Shown: positions 1-64,000 of the stretch, piece by piece
Layout: every line of letters begins with the position of its first letter
Numbering within the stretch: the first letter of the stretch is position 1
Assembly: GCF_000166355.1 (NCBI RefSeq)
Contig: NC_014652.1
Span: 1,375,001 to 1,439,000 of the forward strand
Source: Caldicellulosiruptor hydrothermalis 108
Lineage (GTDB): Bacteria; Bacillota; Thermoanaerobacteria; Caldicellulosiruptorales; Caldicellulosiruptoraceae
Length of the DNA: 64,000 bases
Direction: 5' to 3'
The notes under the pieces: model-generated
What the model saw: the letters and a program-made list of their open reading frames with translations, nothing else
Databases searched by the model: none
What the model was told of the DNA's origin: nothing
Position numbers and translations under genes: made by a program

Positions 1-504
1 TTCAAATATAGAAGCTGCATGTGAAGGTCTTATAATTACAGCAGTGTCTGCGCCTTCAGATGTTCCACCAATCGCAATTATATCTTCACCATATGGTATT
101 AATCCTGCATCTAAGGCCATAACAGAAATCTCCACTGCAACCTTTACGCCTTGCCCGAGCATTCTAAGTGTGTGTGCCATGATTTCAACTGGATATACTC
201 CGCCAAATTTTCTTGATATTCCTCTTTCCGCACCTGATAAAACATGTGTTCCTGTATAGACCTTAAACCCCATTGCTTTAAGCTCTTCAATAGTTTCCTG
301 GCTTATTTCCATCTTTCCAGGTTCAGAAAAACCACTTACATGAGTTACAACTACAACATTTTTCCCACAATCTTTTAGAAGTTTAGCTGTACTTCCACTG
401 CACGAAGCCACCACAATATGGTTAATATTTCTTTCGTTAGCAGTTTTTATCGCAAGCTCAACTGTCTTTAGAGTATTATGAGGACCTGCCGACTTAAAGT
501 ACAT
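1..504 (-). CDS. Pyruvate kinase alpha/beta-domain-like protein (3' end off the window)
   Basis: Partial gene: 168 codons are visible and the stop lies beyond base 1. The ATG at 504 follows a GGGAGTGAG ribosome binding site. The protein starts MYFKSAGPHNTLKTVELAIK and resembles the stand-alone C-terminal domain of pyruvate kinase (PK_C-like, COG1751 type), including a conserved VVASCSGSTAKLL stretch near residue 30 and GGTSEGADTAVII near residue 150. There is no catalytic TIM-barrel domain, so it is unlikely to be a pyruvate kinase itself; the function of this stand-alone family is not established. It is divergently arranged with the liv operon, with 183 bases between the starts. Confidence 0.75.
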   Translation of the reverse strand, partial: MYFKSAGPHNTLKTVELAIKTANERNINHIVVASCSGSTAKLLKDCGKNVVVVTHVSGFSEPGKMEISQETIEELKAMGFKVYTGTHVLSGAERGISRKFGGVYPVEIMAHTLRMLGQGVKVAVEISVMALDAGLIPYGEDIIAIGGTSEGADTAVIIRPSHAASIFE

Positions 505-603
505 ATTACTCACTCCCTGCCCTATGGTTTTCCTTCAGTATATTAATTTTACAACGTGGAAGTGATGATGTCTATAACAGCAGCAGAAAAACAATCTGAA
601 TAC

Positions 604-632
604 TTGTATTCAATCTAAAGATATTTTATACT
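604..632 (+). promoter_or_regulatory. Likely sigma-A promoter of the liv operon
   Basis: A -35 element TTGTAT (604-609) and a -10 element TATACT (627-632) are separated by 17 bases, 55 bases before the livJ start. Assigned by eye; no start-site data. Confidence 0.5.
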
Positions 633-687
633 ATAAACTATAAAGACAAAATACATACAAAAATTTTCAAAAGGAGAGTGAACTTTA

Positions 688-1860
688 GTGAAAAGAGTTG
701 TTTCAATTATCCTCATATTAATATTCGCGCTTTCAATATTTACTGTATCATTTGCTTCTTCTAAAAATGTCATCAAGATAGGTGTGGACTTAGAACTTTC
801 ACAGGCAGTTGCTCAATATGGACAAAAAGAACTTGAAGGTATAAGACTTGCAATTGACGAAATCAATCAAAAAGGCGGTATTGCAGGTAAAAAGATTGAA
901 CTTGTAGTTATTGACAACAAATCTGACAAGACCGAAGCTCAAAATGTTGCAACAAAACTGGCTGTAAGAGAAAATGTTCTTGCTATTTTAGGACCGGCAA
1001 CTTCAGGTGCAACAAAGTCAGCTGCAGTTGCTGCAACAAAGTATAAAGTTCCAATCATCTCACCTTCTGCAACAGATGATACTGTTACAGTTGATGAAAG
1101 AACTGGTAAAACAAAGACATATGTTTTCAGAACATGTTTTAACGACTCATTCCAGGGAAATGTAATGGCAAACTTTGCATTGAAAACTTTAAAAGCTAAA
1201 AAAGCAGCTATAATTTATGATGCAACATCGGATTATAGTAAAGGTCTTTTGAAAAATTTCAAGAATACATTTGAAAAAGGCGGCGGAAAAGTTATTGCTC
1301 AAGAGGCATTTGGCAAGGGTGAACAAGATTTTAGCAGTATACTTACAAAGATAAGAGACAAAAAACCAGATGTGTTGTTTGCCCCTGTTTATTATGATGA
1401 AGCAGGACTTATCATTAAACAGGCTCGTGAACTTGGAATGAGTATTCCTATACTTGGTGCAGATGGTTTTGACGATCCAAAAGTTGTTGAAAAGGCTGGC
1501 AAAAATAATGCTAACAACGTATTTTTCTCTGCTCATTACTCTTCCCAAGATACAGATGTAAAGGTTCAAGAGTTTATAAAGAAGTTTAAGGCAAAATACA
1601 AGCAAGAACCAAATGCATTCGCTGCTCTTGGTTATGATCTTGGATATTTCATTGCAGATGCTCTCAAAAGAGCTAACTTGAAGTTTGACAGTGTAGCAAA
1701 GGATAGAGAAAGATTGAAAGCGGCAATCGAAAATACAAAGAACTTTGTTGGCGTTACAGGAATTGTGAGCATAAACAAATATCACAATGCTGAAAAATCT
1801 GCTGTTATTATTGAGCTCAAGAACGGTGTTCAGAAATTCAAACAAAAACTCAATCCATAA
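688..1860 (+). CDS. livJ: Branched-chain amino-acid ABC transporter, substrate-binding protein
   Basis: Periplasmic-binding-protein-type ligand receptor (Peripla_BP_6 / LivJ family), 390 residues, the usual length. It starts at GTG 688 after AAGGAGAG. Residues 1-23 form a signal peptide (KR, then a hydrophobic run ending FTVSFASS). No lipobox Cys is obvious, which is odd for a Gram-positive binding protein. Hallmarks are IKIGVDLELSQAVAQYGQ at the start of lobe 1 and AILGPATSGATKSAA near residue 100. It is the first gene of a five-gene operon with two permeases and two ATPases, so it should deliver leucine/isoleucine/valine or a related amino acid. Exact ligand specificity cannot be read from the sequence. 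Confidence 0.92.
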   Translation: MKRVVSIILILIFALSIFTVSFASSKNVIKIGVDLELSQAVAQYGQKELEGIRLAIDEINQKGGIAGKKIELVVIDNKSDKTEAQNVATKLAVRENVLAILGPATSGATKSAAVAATKYKVPIISPSATDDTVTVDERTGKTKTYVFRTCFNDSFQGNVMANFALKTLKAKKAAIIYDATSDYSKGLLKNFKNTFEKGGGKVIAQEAFGKGEQDFSSILTKIRDKKPDVLFAPVYYDEAGLIIKQARELGMSIPILGADGFDDPKVVEKAGKNNANNVFFSAHYSSQDTDVKVQEFIKKFKAKYKQEPNAFAALGYDLGYFIADALKRANLKFDSVAKDRERLKAAIENTKNFVGVTGIVSINKYHNAEKSAVIIELKNGVQKFKQKLNP

Positions 1861-1879
1861 ATAACTGCAAGCAAAAACT

Positions 1880-1912
1880 GGAAGGGGCATTTGTGGGTAG
1901 CAAGCCCCTTCC
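1880..1912 (+). terminator. Hairpin between livJ and livH, possible partial terminator
   Basis: A perfect 9-bp stem (GGAAGGGGC at 1880-1888, GCCCCTTCC at 1904-1912) encloses a 15-base loop and is followed by a T-rich but broken run. It may reduce read-through into the permease genes or protect the livJ mRNA 3' end, keeping the binding protein in excess. Effect inferred. Confidence 0.5.
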
Positions 1913-1978
1913 GTTATGTTATTATTCCCCTTTTTGTTGTAAATGATTTTAAAGATTTTGAAAGAGGTGAAAAGCAAA

Positions 1979-2863
1979 TTGTCCACTTTTATCCAACAAT
2001 TAATAAATGGTATAACATTGGGAAGTGTCTACGCTCTTATAAGCCTTGGTTATACAATGGTTTATGGAATAATTAAGCTTATAAATTTTGCCCATGGTGA
2101 CATTTTTATGGTTGGCGCATATATTGCGTATCTGAGTGTTACATATTTGAAACTGGGTTTAATACCTTCTTTGATTGTTTCTATGGTGTTCTGCAGCATT
2201 TTAGGAATGCTTATTGAGAAATTTGCCTACAAGCCTTTGAGAAACTCACCACGAATCTCAGCATTAATAACAGCAATTGGCGTTTCGCTACTTTTGGAAA
2301 ATCTGATGCAAATTATAATGGGAGCTGATTCAAGAGTTTTTCCAAGACTTGTTGCTGAAAAAAATTATCATCTGTTCCAAGATAGAATAGTGGTAAACAA
2401 CAAACAGATATACCTTCTAATTATTACAGTACTTTTGATGATAATTCTGAACTTCGTTGTCAAAAAGACAAAAATAGGAAAAGCAATGAGAGCGGTCTCT
2501 CAAGATATGGATGCAGCAAGATTGATGGGTATAAACGTTGACACTACAATTTCATATACATTTGCAATAGGCTCTGCTCTTGCTGCAGCAGCTGGTGTTT
2601 TAGTTGGACTTTACTATAACACTATAAACCCTCTTATGGGTGTTTTGCCTGGACTCAAAGCTTTTATAGCCGCTGTGTTTGGTGGAATTGGTATCATTCC
2701 TGGGGCGATGCTCGGTGGATTTTCCCTTGGTATTATTGAAACTCTTGTAAGTGGATACGGCAGTTCTATGTACAAGGATGCGGTTGCATTCGCCCTTTTG
2801 ATATTGATTTTGATTATAAAACCTTCAGGCCTGCTCGGAAAAAATATAAAAGAGAAGGTGTAG
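1979..2863 (+). CDS. livH: Branched-chain amino-acid ABC transporter permease LivH
   Basis: Integral membrane permease of the LivH family (BPD_transp_2), about 294 residues with roughly eight hydrophobic segments. A conserved GSVYALISLGYTMVYGII stretch lies near the N-terminus and a GLKAFIAAVFGGIG motif near residue 230. An ATG at 1943 in the same frame is possible, but the TTG at 1979 has AAAGAGGTG at a normal distance while the ATG has no ribosome binding site. The gene pairs with livM, which begins 6 bases after its stop, to form the transmembrane channel used by LivJ, LivG and LivF. Confidence 0.9.
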   Translation: MSTFIQQLINGITLGSVYALISLGYTMVYGIIKLINFAHGDIFMVGAYIAYLSVTYLKLGLIPSLIVSMVFCSILGMLIEKFAYKPLRNSPRISALITAIGVSLLLENLMQIIMGADSRVFPRLVAEKNYHLFQDRIVVNNKQIYLLIITVLLMIILNFVVKKTKIGKAMRAVSQDMDAARLMGINVDTTISYTFAIGSALAAAAGVLVGLYYNTINPLMGVLPGLKAFIAAVFGGIGIIPGAMLGGFSLGIIETLVSGYGSSMYKDAVAFALLILILIIKPSGLLGKNIKEKV

Positions 2864-2869
2864 GGAAAG

Positions 2870-3808
2870 ATGAAAAAGAGACTTCTGGTATATTCTGCAT
2901 TTATAATTGTTCTGTATTTGACAATAACTCTTTTAATGAAAATTGGCATTATAGATGATTACATCAAACTAAACCTCTTTTTGATAATGTTGAATATCAT
3001 TTTAGCCGTTAGTTTGAATTTAATAAACGGTATCACTGGCCAGTTTTCTCTTGGACATGCAGGATTTATGGCAATTGGAGCGTATACCACTGCAGTTTTG
3101 ACCACCCTTGAAAAACCAGTACCCTTTTATCTTACCGTTTTAATTGGTGGGTTGTTTGCAATGATATGTGGTCTTATTATTGGTCTTCCTGTGCTAAGGC
3201 TGAGGGGTGACTATCTTGCAATTGCCACACTTGGTTTTGGAGAGATTATAAGAGTAATCATACAGAATATAGATTACTTAGGTGGCGCAAGTGGAATAAG
3301 TGATATACCACAAGGAATTGACTGGACCGGATATTTTGTCATTACAGTCTTAAGTGTAGTGGTTATATTAAATATTATCAATTCATCGTTTGGCAGAGCG
3401 ATGATTGCCATCAGAGAAGATGAGATAGCTGCAGAAGCTATGGGAATCAACACAACTTTATATAAAGTTCTGGCATTTATGATAGGTGCTTTTTTTGCAG
3501 GCGTTGCAGGCTCAATTTATTCCGGTTCTTTTGGATTTATACAGCCAGATATGTTCAACTTCTTTAAATCAATTGACATATTAGTGATAGTTGTTTTGGG
3601 TGGACTTGGAAGCATATCAGGTTCAATTATCTCTGCTATAGTTTTAACAATAATTTCAGCTTTGTTACAAGATTATCCTGCAGTGAGAATGGTTTTATAT
3701 TCTCTTATTTTGATAATAATTATGTTATTTAGGCCTCAAGGCCTTATGGGGACAAAAGAAATAAGACTTTCAAAGTTTATACCAATTGGTGGTGAGAAAA
3801 ATGCTTAG
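2870..3808 (+). CDS. livM: Branched-chain amino-acid ABC transporter permease LivM
   Basis: Second membrane permease, 312 residues, LivM family. It has a first hydrophobic segment at residues 5-25, the family stretch GQFSLGHAGFMAIGAYT near residue 60, LRGDYLAIATLGFGEI near 112 and VVLGGLGSISGS near 240. It starts at ATG 2870 after AGGGAAAG. Its 3' end overlaps livG by 8 bases, which suggests translational coupling. It forms the heterodimeric channel with LivH. Confidence 0.92.
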   Translation: MKKRLLVYSAFIIVLYLTITLLMKIGIIDDYIKLNLFLIMLNIILAVSLNLINGITGQFSLGHAGFMAIGAYTTAVLTTLEKPVPFYLTVLIGGLFAMICGLIIGLPVLRLRGDYLAIATLGFGEIIRVIIQNIDYLGGASGISDIPQGIDWTGYFVITVLSVVVILNIINSSFGRAMIAIREDEIAAEAMGINTTLYKVLAFMIGAFFAGVAGSIYSGSFGFIQPDMFNFFKSIDILVIVVLGGLGSISGSIISAIVLTIISALLQDYPAVRMVLYSLILIIIMLFRPQGLMGTKEIRLSKFIPIGGEKNA

Positions 3809-4571
3809 GATAAAAAATGTGACAGTCAATTTTGGAGGAATTGTAGCTCTGAACAATGTCAATATTGATATTGAAAAAGGTGCAATAATCGGGCTAATCG
3901 GTCCCAATGGTGCTGGGAAAACCACAGTGTTTAATGTGATTTCAGGTATATATAACCCCAATACTGGTAGGATAGAATTTTCAAACTACGATATAACTTA
4001 TAAAAAGACATACCAGGTTTCTGCGCTGGGGATTTCAAGGACTTTTCAGAACATAAGGTTGTTTAAAGAACTCAGTGTAATTGATAATGTAAAAATTTCT
4101 TTTCATAAGAACATTAGCTATAACCTTTTTGACGCAATTTTCAGAACCTCAAAGTTTTTAAAAGAAGAAGAACAAAATCATAAAAAAGCTGAAGAACTTT
4201 TAAAAATCTTTGGACTTTATGAAAAAAGGTTTGAACTTGCTAAAAATCTGCCTTATGGTGAACAAAGAAAGCTTGAAATTGTTCGTGCGCTTGCAACATC
4301 ACCAAAACTCCTTTTATTGGACGAACCAGCAGCCGGAATGAATCCTCAAGAAACACAGGAGCTAAAGAAGCTTATCAAATTTATAAAAGAGAGGTTTGAT
4401 TTGACTATACTCTTAATTGAACATGACATGTCGGTTGTGATGGACATATGTGAGAAAATCTATGTTCTTGACTATGGAGAAGTTATAGCTGTCGGCACTC
4501 CTGTTGAGGTCAAAAACAACCCTCGTGTGATAGAAGCCTACCTTGGAGAGGGGGATTTAGAGTTTGCTTAA
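3801..4571 (+). CDS. livG: Branched-chain amino-acid ABC transporter ATP-binding protein LivG
   Basis: Cytoplasmic ABC ATPase, about 256 residues. Walker A is GPNGAGKTT, the signature is the degenerate NLPYGEQRKLE usual for LivG, and Walker B is LLLLDEPAAGMNP followed by the switch His in LLIEHDMSVVM. I chose the ATG at 3801 because GGTGGTGAG lies just upstream; the longer TTG reading at 3786 would sit inside livM without its own site. It overlaps livM and livF at both ends, as in a tightly coupled operon. Confidence 0.92.
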   Translation: MLRIKNVTVNFGGIVALNNVNIDIEKGAIIGLIGPNGAGKTTVFNVISGIYNPNTGRIEFSNYDITYKKTYQVSALGISRTFQNIRLFKELSVIDNVKISFHKNISYNLFDAIFRTSKFLKEEEQNHKKAEELLKIFGLYEKRFELAKNLPYGEQRKLEIVRALATSPKLLLLDEPAAGMNPQETQELKKLIKFIKERFDLTILLIEHDMSVVMDICEKIYVLDYGEVIAVGTPVEVKNNPRVIEAYLGEGDLEFA

Positions 4572-5268
4572 GGTGAATGGAATAGATGTTTACTATGGAG
4601 CCATACAGGCCTTGTTTTCAGTATCATTAGATGTTCAAAAAGGTGAGATTGTTACGTTAATTGGTGCAAACGGCGCAGGAAAGTCTACCCTGCTCAAAAC
4701 AATCTCTGGTCTTATTAGGCCTCGTACAGGTTCAATCTATTTTGAAGATATTGATATAACAAAAAAGTCATCTATGGAAATTGTCAAGCTTGGAATCTCG
4801 CATGTGCCAGAAGGAAGACGCGTCTTTCCAGAAATGACTGTTCTTGAAAACTTAGAGCTTGGCGCGTACTTGAGAAAGGACAAGCAAGGAATAAAAGAAG
4901 ATTTGAAAAAGGTGTTTGAGAGATTTCCAAGGTTATATGAAAGAAAGAATCAGTTAGCAGGTACCCTCTCTGGTGGAGAGCAGCAGATGCTTGCAATTGG
5001 AAGAGCACTAATGTCAAGGCCAAAGCTTCTGCTTCTTGACGAGCCTTCAATGGGCTTAGCACCTATACTTGTAACTGAGATTTTTAAGATAATAAAAGAG
5101 ATAAACTCACAAGGTACAACTATACTTTTGATTGAACAAAATGCCCACATGGCACTTTCAATCGCAGACAGGGCGTATGTAATAGAGACAGGTAAAATTG
5201 TTTTATCCGGAGATGCAAAAGAGATTGCAGCAAATCCTGAGGTTAAAAAAGCTTATTTAGGTGGTTGA
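4564..5268 (+). CDS. livF: Branched-chain amino-acid ABC transporter ATP-binding protein LivF
   Basis: Second ABC ATPase, 234 residues, LivF family. Walker A is GANGAGKST, the signature is TLSGGEQQML, Walker B is LLLLDEPSMGLAP and the switch region is LLIEQNAHMAL. It starts with TTG at 4564, inside the end of livG, after a GGAGAGGGGG site. It is the last gene of the operon and a terminator hairpin follows 16 bases after its stop. Confidence 0.92.
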   Translation: MLKVNGIDVYYGAIQALFSVSLDVQKGEIVTLIGANGAGKSTLLKTISGLIRPRTGSIYFEDIDITKKSSMEIVKLGISHVPEGRRVFPEMTVLENLELGAYLRKDKQGIKEDLKKVFERFPRLYERKNQLAGTLSGGEQQMLAIGRALMSRPKLLLLDEPSMGLAPILVTEIFKIIKEINSQGTTILLIEQNAHMALSIADRAYVIETGKIVLSGDAKEIAANPEVKKAYLGG

Positions 5269-5284
5269 TTTTTGAAAAGATATA

Positions 5285-5339
5285 AAAAATGCAGGGCTAT
5301 CTTGTTTAGCAACGTTGTTTTTAAAGTCCCTGCATTTTT
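5285..5339. terminator. Rho-independent terminator after the liv operon, probably bidirectional
   Basis: A 12-bp inverted repeat (AAAAATGCAGGG at 5285-5296, CCCTGCATTTTT at 5328-5339) with a 31-base loop, flanked by A and T runs. It sits between the convergent livF and the zinc-ribbon gene and could serve both strands. Confidence 0.7.
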
Positions 5340-5369
5340 TATTATGCTAAAATTTTTTTATTAAAAAAA

Positions 5370-5768
5370 TCAAAAATTAGGAGAACAACTGACAAAGAGC
5401 AAACTTATAAAGATTGAAATAACTATAACGACTATGCTTGTTATAATCAAAGATTTTCCCAAATTATCTTCCCTTCTTGCTATATAGATGCAACCCAATA
5501 TAATACCGATAATTGGTAACAATATTGAAACTATGTATAACCAAAAACTACTATTATTAGTTTTACTATATTTGTAATTAGTATTTTCACTATATACTGC
5601 CAGTTTTCCTCCACATTCATCGCAAATTTCAGCTCTCTGAGGGTATATTCGCCCACATTTCAGACAAATTTTTTTGTACTTATCTACTGGACCTAAAATA
5701 GCTCCACATTTCCAACATTCTGTTCTGTTTTCACCATTTAATTCGTTACATTTTGGGCATATTCTCAA
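5370..5768 (-). CDS. Small membrane protein with an N-terminal double zinc ribbon
   Basis: 132 residues starting at TTG 5768, with GGAGG about 11 bases upstream. The N-terminal half has four CxxC knuckles (CPKC, CWKC, CLKC, CDEC) that pair into two zinc ribbons. The C-terminal half has two hydrophobic segments (near residues 75-95 and 105-125) joined by a short basic loop. Family function is unknown; such proteins are usually annotated as zinc-ribbon domain-containing membrane proteins. It may be the last gene on this strand after pyrE, but 115 bases separate the two. Confidence 0.7.
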   Translation of the reverse strand: MRICPKCNELNGENRTECWKCGAILGPVDKYKKICLKCGRIYPQRAEICDECGGKLAVYSENTNYKYSKTNNSSFWLYIVSILLPIIGIILGCIYIARREDNLGKSLIITSIVVIVISIFISLLFVSCSPNF

Positions 5769-5882
5769 ATTTTATATATCCTCCATGTTTCCAACTAATA
5801 TTTATAACATTCTATCACTTTTATCAATTAACTGTCAATATTACTTTTTTGGATTAATAATTTCAATTATCCATATCACAAC

Positions 5883-6455
5883 TTATTTTTTCCTACTTCC
5901 AGGCTTCACAATAGGTATACCTTCTTTACAAAGTGGACACTCTTCAGGCTCAAAAGTTTCAATTTCCAGTGTAAGAAGGGTTTTTAAGGGATAGCCAAGG
6001 TCTACCTTCCCGCCACTTCTATCTACAATGCCAGCAACTGCAACAATTTCACCACCGTATTCTTTAACTATCTCAATTATTTCTTTTACAGAACCGCCTG
6101 TGGTTATAACATCTTCAACAATTAAGACCTTTTCGCCTTTTTCTATAAAAAATCCTCTTCTTAACTTCATAATTCCATCTTCTCTTTCTGCAAATATAGA
6201 GCGACAGTTCAACTGTCTTGCAAGTTCATACGAAAGTGTTACTGCTCCAAGAGCAGGACCAATTACAACATCAATTTGCTCATACTTAAAATATTGAGCT
6301 AAATCCTTGCAAATAATTTCTGCTAAATTAGGATACTGTAGTATTTTTGCACATTGAAGATATTTTGAGCTGTGTTTACCTGAAGAAAGAAGAAAATGAC
6401 CCTCTAAAAGTGCATCTGTATCTTTGAACATTTGAATGTAAGCTTCTTTATTCAT
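5883..6455 (-). CDS. pyrE: Orotate phosphoribosyltransferase
   Basis: Transfers phosphoribose from PRPP to orotate to make OMP, the fifth step of UMP synthesis. About 190 residues. The PRPP-binding motif VLIVEDVITTGGS lies near residue 110, with the upstream loop AEREDGIMKLRRGF. It starts at ATG 6455, preceded by AAAGGGGAG, and overlaps the end of the phosphatase gene by 8 bases. A longer frame to 6497 lacks a suitable site and adds a poor N-terminus. The C-terminal ECPLC segment suggests a small cysteine cluster, common in clostridial PyrE. Confidence 0.95.
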   Translation of the reverse strand: MNKEAYIQMFKDTDALLEGHFLLSSGKHSSKYLQCAKILQYPNLAEIICKDLAQYFKYEQIDVVIGPALGAVTLSYELARQLNCRSIFAEREDGIMKLRRGFFIEKGEKVLIVEDVITTGGSVKEIIEIVKEYGGEIVAVAGIVDRSGGKVDLGYPLKTLLTLEIETFEPEECPLCKEGIPIVKPGSRKK

Positions 6456-7170
6456 AACTTTCTCCCCTTTCAATAATAGTAATATCTTGTTTTTCAATTC
6501 CTCTTTCTTTTAAAAACTGTTGCCACCAGTCTTGATATGCTATTGTGGAAAGCTCCTTTCCAAGATGAGACCAGTCACCCTCAACAACAAGGTGGTATTT
6601 CCCTTCTTTATACTCGATTATATTTATAGCAGTATTGTCCTGCCACAAAATCTCGTTGAGTCTTTCAAATTCATATCCTTTTATATACGTCAGAAGAGCC
6701 CTAATTAACGTTCCGTGGGTTACAATACATATTCTCTTCCCAACATTTGACTTTACAATGTCCTCAAAAGCAGATTTTGCCCTCAAGAAAAGTTCATACA
6801 TACTTTCGCCATTTGGCATACAGTGTTTGTGAGGCATTTTCTCCCACATTTCATACTCTGTTGGATAAAGCAATGGAAGTTCATCCCAGCACCTGTCTTC
6901 CCACTCTCCACCGTTTATCTCTATCAAATCTTCTCTTACTATAATATTTATATCTCTTCCCTCTGCTATTTTGCTTGCAGTATAGAAGGCTCTTTTCAGA
7001 GGACTTGAATAAATTACATCAAAATGGACATTTTTTAATCTTTCTGCAAGTTTTTGAGCTTGTAATTTACCCTTTTCTGTTACGTCAGAATCTGTAATAC
7101 CATGAAATCTTCTTATAAAATTTCCTTCTGCCTCTGCATGGCGAATAAGATATACAACTGTCTTTGACAT
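6448..7170 (-). CDS. Histidine phosphatase family protein inside the pyr operon
   Basis: 240 residues, phosphoglycerate-mutase-like fold. The catalytic LIRHAEAEGN lies at residues 8-17 and the second His is in IVTHGTLIRALL near residue 150. It lies between pyrD (12 bases upstream) and pyrE (8-base overlap), so it is co-transcribed with pyrimidine genes. The family includes mutases, sugar phosphatases and nucleotide phosphatases, and the sequence alone does not decide. The context makes a role with phosphorylated nucleotides or ribose phosphates possible, but this is inference. A second family member lies at 63244-63873. Confidence 0.8.
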   Translation of the reverse strand: MSKTVVYLIRHAEAEGNFIRRFHGITDSDVTEKGKLQAQKLAERLKNVHFDVIYSSPLKRAFYTASKIAEGRDINIIVREDLIEINGGEWEDRCWDELPLLYPTEYEMWEKMPHKHCMPNGESMYELFLRAKSAFEDIVKSNVGKRICIVTHGTLIRALLTYIKGYEFERLNEILWQDNTAINIIEYKEGKYHLVVEGDWSHLGKELSTIAYQDWWQQFLKERGIEKQDITIIERGESYE

Positions 7171-7182
7171 TTTGTTTTCACC

Positions 7183-8085
7183 TCAGATATTAATGCTACT
7201 TACAAGCTCTTTTATAGAACTAAAACCCTTTCTTTCGAGATAAGCCTCAATTCCCTCTTTTATTTCACAAACAGCTTTAGGATTTATAAAATTTACAGTA
7301 CCTATCTGAATGGCAGTTGCTCCAGCAATAAAAAACTCAATGGCATCTTTGTAATTCATAATTCCTCCCATGCCAATAATGGGTATTCTAACTTTCTTGA
7401 AACACTCATAAACCATTCTAACTGCAATTGGCTTTATAGCAGGGCCTGAAAGCCCACCTGTTACCATCTTTATCAGGGGTTTTCTTGTTTCAATATCAAT
7501 TGCCATAGCAGATACAGTGTTTATAAGCGAAATTGCATCAGCTCCTGCATCTTCTGCAGCTATTGCTAATTGAGTTATATCTGTGACATTTGGTGTAAGT
7601 TTAACAATGATCGGGCAACTTGCTACATTCTTTACAGATTTTGTTATTTCATAAACTTTTTTTGGGTCTTTACCAAAGACCATTCCGCCTTCTTTCACGT
7701 TTGGACATGATAAATTTACTTCAATCATGTCCACAAGTGAAGTTAAGATTCTTGTGAGTTCAACAAACTCTTCTTTCGTAAAACCGTTTATATTGGCAAT
7801 GATTTTTGTATCGAAACCTTTTAAAAAAGGGAGTTCATCGTTTATAAAGGCTTCAACCCCTGGATTTTCAAGCCCTACAGAGTTTATTATTCCAGCATAT
7901 ACTTCACAAAGTCTTGGCTGGGGATTGCCATTTCTCTTTTTCAAAGTGATGCCCTTTGTACAGATAGCGCCAAATTCACTTATGTCAATTAACTTTGAAT
8001 ATTCTCGACCGAAACCAAATGTGCCTGATGCTGCAATAACAGGGTTTTTGAGTTTTATCCCCGCTATTTCAACTTCTAAATTCAT
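7183..8085 (-). CDS. pyrD: Dihydroorotate dehydrogenase B (NAD+), catalytic subunit
   Basis: 300 residues, class 1B FMN enzyme. Oxidises dihydroorotate to orotate, passing electrons through PyrK to NAD+. The active-site loop [14 protein letters not shown] carries the class 1 catalytic Cys; the FMN region [14 protein letters not shown] lies near residue 240. It overlaps the end of pyrK by 4 bases, consistent with a PyrD2PyrK2 complex. Confidence 0.95.
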
Positions 8086-8849
8086 TCAATCTCAACCTCC
8101 ATTATATCAAAAACAGGGCCATCTGAACACGCATGATACATTTTGTCATCTTTTCCTTTTATACTGCAGCAAAGACATGCGCCTATCCCGCACGCCATTT
8201 TTTCTTCTAAAGAGGCATAACATTTTACAGGAAGATTAAGATTTTTAATCGCCTTTAACATAGGCTTCGGACCACAGCAAAAAACAACCTTATATTCTTC
8301 TTTTGAAACATTGGCTTTAAAAAGCTCAACAACACTCCCTTTATAACCTCTACAGCCATCATCTGTTGCTATTAAGGTATTGTCACAAATGTCCTCAAAT
8401 CTTTCTACCAAAAACATTGAGTTTAAATCTCTGAATCCAAGAAATACATCAACTTTATTACCTCTATTTTTGAGCTCTTTACAGAGGCCAAGAAGAGGGA
8501 AAATCCCGACCCCCCCTCCAATCACAGCAACCTTACCGTCGAATGTGTCTGTCAAAAATGAGTTTCCAAGTGGCCCCAAGATATCAATAGCCTCTCCTTT
8601 TGATTTTTGAGAAAGAAGTTTTGTGCCTTTACCTACCAATTTGTAACCGATATAGACTCTTTTTCCCTCAACAAAAGAGATGCTAAAAGGTCTTCTTAAA
8701 AGAGGATAGATGCTCTCTTTATCAATTAGAATATTCACAAAATTGCCCGGTTTAAAATTTTCTGCTAAATATTCAGATTCAAAGGATAGAAGAAATATAT
8801 CATTTGCAATCTTTACATTTTCTTCAATTTCAACGTCTAATAGCTTCAT
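8082..8849 (-). CDS. pyrK: Dihydroorotate dehydrogenase B, electron-transfer subunit
   Basis: About 255 residues. It has an N-terminal FAD-binding barrel (RRPFSISF near residue 55), an NAD-binding domain ([17 protein letters not shown]) and a C-terminal [2Fe-2S] cluster segment with clustered cysteines (CGIGACLCC, then C in [10 protein letters not shown]). The ATG at 8849 is preferred; the TTG two codons upstream lies too close to the AGGAGAG site. It overlaps the carB end by 20 bases. Confidence 0.94.
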
Positions 8850-11800
8850 TATCAATCTCTCCTATGTTAAATATGTCAAGTTCTCTTTTTTGTTTTAGAA
8901 ATTCAATAATTTCAACTACAGCCTTTGCAGTGTCAACTGAAGTGAAGATTGGAACCTTATTTTCAACAGCAAACCTTCTTATCAAAAAACCATCTCTCTG
9001 CGGCTGTCTTCCTTTTGTAGGAGTATTAATGACAATGTTTATTTCTCCCTTTCTAATCAAATCTATTATATTTGGGCTTCCTTCAGACACTTTTTTAACA
9101 TAATTTGCAGCAACCTGATAAAAATTCAGATGTTTTGCTGTCTTTGATGTTGCGTATATCTTGAATCCAAGCTTTTCAAACTTCTCAGCAATTGGGATGA
9201 TTTCATTTTTGTCAGGGTCGGCAACAGTAAAAAGTACTCCACCTTCTAAAGGAAGCTTTATGCCACTTGCAACAAGCCCTTTGTAAAGAGCAACATAGTA
9301 GTCTTTCGAAATTCCCATAACCTCACCTGTTGACTTCATCTCAGGACCAAGTGATACTTCAACATCAGGAAGTTTTTCAAATGAGAAAACAGGAACTTTA
9401 AAGGCATAGAAATTCTTTTTCGGCAAAAGCCCAACTGTGTTTACCAAATCTTTCAGCCTGTATCCCAAACTTACCATTGTTGCAAGCTCAACCATGGGAA
9501 CGCCAGTTACCTTGCTCAAAAACGGTACCGTTCTGCTGCCTCTTGGATTTACTTCGATGACGTAAAGTTCTTCGTTTTGAACAATAAACTGCACATTCAT
9601 AAGTCCTTTGCATTCAAGTTCTCTTGCTATTTTTAGCGTGTATTCGACAATCTTCTCTTCAATATACTTTGAGATATTTCTTGCAGGATACAGGGATATA
9701 CTGTCTCCCGAATGAACACCTGCTCTTTCAATATGTTCCATTATCCCTGGGATCAAGATGTCCTTGCCATCAGATATAGCATCAACCTCAATTTCTTTTC
9801 CGACAATGTATTTGTCAATGAGGATAGGATGATCATTGAGATTTTTCGCATAGCTGAGCATCTCTACAATATCGTCATCGTCAAAGGCGATTTTCATGCC
9901 CTGTCCACCAAGAACATATGAAGGCCGCACAAGCACAGGATATCCCAATGAGTTTGCGATTTCAAGGGCTTCTTGCAGTGTATAACATGTAAAGCCTGGA
10001 GGTCTTTTTATTGAAAGCTTATTCAAGATTTTGTCAAATCTTTCTCTGTCTTCTGCAATGTCTATTCCCTCTGCGCTTGTACCAAAAATCTTGATACCTT
10101 CTTTTGCAAGCTGCTGAGAAAGTTTTATAGCTGTCTGACCTCCAAATTGGACTATTACACCCTCTGCCTGCACTGTCTCAATGACATTTAACACATCTTC
10201 TTTTGTGAGAGGTTCAAAAAAGAGCATATCTGAAGTATCAAAATCAGTACTTACAGTTTCAGGATTGTTATTGATAATCACAGATTTTATGCCAAGTTTT
10301 GAGAGTGTGTAAACACTGTGCACAGAAGTATAATCAAACTCAATTCCCTGACCAATTCTAATCGGACCTGAACCCAAAACAACAATTTTTCTCTGGGTAT
10401 CTGATGTTTGTGATACTGCTACATCATTTTCTCTTTCATATGTTGAATAATAATATGGAGTTTTTGCTTCAAATTCTGCTGCACAAGTATCAACCATCTT
10501 ATATACCGGTGTTATATTTAGGCTCTTTCTCAAGCTTCTAACATCATTTTCAGATATCCCTTTGAGATTTGCAATCGTCTTGTCACTGAACCCCATCTTC
10601 TTTGCTTCAAGCAGAATACTGCTGTTTAATTCCTCTTTTTTTATTCTTTCTTCCATCTCAATTATATTTTTAATCTTGTGGAGGAAAAATCTATCTACTT
10701 TACTGATTTGGTATAGGTACTCAACTTCATATCCTCTTCTTATAGCCTCAGCGAGTGCAAATATTCTTCTGTCATCAGCTTCGATTATAAGTTCTAAGAG
10801 AGCTTCATTATCTAAACTTTTTAACTCTGGAAGGTCTAAGTAGTCCAGCCCAATGTCAAGAGACCTTATACCTTTTAAAAGGCTTTCTTCAAACGTCCTT
10901 CCGATTGCCATGACCTCTCCAGTTGCTTTCATCTGTGTACCAAGTTTCCTGTTTGCATAAGTAAACTTGTCAAACGGCCAGCGTGGAATTTTCAGAACAA
11001 CATAGTCAAGAGCGGGTTCAAAGCTTGCGTATGTCATCTTTGTAATGGCATTTTCTATTTCGTCAAGTGTAAACCCAAGTGCAATCTTTGCAGCAATTCT
11101 GGCAATGGGATAACCTGTTGCTTTTGAAGCTAAAGCAGATGAGCGGCTGACCCTTGGATTTACTTCAATCACAGCATATTCAAAGCTATCAGGATTTAGG
11201 GCAAACTGGACATTACATCCTCCCTCAATCTTCAGAGCATCTATGATTTTGAGAGCAGATGACCTTAGCATTTGGTATTCTTTATCAGAAAGTGTCTGCG
11301 ATGGTGCAACAACAATGCTATCGCCTGTATGAATTCCCACAGGGTCAATATTTTCCATATTACACACGGTAATCAAGCATCCGTTTGAGTCTCGCATAAC
11401 CTCATACTCTATCTCTTTCCACCCTTTTATACTTTTCTCTACAAGTATTTGGTGTACAGGACTGTAAGAAAGACCTCTTCTTGCAATCTCTACAAACTCC
11501 TCTTCATTGTTTGCAATACCACCGCCAGTTCCGCCAAGGGTATATGCCGGCCTTATTATCACAGGAAAGCCTATTTTCTTTGCAAACGCAAGTCCATCTT
11601 CTACGCTGTTTACAACTTCACTTGGAATAACAGGTTCGCCAATTTTTATCATCAGCTGTTTAAAAAGTTGTCTATCTTCTGCAAACTCAATAGCTTCAAT
11701 ATTTGTTCCAATTACCTTGACATTGTATTTGTCAAGGATCCCACTTTTGTAAAGCTCAACAGCAGTGTTAAGGCCCGTTTGACCTCCAAGTGTTGGTAAT

Positions 11801-12057
11801 ATAGAGTCAACTTTTTCTTTTTGAATTATTTTTTCTATTATTTCACAAGTTATAGGCTCAATATAGATACTGTCTGCCATTGTTTTGTCTGTCATTATTG
11901 TTGCTGGGTTTGAGTTTATAAGGACAACTTCAATGCCTTCCTCTTTTAATGCCTTGCAAGCTTGGCTTCCTGAATAGTCAAACTCTGCTGCCTGGCCAAT
12001 TATAATCGGTCCTGAACCAATAACCAAAACCTTTTTGATATCCTTTCTCAGTGGCAC
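8830..12057 (-). CDS. carB: Carbamoyl-phosphate synthase large subunit
   Basis: 1075 residues, the full usual length. The two homologous halves each begin with an ATP-grasp module ([20 protein letters not shown] at the start, [19 protein letters not shown] near 555). The C-terminal MGS-like allosteric domain is near residues 930-1070 ([11 protein letters not shown], then [18 protein letters not shown]). GTG start after GAGGTGAG. It makes carbamoyl phosphate from bicarbonate, ATP and ammonia delivered by the small subunit. carA is not next to it or anywhere in this window, so the glutaminase subunit must be encoded elsewhere. Confidence 0.96.
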
Positions 12058-12089
12058 TTTAAAGTCTCACCTCTTTTGATTTTATTTCT

Positions 12090-13007
12090 TTAGGAGATTA
12101 CTGCGTTTATACTTTCCTTGATACTTTTTGAAGCTAAATAGCTACTTTTTTCAAAATCCGAATGAACATAGTTTTTGTATGCATAGATTATATCGCGTGA
12201 CGAATTTACTATTATGCCCATGTTGTTACTGTCCACAAAATATTTTAAATCCTCTATTTTTCCTCCCTGCACACCGATTCCCGGTACAAGAAAGAAGGAG
12301 TTTGGCAAGATTTCCCTTATTCTTTTAGCAGCTTCTTTTTGGGTTGCACCTACAACAGCACCAACATCACTGTAACCTTCTTTTCCAATGCAGTTTTTCC
12401 CCCACTCATAAACTTTTTCAGCTACCAGTTCGAAAAGGTATTTATCTTCTATAGTCAGGTCTTGAAACTCGGCAGAAGAAGAATTGGAAGTCTTAACAAG
12501 GACAAACAGACCTTTTTTGAATCTCTCACAGTCTTCAACAAATGGCTTTATACCGTCTTGACCGAGATAAGGGTTTGTAGTGATTGCGTCAAACTCAAAA
12601 AACCTCATTTTTTTACCAAAAACAGGTGTCTCGCCAAGGTAAGCGTTTGAGTATCCTTTTGCAGAGCTTGAGATGTCGTTTCTTTTGCCATCAAAGATTA
12701 CCACAAGCTTTTTGTTTTTTGCATATTCACAGAGTTTATGCAAAACCTCAAACCCATGGTAAGAGTACTGTTCAAAGAATGCTGCCTGAAACTTTACCCC
12801 AACCACATTTTCTTCCACAGCATCTATAATTCTTCGATTGTATTCAAACAAGATAGTTTTCAAATTGTCAATCTCGCTTTTTTCTTTGTCAAAAAATCTT
12901 TTGATAAAATAATCTGGTATATTTTCAATGCTTGTATCAATTCCTGCTATAAGAACACTATTTTTCTTTTTTATAGCCTCAATTAGCCTATCAGAAAAGT
13001 TCAACAA
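12090..13007 (-). CDS. pyrF: Orotidine 5'-phosphate decarboxylase (long, type 2)
   Basis: 305 residues, longer than the approximately 240-residue PyrF of Bacillus and matching the longer subfamily. The catalytic stretch [14 protein letters not shown] (K and D of the D-x-K-x-x-x-D array) lies near residue 95. A C-terminal phosphate-binding region [12 protein letters not shown] lies near 240. It starts at one of two consecutive TTG codons (13007 or 13004), overlapping the end of pyrC. Converts OMP to UMP. Confidence 0.93.
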
Positions 13008-14296
13008 TTTAAAACACCGTCCTTTTTTAATATCTTCCCATTATATATTACTGTCTCAACATACGAAGTCAAAAGTTTTCCCAAAAACACACTATTTTTC
13101 GACTTTGACATAATGTTTTCCTCTTTCACTTCCCACTTTTTCTTTAAATCCACAATTACAAGGTTGGCTTTTTCACCTTCTTTTATAACATTTGGGGGAA
13201 GTCCAATTATTTTTCTTGGATTTTGGTTCAAAAGCTCAACCACTTTTCTCAACTCAAACTCATTTTTCTCAACAAGATATGTGAAAAGCACTGAAAATGC
13301 AGTTTCAAATCCAATTGTCCCGCTTGCAGCAAGGTTAAATTCGACATTCTTTTCATCTTTATGATGTGGAGCATGGTCTGTTGATATACAGTCGATTACA
13401 CCTTCTTTTAATCCTTCAATTAAAGCTTCAATATCCTCTTGTGTTCTCAAAGGAGGATTTACTTTTGCATTTGTATTAAATCCGAGCACCTCTTCTTCTG
13501 TAAGACTTATATAATGCGGGCATGTGTCAGCCGTGACATTTACCCCCCACTCTTTTGCCATTTTTATAAGTCTAACAGATTCTTTGGTGGACACATGGGT
13601 TATATGAAGATGTGCTTTTGTTTCTTTTGCAAGAAGAATATCTCTTGCAACGATGGTTGATTCTGCCTCGCGTGGAATTCCTCTAAGTCCCGTGATTGTT
13701 GACACATATCCTAAATTTATCTGTCCTCCTTCAGATAAGTTCGTATCCTCACAGTGTGAAATGACAGGTATCGAAAAATCTTTTGAGTACAATAGAGCAT
13801 TTCTCATAATGTTTGCGTTCATAACACACTTTCCATCGTCTGATATAGCAATAGCCCCTTCTTCTTTCATAAATCCTATCTCTGCAAGCTCTTCTCCTAA
13901 AAGTCCTTTTGTTATAGCCCCAACAGGTAAAACCTCAATTGGTGAGACCTCTTTTGCACGATATTTTATATACGCAACCATTGCTCTGTTGTCTACAGGA
14001 GGGTTTGTGTTTGGCATACAGCAGATGGTTGTAAATCCTCCTGCTAAAGCAGCTCTGCTGCCGCTCTTTATGTCTTCTTTGTACTCAAAACCAGGTTCTC
14101 GTAAATGACAGTGAATATCGGTAAAGCTTGGCATTACATACTTGCCGCTTGCATCTATTATTATCATCTTATCTGGATTTTCTTCTATGTCTTTACCAAT
14201 CTTTTCTATCTTGTCATCAACTATCAGTATATCAGCTTTTTCATTTTTGTCGTGAATACTATTTACAATCTGTGCATTTTTTATCAATATCATCAC
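13001..14296 (-). CDS. pyrC: Dihydroorotase
   Basis: 431 residues, class I amidohydrolase. The metal-binding [10 protein letters not shown] lies near residue 62, with later histidines in [14 protein letters not shown] and [10 protein letters not shown] and the Asp in [14 protein letters not shown] near 305. The start is GTG 14296 (9 bases from AAGGAGGG) or the adjacent ATG at 14293; it overlaps the pyrB stop. Cyclises carbamoyl aspartate to dihydroorotate. Confidence 0.95.
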
Positions 14297-15210
14297 CTAT
14301 AAATTCCCTCCTTGCGCGTACAAAGATATAAAACTGCCATTCTAACAGCAATACCGTTTGTAACCTGCTCATCAATTGTAGAATTTGGCAGCTGCATCAC
14401 CTCTGAAGAAATTTCAACTCCCCTGTTGACAGGACCAGGATGCATAATCAGGGTGCTGCCTGAAATATACCTCATTATATCTTCGTTTAATCCATAAAAC
14501 TTGTAATATTCTTGTTTTGAGGTTATAAAGCCCCGTTTTTGTCTCTCAAGCTGAATCCTCAAATCTATTACAACATCTTTTCCTGAAACTGCCTCCTCTA
14601 AAGAGGAAGCAACATAAGCAAAGTTTTCAATATAAGGAGGAATAAGAGTTTGTGGTCCAAACACTGTGATTTGGTTGTCAAACTTAGAAAGTCCCCATAT
14701 GTTACTTCTTGCAACCCTGCTATGAAGAATATCGCCAATAATTGCTATCTTTAACTTCTCAATTGTTCCAAGCCTTTCTCTTATTGTGAACATATCAAGC
14801 AGTGCCTGAGTTGGATGCTCGTTCATTCCATCACCAGCGTTTATGACCGAAAATGAGCAGTTTTTAGCAATAAAATGCGGCACGCCAGAGACTGAATGTC
14901 TAACAATTAGAACATCTGTTTTTAGAGCTTCCAAAGTTTTTACAGTGTCAAGCAAAGATTCTCCTTTCTGCACACTACTGGTTTGCACAGATATAGAGGT
15001 TGTATTTGCACTCATAAACTTTGCTGCAAGCTCAAACGATGTTCGTGTTCTGGTGCTATTTTCATAAAACAGAGTTACCACCGAATACCCCTGCAGATGA
15101 GGAGTCTTTTTAGTTTCACTCTTTAAAATTGTCTTCATATCTTTTGCAAGATTAAGTATTTTTATTATATCCTCTTTTGAAATTTCTCTTAACCCAAGCA
15201 AATGTTTCAA
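14293..15210 (-). CDS. pyrB: Aspartate carbamoyltransferase catalytic subunit
   Basis: About 305 residues. The carbamoyl-phosphate loop [13 protein letters not shown] lies near residue 50 and [12 protein letters not shown] near 265. I prefer TTG 15210 as the start because the GTG at 15219 is itself part of the GGAGGTG ribosome binding site. No regulatory subunit gene (pyrI) lies nearby, as is usual in Firmicutes. Confidence 0.95.
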
Positions 15211-15233
15211 TTTATTCACCTCCGACTGTTTAC

Positions 15234-15259
15234 AAAAAAGGTAGGGAAAATCCCCTACC
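15234..15259 (-). terminator. Terminator-like hairpin between uraA and pyrB
   Basis: On the minus strand the stem GGTAGGG / CCCTACC (7 bp, 6-base loop) is followed directly by six T residues. It sits just after the uraA stop and before the pyrB ribosome binding site. Bacillus pyr operons have a PyrR-controlled terminator at this junction, but here there is no room for a separate PyrR-binding loop, so this may be constitutive partial termination. Confidence 0.65.
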
Positions 15260-15260
15260 T

Positions 15261-16634
15261 TTAATTATTTGGGTCTAAAGCTTCTTTTGCCTTTGCCACT
15301 TTGAGTTCTTTTGACTCTGGCAAAAGAAGATTTAAGATTATTCCGACAAATGTTGCAAGAGCCATTCCTTCAAATTCAATGTTGAAAAATTTGAGTCTTG
15401 TTCCACCAACACCAATTATTAAGACCACAGAAGCAATTACAAGGTTGCGTGTTTGAGACAAGTCCACCTTGCTTTCAATCATCATTCTCAAACCAGATGA
15501 AGCAATAACACCAAACAGCAGGATGCTGATTCCTCCAATTACAGGTGAAGGAATTACCTGAATAAGAGCACCAAGCTTTTGGACAAATGAAAGCAAAATT
15601 GCCAAGATTGCTGCCCACAGGATTACCCATGTGCTGTATACCTTTGTTATAGCCATAACGCCGATATTTTCACCATATGTTGTATTAGGAGGACCTCCAA
15701 GAAAACCTGCAGCAATTGTTGCAAGCCCATCTCCTGCTAATGACCTGTGAAGTCCTGGATTTTTTGTAAAGTCTCTTCCTACAACATTGTTTGTCACAAG
15801 AAGATGTCCAATATGTTCTGTTATTGTAACTATGGCAATTGGAGCAATTGATAAAATAGCAGAGAGTGAAAATTTAGGGAATGTGAACTGAGGAAGCCCC
15901 AGCCATTTAGCATTCCTAATAACTTCATAATTTAAAAATGGAATATACTTGCCATTTGGATAGAACGAATTGAGAAGATTTGTGTTCATACCAATCAAGT
16001 CAAGTACATATGCAAAAAGGTATCCACTCACAAGTCCAATTAAAACAGGTATGACTTTAAAAAATCCTTTAAAGTAAACAGAACCAAATACGGCAACAAG
16101 TAATGTAAAGATAGAAACCCAGCAAACGGGACTTTTTAGGACATTTACAGCAACTTCTAAAATCTGACCATCTTTTATAACCTCTTTGAAAAGTCCTGCT
16201 GATTTCACAGCGGCAGCCCTTGCAAGAGAAAGTCCAATAATCATTACAACAGGACCAACAACTACCGGTGGCAAAATCTTGTCAATCCAGCTTGTTCCAA
16301 ACAAGTAAACAAGAAATGCTACAATCAGATATACAACACCTGACGCAATGCATCCGGCAAGAGCGTATTCTTTTCCTCCAAGCGAAGCGGAAACTGTTAT
16401 AATAGGATTTATAAATGCAAAGGAAGAACCAAGATATGCAGGTATTTTGTTTTTTGTTACAAGAATATATATTATGGTCCCCACACCACTTGTAAAGAGA
16501 GCAACAGTTGGACTAAGCCCTACCAGAATAGGAACCAAGATTGTTGCGCCAACCATGGCAAAAAGATGTTGAAGGCTCAAAGGCAATGTTTTTAAAAATG
16601 GGAGCTTTTCTTCGACCTGAACAATTCTGTTCAT
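15261..16634 (-). CDS. uraA: Uracil permease (NCS2 family)
   Basis: About 457 residues with some 12-14 hydrophobic segments. Family signatures are [16 protein letters not shown] near the N-terminus and [16 protein letters not shown] near residue 300, with SSGLRMMIE after it. The ATG at 16634 follows AAAGGGGAAA; the longer frame to 16688 would run into pyrR without a better site. Takes up uracil by proton symport. Second gene of the pyr operon, as in Bacillus (pyrP position). Confidence 0.93.
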
Positions 16635-16662
16635 TTTCAAAGCTTTCCCCTTTCTTTTAAAG

Positions 16663-17211
16663 TTATATTTCCCTATCAAGCTGTTCAATTATTACCCTGT
16701 TGTCGTTGTCAAACTCATCAACAAGAACATGAACAATCTCTTTTCTTGAAGTTGGAACATTTTTTCCTACATAGTCAGCCCTAATTGGAAGTTCTCTGTG
16801 TCCTCTGTCAATCAACACTGCAAGCTGAATCATTTTTGGTCTTCCCATGTCCATCAAAGCTTCAATTGCCGCTCTGACTGTTCTGCCTGTAAAAAGAACA
16901 TCATCTACTAAAACTATCTTCTTATTGTTTATATCAAAATCAATCCTTGTGGAGTTAACCGTAGGGTGTTCTGATAGAAGGCTTAAATCATCTCTGTAAA
17001 ATGTAATATCCAAAATACCTAAAGGAAGCTTTACACCTTCTATCTTTTCTATGTTTTCCTGTATTCTTTTTGCCAGAGTTACACCTCTTCGCTGAATACC
17101 AACAAGGCAAAGACTTTCAACACCCTTGTTCTTTTCAAGTATCTCGTGTGAAATTCTGACCAAAGCCCTTCGCATTTGATTCGCATCCATAATTTCTTTA
17201 AATTTTTCCAA
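16663..17211 (-). CDS. pyrR: PyrR: pyr mRNA-binding attenuation protein / uracil phosphoribosyltransferase
   Basis: About 182 residues, PRTase fold. The PRPP motif [18 protein letters not shown] lies near residue 95. A TTG start at 17211 lies 9 bases after AAAGGAGG; the upstream extension to 17235 is unsupported. In Firmicutes, PyrR bound to UMP binds the pyr leader RNA and favours termination. The leader upstream carries a terminator and a PyrR-like loop, so the gene is autoregulated by inference. Confidence 0.95.
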
Positions 17212-17233
17212 AATACAGCACCTCCTTTGGCAC

Positions 17234-17273
17234 AAAAAAAGCTTCCTGCCTGTGAATTGGCAAGAAGCTTTTC
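17234..17273 (-). terminator. Attenuator terminator of the pyr leader
   Basis: Minus-strand stem AAAAGCTTCTTGCC / GGCAGGAAGCTTTT with an 8-base loop and one imperfect pair, followed by a T run. It ends just before the pyrR ribosome binding site and is the rho-independent terminator of the attenuator. Confidence 0.85.
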
Positions 17274-17302
17274 TGACATGCTAATACTCTCAACCTCTCT
17301 TA

Positions 17303-17336
17303 TTTCAACCTTGCCGCCTCACAGGGCCAGCTTAAA
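17303..17336 (-). promoter_or_regulatory. PyrR-binding loop (anti-antiterminator) in the pyr leader
   Basis: The minus strand reads TTTAAGCTGGCCCTGTGAGG followed by CGGCAAGGTTG. This resembles the PyrR-recognised hairpin of Bacillus pyr leaders (core CC-GNGAGGC with a downstream AAGG). Position between promoter and terminator is right for UMP-dependent attenuation. Assigned by pattern; not folded computationally. Confidence 0.7.
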
Positions 17337-17384
17337 GGTCTTAAATTCTCTTAAAGCCACTATTCAGTTTTTTATTTCTTAGCT

Positions 17385-17414
17385 ATTATAACACCAAGAT
17401 GTACAGTTTGTCTA
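17385..17414 (-). promoter_or_regulatory. Likely pyr operon promoter
   Basis: Minus strand: TAGACA (17409-17414), an 18-base spacer, then TATAAT (17385-17390). About 110 bases upstream of the attenuator terminator. Confidence 0.55.
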
Positions 17415-17439
17415 TGGTTTTTAATGTTATAAGCGGTAT

Positions 17440-18339
17440 TTATTGTTTTTTACTTCTCAGTATGTTTAAAATCTTAAGAAAGTATTCAGGTAACTCGGCT
17501 GAAAAGTGCAGAACTTCTGAAGTTATAGGGTGGACAAACTCAATCTCACCTGCATGAAGAACCTGCCCTTCAACTCCAAATTCGTTTTTTGCTCTTCCAT
17601 AAGTACCATCTCCAAGCAAAGGATAACCTATATACGACATATGAACTCTTATCTGGTGAGTCCTTCCTGTTTTTAGTCTTAATTTCACAAAAGTGTATTT
17701 GTCAAACCTTTCTAAAACCTCAAAGTAAGTAACTGCTTCTTTCCCATTGGGAACAACAGCCATTTTAAGCCTATTTACAGGATGTCTCCCAATCGGTGCA
17801 TTTATTACGCCACTGTCTTCTTTTAACACACCTTCACATATAGCATAGTATATCCTTTTTATTTGATGAGATTTTAAAGCTTCAGAAAGTTTAACATGTG
17901 CTTCATCTGTTTTAGCAACAACTAAAAGTCCCGATGTGTCTTTGTCAAGTCTGTGGACAATTCCGGGTCTTATAACCCCGTTTATACTACTAAGTCTCCC
18001 TCTGAACTTGTGCAAAAGAGCATTTACAAGAGTATTTTCAAAATTGCCCGCGCCGGGATGTACAACCATCCCCCGCGGTTTGTTTATCACCGCTAAGTGT
18101 TCATCTTCATAAACAACTTCAATATTTATATCTTGAGCAACAATGGATAGCTGTTTAGGCTCTGGAATGACAACTTTTATTATATCTCCACTTTTGACTT
18201 TATATGCAGGTTTTAAAACCTGTGTTTGATTTACCAATACATTTCCTTCTTCTATTATCTTTTGAACAAAACTGCGGGTTTTAGAAAGAGCCTCAGAAAG
18301 ATACCTATCCAGTCGGCCTTCAAAACCTTCTACTGTCAA
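17440..18339 (-). CDS. rluD: Ribosomal large-subunit pseudouridine synthase, RluD family
   Basis: 299 residues. An N-terminal S4 domain (RLDRYLSEALSKTRSFVQKI) is followed by the catalytic pseudouridine-synthase domain with the HRLDKDTSGLLVVAKT motif containing the active Asp, near residue 130. GRTHQIRVHM lies near 225. The canonical TTG at 18339 is given as the start, but the only good ribosome binding site (AAGGAGG, 18367-18373) sits 9 bases before an in-frame ATT at 18357, which would add MISEEKT-like residues; see findings. Upstream lies an insertion sequence that separates it from lspA, its usual operon partner. Confidence 0.9.
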   Translation of the reverse strand: MTVEGFEGRLDRYLSEALSKTRSFVQKIIEEGNVLVNQTQVLKPAYKVKSGDIIKVVIPEPKQLSIVAQDINIEVVYEDEHLAVINKPRGMVVHPGAGNFENTLVNALLHKFRGRLSSINGVIRPGIVHRLDKDTSGLLVVAKTDEAHVKLSEALKSHQIKRIYYAICEGVLKEDSGVINAPIGRHPVNRLKMAVVPNGKEAVTYFEVLERFDKYTFVKLRLKTGRTHQIRVHMSYIGYPLLGDGTYGRAKNEFGVEGQVLHAGEIEFVHPITSEVLHFSAELPEYFLKILNILRSKKQ

Positions 18340-18457
18340 GGTTTTTTCTTCAGAAATAACTCTTCGCCTCCTTCTTTTAGTATCAAAAATTAGCCTTTTG
18401 CAAAAACGCTCAAGATGAGCGTTATCAAGCTTTACATAGAATCAAAAAAGACTGGTC

Positions 18458-18520
18458 ACCCTCCTCATAATTGTAGTAAAATATGATTATATAAAACAAA
18501 TTTTCTACTATGAGGAGGGT
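18458..18520 (+). promoter_or_regulatory. Hairpin sequestering the transposase ribosome binding site
   Basis: ACCCTCCTCATA (18458-18469) is fully complementary to TATGAGGAGGGT (18509-18520), with further GTAG/CTAC and AAAA/TTTT pairing inside. The downstream arm contains the GAGGAGGG site of the transposase ATG at 18527. Transcripts entering from outside would fold and block translation. Confidence 0.7.
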
Positions 18521-18526
18521 TCCAAA

Positions 18527-19957
18527 ATGTTCAACACCAAACCTAAACAACTTTCTTTCATAGACCTATTCTCCCACCTAAAGGCTTCGGCTCTCTACAA
18601 GCCTGAAAGCCTCTTGGGCTTGTTCAATAAATTCATTGACTTGTCACATTATATACCTTCTTCTTTCTACAATGCCTACTACAAATATTTCGGTAAGCAT
18701 AGATACTTCTCTTTAGAATCTATGCTTTGTTGCTTCCTCGTCCAAAAATTGCTCAAACTCAATACTTTAACTCAGCTTCGTGCTGTCTTACTCAACTCAT
18801 TCGAACTTCGCTCATTTTGTAATCTTCATGGCAATGTCCCTTCTATCTCTACTCTCTCTCGCTTTAGAAAAATATTTGCAAGTGAAATCCATAAACTTTT
18901 TCAAAATATCTCTATCCATGCACATAATATTTCCATCCAACAATGCCCTCAAGATTCTTCAATCTTAATCTTCGACACAACAGGTATTGTCCCAAAGGTT
19001 CGTGAAAACAATCCTAAATTCATTCATCTACTGCTGAAAAATACCTCAAAAGCTAACCCTGAACTTCCCTCTGAAAAAGTCTACTCTCTCGTTTATTCTT
19101 CTTTGCCTAAAACTGCTAACGCTAATTCTAACATCCGTCTTATGTTTGTAAATGGCCATTTCTGCTGGGCTTTAAAATTTGCAGTCATTACCAACGCTCT
19201 CGGTATCCCTTTAGCTTTAGTACCTCTGTTTAACTATGATTCCCCTTCCTCTGACCCACAAGAAGCAAAAGCTATCTCCGACTCTAAAGGTTTAATTCCT
19301 TCGCTCGAAACTTTATTCTCTTATATCCCCAAAAATTTCTCCACTTTCATCGCCGACAGTGCTTTGGATTCCCACAACATATACTCCACTTTAAAAAATA
19401 CCTTTAACTTCTCCAAAATCGTTATTCCACTAAATACAAGAGCTTCTAAAAATACTACACCTACATCAGACCCCAATATCGTTATTTCTGAAGATGGTAT
19501 CCCTATCTGCAAAAAGTTCAACAAACCTTTTAAACCCGAAGGCAAATGTCAGGGTAAAAATCGCTCTTTGCGCCTTAAATGGACTTGCCCTATGTCACAA
19601 TACAAAGATGGCAAACGCATCTGCTCTTGCCCTCAGCCTTGTACTACCTCTAAATCGGGTAGAATGTTCTATACATACCCAGATAACTTTCGCTCTTTCC
19701 CAGGTATCAACAGAAATTCACAAGAGTTTTTTGACCTCTACAAAAAACGTGTCGCTGTAGAGCAGACTATTTACCACCTGAAATCCTACATGGGCTCTGA
19801 TACTATCTCTACTTATGACCATATTTCTATTTTCTCTGATTTCTTGCTATCTGCCATTACTTTCTCGCTCTTGTTTATTCTCGCTCACAATATCAAACTC
19901 TATTGCTCTAAATTGACTATCAAAAAACTTAACAAGCTCAAAAAACTTATCGCTTAA
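18527..19957 (+). CDS. IS4/IS5-superfamily DDE transposase (DUF772-type N-terminus)
   Basis: 476 residues, apparently intact. The N-terminal part resembles the DUF772 transposase domain (YFSLESMLCCFLVQKLLKL, then SISTLSRFRKIF). The catalytic triad candidates are D in ILIFDTTGI near residue 150, D in TFIADSALDS near 283 and E in RVAVEQTIYHLKSYM near 410. A cysteine-rich insert (CPMSQYKDGKRICSCPQPC) lies near 360-385. Most like IS1182-type transposases, but the exact family needs a search. Base use differs visibly from its neighbours, with many C-ending and CT-rich codons. Confidence 0.85.
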   Translation: MFNTKPKQLSFIDLFSHLKASALYKPESLLGLFNKFIDLSHYIPSSFYNAYYKYFGKHRYFSLESMLCCFLVQKLLKLNTLTQLRAVLLNSFELRSFCNLHGNVPSISTLSRFRKIFASEIHKLFQNISIHAHNISIQQCPQDSSILIFDTTGIVPKVRENNPKFIHLLLKNTSKANPELPSEKVYSLVYSSLPKTANANSNIRLMFVNGHFCWALKFAVITNALGIPLALVPLFNYDSPSSDPQEAKAISDSKGLIPSLETLFSYIPKNFSTFIADSALDSHNIYSTLKNTFNFSKIVIPLNTRASKNTTPTSDPNIVISEDGIPICKKFNKPFKPEGKCQGKNRSLRLKWTCPMSQYKDGKRICSCPQPCTTSKSGRMFYTYPDNFRSFPGINRNSQEFFDLYKKRVAVEQTIYHLKSYMGSDTISTYDHISIFSDFLLSAITFSLLFILAHNIKLYCSKLTIKKLNKLKKLIA

Positions 19958-20193
19958 TACTACTATTTTTTAAATCTATTTCTTACAAAAAATTTCTGGT
20001 TTTGTTTTTACTTAACCTTCTAAAACAAGGAGTTAAGAAGGCTTAGGATATTATTGTCTTTTTTGAAGTTGTTAATTTTTGTCATATGTTTGTTGCTGAT
20101 TATTTTTGTTGGTATTGATAATATTTGGTTTTCACTTCTCTTTTCTTTTTGTATCTTGATTGTATTTCATGTTAGTATTGGTGCCTTTTACCT

Positions 20194-20634
20194 TCAATCA
20201 CCACCTATTTTGCAAACGCCTATTAGTATCAAAAATATCAAAAGAAGCACGCCACAGGTTATAAAGAAATCAGCAAGATTAAAAACAGGTATGACTTTTA
20301 TGTCTATAAAATCTACCACATAACCTTTATCAATCCTATCAAAAAGATTTCCTATTGCTCCTCCCACTATCAGCGAAAAAGAAAGCCTGTAAAGGTTGTT
20401 TGTGGATTTGAAAATCATATAACATAAAAACAAAATGAGGATGATTGAAACCGTTATAAAAAATCTTCTTTTCCCCTCTAAGATGGAAAAAGCCCCACCT
20501 CTGTTTTGCACATAGGTGAGCGACAAAATTCCACCCAGTAAATTGACAGGACTATCTACAAAAACATTTTCAGCTCTTGCCTTTGTTATCTGGTCTAACA
20601 CAAAAGTTGACATAATTATAATCCAGTAAACCAA
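20194..20634 (-). CDS. lspA: Lipoprotein signal peptidase
   Basis: About 146 residues with four membrane segments. The catalytic Asp pair is in NLFDRIDKGYVVDFID and PVFNLADFFITCG; the N-terminal motif is STFVLDQITKARAE. The TTG at 20634 follows AAAAAGGTGAG at 8 bases; the upstream TTG at 20661 has no such site. Removes signal peptides from prolipoproteins in the membrane. Transcribed toward rluD but now cut off from it by an insertion sequence. Confidence 0.9.
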   Translation of the reverse strand: MVYWIIIMSTFVLDQITKARAENVFVDSPVNLLGGILSLTYVQNRGGAFSILEGKRRFFITVSIILILFLCYMIFKSTNNLYRLSFSLIVGGAIGNLFDRIDKGYVVDFIDIKVIPVFNLADFFITCGVLLLIFLILIGVCKIGGD

Positions 20635-20687
20635 ATTCTTTCTCACCTTTTTAATTATCAATTCGTATCTGCAAGTATTCTTTTTTT

Positions 20688-20716
20688 ATTATAATATATC
20701 AACCAATTAAAAGCAA
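20688..20716 (-). promoter_or_regulatory. Likely lspA promoter
   Basis: Minus strand TTGCTT (20711-20716), a 17-base spacer, TATAAT (20688-20693). Lies between the yteA-like gene and lspA. Confidence 0.5.
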
Positions 20717-20729
20717 AAAACAAGAAGCT

Positions 20730-21359
20730 TTATAGCCATTTTTTGGCATCGTCAGTTGAGATTTTATCCACCTCTTCAACTGTATCTTCAACATCATTTA
20801 TTTTTTTATAAAACTTCCTTCCGTCAGATACCATTTCATCCTGTGGACCGTTGCTTGTTGAATGCATCTCAAGTATGCTCCACATATCTGTACCATCATG
20901 CTCTTCTTCACCTTGACTTGGAAACTTGTCATTGAAAGGTTTGCCCAGCACCTTTTCTTCGATTGGTTTTTGGTCTGTTTGATAATTTTCTTGATTTTCC
21001 ATATCTTTCTGGCACTCTATACAAAATTCTGTATAAGGGATTGCCAAAAGCCTTTCTATAGGAATCTCTTTTTTGCAGGACATACAGTAGCCAAAGTTTC
21101 CCTTTTCAATTTTGGAGAGTGCTTTTTCAATCAGCTTAAGTTTCCTTTTCATGTCAGCTTTCAAGCTCATGTTCTTTTCCGCTTCAAATAGGTCTGATGC
21201 AATGTCAGCTGGATGATTGTCATAGTTTGACACCTCATTTGAATAGAGTGAGCTAAAGTTTGCAACCTGATTTTCTTTAGTATTTTTTAAATACTCTTCT
21301 ACTTCAGATTTTTTCTCTAAAAGCAATTTTTTCAGCATTTCAATTTCAGCTGGCTGCAA
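20730..21359 (-). CDS. TraR/DksA-type zinc-finger protein, YteA-like
   Basis: 209 residues. A coiled-coil N-terminus (residues 1-85, with the NHPADIASDLFEAEKN motif near 48) precedes a four-Cys DksA-type finger: CMSC at about 93 and CIEC at about 115. The C-terminal acidic tail includes HDGTDMWSILEMH. The layout matches the YteA family of Firmicutes, often labelled sporulation-related, whose biochemical role is unclear. It should not be assumed to act as DksA on RNA polymerase. Confidence 0.8.
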   Translation of the reverse strand: MQPAEIEMLKKLLLEKKSEVEEYLKNTKENQVANFSSLYSNEVSNYDNHPADIASDLFEAEKNMSLKADMKRKLKLIEKALSKIEKGNFGYCMSCKKEIPIERLLAIPYTEFCIECQKDMENQENYQTDQKPIEEKVLGKPFNDKFPSQGEEEHDGTDMWSILEMHSTSNGPQDEMVSDGRKFYKKINDVEDTVEEVDKISTDDAKKWL

Positions 21360-21387
21360 TATTAATCTCTCCTTTTACTGAAGTTTT

Positions 21388-21666
21388 TTAATGCATATAA
21401 AACTTTACAAATTTCAATATTTCAGCAATATATCGGCCAATTACAGGAAGGTTATACTTTACGATAGCGTTAAGTATATATAAAAGAAGAGCACCCAAAA
21501 TAGAAAAGCCAAAAGCTGTTCCAAATCCCCGTGCAGCACCCGATAAGAAATTTGAAAAAATTATCTTTTTGGGGTTTTTCAAATATTCTACATAGTAGCT
21601 AAAATTCATCCTTTCAAGTTTTAAAATAAAATCATTTAACTTTTCTTCAAATTCGTCTCTTGACAT
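21388..21666 (-). CDS. Small membrane protein, DUF5665-like
   Basis: 92 residues. A charged N-terminal helix (residues 1-35) precedes a glycine-rich hydrophobic region (GAARGFGTAFGFSILGALLLY near 42-64) and a second hydrophobic stretch. Resembles the DUF5665 family of small Firmicute membrane proteins. Function unknown. Divergent from mtnP. Confidence 0.6.
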   Translation of the reverse strand: MSRDEFEEKLNDFILKLERMNFSYYVEYLKNPKKIIFSNFLSGAARGFGTAFGFSILGALLLYILNAIVKYNLPVIGRYIAEILKFVKFYMH

Positions 21667-21694
21667 TGTCTCACCTTCTCAATAAATTATTTTG

Positions 21695-21723
21695 TTGATT
21701 TTTGCACATTTTATTTATATAAT
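21695..21723 (+). promoter_or_regulatory. Likely promoter of mtnP-mtnA
   Basis: TTGATT (21695-21700), 17-base spacer, TATAAT (21718-21723), 43 bases before the mtnP start. Confidence 0.6.
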
Positions 21724-21766
21724 TTTTTTGAAATGCAAAAGTTTTTATTGTTGGAGGTAAGAAAAG

Positions 21767-22540
21767 ATGGAATACAGAGCTGATATAGGGGTCTTTGGCG
21801 GATCTGGTTTTTATTCTTTAGAAGACAATGTTGAAGAGATAGAACTTGAAACACCATACGGAAAACCAAGCGACAAAATCTCTTTGGTTGAGATTGCAGG
21901 CAAAAAAGTAGCTTTCTTGCCAAGACACGGGAAAAATCATCAATATCCACCTCATTTAATTCCATACAGAGCAAACATTTGGGCAATGAAGATGCTTGGA
22001 GTCAAAAAGATAATTGGACCAACAGCGTCAGGAAGCTTAAAGCCTGAGATAAAACCTGGTGACTTTGTTGTGTGTGACCAGTTTGTTGACAGGACATGGG
22101 GAAGAAAAGACACATTCTTTGAAGGACCTGAAGTAAGGCACATATCTGCTGCAAAGCCGTACTGTGAATATTTGAGAAAAATTGCAATTGAGGCTGCAAA
22201 AGAGCTTGGAATTACTGTGCATGAAAAGGGGACAGTTGTTGTAATACAAGGTCCGAGATTTTCCACAACTGCTGAGAGCAGATGGTTTTCTTCTATGGGC
22301 TGGGATGTTATCAACATGACACAGTATCCAGAAGTAGTACTTGCAAAAGAGCTTGGTATCTGCTATGTGAATATATCCCTTATTACAGACTATGATGCTG
22401 GGCTTGAGGGAAGAGATGATATAAAGCCTGTGACAGAAGAAGAAGTTTATAGAGTCTTTAGAGAAAATAATGACAAAGTAAAAAAGCTTATATACAGAAT
22501 GATTGAAAAGATTGATGTAGATTATGTCTGTAAGGAGTAA
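21767..22540 (+). CDS. mtnP: S-methyl-5'-thioadenosine phosphorylase
   Basis: 257 residues, purine nucleoside phosphorylase family 2. Motifs are GVFGGSGFYSL at the N-terminus (phosphate site), FLPRHGKNHQYPPH near 50 and VVIQGPRFSTTAESRWF near 160, with NMTQYPEVVLAKELGICY. It starts at ATG 21767 after TTGGAGG. Cleaves methylthioadenosine, a by-product of polyamine and SAM metabolism, to adenine and methylthioribose-1-phosphate. Its product is the substrate of the next gene, 8 bases downstream. Confidence 0.93.
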   Translation: MEYRADIGVFGGSGFYSLEDNVEEIELETPYGKPSDKISLVEIAGKKVAFLPRHGKNHQYPPHLIPYRANIWAMKMLGVKKIIGPTASGSLKPEIKPGDFVVCDQFVDRTWGRKDTFFEGPEVRHISAAKPYCEYLRKIAIEAAKELGITVHEKGTVVVIQGPRFSTTAESRWFSSMGWDVINMTQYPEVVLAKELGICYVNISLITDYDAGLEGRDDIKPVTEEEVYRVFRENNDKVKKLIYRMIEKIDVDYVCKE

Positions 22541-22548
22541 GAAGAAAG

Positions 22549-23577
22549 ATGAAACACTTTGAGTTTGAAAATGATAAGCTCATTGTGCTTGACCAGAGAA
22601 AGCTGCCATTTGAAAAAGAGTATTTTGTTTGTAGCACATATCAGGATGTATATGTAGCAATAAAGGATATGATTATAAGAGGAGCACCGCTTATTGGAAT
22701 TGTTGCTGCATATGGAGTTGTATTGGGCTTTAAGGAGATAATTGAAAAGAACATGGAGCCCACTAAAATTTATGAGATTATAAACTATCTTGCGAGCTCA
22801 AGACCAACAGCTGTAAATCTTTTCTGGGTACTTGAGAGGATGAAAAAGATTTTTGAAGAGGCAAGAAATCTTTCCCAAAGCCAAATTTATAGTTTGCTGC
22901 TACAAGAGGCAAGGAAAATAGAAGATGAAGACAAAAATATCAATAAAAAGATTGGTGAGAATGGAAATACACTTATAAAAGAAGGTGCAAATATTCTTAC
23001 TCACTGTAATGCAGGAGCTTTAGCAACAGGTGGGTATGGAACTGCACTTGGTGTTATACGCGAGGCTCAATTTACCGGTAAAAATATTCATGTTTATGTA
23101 GATGAGACACGGCCGTATCTTCAGGGTGCAAGGCTCACAGCATTTGAACTTTCAGAAGACGGTATTCCTAACACAGTTATTTGTGACAACATGGCAGGTT
23201 ACCTTATGAAACTTGGAAAAATTGATTGTGTTATAGTAGGGGCTGACAGAATCGCTTTAAACGGAGATACAGCAAACAAGATTGGAACTTACTCTCTTTC
23301 TGTTTTAGCAAAGCACCATGGCATTCCTTTTTACATTGCAGCGCCTGTATCAACCATTGATTTTAACATAAAATCAGGCTCAGAAATTCCTATTGAAGAG
23401 AGAAGCGAAGATGAAATAAGATTTTTCAATGATAAAAAGATTGTTCCGGATGGATCGAAGGTTTTTAATCCTGCATTTGATGTAACACCGGCTGAGAACA
23501 TTACTGCTATAATTACAGAAAAAGGTGTTATTTTCCCACCATTTGAGGAGAATATTTCAAAACTCAAAGAAAAGTAG
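22549..23577 (+). CDS. mtnA: S-methyl-5-thioribose-1-phosphate isomerase
   Basis: 342 residues, eIF2B-alpha-like fold. The catalytic Cys is in LTHCNAGALATGGYGTALG near residue 160 and the Asp in VGADRIALNGDTANKIGTY near 240. RGAPLIGIVAAYG lies near 45. Converts methylthioribose-1-phosphate to methylthioribulose-1-phosphate in the methionine salvage pathway. No later salvage genes (mtnB and so on) follow; the unit ends in a terminator. Confidence 0.94.
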   Translation: MKHFEFENDKLIVLDQRKLPFEKEYFVCSTYQDVYVAIKDMIIRGAPLIGIVAAYGVVLGFKEIIEKNMEPTKIYEIINYLASSRPTAVNLFWVLERMKKIFEEARNLSQSQIYSLLLQEARKIEDEDKNINKKIGENGNTLIKEGANILTHCNAGALATGGYGTALGVIREAQFTGKNIHVYVDETRPYLQGARLTAFELSEDGIPNTVICDNMAGYLMKLGKIDCVIVGADRIALNGDTANKIGTYSLSVLAKHHGIPFYIAAPVSTIDFNIKSGSEIPIEERSEDEIRFFNDKKIVPDGSKVFNPAFDVTPAENITAIITEKGVIFPPFEENISKLKEK

Positions 23578-23586
23578 TCTGTCAAA

Positions 23587-23628
23587 AAACGGGGTATTGT
23601 AAGAATTGAGTACCCCGTTTGTTTTTTT
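23587..23628 (+). terminator. Rho-independent terminator after mtnA
   Basis: Stem AAACGGGGTA (23587-23596) and TACCCCGTTT (23611-23620), 14-base loop, followed by GTTTTTTT. Confidence 0.85.
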
Positions 23629-23674
23629 AGTTATAAGGAATTAGTACTTGAAATAATGTTCTTGCTTTTTTGCC

Positions 23675-23708
23675 TACAATTGAATTTCATCTACATATGT
23701 AGTATAAT
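23675..23708 (+). promoter_or_regulatory. Promoter with BlaI-like operators upstream of the 23768 gene
   Basis: TACAATTGAA (23675) is followed by the 12-bp perfect palindrome CTACATATGTAG (23691-23702), which abuts TATAAT (23703-23708). The -35 TTGAAT (23680-23685) lies 17 bases from the -10. The palindrome fits the TACA-NN-TGTA consensus of BlaI/MecI repressors and covers the spacer. Same geometry as 29911-29944. Confidence 0.6.
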
Positions 23709-23767
23709 ATTTATAAACTGAGTTTTCAAGGAACTAATATAAAGTAAAATTAAGGGGGATTAAACAA

Positions 23768-24394
23768 ATGCAAAAAATATTTCGCAATTCAATGGTAATA
23801 TTTTCTTTAATTCTCATTGGATCATTGGTATTATTAAGTATTAGTTTAAAAATCTCTCACATTAAGGCTGACACAATCTTAAATGAGCATAAGCCAGAAG
23901 ACAATAGCTCCGAGAGAATTCATATTATAAAAAACAAGAAGAAATTTATAGCAGATATCATCTCAGTTTTACCCGTTGTTGAAGAAAAGAATATAAACAA
24001 CTCAACTGTGGACAGCAACATAAGTAAAGTAAAAGCAGAAAGGCAAGTACATTATAAAATTATTAAAGCTGTGCTAAATGAAGCCAATCACAAAAGCATC
24101 CTTGGTCTTGCTTCAAACAAAGATATATATTCATTTGTATCTGAAAAAGTCCTAAAAATACTTTTTCCCAAACCTACACAAGATACTTATACCTGTTACT
24201 ATAAGGTAGAACCTGCTGACCCCAAGCAAACCGTTATTTGGTACAAAAAAGGATATTTTTATTTTGTGTACTGCTTCACAGACTCTTACACCATAAATCC
24301 AGCTGACCCTTATGGTGATATTAAAAAAATGGTTCTCTTGGTTGAGAAAATTAAAAACAAATGGATCATAAGCGATTTTTCAAGCAACAATTAA
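23768..24394 (+). CDS. Exported or membrane-anchored protein of unknown function
   Basis: 208 residues; I do not recognise the family. An N-terminal hydrophobic segment (about residues 8-28, with VIFSLILIGSLVLLSISL) is an uncleaved anchor or signal peptide. A polar, low-complexity linker follows to about residue 95, then a compact C-terminal domain with aromatic-rich strands (WYKKGYFYFVYCF near 160). It starts at ATG 23768 after AAGGGGG. It is monocistronic, convergent with the next gene, and driven by a promoter with BlaI-like operators, so it may belong to the regulon of the M56/BlaI pair. Confidence 0.6.
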   Translation: MQKIFRNSMVIFSLILIGSLVLLSISLKISHIKADTILNEHKPEDNSSERIHIIKNKKKFIADIISVLPVVEEKNINNSTVDSNISKVKAERQVHYKIIKAVLNEANHKSILGLASNKDIYSFVSEKVLKILFPKPTQDTYTCYYKVEPADPKQTVIWYKKGYFYFVYCFTDSYTINPADPYGDIKKMVLLVEKIKNKWIISDFSSNN

Positions 24395-24429
24395 AAATAG
24401 TGGCGACTTATAATAGTTGTTTATCAGCT

Positions 24430-25632
24430 CTAATGTATTCGAATAGTATCATAACTCACCAAATTTCCTCTTACTTTAAACAACTGAAGTACTCTTTTGC
24501 TTTTTAGCTTGTAAATTGAACACCCTTCTCCACTTGAAAAGTATCCGCCTTTATCAGTAAAGTATGTTCCATCAACACCAACAACAGGCCAGTAGGCATT
24601 TATATTTTTTTGAATTTCGCTAATATATTCTAAACTTCCATTTTTAATATTTAATAGTACTAATTTTGCTCTAAAAGGGTCTCTAATATTTGAATAGTCA
24701 CCAAATTCTTCATATCCAGGACTCCCCTGTGAGAAAATAAATTTATCTCCCGAAAAAGAATTTACAGGCGGAGAGCACAGCCCTGTATTTTTCGTAAACT
24801 CTGTTACATTCCCTGTTAATACGTCAGCAACAGAAACCCAGATATATGATGGATCAGCAGGAGTTGAAGTACTGATAGCAACATATCTGCTATCCCTGCT
24901 CCATGCAACAGAGTAAATAATTCTGTAAACATTATTAATTGGCATATCTCCAAATCTTTCGGAAAGTAGCTTCTTCTTACTGTTTTTGTTCAAGTCAATT
25001 ACAACCAGTGATGTAGCAGCATCATTTTCTTTGTTATCCATCTCACCACAGGCAATATACTTTCCGTTTGGTGAAAGAACTGGCCAGCAAAATGAACCTC
25101 TTGCAACTTTTTTTAGTGAAAAAGTATATATTTTGTTTTTTGGAACATACTCTGATTTCAAAAGATACAGTCTTTTTTCAGTGGCAATAACAAACTCACC
25201 TGTTTGTTTATTGGCACTGATATATTTTATCATTTCTGGCATTCGTTTTCGATAAACTTCTTTTTTAGTTTTGTAATCAACTAAAATTAACTCTTTCAAA
25301 TCCTCACCACAATAAGCTACCTGATTTTTTCCCCATGCAAATAAGCGTACAGGAAAATAATCTAAACCCTTAATTTTATTGCGGCTCATTTTGACTTTGA
25401 AAAGCAAATCTTCTTTGCCACTACTGTGCCTGATTTTGCCATAAAATAAAGCAAAAAAGTCACCATTTTCGGTTTTATCAAAACGCTCTACATAGCCAAC
25501 TTTTTCTGAAATATTTCCTATTAGATGACTTATAATAACAAAACAAATTATTCCTGCTATTATTAAACTTATAGAAACGTATAAAAATGTTTTTATTTTT
25601 ACATTTCCTTTTTTCCAAATAGTTAAATTCAT
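24430..25632 (-). CDS. Membrane-anchored protein of probable beta-propeller fold (paralogue 1)
   Basis: 400 residues. One membrane helix at residues 15-37, then an extracytoplasmic region with repeated strand motifs typical of WD40/TolB-like propellers: FCWPVLSPNGKYIACGEMD near 190, VAWSRDSRYVAIST near 250 and KLVLLNIKNGSLEYI near 325. The segment after the anchor is almost identical to that of the protein at 31970-33178, and the two align along their length. Function unknown; propeller proteins often act as binding or scaffolding modules. It follows the lipoprotein gene by 22 bases, so the two are probably co-transcribed. Confidence 0.65.
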   Translation of the reverse strand: MNLTIWKKGNVKIKTFLYVSISLIIAGIICFVIISHLIGNISEKVGYVERFDKTENGDFFALFYGKIRHSSGKEDLLFKVKMSRNKIKGLDYFPVRLFAWGKNQVAYCGEDLKELILVDYKTKKEVYRKRMPEMIKYISANKQTGEFVIATEKRLYLLKSEYVPKNKIYTFSLKKVARGSFCWPVLSPNGKYIACGEMDNKENDAATSLVVIDLNKNSKKKLLSERFGDMPINNVYRIIYSVAWSRDSRYVAISTSTPADPSYIWVSVADVLTGNVTEFTKNTGLCSPPVNSFSGDKFIFSQGSPGYEEFGDYSNIRDPFRAKLVLLNIKNGSLEYISEIQKNINAYWPVVGVDGTYFTDKGGYFSSGEGCSIYKLKSKRVLQLFKVRGNLVSYDTIRIH

Positions 25633-25654
25633 AATTTTTCATCCCCTCGAGATA

Positions 25655-26299
25655 TTACTCTTTGAGGTTAACATGTTTAAACGCAACTACCTTACACTCA
25701 TAACAGTCATAACCTATATCTTCGTATCTATTTACTATTTCTCCTTTTGCGTTATATAAGATTAAGTCTTTTAGCTTTTTATAACCGTCTACAATAACAA
25801 TATATCCTTTGTCACCTTTTACATTTTCTATTAGTTTTGTCCCATTTTCAAATTCAAATACCATTTTAGTGTAATTAGTAGGCTTTCGTGCGCCTGTTGA
25901 TGGTATCCAAGTGGAAGTATTCAGGTTGCAAAAATAAATGCTTTTACCTTTGTATTTGACCCGATTTACTCCAAATCCCATACTCATTGCTGGATACCCA
26001 GCAGATGCATACCATAACGCTTTATTGTTTTCAACCAAACATAACAAATATTGGGGTGAATTATCGGTAGTCATATAAAATAAAAATAGATACCAATTAT
26101 CATGTTTTTTATATTTAAGTACATTAAAATTCTTATTTTTAACCATATAAAAAGCATCTGACAATGCTGAAACAGCTATTTTTTGAGCTTTAGTGTATTC
26201 ATCTTCTTTTTTTGTAAAATCCTTTCTTGTGCACCCGCTTATATTTAGCATCATTAGTGTGAATAATAAAATATATGGAATAACTTTTTTTATCTTCAA
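25655..26299 (-). CDS. Lipoprotein of unknown function
   Basis: 214 residues starting at TTG 26299, 8 bases after GGGAGG. A signal peptide ends in a clear lipobox (MLNISGC, Cys at about 23), so the protein should be lipid-anchored after processing by Lgt and LspA. The mature part contains aromatic strands (WYLFLFYMTTDNSPQYLLC) and a C-terminal DLILYNAKGEIVNRYED segment; no known domain is recognised. Upstream of and co-oriented with the propeller gene at 24430-25632. Confidence 0.6.
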   Translation of the reverse strand: MKIKKVIPYILLFTLMMLNISGCTRKDFTKKEDEYTKAQKIAVSALSDAFYMVKNKNFNVLKYKKHDNWYLFLFYMTTDNSPQYLLCLVENNKALWYASAGYPAMSMGFGVNRVKYKGKSIYFCNLNTSTWIPSTGARKPTNYTKMVFEFENGTKLIENVKGDKGYIVIVDGYKKLKDLILYNAKGEIVNRYEDIGYDCYECKVVAFKHVNLKE

Positions 26300-26343
26300 T
26301 GTATTCGCCTCCCATTTTATAATTTCTTAATTTCTTAATAAAA

Positions 26344-26414
26344 GCACACCTTCAGAAAAACATTAATAAACAGTGGAAAATATTCATAATCAAATTTCTA
26401 TTCTGAAGGTGTGC
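26344..26414 (-). terminator. Terminator after the amidase gene
   Basis: A perfect 14-bp inverted repeat: GCACACCTTCAGAA (26344-26357) and TTCTGAAGGTGTGC (26401-26414), 43-base loop. On the minus strand it is followed by TTTTATT. It separates the amidase gene from the lipoprotein gene. Confidence 0.65.
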
Positions 26415-26458
26415 AATCTTTGAAGATAGTGGGAAATAAGATTGTATTTGTTGTATTC

Positions 26459-27616
26459 TTATTCTATTTCTCTAAAATAATATGGATTGAAAAATCTTTT
26501 ATTACCTTCATAATCAGAATAATAGCGATAACAATTTTCAGTATGTTGTGCAAATTTCCGTGTAATTTTGTCTACAAGAATTGCAGTATGATCAAATCTC
26601 CCATCGTTATAATAATCAATTTGCATTATTCCGCCATTATCTAATGAATTTATACTGCCTACTACAACAACGCGTGGACCAGGTGTGTCAATAGATTTAT
26701 AGCTTGTCATATAACTCCAGAAAGCTTCAACATTCTCCCAATTTTTTGAGCCTCCACCAGGACCAGCATACCACCCTTCTTCATATGAACCAGGAACCAT
26801 CATCACTTTGTTTAATATATCGTTCATAGTATCATTTGCTCCAAATCCATACCATAAAACTTGAGATGCAAAGTTTGTGCAATCTCCTCCTCCAGAGGTT
26901 GCATCATAAAACTTGGTATTACGGTTAAACACGTATTTGTTTGCATATTCAACAGCTCTTGATGTACTATAATAATGATTTACTGCTGGCAAACTAAGAA
27001 TACCAACATTACTTTTCAATTCAACATCATTGAAGTTTTTATATACTTTCTTGGAATCTGGAGAAAATTCCTGATCAATCATTTCAGCTAATTCTTTCGG
27101 TTGAAATTCTCTTATTAATTTTTCTTTTGAAATTTCATAGAAACTTAGATCTTCATAATCATGTTCTGTAATTTTCCAGCCATCTTCCATCTTTATTAAC
27201 TTAAATATATTTTCGCCACCACAAATAAAAGGTGGATAGGCATTCTGTCCATCTAATTTTATTTCTAATATAACATTTGCTTGATTACCGTTTATATCAA
27301 TAGCTTTGTAATTGAACTCTAATGGAAATCGTCTTTTTTCGATGTAACAATACCCTTTTTGATAAATATACTTTCTTCTTGCTGTTAAATTTTTCAGAGC
27401 TATTACTTTGTTTTGATTCTGTATTTTAGTCATGTCAAGGTAAGGTGTTATGTCTTTATATTCCATTTGTAAATATGCATCGTACTGAGTGTTGTAAAAA
27501 GATTCAATAACGTTTTTAATGATTTCTTCTTCATTGTTTTTATGTGAATTTGCATAAGCAATGGAATTTGGTATTATTAGAATTAAACATAACAAAAACA
27601 GTACAATTTTTCTCAT
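26459..27616 (-). CDS. Secreted Amidase_6-type cysteine amidase with an N-terminal accessory domain
   Basis: 385 residues. Signal peptide at residues 1-22 (IVLFLLCLILIIPNSIAYA). Residues about 33-190 form a domain nearly identical in its first 50 residues to the extracytoplasmic tail of the M56 protein next door (AYLQMEY, then DITPYLDM and KIQNQNKVIALK). The C-terminal domain carries the Amidase_6 catalytic motif DATSGGGDCTNFASQVL (Cys) and the His in DGRFDHTAILVDKI. Likely acts outside the membrane on peptide or peptidoglycan amide bonds; the substrate is unknown. Downstream of the blaI-M56 pair on the same strand, with 120 bases between. Confidence 0.75.
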   Translation of the reverse strand: MRKIVLFLLCLILIIPNSIAYANSHKNNEEEIIKNVIESFYNTQYDAYLQMEYKDITPYLDMTKIQNQNKVIALKNLTARRKYIYQKGYCYIEKRRFPLEFNYKAIDINGNQANVILEIKLDGQNAYPPFICGGENIFKLIKMEDGWKITEHDYEDLSFYEISKEKLIREFQPKELAEMIDQEFSPDSKKVYKNFNDVELKSNVGILSLPAVNHYYSTSRAVEYANKYVFNRNTKFYDATSGGGDCTNFASQVLWYGFGANDTMNDILNKVMMVPGSYEEGWYAGPGGGSKNWENVEAFWSYMTSYKSIDTPGPRVVVVGSINSLDNGGIMQIDYYNDGRFDHTAILVDKITRKFAQHTENCYRYYSDYEGNKRFFNPYYFREIE

Positions 27617-27736
27617 TTGAAATATCCCCTTTCTTTTAGTTTTTACATGGTGTTCAATTGTTTAATCAGGAACTATTGAAAATAAGAATGTACGACATAA
27701 CTTTTCGCCTCCATTTTTTTAATATCATGCAAATTA

Positions 27737-29296
27737 TTACTTAACTCCAAAATCTTTATCTATTTGCTTTTTTATCTGCTCGTAATCAGGTTCTGGTAAC
27801 TTTTGGTCAGTAGAGAATTCATAGAACATTAAGGCCCATTTATCATAGATATGCTTTGTAATTTTCCATGTCCCATCCTGCTTTTCTAATTCAAAAATAT
27901 TTTCTCCATAAGAAATAAATGATGGATATGCTTCTTTTAGTTTTATCTCTAAGTCAATAACTACTTTGGCTTTGTTGCCATCAAGCTCTATGTTCTTATA
28001 ATGAAGTTCATATGGAAAATGTCTCTTCTCAACATAACAGTATTTTTTTTCGTCTGTATATTTTCTTCTGAATACCAATTCTTTGAGAGCTATTACCTTA
28101 TTTTGATTCTGTATCTTTGACATATCCAAGTATGGTGTTATATCTATATACTCCATTTGAAGATAAGCTTTGTACTGCGTTTCATAAAATCCTTCTATGG
28201 TTGATTTGATTGCCTCTATTTCACTGCTTTCAAAACTCAAAATGTCTTTTGCCCAAATTTGAACAAATGCACTGAGAAATATTGTTGTCAATACTAACAC
28301 CACAGCAAACACCTTTGCACCTTTGCTCATTTTCCTTGCCTCCAAACTCATAATAAACCTAAATCTCTCAACAATGCTTTCTTTTCTACCTACCAGACCA
28401 AATGCCGCACCTGCTCCACTTCCTATACTCACCAAAAGTGTGTTATAAAGTACCTCTGCATACTTCCTTTTGCCATCCTTCTTAAGCTTTCTTATTACTT
28501 CTTCGTCACATGAATATTCACATTCTCTATTTAGCTTTAAAACAGCAAAGTATACTAAGGGGTTAAACCAATGAAGTGCATTTATTAATTTACTTAGCCA
28601 TTTAACAAGTACATCTTTTCTCTTGAAGTGTACAAGTTCATGTCTTATGATTAATCTTAAATCTTCTCTTACTATGGCCTTTGCAGGTATTAGCAAGATG
28701 GGCGTAATGGTTCCTATCAGCATGGGTGTTGGTATAATGTCATTTTCTAATACCTTTATCTTTCTTGAAATTCTTTTTAACCTACAATATCTCTCAATTA
28801 TCCTTTTGCAATATTCATTAGAGCATTCTCTTGAGTTTCTTACAAGTATCAGTTTAAACCAAATATACCTCATTAAAAACCATGCGAAAAATATAATGGC
28901 ACCTATGAGCCAGACGTAAACTATAACTTTACGTAAAACTTCAAGATTAAAATAACCAATATTTTCAGAAGGCAGGGCAGTTAAAGCCCCACCTTGTGCT
29001 GTATTTTCTGTTAGTTGTAAGTTCAATGAACTAGTGTTACTGAGTTTTGAGGTTATATGACTGCTGTTGCCTAATATAATACTCTGATTTAGTACTCTAC
29101 TATCTTTCTTACAAAATTTAATCAATACATTCCATGGAATGGTAAAACAAAAAAGCCCTATCATCCAAATATAATACCTTGCCCTTGCGCTCAAATGCTC
29201 TTTAAAGATTTTGCTCAAAATAGCAAATATCAAAACAGCTATGCTACCACCTACTGTCATTACTAAAATCCATTTGAATATAACTTCTATATTCAT
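27737..29296 (-). CDS. M56 (BlaR1/MecR1-type) membrane metallopeptidase sensor with amidase-like sensor domain
   Basis: 519 residues. Membrane segments lie near 8-28, 42-60 and 122-145. A cytoplasmic zinc-peptidase domain has HELVH at 219-223 and YSCDEEVIRKL near 261-271. A fourth membrane helix lies at about 328-348. In BlaR1 the outer C-terminal domain is a penicillin-binding fold; here residues 363-519 are instead homologous to the N-terminal domain of the adjacent amidase. By analogy, ligand binding outside would activate the peptidase and lead to cleavage of BlaI. It lies 7 bases after blaI, which makes a classical repressor-sensor operon. Confidence 0.85.
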   Translation of the reverse strand: MNIEVIFKWILVMTVGGSIAVLIFAILSKIFKEHLSARARYYIWMIGLFCFTIPWNVLIKFCKKDSRVLNQSIILGNSSHITSKLSNTSSLNLQLTENTAQGGALTALPSENIGYFNLEVLRKVIVYVWLIGAIIFFAWFLMRYIWFKLILVRNSRECSNEYCKRIIERYCRLKRISRKIKVLENDIIPTPMLIGTITPILLIPAKAIVREDLRLIIRHELVHFKRKDVLVKWLSKLINALHWFNPLVYFAVLKLNRECEYSCDEEVIRKLKKDGKRKYAEVLYNTLLVSIGSGAGAAFGLVGRKESIVERFRFIMSLEARKMSKGAKVFAVVLVLTTIFLSAFVQIWAKDILSFESSEIEAIKSTIEGFYETQYKAYLQMEYIDITPYLDMSKIQNQNKVIALKELVFRRKYTDEKKYCYVEKRHFPYELHYKNIELDGNKAKVVIDLEIKLKEAYPSFISYGENIFELEKQDGTWKITKHIYDKWALMFYEFSTDQKLPEPDYEQIKKQIDKDFGVK

Positions 29297-29303
29297 CTCA
29301 TCT

Positions 29304-29684
29304 CTACTCCTCTTTTCCTAATAACTTCTTAATCTCCTCAAGCTCTTCTTTTTTTAAGTTTCCACTTTCAACTAATGCTGCTATTAAATCTTTTACAGAG
29401 CCATTAAATAGCTTATTCAATACCCTTGCTGTTTCTATCTTTGCGTATTCCTCTTTGCTAATAGAAGGACTGTAGTAATAAAGTTTATCTTTTTTCTCTT
29501 GCTTTATTGCTTTCTTTTTTACAAGCCTGTCAATCAATGTGTATATGGTTGACTTTTCCCATTTGATGTCTTTTTCTTTTAACCTTTGCACTATCTCTGG
29601 TGCACTCAGGGGCTTTCCTTCTTCCCACAAAACTTTCATAACCTCTAACTCAGCTTCTGATGGCTTTAATAAATCCTTGTTCAT
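29304..29684 (-). CDS. blaI: BlaI/MecI/CopY-family transcriptional repressor
   Basis: 126 residues, the family length. It carries a winged-helix domain (LKPSEAELEVMKVLWEEGKP, then STIYTLIDRLVKKKAI) and a C-terminal dimerisation helix bundle (DLIAALVESGNLKKEELEEI). The ATG at 29684 follows AAGGAGAG; the upstream in-frame extension to 29789 runs through the promoter. Likely represses its own operon and other promoters in the island that carry TACA/TGTA palindromes. A deleted second copy lies at 36426-36500. Confidence 0.88.
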   Translation of the reverse strand: MNKDLLKPSEAELEVMKVLWEEGKPLSAPEIVQRLKEKDIKWEKSTIYTLIDRLVKKKAIKQEKKDKLYYYSPSISKEEYAKIETARVLNKLFNGSVKDLIAALVESGNLKKEELEEIKKLLGKEE

Positions 29685-29701
29685 TTGCTTCACTCTCCTT
29701 T

Positions 29702-29752
29702 TACAATTGTGATTACACATATATTTTACAATAGTAAAAACCAATTTGTAAA
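29702..29752 (-). promoter_or_regulatory. blaI-M56 promoter with BlaI-like operators
   Basis: Minus strand: -35 TTTACA (29747-29752), 18-base spacer, -10 TAAAAT (29723-29728). TACAATAGTA (29727-29736) overlaps the -10, and TACAATTGTG (29702-29711) lies between it and the ribosome binding site. Both are one base from the TACA-NN-TGTA consensus. Suggests autorepression. Confidence 0.65.
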
Positions 29753-29789
29753 GAGGTTTTTGAAAAGTTTTTTGGAGATTTTTATACAA

Positions 29790-30145
29790 AAAGATTCAAG
29801 CCTAAACATGTCTTTCTATTCATCTATGCCGAAAATTAGTTATTAGAACTTATAGTATGATATTTTACTAAAAAATTGAGAGAATGTATTTATTTTTTTT
29901 TGTCTGATCTTACAATTGTAGTGTTACTACATGTGTGGTATAATTGTGATAAATAAAAAACTATTCAAGAGGTGAGTCAAAAATGTTAGGAAATTAGTAA
30001 AGGCAGATTTAAAATGACGCTAATATTAAGCAAGAAAAAATATATTAAAGCAACAATAGTAATATAAAGGCAAAATTACTTAATGTGATAAAAATTTTTG
30101 TATTTTTATTAAAATTTAGAGATATATCAAGGAAGGAGTGAACCT
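29790..30145. other. Intergenic region between blaI and the NlpC/P60 gene
   Basis: 356 bases. It holds the promoter/operator block at 29911-29944, then a good ribosome binding site (AAGAGGTGAG) before an ATG at 29983 that is stopped after four codons. With two single-base corrections the frame would continue to about 30066 (see findings). Otherwise AT-rich with no recognisable gene. Confidence 0.5.
29911..29944 (+). promoter_or_regulatory. Promoter with BlaI-like operators upstream of the NlpC/P60 gene
   Basis: The palindrome TACAATTGTA (29911-29920) overlaps the -35 TTGTAG (29916-29921). CTACATGTGTGG (29927-29938) abuts the -10 TATAAT (29939-29944), with a 17-base spacer. Identical layout to 23675-23708, which supports one shared regulator. 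Confidence 0.65.
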
Positions 30146-31840
30146 ATGATGAAAAATTATAAGAAAATGATAGCGTGTTTGATAATCTGTAGTTTGATTT
30201 TAGTATCTCCTTTATCTTTTTTAACTATCAAAACCAGTGCAACTGATAGTGAAGGAGTTAAAGAAGACCTTAAGCTTTCTAACTTCAAGAAAATTGTAAG
30301 TATTCCTGTATCTGAAGAGGGAATCGAATACACGGGTTCAGCTGGGCGAAGTGGTCCCGAAGGTCCAAATGCCTTTGATGTCAAAGGGGACAAAGTATAT
30401 GTACTTGACAATGTTCATCACAGGGTTTTAATATATAGTAAAACCAATGGAAACTTAATTGATAGAATATTTTTTCCAGAGAATTATTGGATTTATAATA
30501 TGGCAGTTGATAAGGCAGGGAAGATATATTTATTTGATGCTGGGTTAAACAGTTTGATTACAATATTGAATGGTCAGGTTGAAGTCAAATCCTTAGGGAG
30601 AGAAGTTTGTTTGGAGCCATTATCTGATTTTGGAGTTAGTGAAGATGGACCATATGTTGTAATTTCTGGTGAAAGAGAAATGAAAACAGCGATATTAAAA
30701 GATAAGCAAACAAGTAACTTTGTACCAGATTCTAATGGAACAAGAACTCTTACGATTACAGAAGAGAAAAAAAATAATATGTCTTATGATAAAATTATGT
30801 GGAAGCTTAATTGGGAAAATGGAAAAGTAATAGGAGGTCAGATTTTTACATTAACAGGGAAAATTATGCGATTTGAATTTCCTTCAGGATTTGAGCAAGG
30901 AACTAACCGCTATATTGGGATGAATGGAAATATAGTATATTGGAAATTGGAAAACAAAGATGGAATTTCGGTAGTTGGATTTGACAGTGAAAGTGGTAAA
31001 ATAGAAAGAGCTGTCCAAATTCCTCTTGATATTTATTATATTATTCCCCAACGGCATATTGTAATTGATGAAGGAAATGTCTATGTATTGGTACCTTCTG
31101 AAAAAAGTGTTGATGTACTTATGGTTACTTCTTGGCAATCTCCTGAAGAATTTATTAGAAATACAGGAAAATACAAAAATGAAAATATTCCGAATGATAC
31201 AATAGTTCAATCTGAAAAATCAGTAGAAAAAAATTTTTCTTCTATTACAAATAGCAGCATAAGCAGATCTCAAATAATTTCAACGGCACAAAATTATCAG
31301 TGGCACCAGTGGTATTGTAATAAGGAGAACTATGATGGTTCAAAAGTAGCAAATCCAAATTGGTGGAAAAGACCTTATTTTATAAAATCATATAACACAT
31401 ACTATTACCAAGTTCCATATTGTTGGGGTGGTTTTAGCTCTTTGACTGGTTTTGATAGTGAGATTAGTCAGGGATATGCAGCTGGAAATGTTGATACATC
31501 TCCTCAGCATGGTTATGTAGGAGGAACAGCAGGAGTTGATTGCTCAGGATTTGTAAGCAAATGTTGGGAATTGGCAAGTCATCACAGTACAACACAGTTA
31601 AAAAGTGTGTCAATGCAATTGGGCAATGTAGGAAATTATTCTTCATTAAAACAAGGAGATATTCTCTTAACAAGTGACCATGTAATGTTGTATTACACAA
31701 GAAATGCTAATAATGAATATGTGGTATATGAAAGCACTACGGGTGGTTATGACCGAGTAATATGTCGAGGGCATACTTATACTGATTTAGTTGACAATAA
31801 GTATGAACCATGGCGTTATAAGTATGTAACTGACGGATAA
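30146..31840 (+). CDS. Secreted NlpC/P60-type cysteine peptidase with N-terminal beta-propeller
   Basis: 564 residues. Signal peptide at residues 1-32. Residues about 50-340 show NHL-like propeller repeats (AFDVKGDKVYVLDNVHHRVL, then NMAVDKAGKIYLFDAG and IVIDEGNVYVLVPSE). A linker follows, then a C-terminal NlpC/P60-like domain with GVDCSGFVSKCW (catalytic Cys about 466), SLKQGDILLTSDHVMLYY (His about 512) and the upstream tyrosine-rich YYYQVPYCWGG. It starts at ATG 30146 after AAGGAGTG. Likely cleaves peptidoglycan stem peptides or related amides outside the cell, with the propeller directing binding. Its promoter has BlaI-like operators. Confidence 0.75.
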   Translation: MMKNYKKMIACLIICSLILVSPLSFLTIKTSATDSEGVKEDLKLSNFKKIVSIPVSEEGIEYTGSAGRSGPEGPNAFDVKGDKVYVLDNVHHRVLIYSKTNGNLIDRIFFPENYWIYNMAVDKAGKIYLFDAGLNSLITILNGQVEVKSLGREVCLEPLSDFGVSEDGPYVVISGEREMKTAILKDKQTSNFVPDSNGTRTLTITEEKKNNMSYDKIMWKLNWENGKVIGGQIFTLTGKIMRFEFPSGFEQGTNRYIGMNGNIVYWKLENKDGISVVGFDSESGKIERAVQIPLDIYYIIPQRHIVIDEGNVYVLVPSEKSVDVLMVTSWQSPEEFIRNTGKYKNENIPNDTIVQSEKSVEKNFSSITNSSISRSQIISTAQNYQWHQWYCNKENYDGSKVANPNWWKRPYFIKSYNTYYYQVPYCWGGFSSLTGFDSEISQGYAAGNVDTSPQHGYVGGTAGVDCSGFVSKCWELASHHSTTQLKSVSMQLGNVGNYSSLKQGDILLTSDHVMLYYTRNANNEYVVYESTTGGYDRVICRGHTYTDLVDNKYEPWRYKYVTDG

Positions 31841-31890
31841 TCAATAATAAAGAACATTAATGATTGTTAGATAGTTATATTTTTAATAGG

Positions 31891-31916
31891 ACTATCCAGA
31901 AATATAGCTGGATAGT
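31891..31916 (+). terminator. Terminator-like hairpin after the NlpC/P60 gene
   Basis: Perfect 9-bp stem ACTATCCAG / CTGGATAGT with an 8-base loop, followed by ATTTATTTA. Weak U tract, so possibly partial. Confidence 0.55.
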
Positions 31917-31969
31917 ATTTATTTACTGATATTAAAAAAAGTTACCTAAAAAGGAGATAAAATATTAAT

Positions 31970-33178
31970 ATGAAACTGAATGTTTTAAAAATAAAAAATA
32001 TTTATAAAAGTTTACTTTTAAGTATACTTATAACATTAATAATAGCAGGAATAATTTGTTATGTTATTATAAGTCATCTAATAGGGAATATTTCAGAAAA
32101 AGTAGGCTATGTAGAGCGTTTTGATAAAACCGAAAATGGTAACTTTTTTGCTTTATTTTATGGCAAAATCAGGCATAGTAGTGGTAGAGAAGATTTACTT
32201 TTCAGAATTAAAACAGACAATAAAATGACTTCAGAATGGGGTTATTTCCCAACTCGTTTTTTTGCATGGGGAATAGAACAGGTAGCATATTGTAGTGCAA
32301 ATCTAAAAGAGCTAATTTTAGTGGATTACAAATCCAAAAAAGAGGTTTATTGCAAGCAAATGCCAGAGGAAATAAAATATATTAGTGTAAATAAAGAAAG
32401 AAATGTGTTTGTTATTGCAACTCAAAAAGGGCTGTATCTTCTAAAGTCTCAACCTGCTTCAAAAAATAAAGAGTCTTCTGCGAATAACAGTTTTATATTA
32501 AAACAAGTTGCAAAGGGGTCATTTTGCTGGCCTGTTCTCTCACCAGATGGAAGATATATAGCTTGCGGAGAGAACAATAATAAAGAAAATGAACTTGCTA
32601 CATCATTGGTTGTGCTTGATTTAAACAAAAACATCAAGAAAAAGTTGCTATCTGAAAGATTTGGCAATCTGCCAATTGACAATGTGTATCGGCTTGTTCT
32701 TTCTATTGAGTGGAGCAAGGATAGTAAATGGATTGTGATCAGCACAAGAACTCCTGCCGATCCACCGTGGATATGGATTTCTGCAGCTGATGTGAAAACA
32801 GGAAAGGTAACAGAGTTTATAGAAAAGACAGGGCTATGTAATCCACCGGGTTGTTTTATTTCTGAAGATAAGTTTATTTTCTCGCAGGGTAAACCAGAAT
32901 ACAAAGGATTTGGCGATTATTCTACTATCAAAGAACCTTTTAGAGCGAAATTGGTTTTGCTGGATTTTAAGAGAGGAAATTTAGAGTTTATAGAGGAAAT
33001 TTCAAAAGATTTGAATGCATACTGGCCTATTTATGTAAATGGAGAAGTTTATTTTCTTGATAAAAACTCTTTTTTGACATCTGAGGGTTGTACAATTTAT
33101 AAACTGAAAGGTAAAACAGTTAAGCGTTTGTTCAAAGTTAATGGTAATTTAGTGAATTATGATGTTATTAAAAATTAA
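31970..33178 (+). CDS. Membrane-anchored protein of probable beta-propeller fold (paralogue 2)
   Basis: 402 residues, full-length paralogue of the 24430-25632 protein. One membrane helix lies at residues 13-36. The juxtamembrane segment SHLIGNISEKVGYVERFDKT is identical in both. Propeller-like strand repeats follow (FCWPVLSPDGRYIACGE, IEWSKDSKWIVIST). The start ATG 31970 lies 11 bases after AAAGGAG. Downstream of the NlpC/P60 gene after a weak terminator, so partial co-transcription is possible. Function unknown. Confidence 0.65.
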   Translation: MKLNVLKIKNIYKSLLLSILITLIIAGIICYVIISHLIGNISEKVGYVERFDKTENGNFFALFYGKIRHSSGREDLLFRIKTDNKMTSEWGYFPTRFFAWGIEQVAYCSANLKELILVDYKSKKEVYCKQMPEEIKYISVNKERNVFVIATQKGLYLLKSQPASKNKESSANNSFILKQVAKGSFCWPVLSPDGRYIACGENNNKENELATSLVVLDLNKNIKKKLLSERFGNLPIDNVYRLVLSIEWSKDSKWIVISTRTPADPPWIWISAADVKTGKVTEFIEKTGLCNPPGCFISEDKFIFSQGKPEYKGFGDYSTIKEPFRAKLVLLDFKRGNLEFIEEISKDLNAYWPIYVNGEVYFLDKNSFLTSEGCTIYKLKGKTVKRLFKVNGNLVNYDVIKN

Positions 33179-33240
33179 TTTTTCATTTTCAACAAAATTT
33201 AAATATTTGAGACTATAAATAATTTTATGTAAAGTATAAG

Positions 33241-33295
33241 GACCTCCTTCTTGGTAAGAACCAGAATATAAACAAAAATATCCAAGAGGGAGGTC
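33241..33295 (+). promoter_or_regulatory. Hairpin covering the IS256 transposase ribosome binding site
   Basis: GACCTCCTTCTTGG (33241-33254) pairs with CCAAGAGGGAGGTC (33282-33295), 13 pairs plus one G-U. The right arm contains the GGGAGG site for the ATG at 33303. Same arrangement as in the other IS at 18458-18520. Confidence 0.65.
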
Positions 33296-33302
33296 TTTTG
33301 TT

Positions 33303-33701
33303 ATGGAAAATGTTTTAACAAAAGAGCAGCTCTTAGAGTTTATAAGAAAAAACAATATTCAGAGTGTAAGTGATATTTACGAAAGTTTAAAAGATTTGTT
33401 TAAGAATGTACTTCATAGTTTTTTAGAAGCAGAGATTGAAGAAACTCTATGTTATGAGAAATATGATGTTAAAAACAAATAAACTACTAACTCTCGAAAC
33501 GGATATACTCAGAAGACTGTAAAAACAAAATTTGGAGAGATGGAAATTGATATACCAAGAGACAGAGAAGGTGAATTTGAACCAAAGATAATTCCTAAGT
33601 ATAAAAGAAATATTTCTGAAATTGAAGATAAAATTTTAACTGCTTCTATAGAAGCAGTTAAAAAAAACAGATAAAAAAGAGAATATTGTAACCCAGTATT
33701 A
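33303..33701 (+). pseudogene. IS256-family transposase remnant
   Basis: The frame begins MENVLTKEQLLEFIRK and keeps the conserved N-terminal segments (SFLEAEIEETLCYEKYDVKN, then SRNGYTQKTVKTKFGEMEID and IPRDREGEFEPKIIPKYKR). It has an in-frame TAA at 33480, where family members have Lys, and departs from the family after ISEIEDKIL, ending at 33701. The catalytic domain is gone, so no active transposase is made. A 30-bp perfect palindrome sits at the point of departure. Confidence 0.8.
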
Positions 33702-33963
33702 AATTTTCTCCACAAGGTTAGAAATTTATGCATAGATAGAAAATGTTAAAATGGTAATACTAAAAAATAGAAAGTTGGCAATTAAATTCTGAATGATTAC
33801 ATATCATGAAGGATGGTTTATCTTAAATACACAAAATTATTTACACAATTATTTACACACACCCTTCCCTTCTATCTACTTAACAGGGGGCAGTTTACAT
33901 CTTTTTGGACAGCACCTATTATCTTAACCAATTATCATTATCAATTTATGAAATGTTGGTTAT
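33702..33963. other. Right end of the IS256 remnant and flanking intergenic DNA
   Basis: AT-rich, with the right inverted repeat at 33828-33846. The stretch ACACACCCTTCCCTTCTA lies just beyond it. No gene is seen before the convergent propeller-like gene at 33964. Confidence 0.4.
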
Positions 33964-35196
33964 TCACTTCAAAATTAAATACTCACTAAATTTGTCGTTA
34001 GTATTGTTTTTCGAATAGTTTCTAATAAATAAATTAGTAGAAGGAGTTTCAGAATATAACATAACATAATTAGAATATCCTTTTTGAGGTTTTAAATAAG
34101 GAATTTTGTAATATTTTAGATCTTTTAATGAAAATATATAAATACCATCTTTCAAGTAATTACCATACCAAGATAAATATCCTCCAGAAATATATGGGTC
34201 TGCAAATGTAACCATACTTGATTTTTTCATAGAATACAATTCAGGATATACTATTACTTTCCATTTAAATGGAGCTTTTGATATATCACATAAAACTATT
34301 TGATCTTGAGAAATTATTCCGTTTATATGTCGAAGAGCAATAACATAATTTTTATAAATCCTTGGCATTACAAGTTCGTTATTTGGAGAAATTTTTGTTT
34401 TTTTCTTTTTTTCGATATTATATAAGTATATTTCTCCACTTTCTATCCTCATTGTATGAGTTTCTATAATATTTGATATACACCAAACTATATTATCACC
34501 ATAAATAGATGGAGGATATATTAATCTATTTTCTTTTTCAGGTATTTTTTCAATTATAGAATATTTTTTTGTTTTCATATCAAATAATTTTATAACTAAA
34601 TAGATAATTCCTTTTTTATCCTTTTCGTAGTTTAAGTAAACAACTTTGCCATTGTGAGCAAATATATCTCTCCACATAATACATGCTTTGGCTTTCATAT
34701 CATCATTAGCTGAAACACTTGTTTCATTACATTTATCAATCAAGCATATAGTATTGGTATTAATATCATATCCATATAACTTCCAATTGCAACTTAGATA
34801 TAAATATCCCTTTTTTCTTTCTCCTTCTATCCAATAGAAATATCTTCCATCAAAGTTTTCAGAAATGCTCAAAAAGTTTTTTTCAGTAATTTTGTGTATC
34901 AACTTTGTATGTCTTTTCTTTAAGTCTTTAATAAAATATGCATCTTCATTATTAGAAAGTCCAATAAATCTATTTGAGTCAATAGTAATAATCAAATTTT
35001 CATCTTTATTCTTTTTAAATGTTTTTAAAAGAATATTATTAAAATTTCCTTCATTTTTGGGAAAATATTCAAAAAGATTTTTACAATATACTATTCGCGG
35101 TAATGGTTGACTATTAATGAATTTAAGAAAAGAAAATAAAATAAAAACAGTTATTAAAATAAATATTTTTTTCGTAGTTTTTGATATATTACACAT
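33964..35196 (-). CDS. Membrane-anchored protein, probable beta-propeller, unknown function
   Basis: 410 residues starting at ATG 35196 after GAGGAGAAG. An N-terminal membrane helix lies at residues 11-28 (IFILITVFILFSFLKF). The rest shows repeated strand pairs of propeller type (YFWIEGERKKGYLYLSCNWK, then NIVWCISNIIETH, GGYLSWYGNYLKDGIYIF). It is not close to the 24430/31970 paralogues in sequence but has the same anchor-plus-propeller plan. Lies 45 bases after the C39 gene on the same strand and is probably co-transcribed. Very AT-rich. Confidence 0.6.
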   Translation of the reverse strand: MCNISKTTKKIFILITVFILFSFLKFINSQPLPRIVYCKNLFEYFPKNEGNFNNILLKTFKKNKDENLIITIDSNRFIGLSNNEDAYFIKDLKKRHTKLIHKITEKNFLSISENFDGRYFYWIEGERKKGYLYLSCNWKLYGYDINTNTICLIDKCNETSVSANDDMKAKACIMWRDIFAHNGKVVYLNYEKDKKGIIYLVIKLFDMKTKKYSIIEKIPEKENRLIYPPSIYGDNIVWCISNIIETHTMRIESGEIYLYNIEKKKKTKISPNNELVMPRIYKNYVIALRHINGIISQDQIVLCDISKAPFKWKVIVYPELYSMKKSSMVTFADPYISGGYLSWYGNYLKDGIYIFSLKDLKYYKIPYLKPQKGYSNYVMLYSETPSTNLFIRNYSKNNTNDKFSEYLILK

Positions 35197-35241
35197 TTTT
35201 ACTTCTCCTCGTTTCTGTGATTTATTTGATCTAATTTAAAA

Positions 35242-36186
35242 TTACCAGACAATACCTCTGTCTTTGCATAACTTAACGAATTCGCTATAATTATCAGTCA
35301 ATTTACATCCGTTATTGTATTTAGATGAATCTGAATAATAAATTTGATGATTTACTGGATCATAACCAATTAATGCAATATAATGCCAATATTCTTTTTG
35401 TCTATCATAACCAGGTAGATGATAGCCACCTGCAACCATATGAATATCAGCAATAACACCATATCCAAATTGAACATCACTTGTTACGTAATTCCATAAT
35501 TCTATTTCTGAAGGAGACCATTTTATTACATGCACAATACCTGACCAATCTCTCATAACTCTTTCCCAGCGGGAGTCAAAAGGCGTACCATCCGTTGTTG
35601 TTTCCAAATCTTGAGCCAAATTATCTTGAGATACAGCAATTGACGGATTACTTCTTTTATAGTATATGTTAGAAGCTTTAAGACAATTGTTAGCTGCAGC
35701 TGGCCCACAATAATAATCATTCTTTTGCAACTCTGAAACAGGATTTAGCGATATAATTGTCGAATTTATTAATATTTGAGACATTGGCTTAAATTCTGAA
35801 AAACTACGGTTGTTTTGAATATATCTTATTCTTTCCAAGAGAGAGGTTTCCATAAGTTTATCTCCTTCCATTTCATTAACAAAATCTTTTATTATGTTTT
35901 CTATCTTTGATTGTGAATTAGCTGTTTCCTCATTTGTTTTAACATTATTTAACTCAGTGAGGAGCAAATTAATGTATCTATATTTTATTTCAGATTTTTT
36001 ATTAGATATAATTAATTGTTCTTTATCGGGTAGCTCAGACTATGAGTTGATAGTTGAAAAATTGCTAGTGTCTTTTGTGGAATTCGATATTTCAGAAAAG
36101 CTTTTACCTGATGAAAGATTGATGCTAAAAATTAACAGTAGAGATAATATAATATAAAAATTTCCCATTTTATTTCTTATTTTCAT
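35242..36186 (-). pseudogene. C39-family secreted cysteine peptidase gene with an in-frame amber codon
   Basis: The full frame starts at ATG 36186, 10 bases after AAAGGAGTG. It encodes a signal peptide (KIRNKMGNFYIILSLLLIF, residues 2-20, ending near LSSG), reads to codon 48 and meets TAG at 36040-36042. It then continues in the same frame for 265 more codons to the stop at 35242. The C-terminal part is a C39-like peptidase domain: Cys in ELQKNDYYCGPAAANNC (codon 160 of the full frame), His in YWHYIALIGYD, Asp in YYSDSSKYN. An internal TTG at 35967 gives 241 residues but has no good site and no signal peptide. Probably inactive unless the stop is read through. Confidence 0.75.
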
Positions 36187-36425
36187 GAGAAAACACTCCT
36201 TTTTCTATTTTTTTAATTCAAATTTTTAAACTCAAAATAGAATCTTTTGGTGTTTTCTTTTATGATGTTCAAGAAGTATCAAAGCTACAACAAAACATAA
36301 CTATCATCCCTGTTTTATACATATATCTTCAAAACATAGTTATTTATGCTAAACATATTTACCACTCTTATTAATTTTAATTTCTTTTACTTATTAAAAA
36401 CAATTTTTATTGATAAAACCTTTCT
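36187..36425. other. Leader region between the blaI remnant and the C39 gene
   Basis: About 240 AT-rich bases. Contains a loose inverted repeat (CATAACTAT near 36295, ATAGTTAT near 36340). No gene or clear promoter is seen, so the C39 gene may depend on the upstream blaI-type promoter copy. Confidence 0.4.
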
Positions 36426-36500
36426 TCACTCCCATTTGATGTCTTTTTTTAACCTCCCCTCTAACTCAGCTTCTGATGGCTTTAATAAATCCTTGTTCAT
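36426..36500 (-). pseudogene. Deleted second copy of blaI (24-codon remnant)
   Basis: The frame reads MNKDLLKPSEAELE, exactly the intact BlaI N-terminus, then jumps in frame to GRLKKDIKWE and stops. About 19 codons of the helix-turn-helix are missing and everything after KWE is lost. The ribosome binding site and promoter upstream are essentially identical to those of blaI at 29684. No repressor activity is expected. Confidence 0.8.
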
Positions 36501-36517
36501 TTGCTTCACTCTCCTTT

Positions 36518-36568
36518 TACAATTGTGATTACACATATATTTTACAATAGTAAAAACCAATTTGTAAA
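36518..36568 (-). promoter_or_regulatory. Second copy of the blaI promoter/operator
   Basis: -35 TTTACA (36563-36568), 18-base spacer, -10 TAAAAT (36539-36544). TACAATAGTA (36543-36552) and TACAATTGTG (36518-36527) are in the same places as at 29702-29752. It directs transcription into the blaI remnant and on toward the C39 and propeller genes. Confidence 0.65.
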
Positions 36569-36674
36569 GAAGTTTTTGAAAAGTTTTTTAAGACTTTTGA
36601 TGCAGAGTCATAAGAGAATATGATTAATATTTGACAATCTATAACGATGCAGAAATTAGAATTAACACATAAAA

Positions 36675-36739
36675 AAGCTCCCTTTTCTTGGCATTTATTT
36701 TTATAATTCGTGAGCTATATAGCCAAGACAAGGGAGCTT
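36675..36739 (-). terminator. Rho-independent terminator after aroB
   Basis: An 18-base inverted repeat with one mismatch (AAGCTCCCTTTTCTTGGC at 36675-36692, GCCAAGACAAGGGAGCTT at 36722-36739). On the minus strand it runs into a T tract. Confidence 0.8.
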
Positions 36740-36767
36740 CTTCTTGACTTTGTCAGACTGAGGCATT

Positions 36768-37853
36768 TTAAGATAAAACAATTTTTTCGAACTTATCAAG
36801 TGCCTCATATAAAATATCTTCATTAATTTCGTAACCTAAAACATAATCACATACATCCTTCAATAAAACAATTCTTATAGAAGAACTTATATTTTTCTTG
36901 TCATACTTCATAATTGAGATAATTTGGCTCTTCTCAAATCTTTGAGGAAGTTTTACACTATTCTTCTCCAAAATTCTTATTAAAAAATCTAAGTTTGACA
37001 AATCAAAATTAAATAGAATGTTTGAAAGTATCATTTCAGCAACCATTCCCAAAGTAACGAATATACCATGAGAAAAATAGTAATTGTAATACGTCTCTAA
37101 TGCATGACCTACAGTATGGCCAAAATTCAGAACTTCTCTCAAAAGTGATTCTTTTTCATCCTTTTCAACAACTTTAACTTTACAGTTAATAGATTTCTTT
37201 ATCAACTGCATAGCAAGTATTTCATCTTGAAAAATCCCAAAAACATCATTTTCAAATCTATCTTTCATATTCAATATACTTTTATCTAATGTAAATCCAT
37301 ATTTTATTATCTCACCAAAACCAGATAAAATCTCGCTTTTTGGTAATGTTTCTAAAAACTTAGGACAAATTATTATCATTTCTGGCTGATAAAATGTCCC
37401 AATCTGGTTCTTGTAGGATTTACAATTAATTCCAGTTTTGCCGCCAATGCTACTGTCAACCATTGAAAGAAGAGTTGTTGGAATGTGAATGAGTCTCACA
37501 CCACGCTTATATGTAGATGCTATAAATCCGACTACATCACCAACAACTCCACCACCAATTGCAACAAACAATGCTCTTCTGTCCACATTTCTATCTAAAA
37601 GATAATCAATTGCCTTTAGGTAAGATTCTATTGACTTTGACTCCTCACCTTCATCAAAAAGGTAGAGGTAAGAGTAGGAAAGACTATCAATAAAATCTTT
37701 GTAGAGCCTGTAGACCATCTTGTCGGTAAATATTACAAGATTTGAGCAGTTAAAAGATGCAAGATATTCTCCGATTTTTTCTATTCTCTCAATAAAGACA
37801 ATTGGAATGTTTTTTTCTTCTCTTTTTAAACTTAAGTAAATCCTATTTTCCAT
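36768..37853 (-). CDS. aroB: 3-dehydroquinate synthase
   Basis: About 361 residues. NAD-binding GGGVVGDVVGFIASTYKRGV lies near 100; the metal ligands include E in LSGFGEIIKYG near 190 and the histidines in LNFGHTVGHALE near 245. Shikimate pathway step 2, converting DAHP to dehydroquinate. The ATG at 37853 is preferred over 37862, which overlaps its own site. It is isolated from other aro genes except aroH, 25 kb away. Confidence 0.93.
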   Translation of the reverse strand: MENRIYLSLKREEKNIPIVFIERIEKIGEYLASFNCSNLVIFTDKMVYRLYKDFIDSLSYSYLYLFDEGEESKSIESYLKAIDYLLDRNVDRRALFVAIGGGVVGDVVGFIASTYKRGVRLIHIPTTLLSMVDSSIGGKTGINCKSYKNQIGTFYQPEMIIICPKFLETLPKSEILSGFGEIIKYGFTLDKSILNMKDRFENDVFGIFQDEILAMQLIKKSINCKVKVVEKDEKESLLREVLNFGHTVGHALETYYNYYFSHGIFVTLGMVAEMILSNILFNFDLSNLDFLIRILEKNSVKLPQRFEKSQIISIMKYDKKNISSSIRIVLLKDVCDYVLGYEINEDILYEALDKFEKIVLS

Positions 37854-37894
37854 CCTACCCATCCTTTTTCACAGATTTTGTTAAATAAAAGACA

Positions 37895-37917
37895 AGCCGG
37901 TATTCCATACACCGGCT
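37895..37917 (-). terminator. Short hairpin after ileS, weak terminator
   Basis: Stem AGCCGGT / ACCGGCT, 9-base loop, followed on the minus strand by TGTCTTTTATTT. Confidence 0.55.
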
Positions 37918-37931
37918 CATCTTTCTTTACG

Positions 37932-40694
37932 TTATTTACCTTTTACAACCTCATAGCACCTTGGACATACATTTAAACTTTCTTCATTCTTTCCAACCAT
38001 TGTATCGAATTTCCAACATCGTTCACACTTTGAACCATCAGCCTTATAAACTTCTACTTTTATCTGGTCGCTATCGCCTTCTTCAACCTCAAGCTGAGAA
38101 ACAATTAGCACTTCCTGAATAATGTCTTTGTTTTCTTCTATAAATCTTTTTATATCACCTTTTGCAAAAATCTTTACTTTGCTGTCTAAGGAACTTCCAA
38201 TAAGCTTTTCATTTCTTGCAATCTCAAGCTGTTTTGCAACAGTGTCTTTTATTTCAATTATTTTATCCCACTTTTCTCTTAATGCTTCATCTCTTAATAT
38301 ACCTTCATTGATACTTGGCCAGCTTGTCAAAAACACTGATTCAGCGTCTTCTTCTTTGAAAGCAATATTCTGCCAAATTTCTTCTGCTGTAAAAGACAAA
38401 ATTGGTGCGATAAGTTTTGTGAGTGCAATTAATATTTCGTACATGACTGTCTGTGCAGATCTTCTGTCAAGGCTTTCACTTTTTGATGCATAAAGTCTAT
38501 CTTTGTTTATGTCAAGATACAAATTACTCATGTCAATTACACAGAAGTTATGAACAAGATGATATACCTGATTATAATCATACTCTTCGTAAGCTTTTGT
38601 GACCTTTTCAATCAACTTATACAGCCTTTGTAATGCCCACTTGTCAATTTCTTTAAGGTTTTCATATCCTACCTTATCTGTTTTCGGATCGAAGTCATAA
38701 AGATTGCCAAGCAAGAATCTTGCTGTATTTCTTATTTTTCTATAAATTTCTGTTAGCTGTTTTATAATATCCTTTGAAATTCTCATATCGGTTGTGTAGT
38801 CAGCTGAAACGCACCAAAGCCTTAAAATGTCTGCTCCGAACTCATTAATGATATCAAACGGTGATATCACATTGCCTTCTGACTTTGACATTTTCTTCCC
38901 TTCGCCGTCAACAACAAATCCATGTGTCAGAACAATTCTATACGGTGCTCTTCCTTTTGTTGCAACAGCTGTCAAAAGCGATGACTGGAACCATCCTCTG
39001 TACTGATCGTTTCCTTCTAAGTACATATCACATGGCCACTCTAAATCTTCTCTGCTTTCTAAAACATAAGCATGAGAAGAACCTGAGTCAAACCACACAT
39101 CCATGATGTCGGTTTCTTTTTCGAACTCGCTACAGCCACAAATAGGACACTTTGCACCTTCTGGCAAAAGTTCTTTTACATCCTTAGAAAACCAAGCATC
39201 AGAACCTTCTTTTTCAAATATTTTTGCTATATGTTCAATTGTCTCATCTGTTATTAGCTCTTTCCTGCAATTTTTGCAATAGAAGATTGGAATTGGCACA
39301 CCCCAGATTCTCTGTCTTGAGATACACCAGTCTTGCCTGTCTGCAATCATATTGTAAATTCTATCTCTTCCCCACTCAGGTACCCATTTGACATCATCTA
39401 CAGCCTTCAGTGCCTCTTCTCTAAATCCTTTGACTGAAGCAAACCACTGCTCGGTCGCTCTGAATATAACAGGATTTTTACATCTCCAGCAGTGAGGATA
39501 CTGGTGAGTTATCTTTTCAACACCAAGAAGATGACCTGAGCTTTCCAACTCCTTTGCAATCTCCTTGTTTGAATCTTCATAAAAGAGACCTGCAAACTTG
39601 CCAGCTTCTTTTGTCAAATATCCTTTATTGTCAACTGGAACAATTACAGGAATATTATACCTCTGGCAAACCTCAAAGTCCTCTTCACCATGGCCGGGTG
39701 CTGTGTGAACACAACCTGTTCCTGCTTCCAAAGTTACATGTTCGCCTAAAATTACCAAAGAAGTTCTATCCAAAAAAGGATGTTTGCATTTTACGTATTC
39801 TAAATCCTTGCCTTTAAACCTTGCAATCTCATGATATTGCTCAATTTTATTTGTCTTCATTACTCTTTCTACAAGCTCAGATGCCACAATTAAGATTTCA
39901 TTCCCAACGTCAACCAAGCTGTAATCAAAATCGGCGTTTAGTGCAATTGCTAAATTACCTGGAAGGGTCCATGTTGTGGTTGTCCAAATTACAATGTATA
40001 CCTTTTTATCTCCTATGGGCAAATTTGAAAACAATCCTTTGTCATTTTCTACTTCAAACTTAACATAAATAGAGTATGTCCTGTCTTCCTGATATTCAAT
40101 CTCTGCTTCTGCCAATGCAGTTTCACACGACGGACACCAGTAAACAGGTTTTAGACCTTTATAGATATAACCTTTTTTAGCCATTTCTCCAAATACGCGA
40201 ATTTGTCTTGCCTCGAATTTTGGGTCTAAAGTCATATAAGGATTTTCCCATTCACCAAACACGCCAAGTCTTTTGAACTGCTGTCTTTGTATGTCAATAT
40301 AGCTGAGGGCAAACTCTTTACACTTTTTCCTAAACTCTACTGGATCAACTTCGTGTCTGTTTACACCAAACTTTTTGATAACCTGTTGTTCAATTGGAAG
40401 ACCATGTGTGTCCCATCCAGGAATATAAGGTGTGTAATAGCCCTGCAATGATTTGTACTTGTTTACAATGTCTTTTAAAACTTTGTTCAGGGCATGTCCT
40501 AAATGAATGTCGCCGTTTGCATAAGGTGGTCCGTCATGAAGAATAAACTTTTTATTATTTTTATTTTTTTCGAGCATCTTTTTGAAAATATCATTTTCTT
40601 GCCAGAACTTTAGAAATTGAGGTTCTCTTTGTGCTAAGTTTGCTCTCATTGGAAAATCGGTTTTTGGTAAGTTCAATGTTTGACTCCAGTCCAT
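37932..40694 (-). CDS. ileS: Isoleucyl-tRNA synthetase
   Basis: About 920 residues, class I. HIGH motif is GDIHLGHALNK near 65, KMSKS is KKMSKSEGN near 595, and the editing domain lies between. A C-terminal zinc finger has CERCW and CPRC near 890-915. The start is ATG 40694 (MDWSQTLNLPKTDFP) or 40706; the latter touches the AGGGGG site. Follows divIVA by 28 bases; no T-box leader is seen, so it is probably expressed from the upstream cluster. Confidence 0.95.
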   Translation of the reverse strand: MDWSQTLNLPKTDFPMRANLAQREPQFLKFWQENDIFKKMLEKNKNNKKFILHDGPPYANGDIHLGHALNKVLKDIVNKYKSLQGYYTPYIPGWDTHGLPIEQQVIKKFGVNRHEVDPVEFRKKCKEFALSYIDIQRQQFKRLGVFGEWENPYMTLDPKFEARQIRVFGEMAKKGYIYKGLKPVYWCPSCETALAEAEIEYQEDRTYSIYVKFEVENDKGLFSNLPIGDKKVYIVIWTTTTWTLPGNLAIALNADFDYSLVDVGNEILIVASELVERVMKTNKIEQYHEIARFKGKDLEYVKCKHPFLDRTSLVILGEHVTLEAGTGCVHTAPGHGEEDFEVCQRYNIPVIVPVDNKGYLTKEAGKFAGLFYEDSNKEIAKELESSGHLLGVEKITHQYPHCWRCKNPVIFRATEQWFASVKGFREEALKAVDDVKWVPEWGRDRIYNMIADRQDWCISRQRIWGVPIPIFYCKNCRKELITDETIEHIAKIFEKEGSDAWFSKDVKELLPEGAKCPICGCSEFEKETDIMDVWFDSGSSHAYVLESREDLEWPCDMYLEGNDQYRGWFQSSLLTAVATKGRAPYRIVLTHGFVVDGEGKKMSKSEGNVISPFDIINEFGADILRLWCVSADYTTDMRISKDIIKQLTEIYRKIRNTARFLLGNLYDFDPKTDKVGYENLKEIDKWALQRLYKLIEKVTKAYEEYDYNQVYHLVHNFCVIDMSNLYLDINKDRLYASKSESLDRRSAQTVMYEILIALTKLIAPILSFTAEEIWQNIAFKEEDAESVFLTSWPSINEGILRDEALREKWDKIIEIKDTVAKQLEIARNEKLIGSSLDSKVKIFAKGDIKRFIEENKDIIQEVLIVSQLEVEEGDSDQIKVEVYKADGSKCERCWKFDTMVGKNEESLNVCPRCYEVVKGK

Positions 40695-40722
40695 CTCGTG
40701 TTTCATCCCCCTGCCAAAAATA

Positions 40723-41184
40723 TTAGTCGTTTTGTAGTTCTTTGTCTACCATTTCAAGTGCACTAAGTTCAGTTTGTAGTAAATTCCTGAACTTGTTAAG
40801 AAAAAGTTGATATCTCTTTTTAAGCTCCCCATATTCATATGTTATTTGCAAAACTTTGCTATTTGCTTCTTCTATCATCTTTGAAGCCTTCATCTCGGCT
40901 TCTTTGATTATTGTCTCAGCTTTTTGATATGCGACCTTTTTAATCTCCTCTGCAGTTGACTGTGCAACAATCAACGTGTTTTGAAGCGTCTCTTCAATTG
41001 TCTTATAGTTTTGAATGTTCTCATTCAAAAGTGCAATCTTGTCTTTGAGCTCTAAATTTTCCTTGTACAAAGCCTCATAATCTTTTAAAACTTGGTCCAA
41101 AAACTCTTCTACCTCTTCAACACTGTACCCGCCTATATACACCCTTTTAAAGGTCTTAAATTCAATATCTTGAGGGGTTAACAT
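40723..41184 (-). CDS. divIVA: DivIVA-domain protein
   Basis: About 153 residues. The N-terminal DivIVA signature is LTPQDIEFKTFKRVYIGGYS with VEEFLDQVLKDYEAL; a long coiled coil runs from about 30 to 140. It recognises curved membrane at poles or septum. Set with sepF, yggT, ylmH and yggS, the common division-associated cluster of Firmicutes. ATG at 41184, 10 bases after GGAGG. Confidence 0.9.
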   Translation of the reverse strand: MLTPQDIEFKTFKRVYIGGYSVEEVEEFLDQVLKDYEALYKENLELKDKIALLNENIQNYKTIEETLQNTLIVAQSTAEEIKKVAYQKAETIIKEAEMKASKMIEEANSKVLQITYEYGELKKRYQLFLNKFRNLLQTELSALEMVDKELQND

Positions 41185-41207
41185 CAATATTTTACCTCCG
41201 CAAAAAA

Positions 41208-41975
41208 TTATGAAAATCTCAAAACTTCTATACTAATTCTTCCATTTTTCGTAGTGGACAATACCTTTTCGATTTTGAGTCGCCCATGATGACGTACCGA
41301 AACCAAATCCCCTTCCTTAACAGCATACGAAGGTTTATCAATGTATACCCAGTTGACTGCTACTTTCATCTGTTTGATTAAATCTGCTGCTGCTTCTCTT
41401 GAAATTCCAAAACCGTGGCTTATTACACTGTCAACTCTGAGCGATGCAACTGTATAAACAACTCTTTTACTGTTGTCGCTGATAAACCATTTTATGTCGA
41501 TTTGATTGTTTTCAACAAGACTACATTTCACTTTCTCTTTGCCAATTTTGTCTATATTTGTTACAATATATGTTGCAATTTCATCTTTTACAAACACAAG
41601 CGCGCTATTTTCTTTGACCAGAATGTCACCTATTTTGTCTCTTTTGAGTCCGTTTCCAATAAAACTACCCAAAATTTGTCTGTGAGAAAGGTTATTCTTA
41701 GCTTCAATTAAAATTGTTTGTATTGGATATGTGAGATTTTCTGCATATTCTTCAAAATCACTGCTAAAAAGAGCCAATATATTTCTTTCGCTGCCTTTAT
41801 ACCCGCCCCAACTTCTGTGTAGAATATGATTTTGATTTTTTAATAGGACCTCGACTGCATACTTTATTGCAAACGGGGAAAGAAAGTCAGAATATTCAAT
41901 TCCCCAGCTTAGCTTTTCTATCAAGTTTTTGAGTTTCAGCACTTCATGTTTGTTCTCTTCGGGAATATAAGTCAT
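41208..41975 (-). CDS. ylmH: YlmH-type S4-domain RNA-binding protein
   Basis: About 255 residues. A C-terminal S4 domain (LRVDSVISHGFGISREAAAD, then VNWVYIDKPSYAVKEGDLVS) follows an N-terminal YlmH domain with HRSWGGYKGSERNILALF near 75. Members bind RNA or ribosomes and lie in division clusters. Start chosen at ATG 41975, 9 bases after GGGG; ATG 41990 lacks a site. Confidence 0.88.
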   Translation of the reverse strand: MTYIPEENKHEVLKLKNLIEKLSWGIEYSDFLSPFAIKYAVEVLLKNQNHILHRSWGGYKGSERNILALFSSDFEEYAENLTYPIQTILIEAKNNLSHRQILGSFIGNGLKRDKIGDILVKENSALVFVKDEIATYIVTNIDKIGKEKVKCSLVENNQIDIKWFISDNSKRVVYTVASLRVDSVISHGFGISREAAADLIKQMKVAVNWVYIDKPSYAVKEGDLVSVRHHGRLKIEKVLSTTKNGRISIEVLRFS

Positions 41976-41994
41976 AGCCTGCTGCCCCATTTTT

Positions 41995-42270
41995 TTATAT
42001 CAATATTATGAGAAGTAGTCGCAAAAGCCATCTTAAAACTTCTAAAAGAATTATAGCAATCATAGGAGAAAAGTCAATAAAACCTATCCGAATGTATCGC
42101 GAAGCTACCCTCCTCACAGGGTCAAGGATAGGATTTACAATAGTACCTAATATCCTCCTGTATTTGTTGTATGGGTCAACTATCACCCACGATAAGATTG
42201 CATCAACTATTATACAAAATTCAACAATCGAAATTGCCTTGTCTGCAAGTCCAAATAAAAATCTTATCAT
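41995..42270 (-). CDS. yggT: YggT family membrane protein
   Basis: 91 residues with two hydrophobic segments (about 10-30 and 65-90) and the family motif ILSWVIVDPYNKYRR, then NPILDPVRRV between them. Topology is typical; a role in membrane or division-site function is assumed for the family. Confidence 0.85.
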   Translation of the reverse strand: MIRFLFGLADKAISIVEFCIIVDAILSWVIVDPYNKYRRILGTIVNPILDPVRRVASRYIRIGFIDFSPMIAIILLEVLRWLLRLLLIILI

Positions 42271-42297
42271 AAAACTCCCCCAAAAATTTTGTCTTGA

Positions 42298-42735
42298 TTA
42301 CTTCAACCAGGCAAATACACCTTTCGACCTGAACTCTTCTTTGAGCTGTTCATCAACCTCTAAATCAATACTTCTTGGAACAACAACAAATATCTTTTTG
42401 CTCACCTTATGAATCTTGGCATCCAGAACATAAACAGCCCCGCTTACAAAATCGATTATTCTTTGTATATGCTCCTCTGCTACTTGTTCTAAATTGAAAA
42501 CAACTATCTTGTTTTCTCTCAGAGCATCGCAAACTTTAACAACCTCATCAAAGAGTTTGAGATTGTACACTGTAACTTCTGTCTGGTTTGCTTTTCCTAT
42601 TGTCACTACCTTTGGCGTTTCATGCTTTGGTTTTGCGTTTTCCTCTTTTGTTTTTGAAATGTCCTGAGGCTTGTCCTCCTCTTCAATCTCAATGCCAATA
42701 AGGTTTAAAAATTTTCTTTGAAGGTTATCAAACAT
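42298..42735 (-). CDS. sepF: Cell division protein SepF
   Basis: About 145 residues. An N-terminal amphipathic helix (MFDNLQRKFLNLIG) for membrane binding, an acidic linker, and the C-terminal SepF domain with IVFNLEQVAEEHIQRIIDFV and GAVYVLDAKIHKV. Anchors FtsZ and aligns its filaments. The ATG at 42735 follows AAGGGAGG. Confidence 0.92.
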   Translation of the reverse strand: MFDNLQRKFLNLIGIEIEEEDKPQDISKTKEENAKPKHETPKVVTIGKANQTEVTVYNLKLFDEVVKVCDALRENKIVVFNLEQVAEEHIQRIIDFVSGAVYVLDAKIHKVSKKIFVVVPRSIDLEVDEQLKEEFRSKGVFAWLK

Positions 42736-42754
42736 GACCAAAAAACCTCCCTTA

Positions 42755-43456
42755 TTATTTTTTTGGTCTTTCCCCAAAGATTTTAGTTCCTATTCTAACC
42801 AAGGTGGCACCTTCTTCTATTGCCACCTCAAAGTCACCACTCATACCCATCGACAGCACTTCAATGTTAACATTATTATAATTTAATTTCTTATATTTTT
42901 CAAAGATTTCTTTCATCTTTCTAAAGTACCCTCTTAATTTCATCTCATCATCTTCGATTGGAGGTATTGTCATAAAACCCTTGAGAATGATATGTGGACA
43001 ATTTCTGATTTTTTCAATCAAATGGTCTACTTTTTCTGGATTTATTCCGCCCTTTGACTCTTCACCACCTATGTTTATTTCTATAAGTACACTGCACATT
43101 TTTCCTGCTTTTGCACATCTTTTTTCAAGTTCATCAATTTGCTGAGGGCTGTCAATTGAATGAATGAGACTTATTTTATCGTAAATGTATTTAATCTTGT
43201 TTGTTTGAAGCCTTCCTATAAAATGCCATTCAAGATAAGGAAGTTCTTGAAACTTTGGCAAAAATTCTTGTACCCTGTTCTCACCAAAAATCTTTAGACC
43301 AAACTGGTTTGCAAGCTTTATAGTCTCGACATCTACTCCTTTGGTTGCACCAAGCAGGCTTACCTCACCTGGTTTTCTACCAGCTTTAATGCAAGCTCTT
43401 TCAATTCTTTCCATTACATCCTCAATATTTTTTTTAAGCGTCTCTTTGTCAACCAT
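42755..43456 (-). CDS. yggS: YggS-type pyridoxal-phosphate-binding protein
   Basis: 233 residues, alanine-racemase-like TIM barrel without the second domain. The PLP lysine is in LLGATKGVDVETI near 35; FGENRVQEFLPKF and WHFIGRLQTNKIK follow; SMGMSGDFEVAIEEGATLVRIG is near the C-terminus. Family role is PLP homeostasis. Part of the sepF-divIVA cluster. Confidence 0.92.
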   Translation of the reverse strand: MVDKETLKKNIEDVMERIERACIKAGRKPGEVSLLGATKGVDVETIKLANQFGLKIFGENRVQEFLPKFQELPYLEWHFIGRLQTNKIKYIYDKISLIHSIDSPQQIDELEKRCAKAGKMCSVLIEINIGGEESKGGINPEKVDHLIEKIRNCPHIILKGFMTIPPIEDDEMKLRGYFRKMKEIFEKYKKLNYNNVNIEVLSMGMSGDFEVAIEEGATLVRIGTKIFGERPKK

Positions 43457-43471
43457 AAGTCATCACCCAGT

Positions 43472-44617
43472 TTATTCAAATATAATTCTTCCAAAATGTC
43501 CGCCAGCACCAAATTTAACAGTGTAGTCTTGATTCATAAATCTTACAAGTTTTTGAGCTATATTTTCATCAATGTTATAATTCTTAAAAGTACCATTATT
43601 TAGAGATTTAATAAAATTTATTTCATTTTCAAAAACATCGATTATTTTTTGGATTGTTTTTTGTCCAAATCCCTGTACAAGTTCAAAAGGGAAAGTGTAA
43701 AAATAAGGCGGTTTTTCAACAGGATTTTCTGTCTTGTAAAGCCACGAAATCCTGTCCTCAACACCAATTACAATGTCATTACTTTTGCAAAATGGACATA
43801 ATATTAAATCTTGGCTTTTTAAATTAAATGAACTGTTACATTCTTTACAATACGATTTATGATATTTCCCTAGTTTTGGGTTCACACCATAGTTTGCCAC
43901 TATTCTATTTTCCTTTATACTTTTTATAACATCCTTTGCAGAAACATATTCAATCTCAACTTCATTAAACTCTCTTGCAATATTTTTTAGTGAATGTGCG
44001 TCTGAGTTAGAAAGCAGACTCCTTTTTTGGACATCGCAAAGATAACTTACCATTTTTGAGTCTGCAGAAAGACCAAGCTCTATTGAAAAAACCTCTATCT
44101 TCTTAAAAACCTCCTCAACTCTTTGTGCTGCTGAATAAAAACCTTTATATGGTGTAAATGCATGTGCAGGCACAGCTAAAAGTCCAAAAGATGATACAAT
44201 CCTTTCAAAATCGCTAATTTGGCCTCTGAAAACCGGGCAGCTAAAATCAATTTGATTAAAGTAGGTTTTAATTATTTTTCTGAAGTCTTTTAACTTTTCA
44301 TAATCTTCGAAAAAGATAAGACAGTGAAAATCATTTGAACAAAACCTCAATTCAATCTCGGCTGCAGGTATTATCAAAAGCCCTTCAGAATACAAGCTTC
44401 CATCTTTCAATTCAAGCTTTCCTTTATCTAATAGCTTATCAGTTTCATCAATTACATCCTTGCATAAAAAATCGACAATACTAATCACATTAAGTCCTTT
44501 TTCATCTTTTGCTGTTTTTATAATATTCTCCAGTGTAAGGGTTTTTGAAGAAGGTACCTTTATATACCTTCCATTAGAAAATCCAATGTGCACGTGCAAA
44601 TCGGCATATACCCTCAT
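43472..44617 (-). CDS. PHP-domain protein, EndoQ-like (TIGR00375 type)
   Basis: 381 residues. The N-terminal PHP phosphoesterase motif is YADLHVHIGFSNGRY, with later metal ligands in VSIVDFLCK and LSNSDAHSL near 210. A zinc ribbon (CKEC near 258, CPFC near 275) and a C-terminal helix-hairpin-helix-like segment (FGQKTIQKIIDVFENEINF near 335) follow. The layout matches endonuclease Q, which nicks DNA at deaminated bases in archaea and some bacteria. Activity here is inferred. It overlaps the Nudix gene by 4 bases. Confidence 0.75.
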   Translation of the reverse strand: MRVYADLHVHIGFSNGRYIKVPSSKTLTLENIIKTAKDEKGLNVISIVDFLCKDVIDETDKLLDKGKLELKDGSLYSEGLLIIPAAEIELRFCSNDFHCLIFFEDYEKLKDFRKIIKTYFNQIDFSCPVFRGQISDFERIVSSFGLLAVPAHAFTPYKGFYSAAQRVEEVFKKIEVFSIELGLSADSKMVSYLCDVQKRSLLSNSDAHSLKNIAREFNEVEIEYVSAKDVIKSIKENRIVANYGVNPKLGKYHKSYCKECNSSFNLKSQDLILCPFCKSNDIVIGVEDRISWLYKTENPVEKPPYFYTFPFELVQGFGQKTIQKIIDVFENEINFIKSLNNGTFKNYNIDENIAQKLVRFMNQDYTVKFGAGGHFGRIIFE

Positions 44618-45165
44618 TTCTTCAAGCCTTGCTCCTGCAAATACATATTTGCAAGAAGAAGTCCTATTATTGTCTTTGCATCCCTAATCTCACCTTTTTT
44701 GACCATCAAAATAGCATCAGTCATCTTAATTTTTAGTACTTCAACAAACTCGTCAGCATCTGTATGAGCCTCTCCTTTGTAAAGGCCTGTTGCAAGGTAC
44801 ACATGTATCACTTCGTTTGAAAATCCTGGCGTTGTATAAATCTCGGTAAGTTTTATTAATTCTCTTGCTTTATAACCTGTTTCTTCTTCAAGCTCTCTTT
44901 TGGCACATTCAAGTGGATTTTCATCTTTGTCAAGTTTGCCTGCAGGAAGTTCTATTATTACCTTTTCAATTGGTTTTCGAAACTGTTTTACAAAGATGAC
45001 GTTGTTCTCATCATCGACAGGAACAACTACAGCTGCACCAGAGTGAAGTACAATAGCACGCTGAGAGATATTGCCGTTTGGAAGTAAAACCTTGTCCACT
45101 TTTAATGATATAAATGAACCGTCATATATCAATGTAGAGTCTATGGTCTTTTCATAAAAATCCAT
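44614..45165 (-). CDS. nudF: Nudix hydrolase, ADP-ribose pyrophosphatase type
   Basis: 183 residues. The Nudix box is GKLDKDENPLECAKRELEEE, then TGY, with the upstream FVKQFRKPIEKVIIELPAG typical of ADP-ribose pyrophosphatases. Hydrolyses ADP-ribose or related sugar nucleotides. 9 bases after the DUF3866 gene. Confidence 0.88.
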   Translation of the reverse strand: MDFYEKTIDSTLIYDGSFISLKVDKVLLPNGNISQRAIVLHSGAAVVVPVDDENNVIFVKQFRKPIEKVIIELPAGKLDKDENPLECAKRELEEETGYKARELIKLTEIYTTPGFSNEVIHVYLATGLYKGEAHTDADEFVEVLKIKMTDAILMVKKGEIRDAKTIIGLLLANMYLQEQGLKK

Positions 45166-45174
45166 CTTTAATAT

Positions 45175-46227
45175 TCATCTCCTTTTAAGTTTTGTCGAGA
45201 CATATTCAGCTGTAGCAAAAAGTTCCAAAAAGTATTCACAATCTTGCTCATAACTTCTCCCCATTGTGCTCATGATTGATTTATATTTTTCAACTATCAT
45301 TTTATCTATTTCGTTTACCACAGCTACAGTATGCTTTGCACGGTAATTGTTTAATGTCTTATATATTTTTGCAAAAAATATTTTATCCTCAAAATCAAAA
45401 ATCGGAATTTCTACAGAACAATTGACATAATTTAATATTGTAAGAGAATGATGACTTATAAATCTGTGCCGCTGTCTTTTTTCATTTTTCGATACTCTCA
45501 CAGGAAACACTACTCTACCGCCAAACCTAACTACATCCTCAATAACATGTACAGCCTTGTAACTTGTAAATCCAAACTTTGTCCCTGTTCCCACAATTCC
45601 GGGCAGGGGAGAAATTATAGCAACATCACATCCCAAGTTTTGGGAAAAAGTAAGAGAATTTATTTCGTTTATACATTCAAATTCACCATTGAACGCTTCC
45701 TGGCATGTTATTATGTAGTCCACAAATTTGTTTTTCTTTAAAAACTCTAAGTTGTGCGAAAGCTTTGCATTTAACATTCCCCAGTCATTTAATATAACAG
45801 AAATATTTATTCCTTTTACTTTTTCTTTAAGGTAAATACATAGAGGCAAAAGCATGCTGTGAAGCTCACATACAATAACAATTATATCATTAAAATTTGG
45901 GACTTTATCAAAAAGGTCAGGATTTTTTTCTTCTTCTGTTAGCACAGAAAATTGCAGTGGTGTGTATCTGAGCTTCATTATATGACCTTTTGACAAATTT
46001 TTAAAAGCCTTAAAAGGCAAAATATAATCATATCCGCCAGTCCCAAGCTGAAGCACTCTTGCTGTGGTGTTCACTAAAACCTCTTGTCCCTCTTTTACCT
46101 CGTGATTTATATCTAAAAAGTTTATAGCTATACCTACATCGCCGTCTTGATATTTTACTTCAACATACTGGCAAAACCCTGTGGTATTTATCTTTCTTGT
46201 CACAATCCCTTTTTTTATTTCAAACAC
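45175..46227 (-). CDS. DUF3866 family protein
   Basis: 350 residues. N-terminal barrel-like segment (GDVGIAINFLDINHEVKEG, then NTTARVLQLGTGGYDYILP) and a body with IVIVCELHSMLLPLC and HRFISHHSLTIL. Resembles DUF3866, a Firmicute/Actinobacterial family of unknown function that is often near a Nudix gene, as here. Confidence 0.75.
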   Translation of the reverse strand: MFEIKKGIVTRKINTTGFCQYVEVKYQDGDVGIAINFLDINHEVKEGQEVLVNTTARVLQLGTGGYDYILPFKAFKNLSKGHIMKLRYTPLQFSVLTEEEKNPDLFDKVPNFNDIIVIVCELHSMLLPLCIYLKEKVKGINISVILNDWGMLNAKLSHNLEFLKKNKFVDYIITCQEAFNGEFECINEINSLTFSQNLGCDVAIISPLPGIVGTGTKFGFTSYKAVHVIEDVVRFGGRVVFPVRVSKNEKRQRHRFISHHSLTILNYVNCSVEIPIFDFEDKIFFAKIYKTLNNYRAKHTVAVVNEIDKMIVEKYKSIMSTMGRSYEQDCEYFLELFATAEYVSTKLKRR

Positions 46228-46233
46228 TTTGTC

Positions 46234-46671
46234 TTATTGCTCCCCTTTTATCATACTTCTTGCAATTCTATCACAAAGATTGTTAAGTTCATTGTCAGCG
46301 TGACCCTTAACTTTCTCAAAAGTTACTTTGTGAATTTTCAGAAGTTCTATAAGTTCATTCCACAAATCAATGTTTTTGACCTCTTCCTTTTCAGATGTCT
46401 TCCATCCATTTTTCTGCCATTTTTCTATCCAATTTTGATTGACAGCATTTACAATATAAGCAGAGTCTGAATAGATTATTACTTTGCACGGTTCCTTCAA
46501 CGCCTTTAGAGCTTCCACAACCGCTTTGAGCTCCATTCTGTTATTGGTTGTATACCTTTCAAAGCCTTTTAACACCTTCCTGATTCCTTTGTATATGAGT
46601 ATAGCACACCATCCGCCTGGTCCAGGATTTCCGCTGCAAGCACCGTCGGTGTAAATTGTCACTTCTTTCAT
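46234..46671 (-). CDS. rnhA: Ribonuclease HI
   Basis: 145 residues. Catalytic acids are D in IYTDGACSGNPGPGGW, E in NRMELKAVVEAL, D in IYSDSAYIVNAVNQ and D in KGHADNELNNLCD. Cleaves RNA of RNA-DNA hybrids. The ATG at 46671 follows AGGTG by 8 bases; GTG 46674 is an alternative. Confidence 0.94.
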   Translation of the reverse strand: MKEVTIYTDGACSGNPGPGGWCAILIYKGIRKVLKGFERYTTNNRMELKAVVEALKALKEPCKVIIYSDSAYIVNAVNQNWIEKWQKNGWKTSEKEEVKNIDLWNELIELLKIHKVTFEKVKGHADNELNNLCDRIARSMIKGEQ

Positions 46672-46682
46672 CACTTTAACAC

Positions 46683-47465
46683 CTACAATATATTTTTGGC
46701 TCTTTCAAACGCCTTGAGTATTCCATCTATTATTGCCCCTTTTACCGCTCTTCTTTCAAACTCCACAAGCCCTTCAATTGTTGTACCTCCAGGAGATGTT
46801 ACCATATCCTTTATCTGCTGTGTAGTTAACATATTATTTTTCATGTTAACAACAGTACCTTCAAACAATGCCAAGATCAGTTTTAAACTTTCTTGTCTTG
46901 AAAATCCGAGTTTGACTGCTGCATCTACGCAGCTTTCAATAAAGTGTGCAACAAATGCTGGACCACTTCCAAACAAAGCTGTTATTGCATCCATATGTTT
47001 TTCATCAGTAGCTATAACCTCACCCATACTTTTGAAAAGATTGAGTATCTTCTCTTTCTCATCAGCTGCTACTGTTTCAGAAAAACATATTCCCATAACG
47101 CCTTTCTGTACGCTTATATTTATATTCGGCATTACTCGCACTATCTTTTTGTCCCCTACAACCTCTTTAATTTTTGAAATCGAAATCCCCGCTGCAATAG
47201 AAACTATTATCTTTTCAGAGATGCCATCTTTTATTTTCTCAAGCACATCAAAGATGTCTTTTGGCTTTACAGCAATTATGATTATGCTGCTGCTTTCTAC
47301 AGTCTCAATTTCACTATTCATCTTGGTGGCACCATAAACTTGGGAAAACCTATTAGCCTTGTCAATGTCTATGTCATAGCAAAAAAGTTGAGCTTCAATA
47401 GATTGTTTTATTGAATGTGCGATTGAACTTGCCATGTTTCCACAGCCAATTATTCCTATCTTCAT
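46683..47465 (-). CDS. proC: Pyrroline-5-carboxylate reductase
   Basis: 260 residues. N-terminal Rossmann motif IGIIGCGNMASSIAH; C-terminal signature TSPGGTTIEGLVEFERR near 225. Last step of proline synthesis. Overlaps the end of the spoVB-like gene by 4 bases. Confidence 0.93.
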   Translation of the reverse strand: MKIGIIGCGNMASSIAHSIKQSIEAQLFCYDIDIDKANRFSQVYGATKMNSEIETVESSSIIIIAVKPKDIFDVLEKIKDGISEKIIVSIAAGISISKIKEVVGDKKIVRVMPNINISVQKGVMGICFSETVAADEKEKILNLFKSMGEVIATDEKHMDAITALFGSGPAFVAHFIESCVDAAVKLGFSRQESLKLILALFEGTVVNMKNNMLTTQQIKDMVTSPGGTTIEGLVEFERRAVKGAIIDGILKAFERAKNIL

Positions 47466-49006
47466 TTCCTTTTCACCTCAATGATAAATTCTTTTATTGT
47501 TGAAACCTTCAATATACCGAACATAAAGGCACACATAAAATATACACATGCACAACAAGTTATCATAACTACACCTTCGATAAAGACAGAGGTTTTGAGA
47601 ATGTTAAGTATTGCTCTGCCTACAATAACCATTATAGCACTTGAAAGGACAATATAAAACATCTTTAACATATTAAAATGGGCAAAATCAAAGGATTTTA
47701 ACTTATCTAAGTTTATCACAAACACCACAAAGTAACACATGATATTAGCTAAGACAAGCCCTGATATGTTTAGATTGTATATCACGATAAACACAAACAT
47801 GCATATAATCTTTATAATCACACCTGTTAGGATACTTTTTACAGGTGCTATAAAATGTCCAGTTGCTTGCAGCACCGACGTTGTAAACTGAACAAGAGAG
47901 ATTAAGATGGTAAGAAAAGCAGAGATTTTTAGCACGCTATCTCCTGTAGTAGCGTTGAAAAATACAATTTTGAATATGGTATCAGAGAAAAAATAAAATG
48001 CTGCACAACAAGGCAATGTCACAAGAATGATGTACTCAAAAGCAGTGCAAATGAGCTCTCTTTTTTCTTTTTGCTGTTTAGCAGCCACAACATATGAAAC
48101 TATGCTCACAGCCATTGACACACTGAATGTAAGTGGCACATGTATAAGAGTCATTGCCTTGCCTGAAAATATTCCAAAAAGCTGTGAGATTATTCTATCC
48201 TGATACCCTCTCATATGCATGAAATATGGAAAAAGCAAAGAGTCAACAATTGATATTACTGACATCAAAAGCGACGACAGTGAAAAATAAATAGTAAGCA
48301 AAAGAATATTTTTAGATTCTAAGATTATATCACGGTATACTTCTTTATTTTCGGCATTATTTTTGGTACTATTTATAATCTCATCTTTTTGCAAAGCAAA
48401 AACAAGATAGATTAAAGAAAATAAAGCGCCTAAATTGCTTCCTGCAAGTGCCCCTGCAACCGAAAAGTGAACCCCTTTTTTTAAGAGCAAAATGCATATC
48501 AAAAGTCCAAAACAAACTCGTCCCACCGACTCTATTATCTGGGAGATTGATGTAATGTACATCTTTTTAACACCGTTAAAATACCCTCTGTACGACGCTT
48601 GCACAGAGACAAGAAAAAGTGCAGGTGCTAACGACAAGTATGGAATATAAGCCTCTTGTGGCCACTTGAAGATTTCTATAATCTTTTTAGATAAAAGCAC
48701 ATATGCAAGCGAAAATATAAAAGAAATAGCTGTTATAACAATCAAACCTGTGTAAAATGTGAGTTTACAAGCCCTGTAATCTTTTTCTGCATGAGAGGAG
48801 GAAATCTGTTTTGAAACTGCGAGTGAAAAACCAGTCATTGTGAAAGTCAAAACGGTAGTATAAATGGGATAAGGCAGCTGATACAACCCTATCCCATAAT
48901 CGCCAACGATATTTATAAGAGGAAGTTTTAAAAACACACCAACAAACTTTGCAAAAAGTGACCCCACTGTCAGGATGATTGCTGAATATATTAATCCTTT
49001 TTTCAT
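47462..49006 (-). CDS. SpoVB/MurJ-type polysaccharide flippase, MOP superfamily
   Basis: 514 residues with about 14 membrane segments. N-terminal family stretch KLPLINIVGDYGIGLYQLPY and charged residues in the first helices. Belongs to the MOP flippase superfamily; SpoVB-type members work in cortex peptidoglycan synthesis, close paralogues in cell-wall lipid II transport. Proximity to spo0A and spoIVB favours a sporulation role but does not prove it. Confidence 0.82.
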   Translation of the reverse strand: MKKGLIYSAIILTVGSLFAKFVGVFLKLPLINIVGDYGIGLYQLPYPIYTTVLTFTMTGFSLAVSKQISSSHAEKDYRACKLTFYTGLIVITAISFIFSLAYVLLSKKIIEIFKWPQEAYIPYLSLAPALFLVSVQASYRGYFNGVKKMYITSISQIIESVGRVCFGLLICILLLKKGVHFSVAGALAGSNLGALFSLIYLVFALQKDEIINSTKNNAENKEVYRDIILESKNILLLTIYFSLSSLLMSVISIVDSLLFPYFMHMRGYQDRIISQLFGIFSGKAMTLIHVPLTFSVSMAVSIVSYVVAAKQQKEKRELICTAFEYIILVTLPCCAAFYFFSDTIFKIVFFNATTGDSVLKISAFLTILISLVQFTTSVLQATGHFIAPVKSILTGVIIKIICMFVFIVIYNLNISGLVLANIMCYFVVFVINLDKLKSFDFAHFNMLKMFYIVLSSAIMVIVGRAILNILKTSVFIEGVVMITCCACVYFMCAFMFGILKVSTIKEFIIEVKRK

Positions 49007-49080
49007 AAACTTAAGCTTTCACATCAAATTGTTGCTCCATATTAAAAGTGTATGTAAATTATCCTGTTTTAAATCCTCGT

Positions 49081-49884
49081 TTATTTTGCTTGGGAAGACT
49101 TCTTTATCTTGAGTCTTAACTTGTCGCTTATCATGGCTATAAATTCAGCGTTAGTAGGCTTTCCTTTATCCTGTGACGTGGAATACCCGAAATATTTATA
49201 AAGTGTGTCTGCCTTGCCCCTTGTTGATGAAATCTCTATTGCATGTCTTATTGCTCTTTCCACTCTGGTTGGTGTTGTGTTGTACTTCTCTGCAATCATA
49301 GGATACAAAACCTTTGTGATACCATTTAAGAGGTCCGCATCCATAGTTGCTGCAACAATTGCATCTCTCAAAAACTGATACCCTCTTACATGCGCAGGGA
49401 TTCCAACCTCTTTGAGAATTTCTGTGACCTCGGCTTCTAAGTCCACTTCGCTCACAGGTTTTTTCTCAACAGATTTTGAGAAATTTACATCTACAGTCTC
49501 TGACTTTGAAGATGTGCTGAATAAAAGCTGTCTCACCCTTTCTATCATAATATTCAAATCAAAGGGTTTAACAAAGTAGTAAAGAGCTCCCATATTAATT
49601 GCTTTTTGTGAAATATTTTCCTGGCCAACTGCAGAGATGACAATTATGTTTGGGCGTTTTTCTACACTTGAGAGATTTTCTATTACACCAATTCCATCAA
49701 GGTATGGCATTATGATATCCAGCATCAAAAGGTCTGGTTTCTTTTCTTCAACAACTTTCAAGGTTTCAACACCGTCATACGAATTGCCAACCACCAAAAA
49801 ATCTGGCTGGGAATTGAAAACTTCTGTTAAAAGCATGTTAAATTGTCTGTTATCATCTGCAATTACTACCTTTAATTTTTCCAT
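49081..49884 (-). CDS. spo0A: Sporulation master regulator Spo0A
   Basis: 267 residues. Receiver domain at residues 1-120 with the acidic pair in VIADDNRQF and phospho-acceptor Asp in LLMLDIIMPYLDG (about 55). The C-terminal DNA-binding domain is highly conserved (LRDAIVAATMDADLLNG, then TTPTRVERAIRHAIE near 215). The ATG at 49884 follows GAGGGAGA; the extension to 49926 crosses the promoter. Upstream is a sigma-H-like promoter. Adjacent to spoIVB, the usual order. Confidence 0.96.
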   Translation of the reverse strand: MEKLKVVIADDNRQFNMLLTEVFNSQPDFLVVGNSYDGVETLKVVEEKKPDLLMLDIIMPYLDGIGVIENLSSVEKRPNIIVISAVGQENISQKAINMGALYYFVKPFDLNIMIERVRQLLFSTSSKSETVDVNFSKSVEKKPVSEVDLEAEVTEILKEVGIPAHVRGYQFLRDAIVAATMDADLLNGITKVLYPMIAEKYNTTPTRVERAIRHAIEISSTRGKADTLYKYFGYSTSQDKGKPTNAEFIAMISDKLRLKIKKSSQAK

Positions 49885-49920
49885 ATATCTCCCTCTTTTT
49901 GATGTGTTATATACATAAAA

Positions 49921-49947
49921 ATTCAACAGCTAACCGAAACTTCCTTT
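49921..49947 (-). promoter_or_regulatory. Sigma-H-like promoter of spo0A
   Basis: Minus strand: AAAGGAAGT (49939-49947), 11 bases, GTTGAAT (49921-49927). This fits the RNAGGAWWW and RNNGAAT sigma-H elements. Bacillus spo0A has a sigma-H promoter at the same position. Confidence 0.65.
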
Positions 49948-49965
49948 TAGTATTTTTTAATAAAT

Positions 49966-51207
49966 TTATTTAATATATTTTGTGATGTTTAGCATATTAT
50001 CAATAAAAACACCGTATCCTCTTTCTGGTTCCTTCAAAAATACATGAGTAACAGCTCCTACAAGTTTGTTATCCTGGATAATTGGAGAGCCGCTCATTCC
50101 TTGAACAATTCCAGATGTGAGCTGAAGAAGTCTTTTATCAGTAATCCTTATAACAAATGCTTTTGTCGAATTTCTGTAAAGAGGCAGAATTCTTTCTATT
50201 TTTATTTCAAACCTTTCAACATTCCCTGAAACCTCGCTTAAAATATATGCACTACCTACGTGAATATCCTGAAGTCGGGCAATCTCCATGCTTTGAAGGC
50301 TATTCCAAAAACTACTTTGAATTATTTTACCATAAATCCCGTATGGAGTATTAATAACCACATCTCCAACTGCGCAGTTTTCATTGATTTTGCCTACAAC
50401 TTCGCCAATCTCACTTTTATCGTTTTTTCTTATATCAACTATTTCGGCTGAATAAATTTGTCCCTCTTTCACATCCAGGAGAATACCTGTGTCTATGTCT
50501 GATATGCCATGGCCAAGAGCACCAAATACCTTTCTTTTGGTATCTACAAATGTAACTGTTCCAATGCCGCTTGTGCCGTCCCTGACCCACAGTCCTATTT
50601 TGTACACACCTTCACTACTCAGAAGTGGTTTTACTTTGAACTGTTTATAGGTTTGCCCTCTTTTAATTACAAAAACTAAGAACTTGCCTCCTGATGAGTT
50701 TATGATTTTAAAAAGCTGACTGCAGTCTTTTACCTTCTGCCCATTTACATATACAATCTTATCACCTATTTGGATACCTGCTTCTTTTGCAGGAACTCGT
50801 GAAGTTGAATTACTACCATTATTTACGTAAGAATACCCTATAACAAGTATTCCGTCTGTCATAAACTTGATTCCTACAAATTTCCCAGAAACCCAGACCT
50901 TGTTTGATTCAAGAATAGAGATTTTTACCTTTTTGAGTGGTATTGAACCAATTTTTAGCTCGCATAAAACTGAAGAAACCTTCTTTGGGATATAAATCTT
51001 GTTTGTTCTGTAAAGAAATTTTATTTGCGTGCTGTTTTGAACATTCGAAGGACTTAGATTAACATTAACAAAAATAGGAGTTTTGATGGTAATAGCTTTG
51101 TCTGAGCTGTAACAAGTAAGACAATCAGGAGTAATGTAAAGATAGATGACAAAAAAGGTGGTAATTAGAATATAAAAAAGAAAAAGTCCACCTGCCAGTT
51201 TTTTCAC
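49966..51207 (-). CDS. spoIVB: SpoIVB peptidase
   Basis: About 413 residues. One N-terminal membrane helix, a PDZ domain near 125-200 (PAKEAGIQIGDKIVYVNGQK), and an S55 serine-peptidase domain with the His in GALGHGISDIDTG and the Ser in GIVQGMSGSPIIQ. Secreted by the forespore to trigger pro-sigma-K processing in the mother cell. The GTG at 51207 is chosen because AGGTG lies 8 bases upstream. Confidence 0.93.
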   Translation of the reverse strand: MKKLAGGLFLFYILITTFFVIYLYITPDCLTCYSSDKAITIKTPIFVNVNLSPSNVQNSTQIKFLYRTNKIYIPKKVSSVLCELKIGSIPLKKVKISILESNKVWVSGKFVGIKFMTDGILVIGYSYVNNGSNSTSRVPAKEAGIQIGDKIVYVNGQKVKDCSQLFKIINSSGGKFLVFVIKRGQTYKQFKVKPLLSSEGVYKIGLWVRDGTSGIGTVTFVDTKRKVFGALGHGISDIDTGILLDVKEGQIYSAEIVDIRKNDKSEIGEVVGKINENCAVGDVVINTPYGIYGKIIQSSFWNSLQSMEIARLQDIHVGSAYILSEVSGNVERFEIKIERILPLYRNSTKAFVIRITDKRLLQLTSGIVQGMSGSPIIQDNKLVGAVTHVFLKEPERGYGVFIDNMLNITKYIK

Positions 51208-51283
51208 CTGTTTAACACCTGTCAATTTAAAATTTCTAATAAGTTATCCTCTCCACCACCTTCTTAAAATATTCTTGAATACT

Positions 51284-52939
51284 TCAAACAAACTGAGATT
51301 TTAACTGCTTTGCATGAAGAAGAGAACTTTCTGTGACATTTTCTCCAGAAAACATCCTGGCAATCTCTCTTAGCTGCTCGTTTCCTTCAAGCTTTTTAAT
51401 ATTAGAAATTGTAGAGTTCTCCTTAACTTCTTTATATACATAATAGTGAGTATCTGCGGCAGCAGCAACCTGGGGCAGATGTGTAATACATATAATTTGG
51501 TGTTTCTTGGAAAGTTCTTTTAAAAGTTTTGCAAGTCTGTTGGCAACAACTCCACTCAGTCCGCTATCTATCTCATCAAAGATAATCAGCTCTATATCGT
51601 CTTTTTCTGCCACAATAGATTTTATTGCAAGCATTATTCTCGAAAGTTCCCCACCAGAAGCAATTGTATAAAGTGGCTTTAGCTGCTGACCAACATTTGT
51701 TGATATCAAAAATTCTACTTCGTCAATTCCCTCTTCGTAAAGCTCTCTTTCCAGAAAATTAACATAAAAACTTACATTCTTCATTTCAAGCTGGGAAAGT
51801 ATCTCTAATACCTTTTTTTCAAACTCCTCAGATTTTCTCCGCCTGATATCCGACATCTTCTTAGAAATTTCCTCAAGTCTTTCTTTAGTTTTGCTCAAAT
51901 ACTCTTTTAGTTCAAGAGCTTGTTCGCTACTACTCTTAATTTGTTCCCTCTCTTCTAACAAATTTTTTCTGTACTCCAGTATCTTTTCAATTGTGCTGCC
52001 ATATTTTTTCTTTAATCTGTTTATTTTATCAAGTCTGTCCACTATTTGTTCTATCTCATCTTTATTCACTTCGTAGCTCTGGCTTTTTTTGGATATAGAA
52101 AATGAGATGTCCTCGATTTCATAATACACGTTGTTCAGTCTTTCAGATATTGCCTCAAATTCCTTGTCAAACCTTGAATTTTCGTTAGCAAGTCTGATAC
52201 ACATCTCAAGAGAGTCTATAATTGTATTATTGATAGTATCAAGCATTTTTTCACTGTTGTGCTTGAGTTTCCAGCTGTTTTGAATAATCTCTTTTCTTTT
52301 TTCAAGTTCTGTATCTTCAGCTATTTGAGGGTTTACGCTTTCAATTTCATTTATTTGGTAGTTTAATAAATCAAGTTGTCTTTCCCGTTCCTCTTCTTTT
52401 GTTATTATCTGTTCATAAAGCCTTTTCTTCTCTTGATAGTCACGGTACAAATCCTTATACTCAGCTTTTAACTCTTCAAGTTCTTTCCCACAGAACCTAT
52501 CTATGTACAAAAGTTGAATCCTTTTATCGTTTAGAAGATGAGTCTCATTCTGCCCATGAATTTCAAAGATGTGCTTGGTTATTTCTCTTAATGTTGAGAG
52601 CAATACAAACTGATTGTTAACCCTGCAGATGTTTTTACCACTGCTGTACACTTCACGGCTAACAAGCAAAAAATTATCTTCAAGAGAAATTCCCATTTGA
52701 ATCAGTGCATCAAGAGTACTCTTTTTTTCAATTTCAAAAATTGCAGACACGCAGGCCTTTGAACATCCTGTTCTTATAATCTCTTTTTTAAATTTTGTTC
52801 CCAAAAGCAAGGATAAAGAGTCAATGATAATAGACTTGCCGGCACCAGTCTCACCCGTCAGTATAGTCAGACCTTTGTCAAACTCAATGTCAAGTCTATC
52901 AATTATAGCAATGTTTTCGATTAATAATCTTTTTAACAT
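51284..52939 (-). CDS. recN: DNA repair protein RecN
   Basis: 551 residues, SMC-like. Walker A GETGAGKSIIIDS near 29; long coiled coils near 155-380 separated by the mid-region; signature SGGELSRIMLAIK near 430 and Walker B LIIFDEIDSGLSG near 455. Acts in double-strand-break repair. 5 bases after argR. Confidence 0.95.
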   Translation of the reverse strand: MLKRLLIENIAIIDRLDIEFDKGLTILTGETGAGKSIIIDSLSLLLGTKFKKEIIRTGCSKACVSAIFEIEKKSTLDALIQMGISLEDNFLLVSREVYSSGKNICRVNNQFVLLSTLREITKHIFEIHGQNETHLLNDKRIQLLYIDRFCGKELEELKAEYKDLYRDYQEKKRLYEQIITKEEERERQLDLLNYQINEIESVNPQIAEDTELEKRKEIIQNSWKLKHNSEKMLDTINNTIIDSLEMCIRLANENSRFDKEFEAISERLNNVYYEIEDISFSISKKSQSYEVNKDEIEQIVDRLDKINRLKKKYGSTIEKILEYRKNLLEEREQIKSSSEQALELKEYLSKTKERLEEISKKMSDIRRRKSEEFEKKVLEILSQLEMKNVSFYVNFLERELYEEGIDEVEFLISTNVGQQLKPLYTIASGGELSRIMLAIKSIVAEKDDIELIIFDEIDSGLSGVVANRLAKLLKELSKKHQIICITHLPQVAAAADTHYYVYKEVKENSTISNIKKLEGNEQLREIARMFSGENVTESSLLHAKQLKSQFV

Positions 52940-52944
52940 GATAT

Positions 52945-53403
52945 CTACTCACCTTGGCTTATGATAGCTTTTATCCTCTCAACTATCTTATCAGCTGCTG
53001 CACTGCCTTTAGTTGCTATGAAAATGGTATCATCACCTGCAATTGTTCCCACAACCTCGGGCCAGCTCAGAGAATCAATGGCAGCAGCAGCACCCTGTGC
53101 AGCACCTGTAATTGTCTTTATAATAACCAGGTTATCAGCAGTGTCGTATTTGACTATTGACTCAGAAAAGACCTTGATAAGCTTTTCAGTAATATTTGCT
53201 TCTGGACCTGATAAAACTGCATATTTGTACTTCCCCGTTTCAGTCAAAACCTTGGTAAGTCTTAGCTCTTTTATATCTCTTGAGACTGTAGCCTGTGTCA
53301 CATCATATCCAAGTGCCTTGAGTCTTTCAACAAGCTCTTCCTGTGTTTCTATATCTTCATTTTGAATTATTTCTAAAATCTTCTGTTGTCTTTCAGATTT
53401 CAT
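52945..53403 (-). CDS. argR: Arginine repressor ArgR
   Basis: 152 residues. N-terminal winged helix (RQQKILEIIQNEDIETQEEL, then VTQATVSRDIKELRL) and a C-terminal arginine-binding domain with TGAAQGAAAAIDSL and GTIAGDDTIFI. The argR-recN-spoIVB-spo0A order is conserved in Firmicutes. Confidence 0.93.
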   Translation of the reverse strand: MKSERQQKILEIIQNEDIETQEELVERLKALGYDVTQATVSRDIKELRLTKVLTETGKYKYAVLSGPEANITEKLIKVFSESIVKYDTADNLVIIKTITGAAQGAAAAIDSLSWPEVVGTIAGDDTIFIATKGSAAADKIVERIKAIISQGE

Positions 53404-53431
53404 AGCAAAATTTCACCTCTATCCTTTGCTA

Positions 53432-54223
53432 TTACTCTTTTATTTTTTCTCTTAGAATTTCATAAAAGTTCCTTTGCTTAAGCCTTATAAGTTTTAACTT
53501 GTGTTGAGAAATCTTACATTCAACAAATTCTTCTGGCGCAAGCTCATCCACCAATCTGCCATCTACTACTACCTGAACATTTTCAGAAGATGAATTTTCC
53601 ACTTTTATTGTTCTTGTGCTGCCTAGTACAAGACTTCTTGAACTCAAAGAATGAGGACAAATAGGGGTGACTAAAATCACCCCCAGCTGTGGCTCAACTA
53701 TAGGTCCGCCTGCTGAAAGTGAATATGCAGTCGACCCAGTAGCTGTTGCTACTATGATACCGTCACTTCTATACTCCTGGGCAAACACACCGTCAATGTA
53801 AAGACACAGGTCCACTATGTTAAAAGTATTTCTGACAATACACACATCGTTCAGCGCAAAGAAAACCTTCTCTTTTACCTTTGCTTCAACAATGTGTCTC
53901 TCTTCAATAAAATACTCTTTCTTTAACAGATTGAAAATTGCCTTTTCAATATCATCTCCTACCTCTTCGGTAAGATACCCCAGCCTTCCACAGTTAATGG
54001 CAAGGACTGGTGTGGCTTCTATAGAAGCCTTTTCAACCACATTCAGAAGTGTACCATCTCCTCCTATTGTGATAAGGAGGTCAAAATTTTTTGCTTTTTT
54101 GTTCTCTTCATTTACCAGTAGCCAATTAACTCTGTTGTTGTTAAAAATTGATACAATATTTTCTAAGATTTCGCTACTGCGTTCTTTCTGAAAATTTACA
54201 AAAATTCCAACTACCATTTGCAA
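53432..54223 (-). CDS. nadK: NAD kinase
   Basis: About 263 residues. GGDGTLLNV near 60 with the catalytic Asp, NCGRLGYL near 80, and TATGSTAYSLSAGGP near 160. Phosphorylates NAD to NADP. Start uncertain: TTG 54223 is 7 bases after AAGGAG; ATG 54217 or 54229 are alternatives with poorer spacing. Confidence 0.93.
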   Translation of the reverse strand: MQMVVGIFVNFQKERSSEILENIVSIFNNNRVNWLLVNEENKKAKNFDLLITIGGDGTLLNVVEKASIEATPVLAINCGRLGYLTEEVGDDIEKAIFNLLKKEYFIEERHIVEAKVKEKVFFALNDVCIVRNTFNIVDLCLYIDGVFAQEYRSDGIIVATATGSTAYSLSAGGPIVEPQLGVILVTPICPHSLSSRSLVLGSTRTIKVENSSSENVQVVVDGRLVDELAPEEFVECKISQHKLKLIRLKQRNFYEILREKIKE

Positions 54224-54262
54224 AACCATACTCCTTTATCATGGCCAAAGCAAATTGTTTAT

Positions 54263-54607
54263 TTAACCAGCTGGCCAGGAAAATTTTCTGCCGCCAAGCA
54301 AGTGAAAGTGCAAGTGGTTAACAGTCTGGCCCCCATCAGCTCCACAGTTTACCACAATTCTGTATCCTTTCTCGTCAATTCCAAACTTTTTTGCCAATTC
54401 TTTTGCTACAACAAATACATGACCTATGAGTTCTTTGTGTTGCTGCTGGACAGCATTTAAATTTTCTATGTGTGTCTTAGGAACTATAAGGATGTGTACG
54501 GGTGCAGTGGGATTTATGTCTTTAAAAGCACAAACAAGCTCGTCCTCATACACAATCTCAGATTGAATCTCCTTATTTAAGATTTTGCAAAAGATACATT
54601 CACTCAT
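54263..54607 (-). CDS. hinT: HIT-family nucleotide hydrolase (HinT-like)
   Basis: 114 residues. N-terminal zinc-binding ECIFCKIL, and the C-terminal histidine triad in VNHLHFHLLGG. Purine-nucleoside phosphoramidase family. ATG at 54607 after GGGGAG; 2 bases after the alaS stop, so co-transcribed with alaS. Confidence 0.92.
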   Translation of the reverse strand: MSECIFCKILNKEIQSEIVYEDELVCAFKDINPTAPVHILIVPKTHIENLNAVQQQHKELIGHVFVVAKELAKKFGIDEKGYRIVVNCGADGGQTVNHLHFHLLGGRKFSWPAG

Positions 54608-54609
54608 TT

Positions 54610-57255
54610 TCAAGCACTCCCCTTTAATATATCTTTCAAAATATTCTCAGCTGTCTGCAATGCCATGTCTATCTTCAATACATCATTTCCACCGCCTTGG
54701 GCAAAATCTGGTCTTCCACCACCTTTTCCACCAAGTACTGAGCATACTTCTTTTACCACTTTTCCACAATCAACTCCCTTTTTAACTGCCTCTTTCGAAC
54801 ATGACATCAGTATTGTAACCTTGCTACCCTGCTGTATGATATTGAGCACAATTGCTTTTGAATCTCTTTCTTTAATCTTGTCAGTAAGAAGTTTTACATA
54901 GTCCATATCGTCTGTCTTTTTTCTGTTTACAATCAGCTTGAACTCACCATAATCAACCGCTTTGCTGTAAAGCGATGAAAGTTCATTTTCAACAACCAAA
55001 AGTTTATATTTTTCTACCTCGTTTTCAAGGTTTTTTATTTTGTTTTCAAGCTGTTCTATCTTCGATATTATCTCAGAATCAGTGCTGGCTTTCACTTTGC
55101 TTCTTAACTGTTTTAACGTCTGCTGGGTATTTAGAATAAACTCATAGACCTTGTTTCCAGTAATTGCCTCAATTCTTCTAACACCTGCAGCTACACTCGA
55201 CTCAGATATTATCTTGAACATTCCTATCTGGCCTGTGTTATCGACATGTGTTCCACCGCACAGTTCCATACTAAAATCGCCTATTTTTATAACTCTTACC
55301 ACATTTGAATACTTCTCGTCAAACAGAGCAGTTGCACCCATCCTCAAGGCACTGTCCAAATCTGTTACAATTTTTTCAACAGGGATAGCCTGTTGAATAA
55401 CGTTATTGACCATCTTTTCAATTTCAATTATTTGCTCCTCGGATAACGGTTCATAATGAGCAAAGTCAAATCTGAGTCTGTCAGGGCTAACCTGCGAACC
55501 ACTTTGTTGTGCGTGTTGCCCCAATATTTTCCTTAGTGCACTGTGTAAAAGATGTGTTGCTGTATGATTCTTCATTGTTGCAAGTCTCAGCTCTTCGTCT
55601 ACTTTAGCAACTACACTTGACAAAACAGATATCTCACCTTTTAAAACCTTTACCTTATGAAGAATTGTTCCCCTTGGTCCTTTCTTGACATCTAAAACCT
55701 CTGCTAAAACTCCTTCACCTTCTAAAATGCCCTTATCTGCAACTTGTCCACCACTTTCTGCATAAAAAGGAGTTTTGTCTAAGATAACAAAACACACATC
55801 ATCCTCTTTTGCATATGCTGTCTCTTCATTGTCCAGAAAAATCTTTAGTATCTTCGCCTCTTGTTTTAAAGTATCATAACCAACAAAAATTGTTTCAATG
55901 TCCTCATCAATGACAATGTTTATATCCTTCCACCCAGCATTTTCAAGTTCTTTTTGAGCAGCTCTTGCCCTTTCCTTTTGCTGCTGCATAAGCTCATCAA
56001 ATCTCTCTTGGTCAACAATAATCCCCTTTTCTGCAGCTATCTCTTTTGTGAGGTCAAGAGGAAATCCGTAAGTGTCATACATCTTAAATACAATTTCACC
56101 ATTTAAAATGGTTTCCTTGTTCTTCTTAAGCTTCTCAATCTCACTTTCAAGTATCTCAAGCCCAACATCAATTGTCTGATTGAACCTGCTTTCCTCGTTA
56201 TAGAGCACTTTCTTTATATACTCAGCTTTTTGAACAAGTTCTGGATACGGATTTTTGTAAGACTCTACAACCGTGTCTACAATAAGGTGCAAGAACGCTT
56301 CTTTTTTACCAAGCATCCTACCATGTCGTGCAGCACGCCTTATAAGCCTTCTCAAAACATACCCTCTTCCTTCGTTTGAAGGCAAAATACCATCACCAAT
56401 CATGAACACTGTGCCGCGAATATGGTCTGTGATGACACGAACCGATACATCTTTTTCTGCATCTTTTCCGTACTCATAGCTTGTGACTTCACATACCTTG
56501 TCACGAATAGCCTTCACTATATCAATGTCAAAAAGAGAATCAACCTCTTGCATAATTGCTGCAATTCTCTCAAGACCCATACCTGTGTCAATGTTTGGAT
56601 TTTTCAACTTGTGGTATACACCATTTTCATCCTTGTCAAACTGAGTAAAAACAAGATTCCAGAACTCAACAAATCTGTCACAATCACATCCGATACCACA
56701 AGTGGGCTTGCCACAACCCTTTTCCTCGCCTCTATCAAAGTATATCTCAGAACATGGTCCGCAAGGTCCTGTTCCTATTTCCCAGAAGTTATCCTCTTTA
56801 CCCATTCTTTTGATTCTATCTGGTTCTAAGCCTACCTCTTTGTGCCAAATTTCAAATGCCTCATCGTCTTCCTCATATATTGTAACCCATAACCTCTCTC
56901 TTGGAAGTTTCAAAACCTCTGTAACAAACTCCCACGCCCAGATAATAGCTTCTCTCTTGAAATAATCACCGAACGAAAAATTGCCCAGCATCTCAAAAAA
57001 GGTTGCATGTCTTGCTGTTTTACCCACTCTGTCGATATCTGGTGTTCTTATGCATTTTTGGCATGTGGTAATCCTTCGGCGAGGAGGTTCTTCAATTCCC
57101 AAAAAATATGGTTTTAGTGGTGCCATACCAGCGTTTATCAGAAGAAGACTTTTGTCATTTTTAGGAATAAGTGAAAAACTTGGCAGCCTCAAATGTCCTT
57201 TTGATTCAAAAAACTGGAGAAACTTTTCTCTTATCTCGTCTGTAGACATGTACAT
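54610..57255 (-). CDS. alaS: Alanyl-tRNA synthetase
   Basis: 881 residues, class II. Catalytic core at the N-terminus with motif 2 near RHATFFEMLGNFSFGD, editing domain with HTATHLLHSALRKILG near 565 and C-terminal zinc Cys/His in LCGGTHVDNTGQIG near 665, then a C-Ala domain. Start ATG 57255 (or 57249). A promoter lies upstream; no T-box element is seen in the 103-base gap. Confidence 0.95.
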   Translation of the reverse strand: MYMSTDEIREKFLQFFESKGHLRLPSFSLIPKNDKSLLLINAGMAPLKPYFLGIEEPPRRRITTCQKCIRTPDIDRVGKTARHATFFEMLGNFSFGDYFKREAIIWAWEFVTEVLKLPRERLWVTIYEEDDEAFEIWHKEVGLEPDRIKRMGKEDNFWEIGTGPCGPCSEIYFDRGEEKGCGKPTCGIGCDCDRFVEFWNLVFTQFDKDENGVYHKLKNPNIDTGMGLERIAAIMQEVDSLFDIDIVKAIRDKVCEVTSYEYGKDAEKDVSVRVITDHIRGTVFMIGDGILPSNEGRGYVLRRLIRRAARHGRMLGKKEAFLHLIVDTVVESYKNPYPELVQKAEYIKKVLYNEESRFNQTIDVGLEILESEIEKLKKNKETILNGEIVFKMYDTYGFPLDLTKEIAAEKGIIVDQERFDELMQQQKERARAAQKELENAGWKDINIVIDEDIETIFVGYDTLKQEAKILKIFLDNEETAYAKEDDVCFVILDKTPFYAESGGQVADKGILEGEGVLAEVLDVKKGPRGTILHKVKVLKGEISVLSSVVAKVDEELRLATMKNHTATHLLHSALRKILGQHAQQSGSQVSPDRLRFDFAHYEPLSEEQIIEIEKMVNNVIQQAIPVEKIVTDLDSALRMGATALFDEKYSNVVRVIKIGDFSMELCGGTHVDNTGQIGMFKIISESSVAAGVRRIEAITGNKVYEFILNTQQTLKQLRSKVKASTDSEIISKIEQLENKIKNLENEVEKYKLLVVENELSSLYSKAVDYGEFKLIVNRKKTDDMDYVKLLTDKIKERDSKAIVLNIIQQGSKVTILMSCSKEAVKKGVDCGKVVKEVCSVLGGKGGGRPDFAQGGGNDVLKIDMALQTAENILKDILKGSA

Positions 57256-57323
57256 CTTTCAATCAGCCTTTCCTTTTGGTATTTTTTAGAAGGTAGTTTT
57301 TATAATTTTTCAATACAATCAAA

Positions 57324-57352
57324 ATTTTATTAAAGCCAAATTACAAAGTCAA
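57324..57352 (-). promoter_or_regulatory. Likely alaS promoter
   Basis: Minus strand TTGACT (57347-57352), 17-base spacer, TAAAAT (57324-57329), about 70 bases before the alaS start. Confidence 0.55.
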
Positions 57353-57358
57353 CAATAT

Positions 57359-58423
57359 TCACTCAATCTTCTCAGATTTTATCCTTTTCATGATGTTAAT
57401 AAATATAATTTTTATTACTGCAGCAATAGGAATGGCAAAGAACATTGCAACAAACCCGAATATTTTGTTTGCTAAGATTATAACTATAATTATGGTAAGA
57501 GGATGAAGCCCGACTTTTGAACCAATAACTCGTGGGGATATGATAAAACTGTCAACTTGCTGAAGTAGGACTAAAAAAATTACAACCAATATAGCCTTTA
57601 TGTAGGAGTCAGAAAGAGCTATTATCACTGCTGGAATACTGCTAAATATTGGTCCAAAATAGGGAATCAAATTGCCAATACCAGTTATTACACCCAAAAG
57701 AGCTGCGTATCTTACAGAAAGCAGGGAAAATCCTACAAAGCTGAGCAGTCCAACTATAAAGGCGTCAAGAAGCTGTCCTCGAATATACTGATGAAGAACC
57801 CTATTTATATCAGCAAAGATATAAAGCCCTTCTTTTCTGTATTTCTCGGGTAATAACCATTTTATCCACATGACTAACCTTTTCCAATCCCTCAGGATAT
57901 AAAAAGATATAATAGGAATAAGAAGATAATACAAAATGTTAGAGGAAATACTCTTTACAATGTTTAAAAATATTGATAATGTTTGTTTGGAAATTCCTTC
58001 GATATTGATGGAATTAGCGTTTAGTATTTCTTTAATATCAATGTTTAGCTTATTCAAAAGTTTAGAATCAATCTCAAAAAACCACTTTTGAATGAGTGCT
58101 ATATGTTCAGGAACGTTTTGGATAAGCTGCTTAGTTTCGCTAACAAATAAAGGAATAAAATATACAAAGACCATAATAGTGATACCAAAGATTATTGCAA
58201 AAGAAATCAGGATTGAAATATCTCTTGAGCGAACCTTTTTTTCTAAAAAATCTACCCAGGGTTTTAAGAGATATGATAAAAATAGTGCAATCAAAAACGG
58301 AATCAGAATCGGCCAGAATGCCTTCATATTAGCAAAAAAATAGATAACAATTGCAATTAGAGCTATGAACAATATGTCTGTAAAATATCTTTTCACCAAA
58401 TTTATTATGTGCACTTTTAACAC
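57359..58423 (-). CDS. AI-2E family transporter (PerM-like permease)
   Basis: 354 residues with about eight membrane segments in the family pattern: two N-terminal helices, a soluble stretch (residues 95-150), then helices with GIGNLIPYFGPIFSSIP near 265. The family includes AI-2 exporters and Na+/H+ antiporters, so the substrate is open. Upstream of alaS and downstream of the small ORF. Confidence 0.85.
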   Translation of the reverse strand: MLKVHIINLVKRYFTDILFIALIAIVIYFFANMKAFWPILIPFLIALFLSYLLKPWVDFLEKKVRSRDISILISFAIIFGITIMVFVYFIPLFVSETKQLIQNVPEHIALIQKWFFEIDSKLLNKLNIDIKEILNANSINIEGISKQTLSIFLNIVKSISSNILYYLLIPIISFYILRDWKRLVMWIKWLLPEKYRKEGLYIFADINRVLHQYIRGQLLDAFIVGLLSFVGFSLLSVRYAALLGVITGIGNLIPYFGPIFSSIPAVIIALSDSYIKAILVVIFLVLLQQVDSFIISPRVIGSKVGLHPLTIIIVIILANKIFGFVAMFFAIPIAAVIKIIFINIMKRIKSEKIE

Positions 58424-58461
58424 CTCAAATTAAAAATTATTTAAGACCTTGATAAGATATT

Positions 58462-58486
58462 AAAAAAGAGGGAAGAAAACCTTCCC
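58462..58486 (-). terminator. Terminator after the small ORF
   Basis: Stem GGGAAG / CTTCCC, 5-base loop, followed on the minus strand by TCTTTTTTA. Overlaps the last base of the small ORF stop. Confidence 0.7.
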
Positions 58487-58647
58487 TATCGCAAAAGCTT
58501 ATTTACCATAGTCATCAGCTTTTTAGCAATCATTCTTTTTAAAAGTTTATTTTTCATGCTCCTTGGAGATGTCTGGGACAGCATGGCAGATATAATCCCG
58601 CCTACTATGCTTCCTATCAATACATGTTTTGCAGAAATTCTTTTCAA
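58486..58647 (-). CDS. Small basic protein of 53 residues, unknown function
   Basis: Starts at TTG 58647, 7 bases after GAGGTG. Sequence begins LKRISAKHVLIGSIVGGIIS; a short glycine-rich hydrophobic segment (residues 8-23) precedes a Lys/Arg-rich helix (KNKLLKRMIAKKLMTMVNK). The plan recalls YtxH-like or other small membrane-associated proteins. Sits 11 bases after the PRC-barrel gene, so probably in the same transcript; a terminator directly follows. Real gene likely from the ribosome binding site and spacing, but no homology could be checked. Confidence 0.6.
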   Translation of the reverse strand: MKRISAKHVLIGSIVGGIISAMLSQTSPRSMKNKLLKRMIAKKLMTMVNKLLR

Positions 58648-58658
58648 GATTTCACACC

Positions 58659-59105
58659 TCAGCTTAATATTTTATTTTCTCTTAATATTATTTCCTCAGG
58701 GCTCAATATTATTTTTTTATTTTTTATATAACTCCAAATACTCTCTGAAACCTGATATTCTGTTATTTTAAAGTTGTCAGAATCAAATACTATGTCAATT
58801 ACAATCCCAATTAAAAACCCATTTTCATCTATCACTTCTTTCAAAAAAATTTCTTGTGCTCTTAAAAATGGAAAGCTGTCAATGGAAGTATGAATGCTGC
58901 GGACAATCAAAAGTTGATTGTTTATAGACTCAATGTCCTCTGTCGGCACATATGCGCACGATGGTATTTTAAATGAGTTTTTTACTCGTACCTTAAACCC
59001 AATCACCTTGTCATCTCTGAGTAACATGTCTTCTACTTTTCCTGTTATCTTATTATCTAAATTAAGGACGGGTTTGTTTTTCAAGATAGAAAATGAAATC
59101 TTCAT
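58659..59105 (-). CDS. PRC-barrel domain protein
   Basis: 148 residues with two PRC-barrel-like halves: PVLNLDNKITGKVEDMLL, then CAYVPTEDIESI at the N-terminus, and EVIDENGFLIGIVIDIVFD, then KITEYQVSES at the C-terminus. Resembles YrrD-type proteins found near alaS. Function unknown; the fold occurs in RimM and photosynthetic reaction centre H subunits. Confidence 0.75.
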   Translation of the reverse strand: MKISFSILKNKPVLNLDNKITGKVEDMLLRDDKVIGFKVRVKNSFKIPSCAYVPTEDIESINNQLLIVRSIHTSIDSFPFLRAQEIFLKEVIDENGFLIGIVIDIVFDSDNFKITEYQVSESIWSYIKNKKIILSPEEIILRENKILS

Positions 59106-59125
59106 AGGCTCTTAAAACATTAAAT

Positions 59126-61117
59126 TTATTGTTCTAACTTTATATTCTTCACAAAATCAGCGAGTGTTATCACAAAGTCTTCGTTATGCTCAGTATCTAT
59201 GTTTTCTTCTTCGTGCAAATCTTTTAAAGACAACGCAACCCTTCGCTTTTCTTCATCAATCTCTATAACCTTTGCTCTCAAGCTATCTCCAACTTTATAT
59301 ACGTTATGTGGTCTTTGGTTGTATCCAAGTGGAATATTTGAAATGTGAACAAAACCATCAACATCATGTTCTGTGATCCACACAACAAGTCCAAAAGGTA
59401 ACACCTTTGTCACTTCACAGTCTACAAGCATTCCCAAATACAAGTTTTTAATCTTTTTTATCCACTCATCATCTTGAGTCTTTTTTATGCTAAGATAAAT
59501 CTGTTTTTTATTCTTGTCTATATCAAGAATCTTCACCTTGACTTTCTCGCCAATTTCAAATAATTTTTTAAGGTCTGCACCTTTTTTCAAATATCCAACT
59601 TCACTTGCAGGTACAAAACCGCGCAGGTTCTCAAAATTTACCACAATGCCTTTTTGTTTTATCTCAGCAATAATGCCTTCATATTCTCTGGAAAAATCCA
59701 AAGATTCTATCTGTTTAATAAATCTCTCCTCTTCTTTTTGTTTTAGCAAAGATTTCCGACTACCAAAAGCTATCTTTTTTTCTTTGTTGACATCTGTAAT
59801 TTCTATTTCAAATATCTTTCCTATATCCGAAGTTTGAAGGTCTTCACCCCACTGAGAAATTGGCACATACACATTTGTCCCTCTAAAGTCACAAACAATG
59901 CTTTTTTCTTTAATTGACTTTACAACCACTCTTACAGATTCTTTATTTTCATACTTCGAAAGCAGCTCTTCAAAACCATGAAGCACATCTGCCCGATATT
60001 TTGATAAAACCACATTTCCTTCTTCATCTGACTCTTTTATCACTACCGCTTCGATTGTCTCGCCTATCTTAAACAGGTCCTTCAAATTTACATTTCCATT
60101 CTTGATGACTTCATCCTTGTAAATTATACCCTCTGCTTTGTAACCAATATCAACAAGCACATAATCTTCCTCAACTTTTATTATCCTGCCTTTTACAACC
60201 TCACCTCTTTGCACTGTCAAAAAGTTTCTACCGATAAACCTCTCAAAATCTTTCAGACTCATTTCATTGAACTTCTCTTCCAGATGTTTTACCACCTCTT
60301 CAATCTGTTCAGGAGAAGTGGAAGCACCTGCTGTCACTCCAATGCTCTTTATATGGCTATCTAATTTTATTGAATCTAAATCTTCAACCTTGTCAATAAA
60401 AAATGTAGGTTTTATCTCCTTCAGAAGCTGATACAACTTGTTGGTATTAGAACTTTTCTTATCACCGACCACCAACATCATGTCCACATGCTTTGCAAGT
60501 TCTTGAGCTTCCTTTTGCCTGTTTATTGTTGCCTTGCATATTGTGTCAAATACTTTATAATTTGTATGAGTCTCCAAAAACTCTCTTATATCGCTCCATT
60601 TTTTACTGTCAAATGTGGTCTGACAGACAACTGCAGCTTTGCCTTCAATTTGATTAATTGCTTCTTTTACTTTTTCAATGCTATCTACAACAAAACATTT
60701 TCTATTATTGCTAACATGACCAACAATTCCTTTTACTTCTGGATGATTCATATCTCCAACAACAATTATGTCATACCCGTTTTCTGAATGTTCCTTTACT
60801 ATTTCGTGAATCTTTTTAACATACGGGCATGTAAAATCATAAACTTTCTCTGCCCTTTTTTCAATCTCGGCATACTCCTCCATTGAAACACCGTGAGAAC
60901 GTATAAAAACTATATCTTCCCTCCCAATTTGCTCAATATCCTCTATAACTTCTACACCTAAATCTTTCAATTTATCTATAACATAGCTATTATGTATTAA
61001 CATTCCATACACCTTTATAGATTTTCCCTTATTTGCTTTTGCCCATGCCAAAACACCTTCTACTGCTCTTTGAACACCAAAGCAAAATCCAGCACTTTGT
61101 GCAACTTTAATAATCAT
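59126..61117 (-). CDS. ispH: IspH (HMBPP reductase) fused to ribosomal protein S1-like domains
   Basis: 663 residues. Residues 1-285 are IspH with the three [4Fe-4S] cysteines at C12 (AQSAGFCFGVQRAV), C97 (FTCPYVKKIH) and C194 (TICKATINRQ) and the TAGASTSPEQIEEVV tail; this makes IPP and DMAPP. Residues 303-650 are four S1 RNA-binding repeats (for example GEVVKGRIIKVEEDYVLVDI and GLVVWITEHDVDGFVHISN). The fusion is known in Clostridia, where the S1 part is assumed to stand in for RpsA. Confidence 0.95.
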   Translation of the reverse strand: MIIKVAQSAGFCFGVQRAVEGVLAWAKANKGKSIKVYGMLIHNSYVIDKLKDLGVEVIEDIEQIGREDIVFIRSHGVSMEEYAEIEKRAEKVYDFTCPYVKKIHEIVKEHSENGYDIIVVGDMNHPEVKGIVGHVSNNRKCFVVDSIEKVKEAINQIEGKAAVVCQTTFDSKKWSDIREFLETHTNYKVFDTICKATINRQKEAQELAKHVDMMLVVGDKKSSNTNKLYQLLKEIKPTFFIDKVEDLDSIKLDSHIKSIGVTAGASTSPEQIEEVVKHLEEKFNEMSLKDFERFIGRNFLTVQRGEVVKGRIIKVEEDYVLVDIGYKAEGIIYKDEVIKNGNVNLKDLFKIGETIEAVVIKESDEEGNVVLSKYRADVLHGFEELLSKYENKESVRVVVKSIKEKSIVCDFRGTNVYVPISQWGEDLQTSDIGKIFEIEITDVNKEKKIAFGSRKSLLKQKEEERFIKQIESLDFSREYEGIIAEIKQKGIVVNFENLRGFVPASEVGYLKKGADLKKLFEIGEKVKVKILDIDKNKKQIYLSIKKTQDDEWIKKIKNLYLGMLVDCEVTKVLPFGLVVWITEHDVDGFVHISNIPLGYNQRPHNVYKVGDSLRAKVIEIDEEKRRVALSLKDLHEEENIDTEHNEDFVITLADFVKNIKLEQ

Positions 61118-61139
61118 TCTTTTTACTTCCCCTCTTTCA

Positions 61140-61715
61140 TTATTTTAGGATAAGTTCTTTAATTTCATTCATAATTGTATCTACAATCTCTTGATTATCC
61201 ATACAGTTATCTCTAAATTCCATTGGTCTTCCGATTCTCACTCTTATCCTACCAAATGGAACTATTTTCCCAGAAATACCAACTGGTAAAACTTTTACAC
61301 CTGTTGCTTTAATTACAGTTGCAACTCCTTTTTCACCTTTTAAAATAATTTCTTTTGTCCTGTTTCTTTTTCCTTCCGGGAAAATACCCAGAATATTGCC
61401 AGATCTTATAACCTCTATAGCTTTTTTTATTGCTCCAATATCGCTTTTGCCTCGCTTGACAGGAAAAGCTCCAAACGCTTTGATGATTGGTGCAAGCCAC
61501 CATATTCTAAAAAGTTCACTTTTGGCCATAAAATATACTCGCCTGTCGAATATAAGTATAATCAAAACTGGATCAAGATAACTTCTGTGATTTGCGCAGA
61601 TAATAAAAGGACCTTCTGGTATATTTTCTTTCCCTTCAACTCTTATGAAAAAGATACACTTTAAAATGATAAAAGCAACTTTCCGAATAAGGTTGAGAAA
61701 AAAATTATACTTCAT
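61140..61715 (-). CDS. plsC: 1-acyl-sn-glycerol-3-phosphate acyltransferase
   Basis: 191 residues. Catalytic block I is ICANHRSYLDP (H-x4-D), block III is GIFPEGKRNRT near 115, and there is an N-terminal hydrophobic segment. Acylates lysophosphatidic acid to phosphatidic acid. Overlaps cmk by 11 bases, a common clostridial pair. Confidence 0.92.
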   Translation of the reverse strand: MKYNFFLNLIRKVAFIILKCIFFIRVEGKENIPEGPFIICANHRSYLDPVLIILIFDRRVYFMAKSELFRIWWLAPIIKAFGAFPVKRGKSDIGAIKKAIEVIRSGNILGIFPEGKRNRTKEIILKGEKGVATVIKATGVKVLPVGISGKIVPFGRIRVRIGRPMEFRDNCMDNQEIVDTIMNEIKELILK

Positions 61716-62385
61716 CTTTGACCACCTTGTAAAAAAGCTCTAAAACCTTTTGCAAGACCTCTTCAATTGAAAGAGAAGTCGAATCTATGACAATGGCATC
61801 CTCAGCTACTCTCAAAGGGGCAAACTCTCTTGTCATATCATTCTGGTCTCTTTTCTTTATCTCATCTAAAAGTTGATAATAGTCTACCTCATATCCTTTT
61901 TGCTTCAGTTCTAAAAACCTTCTCTTTGCTCTTTCCTCTGCCGTGGCCGTCAAAAAGATTTTTAACTCGGCATTTGGCAGAACATGAGTTCCTATATCTC
62001 TTCCGTCCATTATAACCCCTTTTTGTTTTGCTAACTCTTGCTGCATCTTTACAAGTCTTTCTCGTACTTCTCTTATTTTTGATACGTCAGATGCATACAT
62101 TGAAACCTCGGGCTGGCGAATTTTTTCTGTGACATCTTCACCATCTAAAAAGACAAGCTGCCTGCCATCCACAAGTTTTATTTGTATATCAGTTGAGTTT
62201 AAAATCTCAACAATCTTTCTACTGTCATGCGGTGAGATATTGTTCTTAAGTACTTTGAGCCCAACAGCTCTGTACATTGCACCTGTATCGATATGAATAT
62301 ATCCAAGTTGGCTTGCTAAAAGCTTTGAAATTGTACTTTTTCCTGCCCCTGCAGGACCATCAATTGCAATGTTAATCTTCTTCAT
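61705..62385 (-). CDS. cmk: Cytidylate kinase
   Basis: 226 residues. P-loop IDGPAGAGKSTISK at residues 6-19; CMP-binding YIHIDTGAMYRAVG near 30; MDGRDIGTHVLPNAELKIFL near 125. Phosphorylates CMP/dCMP. Overlaps aroH by 4 bases. Confidence 0.94.
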   Translation of the reverse strand: MKKINIAIDGPAGAGKSTISKLLASQLGYIHIDTGAMYRAVGLKVLKNNISPHDSRKIVEILNSTDIQIKLVDGRQLVFLDGEDVTEKIRQPEVSMYASDVSKIREVRERLVKMQQELAKQKGVIMDGRDIGTHVLPNAELKIFLTATAEERAKRRFLELKQKGYEVDYYQLLDEIKKRDQNDMTREFAPLRVAEDAIVIDSTSLSIEEVLQKVLELFYKVVKDEV

Positions 62386-62756
62386 AAATCTTCACCTTTC
62401 TCATTAGTTAAGTCTTCTCTGAGTTTTGTTGCTTCTTTCAAATAAACATGTTTAGGAGTAAAGCTATTATCTCTTTGGATAAGCATAAGAAGCCTAATAC
62501 ACCTACTTAGCGCTCCTTCAATGTCAAGCTCTTGAGCACATATAAGAGGAATGTCCACAAATCCCATGAGTCTTGCTGCATATGCTGGAAAAGCCGATTT
62601 TAGGTCTTTGGTCATTGTAAACAAAATAAAAACAATCTCCTCTTTTTTAAGATTGTTTCTAAGCATAATTTCATTCAAAAGTTCTTGAGTACATCTGACA
62701 ATCTCCTCTTTGCAATCATTCTCAACAGTTGTAGCACCTCTTATTGCAAAAACCAA
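62382..62756 (-). CDS. aroH: Chorismate mutase, AroH type
   Basis: About 124 residues, close to the usual AroH length. N-terminal VFAIRGATTVENDCKEEIV and C-terminal IRLLMLIQRDN. Converts chorismate to prephenate. TTG 62756 is chosen (7 bases after AGGGGG, and family members start just before the AIRGATT motif); ATG 62762 sits next to the site. Confidence 0.9.
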   Translation of the reverse strand: MVFAIRGATTVENDCKEEIVRCTQELLNEIMLRNNLKKEEIVFILFTMTKDLKSAFPAYAARLMGFVDIPLICAQELDIEGALSRCIRLLMLIQRDNSFTPKHVYLKEATKLREDLTNEKGEDL

Positions 62757-62799
62757 GGTCATTCCCCCTACTAATCTTTTATCTTTTGCACAAAAACTT

Positions 62800-63222
62800 T
62801 TATATAACCCTGTGACCAAGTCCTATTGCCACCTCATTTAAATGTAAAAGTCCTATCCCAAAAAATATGGCAACTGCAACATGCTCTTCAAACCTTGCAA
62901 TGCCAATCTTTCCACCCACATTAAGGCCAATTGCTTTTTGCATAATTTGAGATATCGCTTCTCTTGTTGCTCCTGCAACAGCGCCTTCCTCTTGATGTAC
63001 CTCGTTTATAACACCTTCTCTTTTGGCAGCAACAACTGCTCTTTCAACAATTTTCATAACAGAGGTTATAAACTCTCCACCAAAATCTACTGCCGCACAT
63101 CTTATTCCTACTTTAGAAAAATCTTCTTGAATCTTCTTTTCTTCTTGTCTGTTCTGGCTCAAGGCCATCAAAATAGCTGCTCTTGAAACGTCCTTGCTAC
63201 CAAACTCCTTTTTTTCCACCAC
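62800..63222 (-). CDS. HutP-like RNA-binding regulator
   Basis: 140 residues. C-terminal HLNEVAIGLGHRVI and the GKIGIARFEEHVAVAIFFG stretch resemble HutP, the histidine-dependent antiterminator of Bacillus. No hut genes are nearby; it sits between aroH and a histidine phosphatase. Either it regulates an unlinked target or it is a paralogue with another role. Confidence 0.7.
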   Translation of the reverse strand: MVEKKEFGSKDVSRAAILMALSQNRQEEKKIQEDFSKVGIRCAAVDFGGEFITSVMKIVERAVVAAKREGVINEVHQEEGAVAGATREAISQIMQKAIGLNVGGKIGIARFEEHVAVAIFFGIGLLHLNEVAIGLGHRVI

Positions 63223-63243
63223 TTTATATACCCCACTTTTTAT

Positions 63244-63873
63244 TTAAATTATTGGACGAACTTGTTCTGATGTTAAATGAGACATATCATTAAGAAGACT
63301 TAACATTGTCCTTTCTCCTTTTATATCAACAATACTCAAACTTGCATTCCCAATCCAGCACTTTTTGTAAAAATCAAGAGGAAGGTTCAAAAGATATATG
63401 ATTGAAAGTTTTACTATCCCACCGTGAGTAACAACTACAATATTACTAAAATTCTTTTGCAAAATATCATCAAAAAAACTTTTAACTCTTCTCATAACAA
63501 CATGCAAATTGCCTTCACCTGGGAATATGGCCTTATCGGGATTGTCTTTCCACATCAAGTATGTCTGAGAGTATTTCTTTTCAAGCTCATCAAAGCTCAA
63601 CCCTTCCCACTCGCCAAAATTTATCTCATTGAGTTTTTCAGAAGTTTCAAATAAAGTCTGGGGATGATAAGATTTTATATAACTTGCCGTAGTATAAGCC
63701 CTTTTTAATGTACTTGAAAATATTATATCAATCTTTTTATTTTTAAGCCTCTCAGCAATCTTTTTTGCCTGTTCAATACCAGTTGAATTGAGTTCTGTAT
63801 CGATTGAACCCTGAACAAGGTTGAGCTTATTCCAGTCGGTCTCACCATGTCTTACTAAATAAATTCTTTTCAA
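63244..63873 (-). CDS. Histidine phosphatase family protein
   Basis: 209 residues. Catalytic YLVRHGETDWNKLN at residues 4-17 and the second His in VVVTHGGIVKLSII near 150. Broad family: phosphoglycerate mutase, alpha-ribazole phosphatase or sugar phosphatase. TTG start at 63873, 7 bases after AGGTG. Confidence 0.85.
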   Translation of the reverse strand: MKRIYLVRHGETDWNKLNLVQGSIDTELNSTGIEQAKKIAERLKNKKIDIIFSSTLKRAYTTASYIKSYHPQTLFETSEKLNEINFGEWEGLSFDELEKKYSQTYLMWKDNPDKAIFPGEGNLHVVMRRVKSFFDDILQKNFSNIVVVTHGGIVKLSIIYLLNLPLDFYKKCWIGNASLSIVDIKGERTMLSLLNDMSHLTSEQVRPII

Positions 63874-63879
63874 GCTGCA

Positions 63880-64000
63880 TCACCTGTTTTCCTTTTCATA
63901 GACCTGAAACTCGTCCCATATTTCTTCAAGTTTTTCAAGTGTCTTTGCAACCTCTTCTTTTTTTCTAAGACCTGTCGCAACAATTAATGCGTTTATTACA
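63880..64000 (-). CDS. 3' end of an unidentified gene cut by the window edge
   Basis: The last 39 codons are visible, reading NALIVATGLRKKEEVAKTLE near the start of the visible part and ending VYEKENR before a TGA at 63880. It ends 6 bases before the phosphatase start, so it is co-transcribed. Too little is seen to name it; the fold could be an ACT-like or similar C-terminal domain. Confidence 0.5.
   Translation of the reverse strand, partial: VINALIVATGLRKKEEVAKTLEKLEEIWDEFQVYEKENR

Follow-up and report, generated by a model that had tools for sequence, protein, structure and literature searches.

Organization of the locus

The window analysed here is a stretch of 64,000 nucleotides of Caldicellulosiruptor hydrothermalis 108 (NC_014652.1, positions 1,375,001 to 1,439,000), and all coordinates refer to it. 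At this locus an island is inserted between aroB on one side and mtnA/MTAP on the other. Its products are secreted or membrane proteins of the Amidase_6, NlpC/P60-like, C39 and propeller-like types. The island also encodes a repressor of the BlaI type and, adjoining it, an M56 protease with the HEXXH motif. The features are listed in Table 1.

Table 1. Positions of the features discussed, in window coordinates
Feature	Position	Strand	Remarks
M56 (BlaR1-like) sensor protease	27737-29296	-	HELVH motif; PF05569, E 1.5e-53
Intact blaI repressor gene	29304-29684	-	PF03965, E 4e-32; aligned with BlaI 1SD4 over residues 6-122
Own head of blaI	29702-29752	-	same promoter and dyads as the copy
Divergent head of the NlpC-prop2 unit	29911-29944	+	dyads TACAATTGTA and TACATGTGTG; TATAAT
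prop3, membrane-anchored or secreted propeller-like protein	33964-35196	-	conserved gene behind the head
C39-like peptidase pseudogene	35242-36186	-	PF13529; TAG at codon 49 (36042-36040)
blaI remnant	36426-36500	-	24 codons in frame; start 36500, ORF end 36429, TGA 36428-36426
Copied blaI head	36458-36604	-	promoter, two dyads, ribosome site, first blaI codons
Ribosome binding site GGAGAG	36509-36514	-	inherited from blaI; not kept in G011
Dyad O2	36518-36527		CACAATTGTA on minus, TACAATTGTG on plus; 25 bp from O1
Dyad O1	36543-36552		TACTATTGTA on minus, TACAATAGTA on plus; overlaps -10
Promoter TTTACA-18-TAAAAT of the copied head	36568-36539	-	top-scoring minus-strand site from aroB to the propeller gene

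The repressor carries the Penicillinase_R domain and can also be aligned with MecI (1OKR). The dN/dS of blaI among the compared genomes was 0.04-0.16. The M56 protein aligned with BlaR1 (8EXP) over residues 11-341 and no further, and no penicillin-binding sensor domain was found at its C-terminus. Its C-terminal domain shares 54% identity with the domain at the N-terminus of the adjacent Amidase_6 protein (26459-27616, minus strand), so the M56 sensor and the Amidase_6 effector may bind the same ligand.

The copied blaI head

The copied head is a direct repeat of the head of intact blaI (29642-29788), with 95% identity over 147 nt and 113 consecutive identical bases at 36458-36570. These were the only two places of match in a search of the whole genome of the strain (2.77 Mb, one contig). 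This confirms the claim of an earlier note on this DNA that the promoter, operators and ribosome binding site of blaI had been duplicated almost exactly. The identity of the two heads may be due to recent gene conversion.

The promoter of the copied head is also present 5' of blaI (29752-29723). The two dyads are of the BlaI/CopY type and lie over and just past the -10 hexamer, each with one mismatch to TACANNTGTA. Across the genus, in 22 heads that precede blaI or prop3, the two dyads were 23-26 bp apart, and O2 was a perfect TACANNTGTA in several of them, including most of the other prop3 heads. With at most one mismatch allowed, the 2,356 intergenic bases of the island contain 10 TACANNTGTA matches, compared with about 1.3 expected from composition (35.4 per 64 kb). 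This enrichment is only indicative, since one of the two heads is a copy of the other and they do not count as separate observations. Between the copied head and prop3 on the minus strand, no terminator-like site was found, and no other promoter stands out above chance.

Behind the ribosome binding site, the remnant reads MNKDLLKPSEAELE-GRLKKDIKWE. Codons 1-14 of blaI are followed by a single junction codon and then by approximately codons 34-43 minus one codon; the deletion between the two parts is in frame. The in-frame remnant of 24 codons reported previously is thus borne out by the reading frame and by the codon match to blaI. As both parts are represented, the source must have been a longer blaI copy, extending to codon 43 or beyond. 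The deletion is common to six species (this one, G002, G005, G006, G009, and G010) and, because all six have it, predates their split; the remnant is not a fresh scar. Its identity to the relatives is 90-97%, against 89-100% for the spacer behind it, and in G010 it is frameshifted. It drifts like a non-coding spacer. A conserved leader peptide was therefore rejected as the main reading of the remnant. Its blaI codons travelled along with the copied head, and no role for them is apparent.

Genes behind the copied head

The C39 gene is dead or dying. Codon 49 is TAG in the window and CAG in G002 and G005, but the G002 gene has a 5-base loss and other frameshifts, and that of G005 has an altered start codon and insertions. 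In G006, G009, G010, and G011, the 3' part alone remains. No intact copy was found among the 11 congeners compared, and the lesions differ. The dN/dS of the C39 core (0.07-0.11) points to recent loss. C39 was thus ruled out as an intact target, here by its stop codon and in every congener with the gene by other lesions. With C39 broken, prop3 is left as the conserved target.

The head precedes prop3 in all nine genomes in which the gene was detected (G000, G002, G004, G005, G006, G007, G009, G010, and G011), and the dN/dS of prop3 (0.17-0.42) indicates purifying selection. In the genome studied here, the two are about 1.3 kb apart, with the remnant, the spacer and the pseudogene in between. 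In G004 and G007, which are without C39, the beginning of blaI, with a one-base shift, continues in frame into prop3. Frameshifts interrupt the gene in G006 and G010, and the genus comparison did not detect it in G001 or G003. The earlier proposal that C39 and the propeller gene are both placed under BlaI control hence survives in part: C39 is broken in every compared genome that has it, while the head, the dyads and the propeller gene are conserved together across species.

The Foldseek matches of the prop3 model were nearly all propellers, which suggests a propeller-like fold, although the model is of low confidence (mean pLDDT 53) and no sequence family backs the assignment. No BLASTP similarity was found between prop3 and the other propeller-like gene. 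Between two propeller-like genes lies a fragment of a Mutator-family transposase gene (33303-33680), broken and interrupted by a stop codon. The first bases of blaI, read in another frame in G004 (L056, 3424-4698) and G007 (L059), extend the propeller protein at its N-terminus by a lysine-rich segment (MKKGFIKANRNKIRGKGK...).

Comparison of the head across the genus

Twelve genomes of the genus were compared, that of this strain and those of 11 congeners. The loose two-dyad pattern TTTACWNWTGTAWWATATAN{5,14}WCANWNRTAAA gave 25 matches in these 12 genomes, all inside the island and distributed over 11 genomes, and the reversed control gave none. The remaining genome, G008 (L060), is entirely without the island: only about 110 bp lie between aroB and mtnA there, an arrangement that represents the empty state of the locus. 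There, neither the two-dyad pattern nor an ortholog of BlaI was found (best match 33% over 62 residues). Paired dyads were therefore present only where BlaI was present. Scans of a collection of genome contigs (for prop3 and the two-dyad pattern) and of a collection of viral contigs (for the pattern) gave no match; both collections may be without near relatives.

Among the nine prop3 heads, the hexamers and dyad half-sites were invariant at 21 of 22 positions, including all 12 promoter hexamer positions, versus 53 of 89 positions elsewhere in the core, ribosome site and remnant. The Fisher p for this contrast was 6e-4 (0.03 without G004 and G007) and is only indicative because the species are related. 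For the same reason, a common history, the conservation counts are not independent.

Reassortment within the island

The left flanks and the downstream bodies of the island reassort, and the breakpoints fall within the repeat. The flank adjoining the NlpC-type head joins blaI in G000, G001, and G003, and joins the remnant or prop3 in G004, G009, and G010. The flank on the aroB side continues into the remnant in G000, G002, G005, G006, and G011; in G003 and G004 it leads into unrelated DNA. A switch inside the repeat fits the heads serving as homology for recombination. On the aroB side, a 21-bp inverted repeat (36672-36742, 90% complementary) lies 3' of aroB and is kept in most congeners; it may be the aroB terminator.

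A second family of heads, the NlpC type (29890-29996, plus strand), was found in 10 copies in at most eight genomes, before at least three different genes. In 9 of the 10 copies, a ribosome site and, after it, an ORF of 4 codons are kept; examples are MLGN and MFEN, and the stop position is constant. This suggests that reusing entire heads is a general feature of the island. No spread of heads to unlinked loci was detected: all 25 pattern matches lie in the island, as do the two DNA copies in the genome of this strain. A wider view would make the island a self-assembling regulon, in which the two repressor-controlled head families, each with a ribosome site and a short leader ORF, act as interchangeable cassettes, recombination between them repeatedly recruits new surface and wall genes to the one BlaI/M56 sensor, and the leader ORFs contribute to regulation. 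We regard this as doubtful.

Proposed control of prop3 by BlaI

Judging from sequence, conservation, co-occurrence with BlaI and the breakpoints within the repeat, we consider it likely, at a probability of roughly three in four, that the head is a copied BlaI-controlled promoter cassette that would repress prop3 and blaI-M56 together, and that the repeat doubles as homology for recombination. BlaI would most likely bind the dyad pair at its own promoter and the matching pair in the copy. Bound BlaI would repress transcription of prop3, formerly also of C39, and of the operon that encodes BlaI and M56. On sensing an extracellular signal, the M56 protease would inactivate BlaI, so that the heads open jointly, and the repeated heads would provide the homology by which the island recombines. 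Copying of a self-regulated blaI promoter with its first codons before neighbouring surface-protein genes has thus probably placed the island under a single switch. The prediction that BlaI controls the unit behind the copied head is well supported by the comparison of genomes. The broken or missing prop3 of four genomes and the separation of head and gene in this strain count against it, as do the single mismatches of O1 and O2 to TACANNTGTA, a 10-mer that by itself does not suffice for CopY binding.

The main alternative is that the head is an inert scar, left from a deleted blaI copy and kept similar by gene conversion, with prop3 expressed from elsewhere or never. Similarity of the heads could be maintained by gene conversion in the absence of selection, and the 113 nt of identity between the two heads of this strain is as expected after a recent conversion. 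The decay of C39, the broken prop3 of two species, and the heads without an intact gene in G003, G004, and G009 are also consistent with a scar. However, the two heads of the other species have diverged at 8-21% of their core positions, and these differences leave the hexamers and half-sites untouched. The two heads that are backed by unrelated DNA have an altered -35 and -10, prop3 is itself constrained, and in G004 and G007 the head adjoins it directly. We therefore judge an inert scar unlikely. The more specific suggestion of the earlier note, scar DNA from a second sensor operon, has parallels among the relatives at other places. G003 has a full second blaI-M56 operon, and in G009 a head is followed by the last quarter of an M56 gene, the scar of a second operon; neither of these lies at the position of the remnant. 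The head of prop3 appears to be a conserved regulatory cassette, more than a scar, although its parts (BlaI, M56 and paired dyads) are ordinary.

Control of the genes behind by translation of the remnant, or by its mRNA, is very improbable: start, stop and ribosome site are retained in several species, and nearly all NlpC-type heads keep a ribosome site and a short ORF, but the remnant is conserved no better than spacer, is frameshifted in one species and has lost its ribosome site in another. Least probable of all is a decoy, in which the dyads of the copy would drive no gene but would titrate BlaI and so adjust how the sensor operon is induced; dyads do persist in G003 and G004 at heads without an intact gene, but a pure decoy would not need the invariant hexamers of the prop3 heads, nor the same gene behind the head in nine genomes.

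Relation to known systems

The proposed BlaI-controlled cassette resembles the BlaI/BlaR1 and MecI/MecR1 regulons, including that of Clostridium thermocellum BlaI_0696 (PMC8457756), in that blaI lies beside an M56 gene, each promoter has paired dyads, and few promoters are involved. Autoregulation, known from these systems, would be expected here as well. Two C. thermocellum BlaI proteins have paired dyads at their own promoters, and one also has them at two further promoters (PMC8457756). The motif reported there consists of GTCTAT repeats and differs from the dyads in this island. The targets of BlaI/BlaR1 and MecI/MecR1 are beta-lactamase and PBP2a, whereas here they would be wall-active and surface proteins. 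Unlike BlaR1 and MecR1, the M56 protein of the island is without a penicillin-binding domain, and unlike in the BlaI and MecI regulons, the target heads are recent copies of the head of blaI with its first codons.

CopY, BlaI and MecI recognise TACA/TGTA dyads (PMC7253601). In CopY promoters, pairs of TACANNTGTA dyads are most often 26 bases apart, and the TACANNTGTA 10-mer alone is insufficient for CopY binding (PMC7253601). The paired TACANNTGTA dyads and the protein superfamily are shared with CopY/CopR (PMC7253601), but the island has no copper exporter. The 126-residue repressor has no cysteine and so lacks the copper-binding CXC motif; CopY was thus excluded as its identity.

What is unusual about the locus is that the repressor's own head and first codons are reused and shuffled within one island. 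Mobile promoters, as reportedly described by van Passel, Nijveen and Wahl in 2014, likewise involve the copying of a promoter sequence before unrelated genes. In contrast to these, the copies found here are confined to one island together with their own repressor and are not dispersed. Mobile promoters receive a passing mention in PMC8049555.

The literature on BlaR1 in this group that we found comprises the C. thermocellum study alone, and no published description was found of an M56 sensor with a non-beta-lactam domain linked to wall-active enzymes and surface propellers, as at this locus. The island illustrates a simple route by which a repressor may gain targets: an autoregulated head is copied, start codons included, before neighbouring genes and then recombined. 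The steps can be read because a dozen related genomes represent different states of the same island.

Two further TACANNTGTA-like sites, TACAATTGAA and TACATATGTA, were observed at 23675-23701, 5' of a gene for a secreted protein of 208 residues (23768-24394). They may mark another BlaI target.
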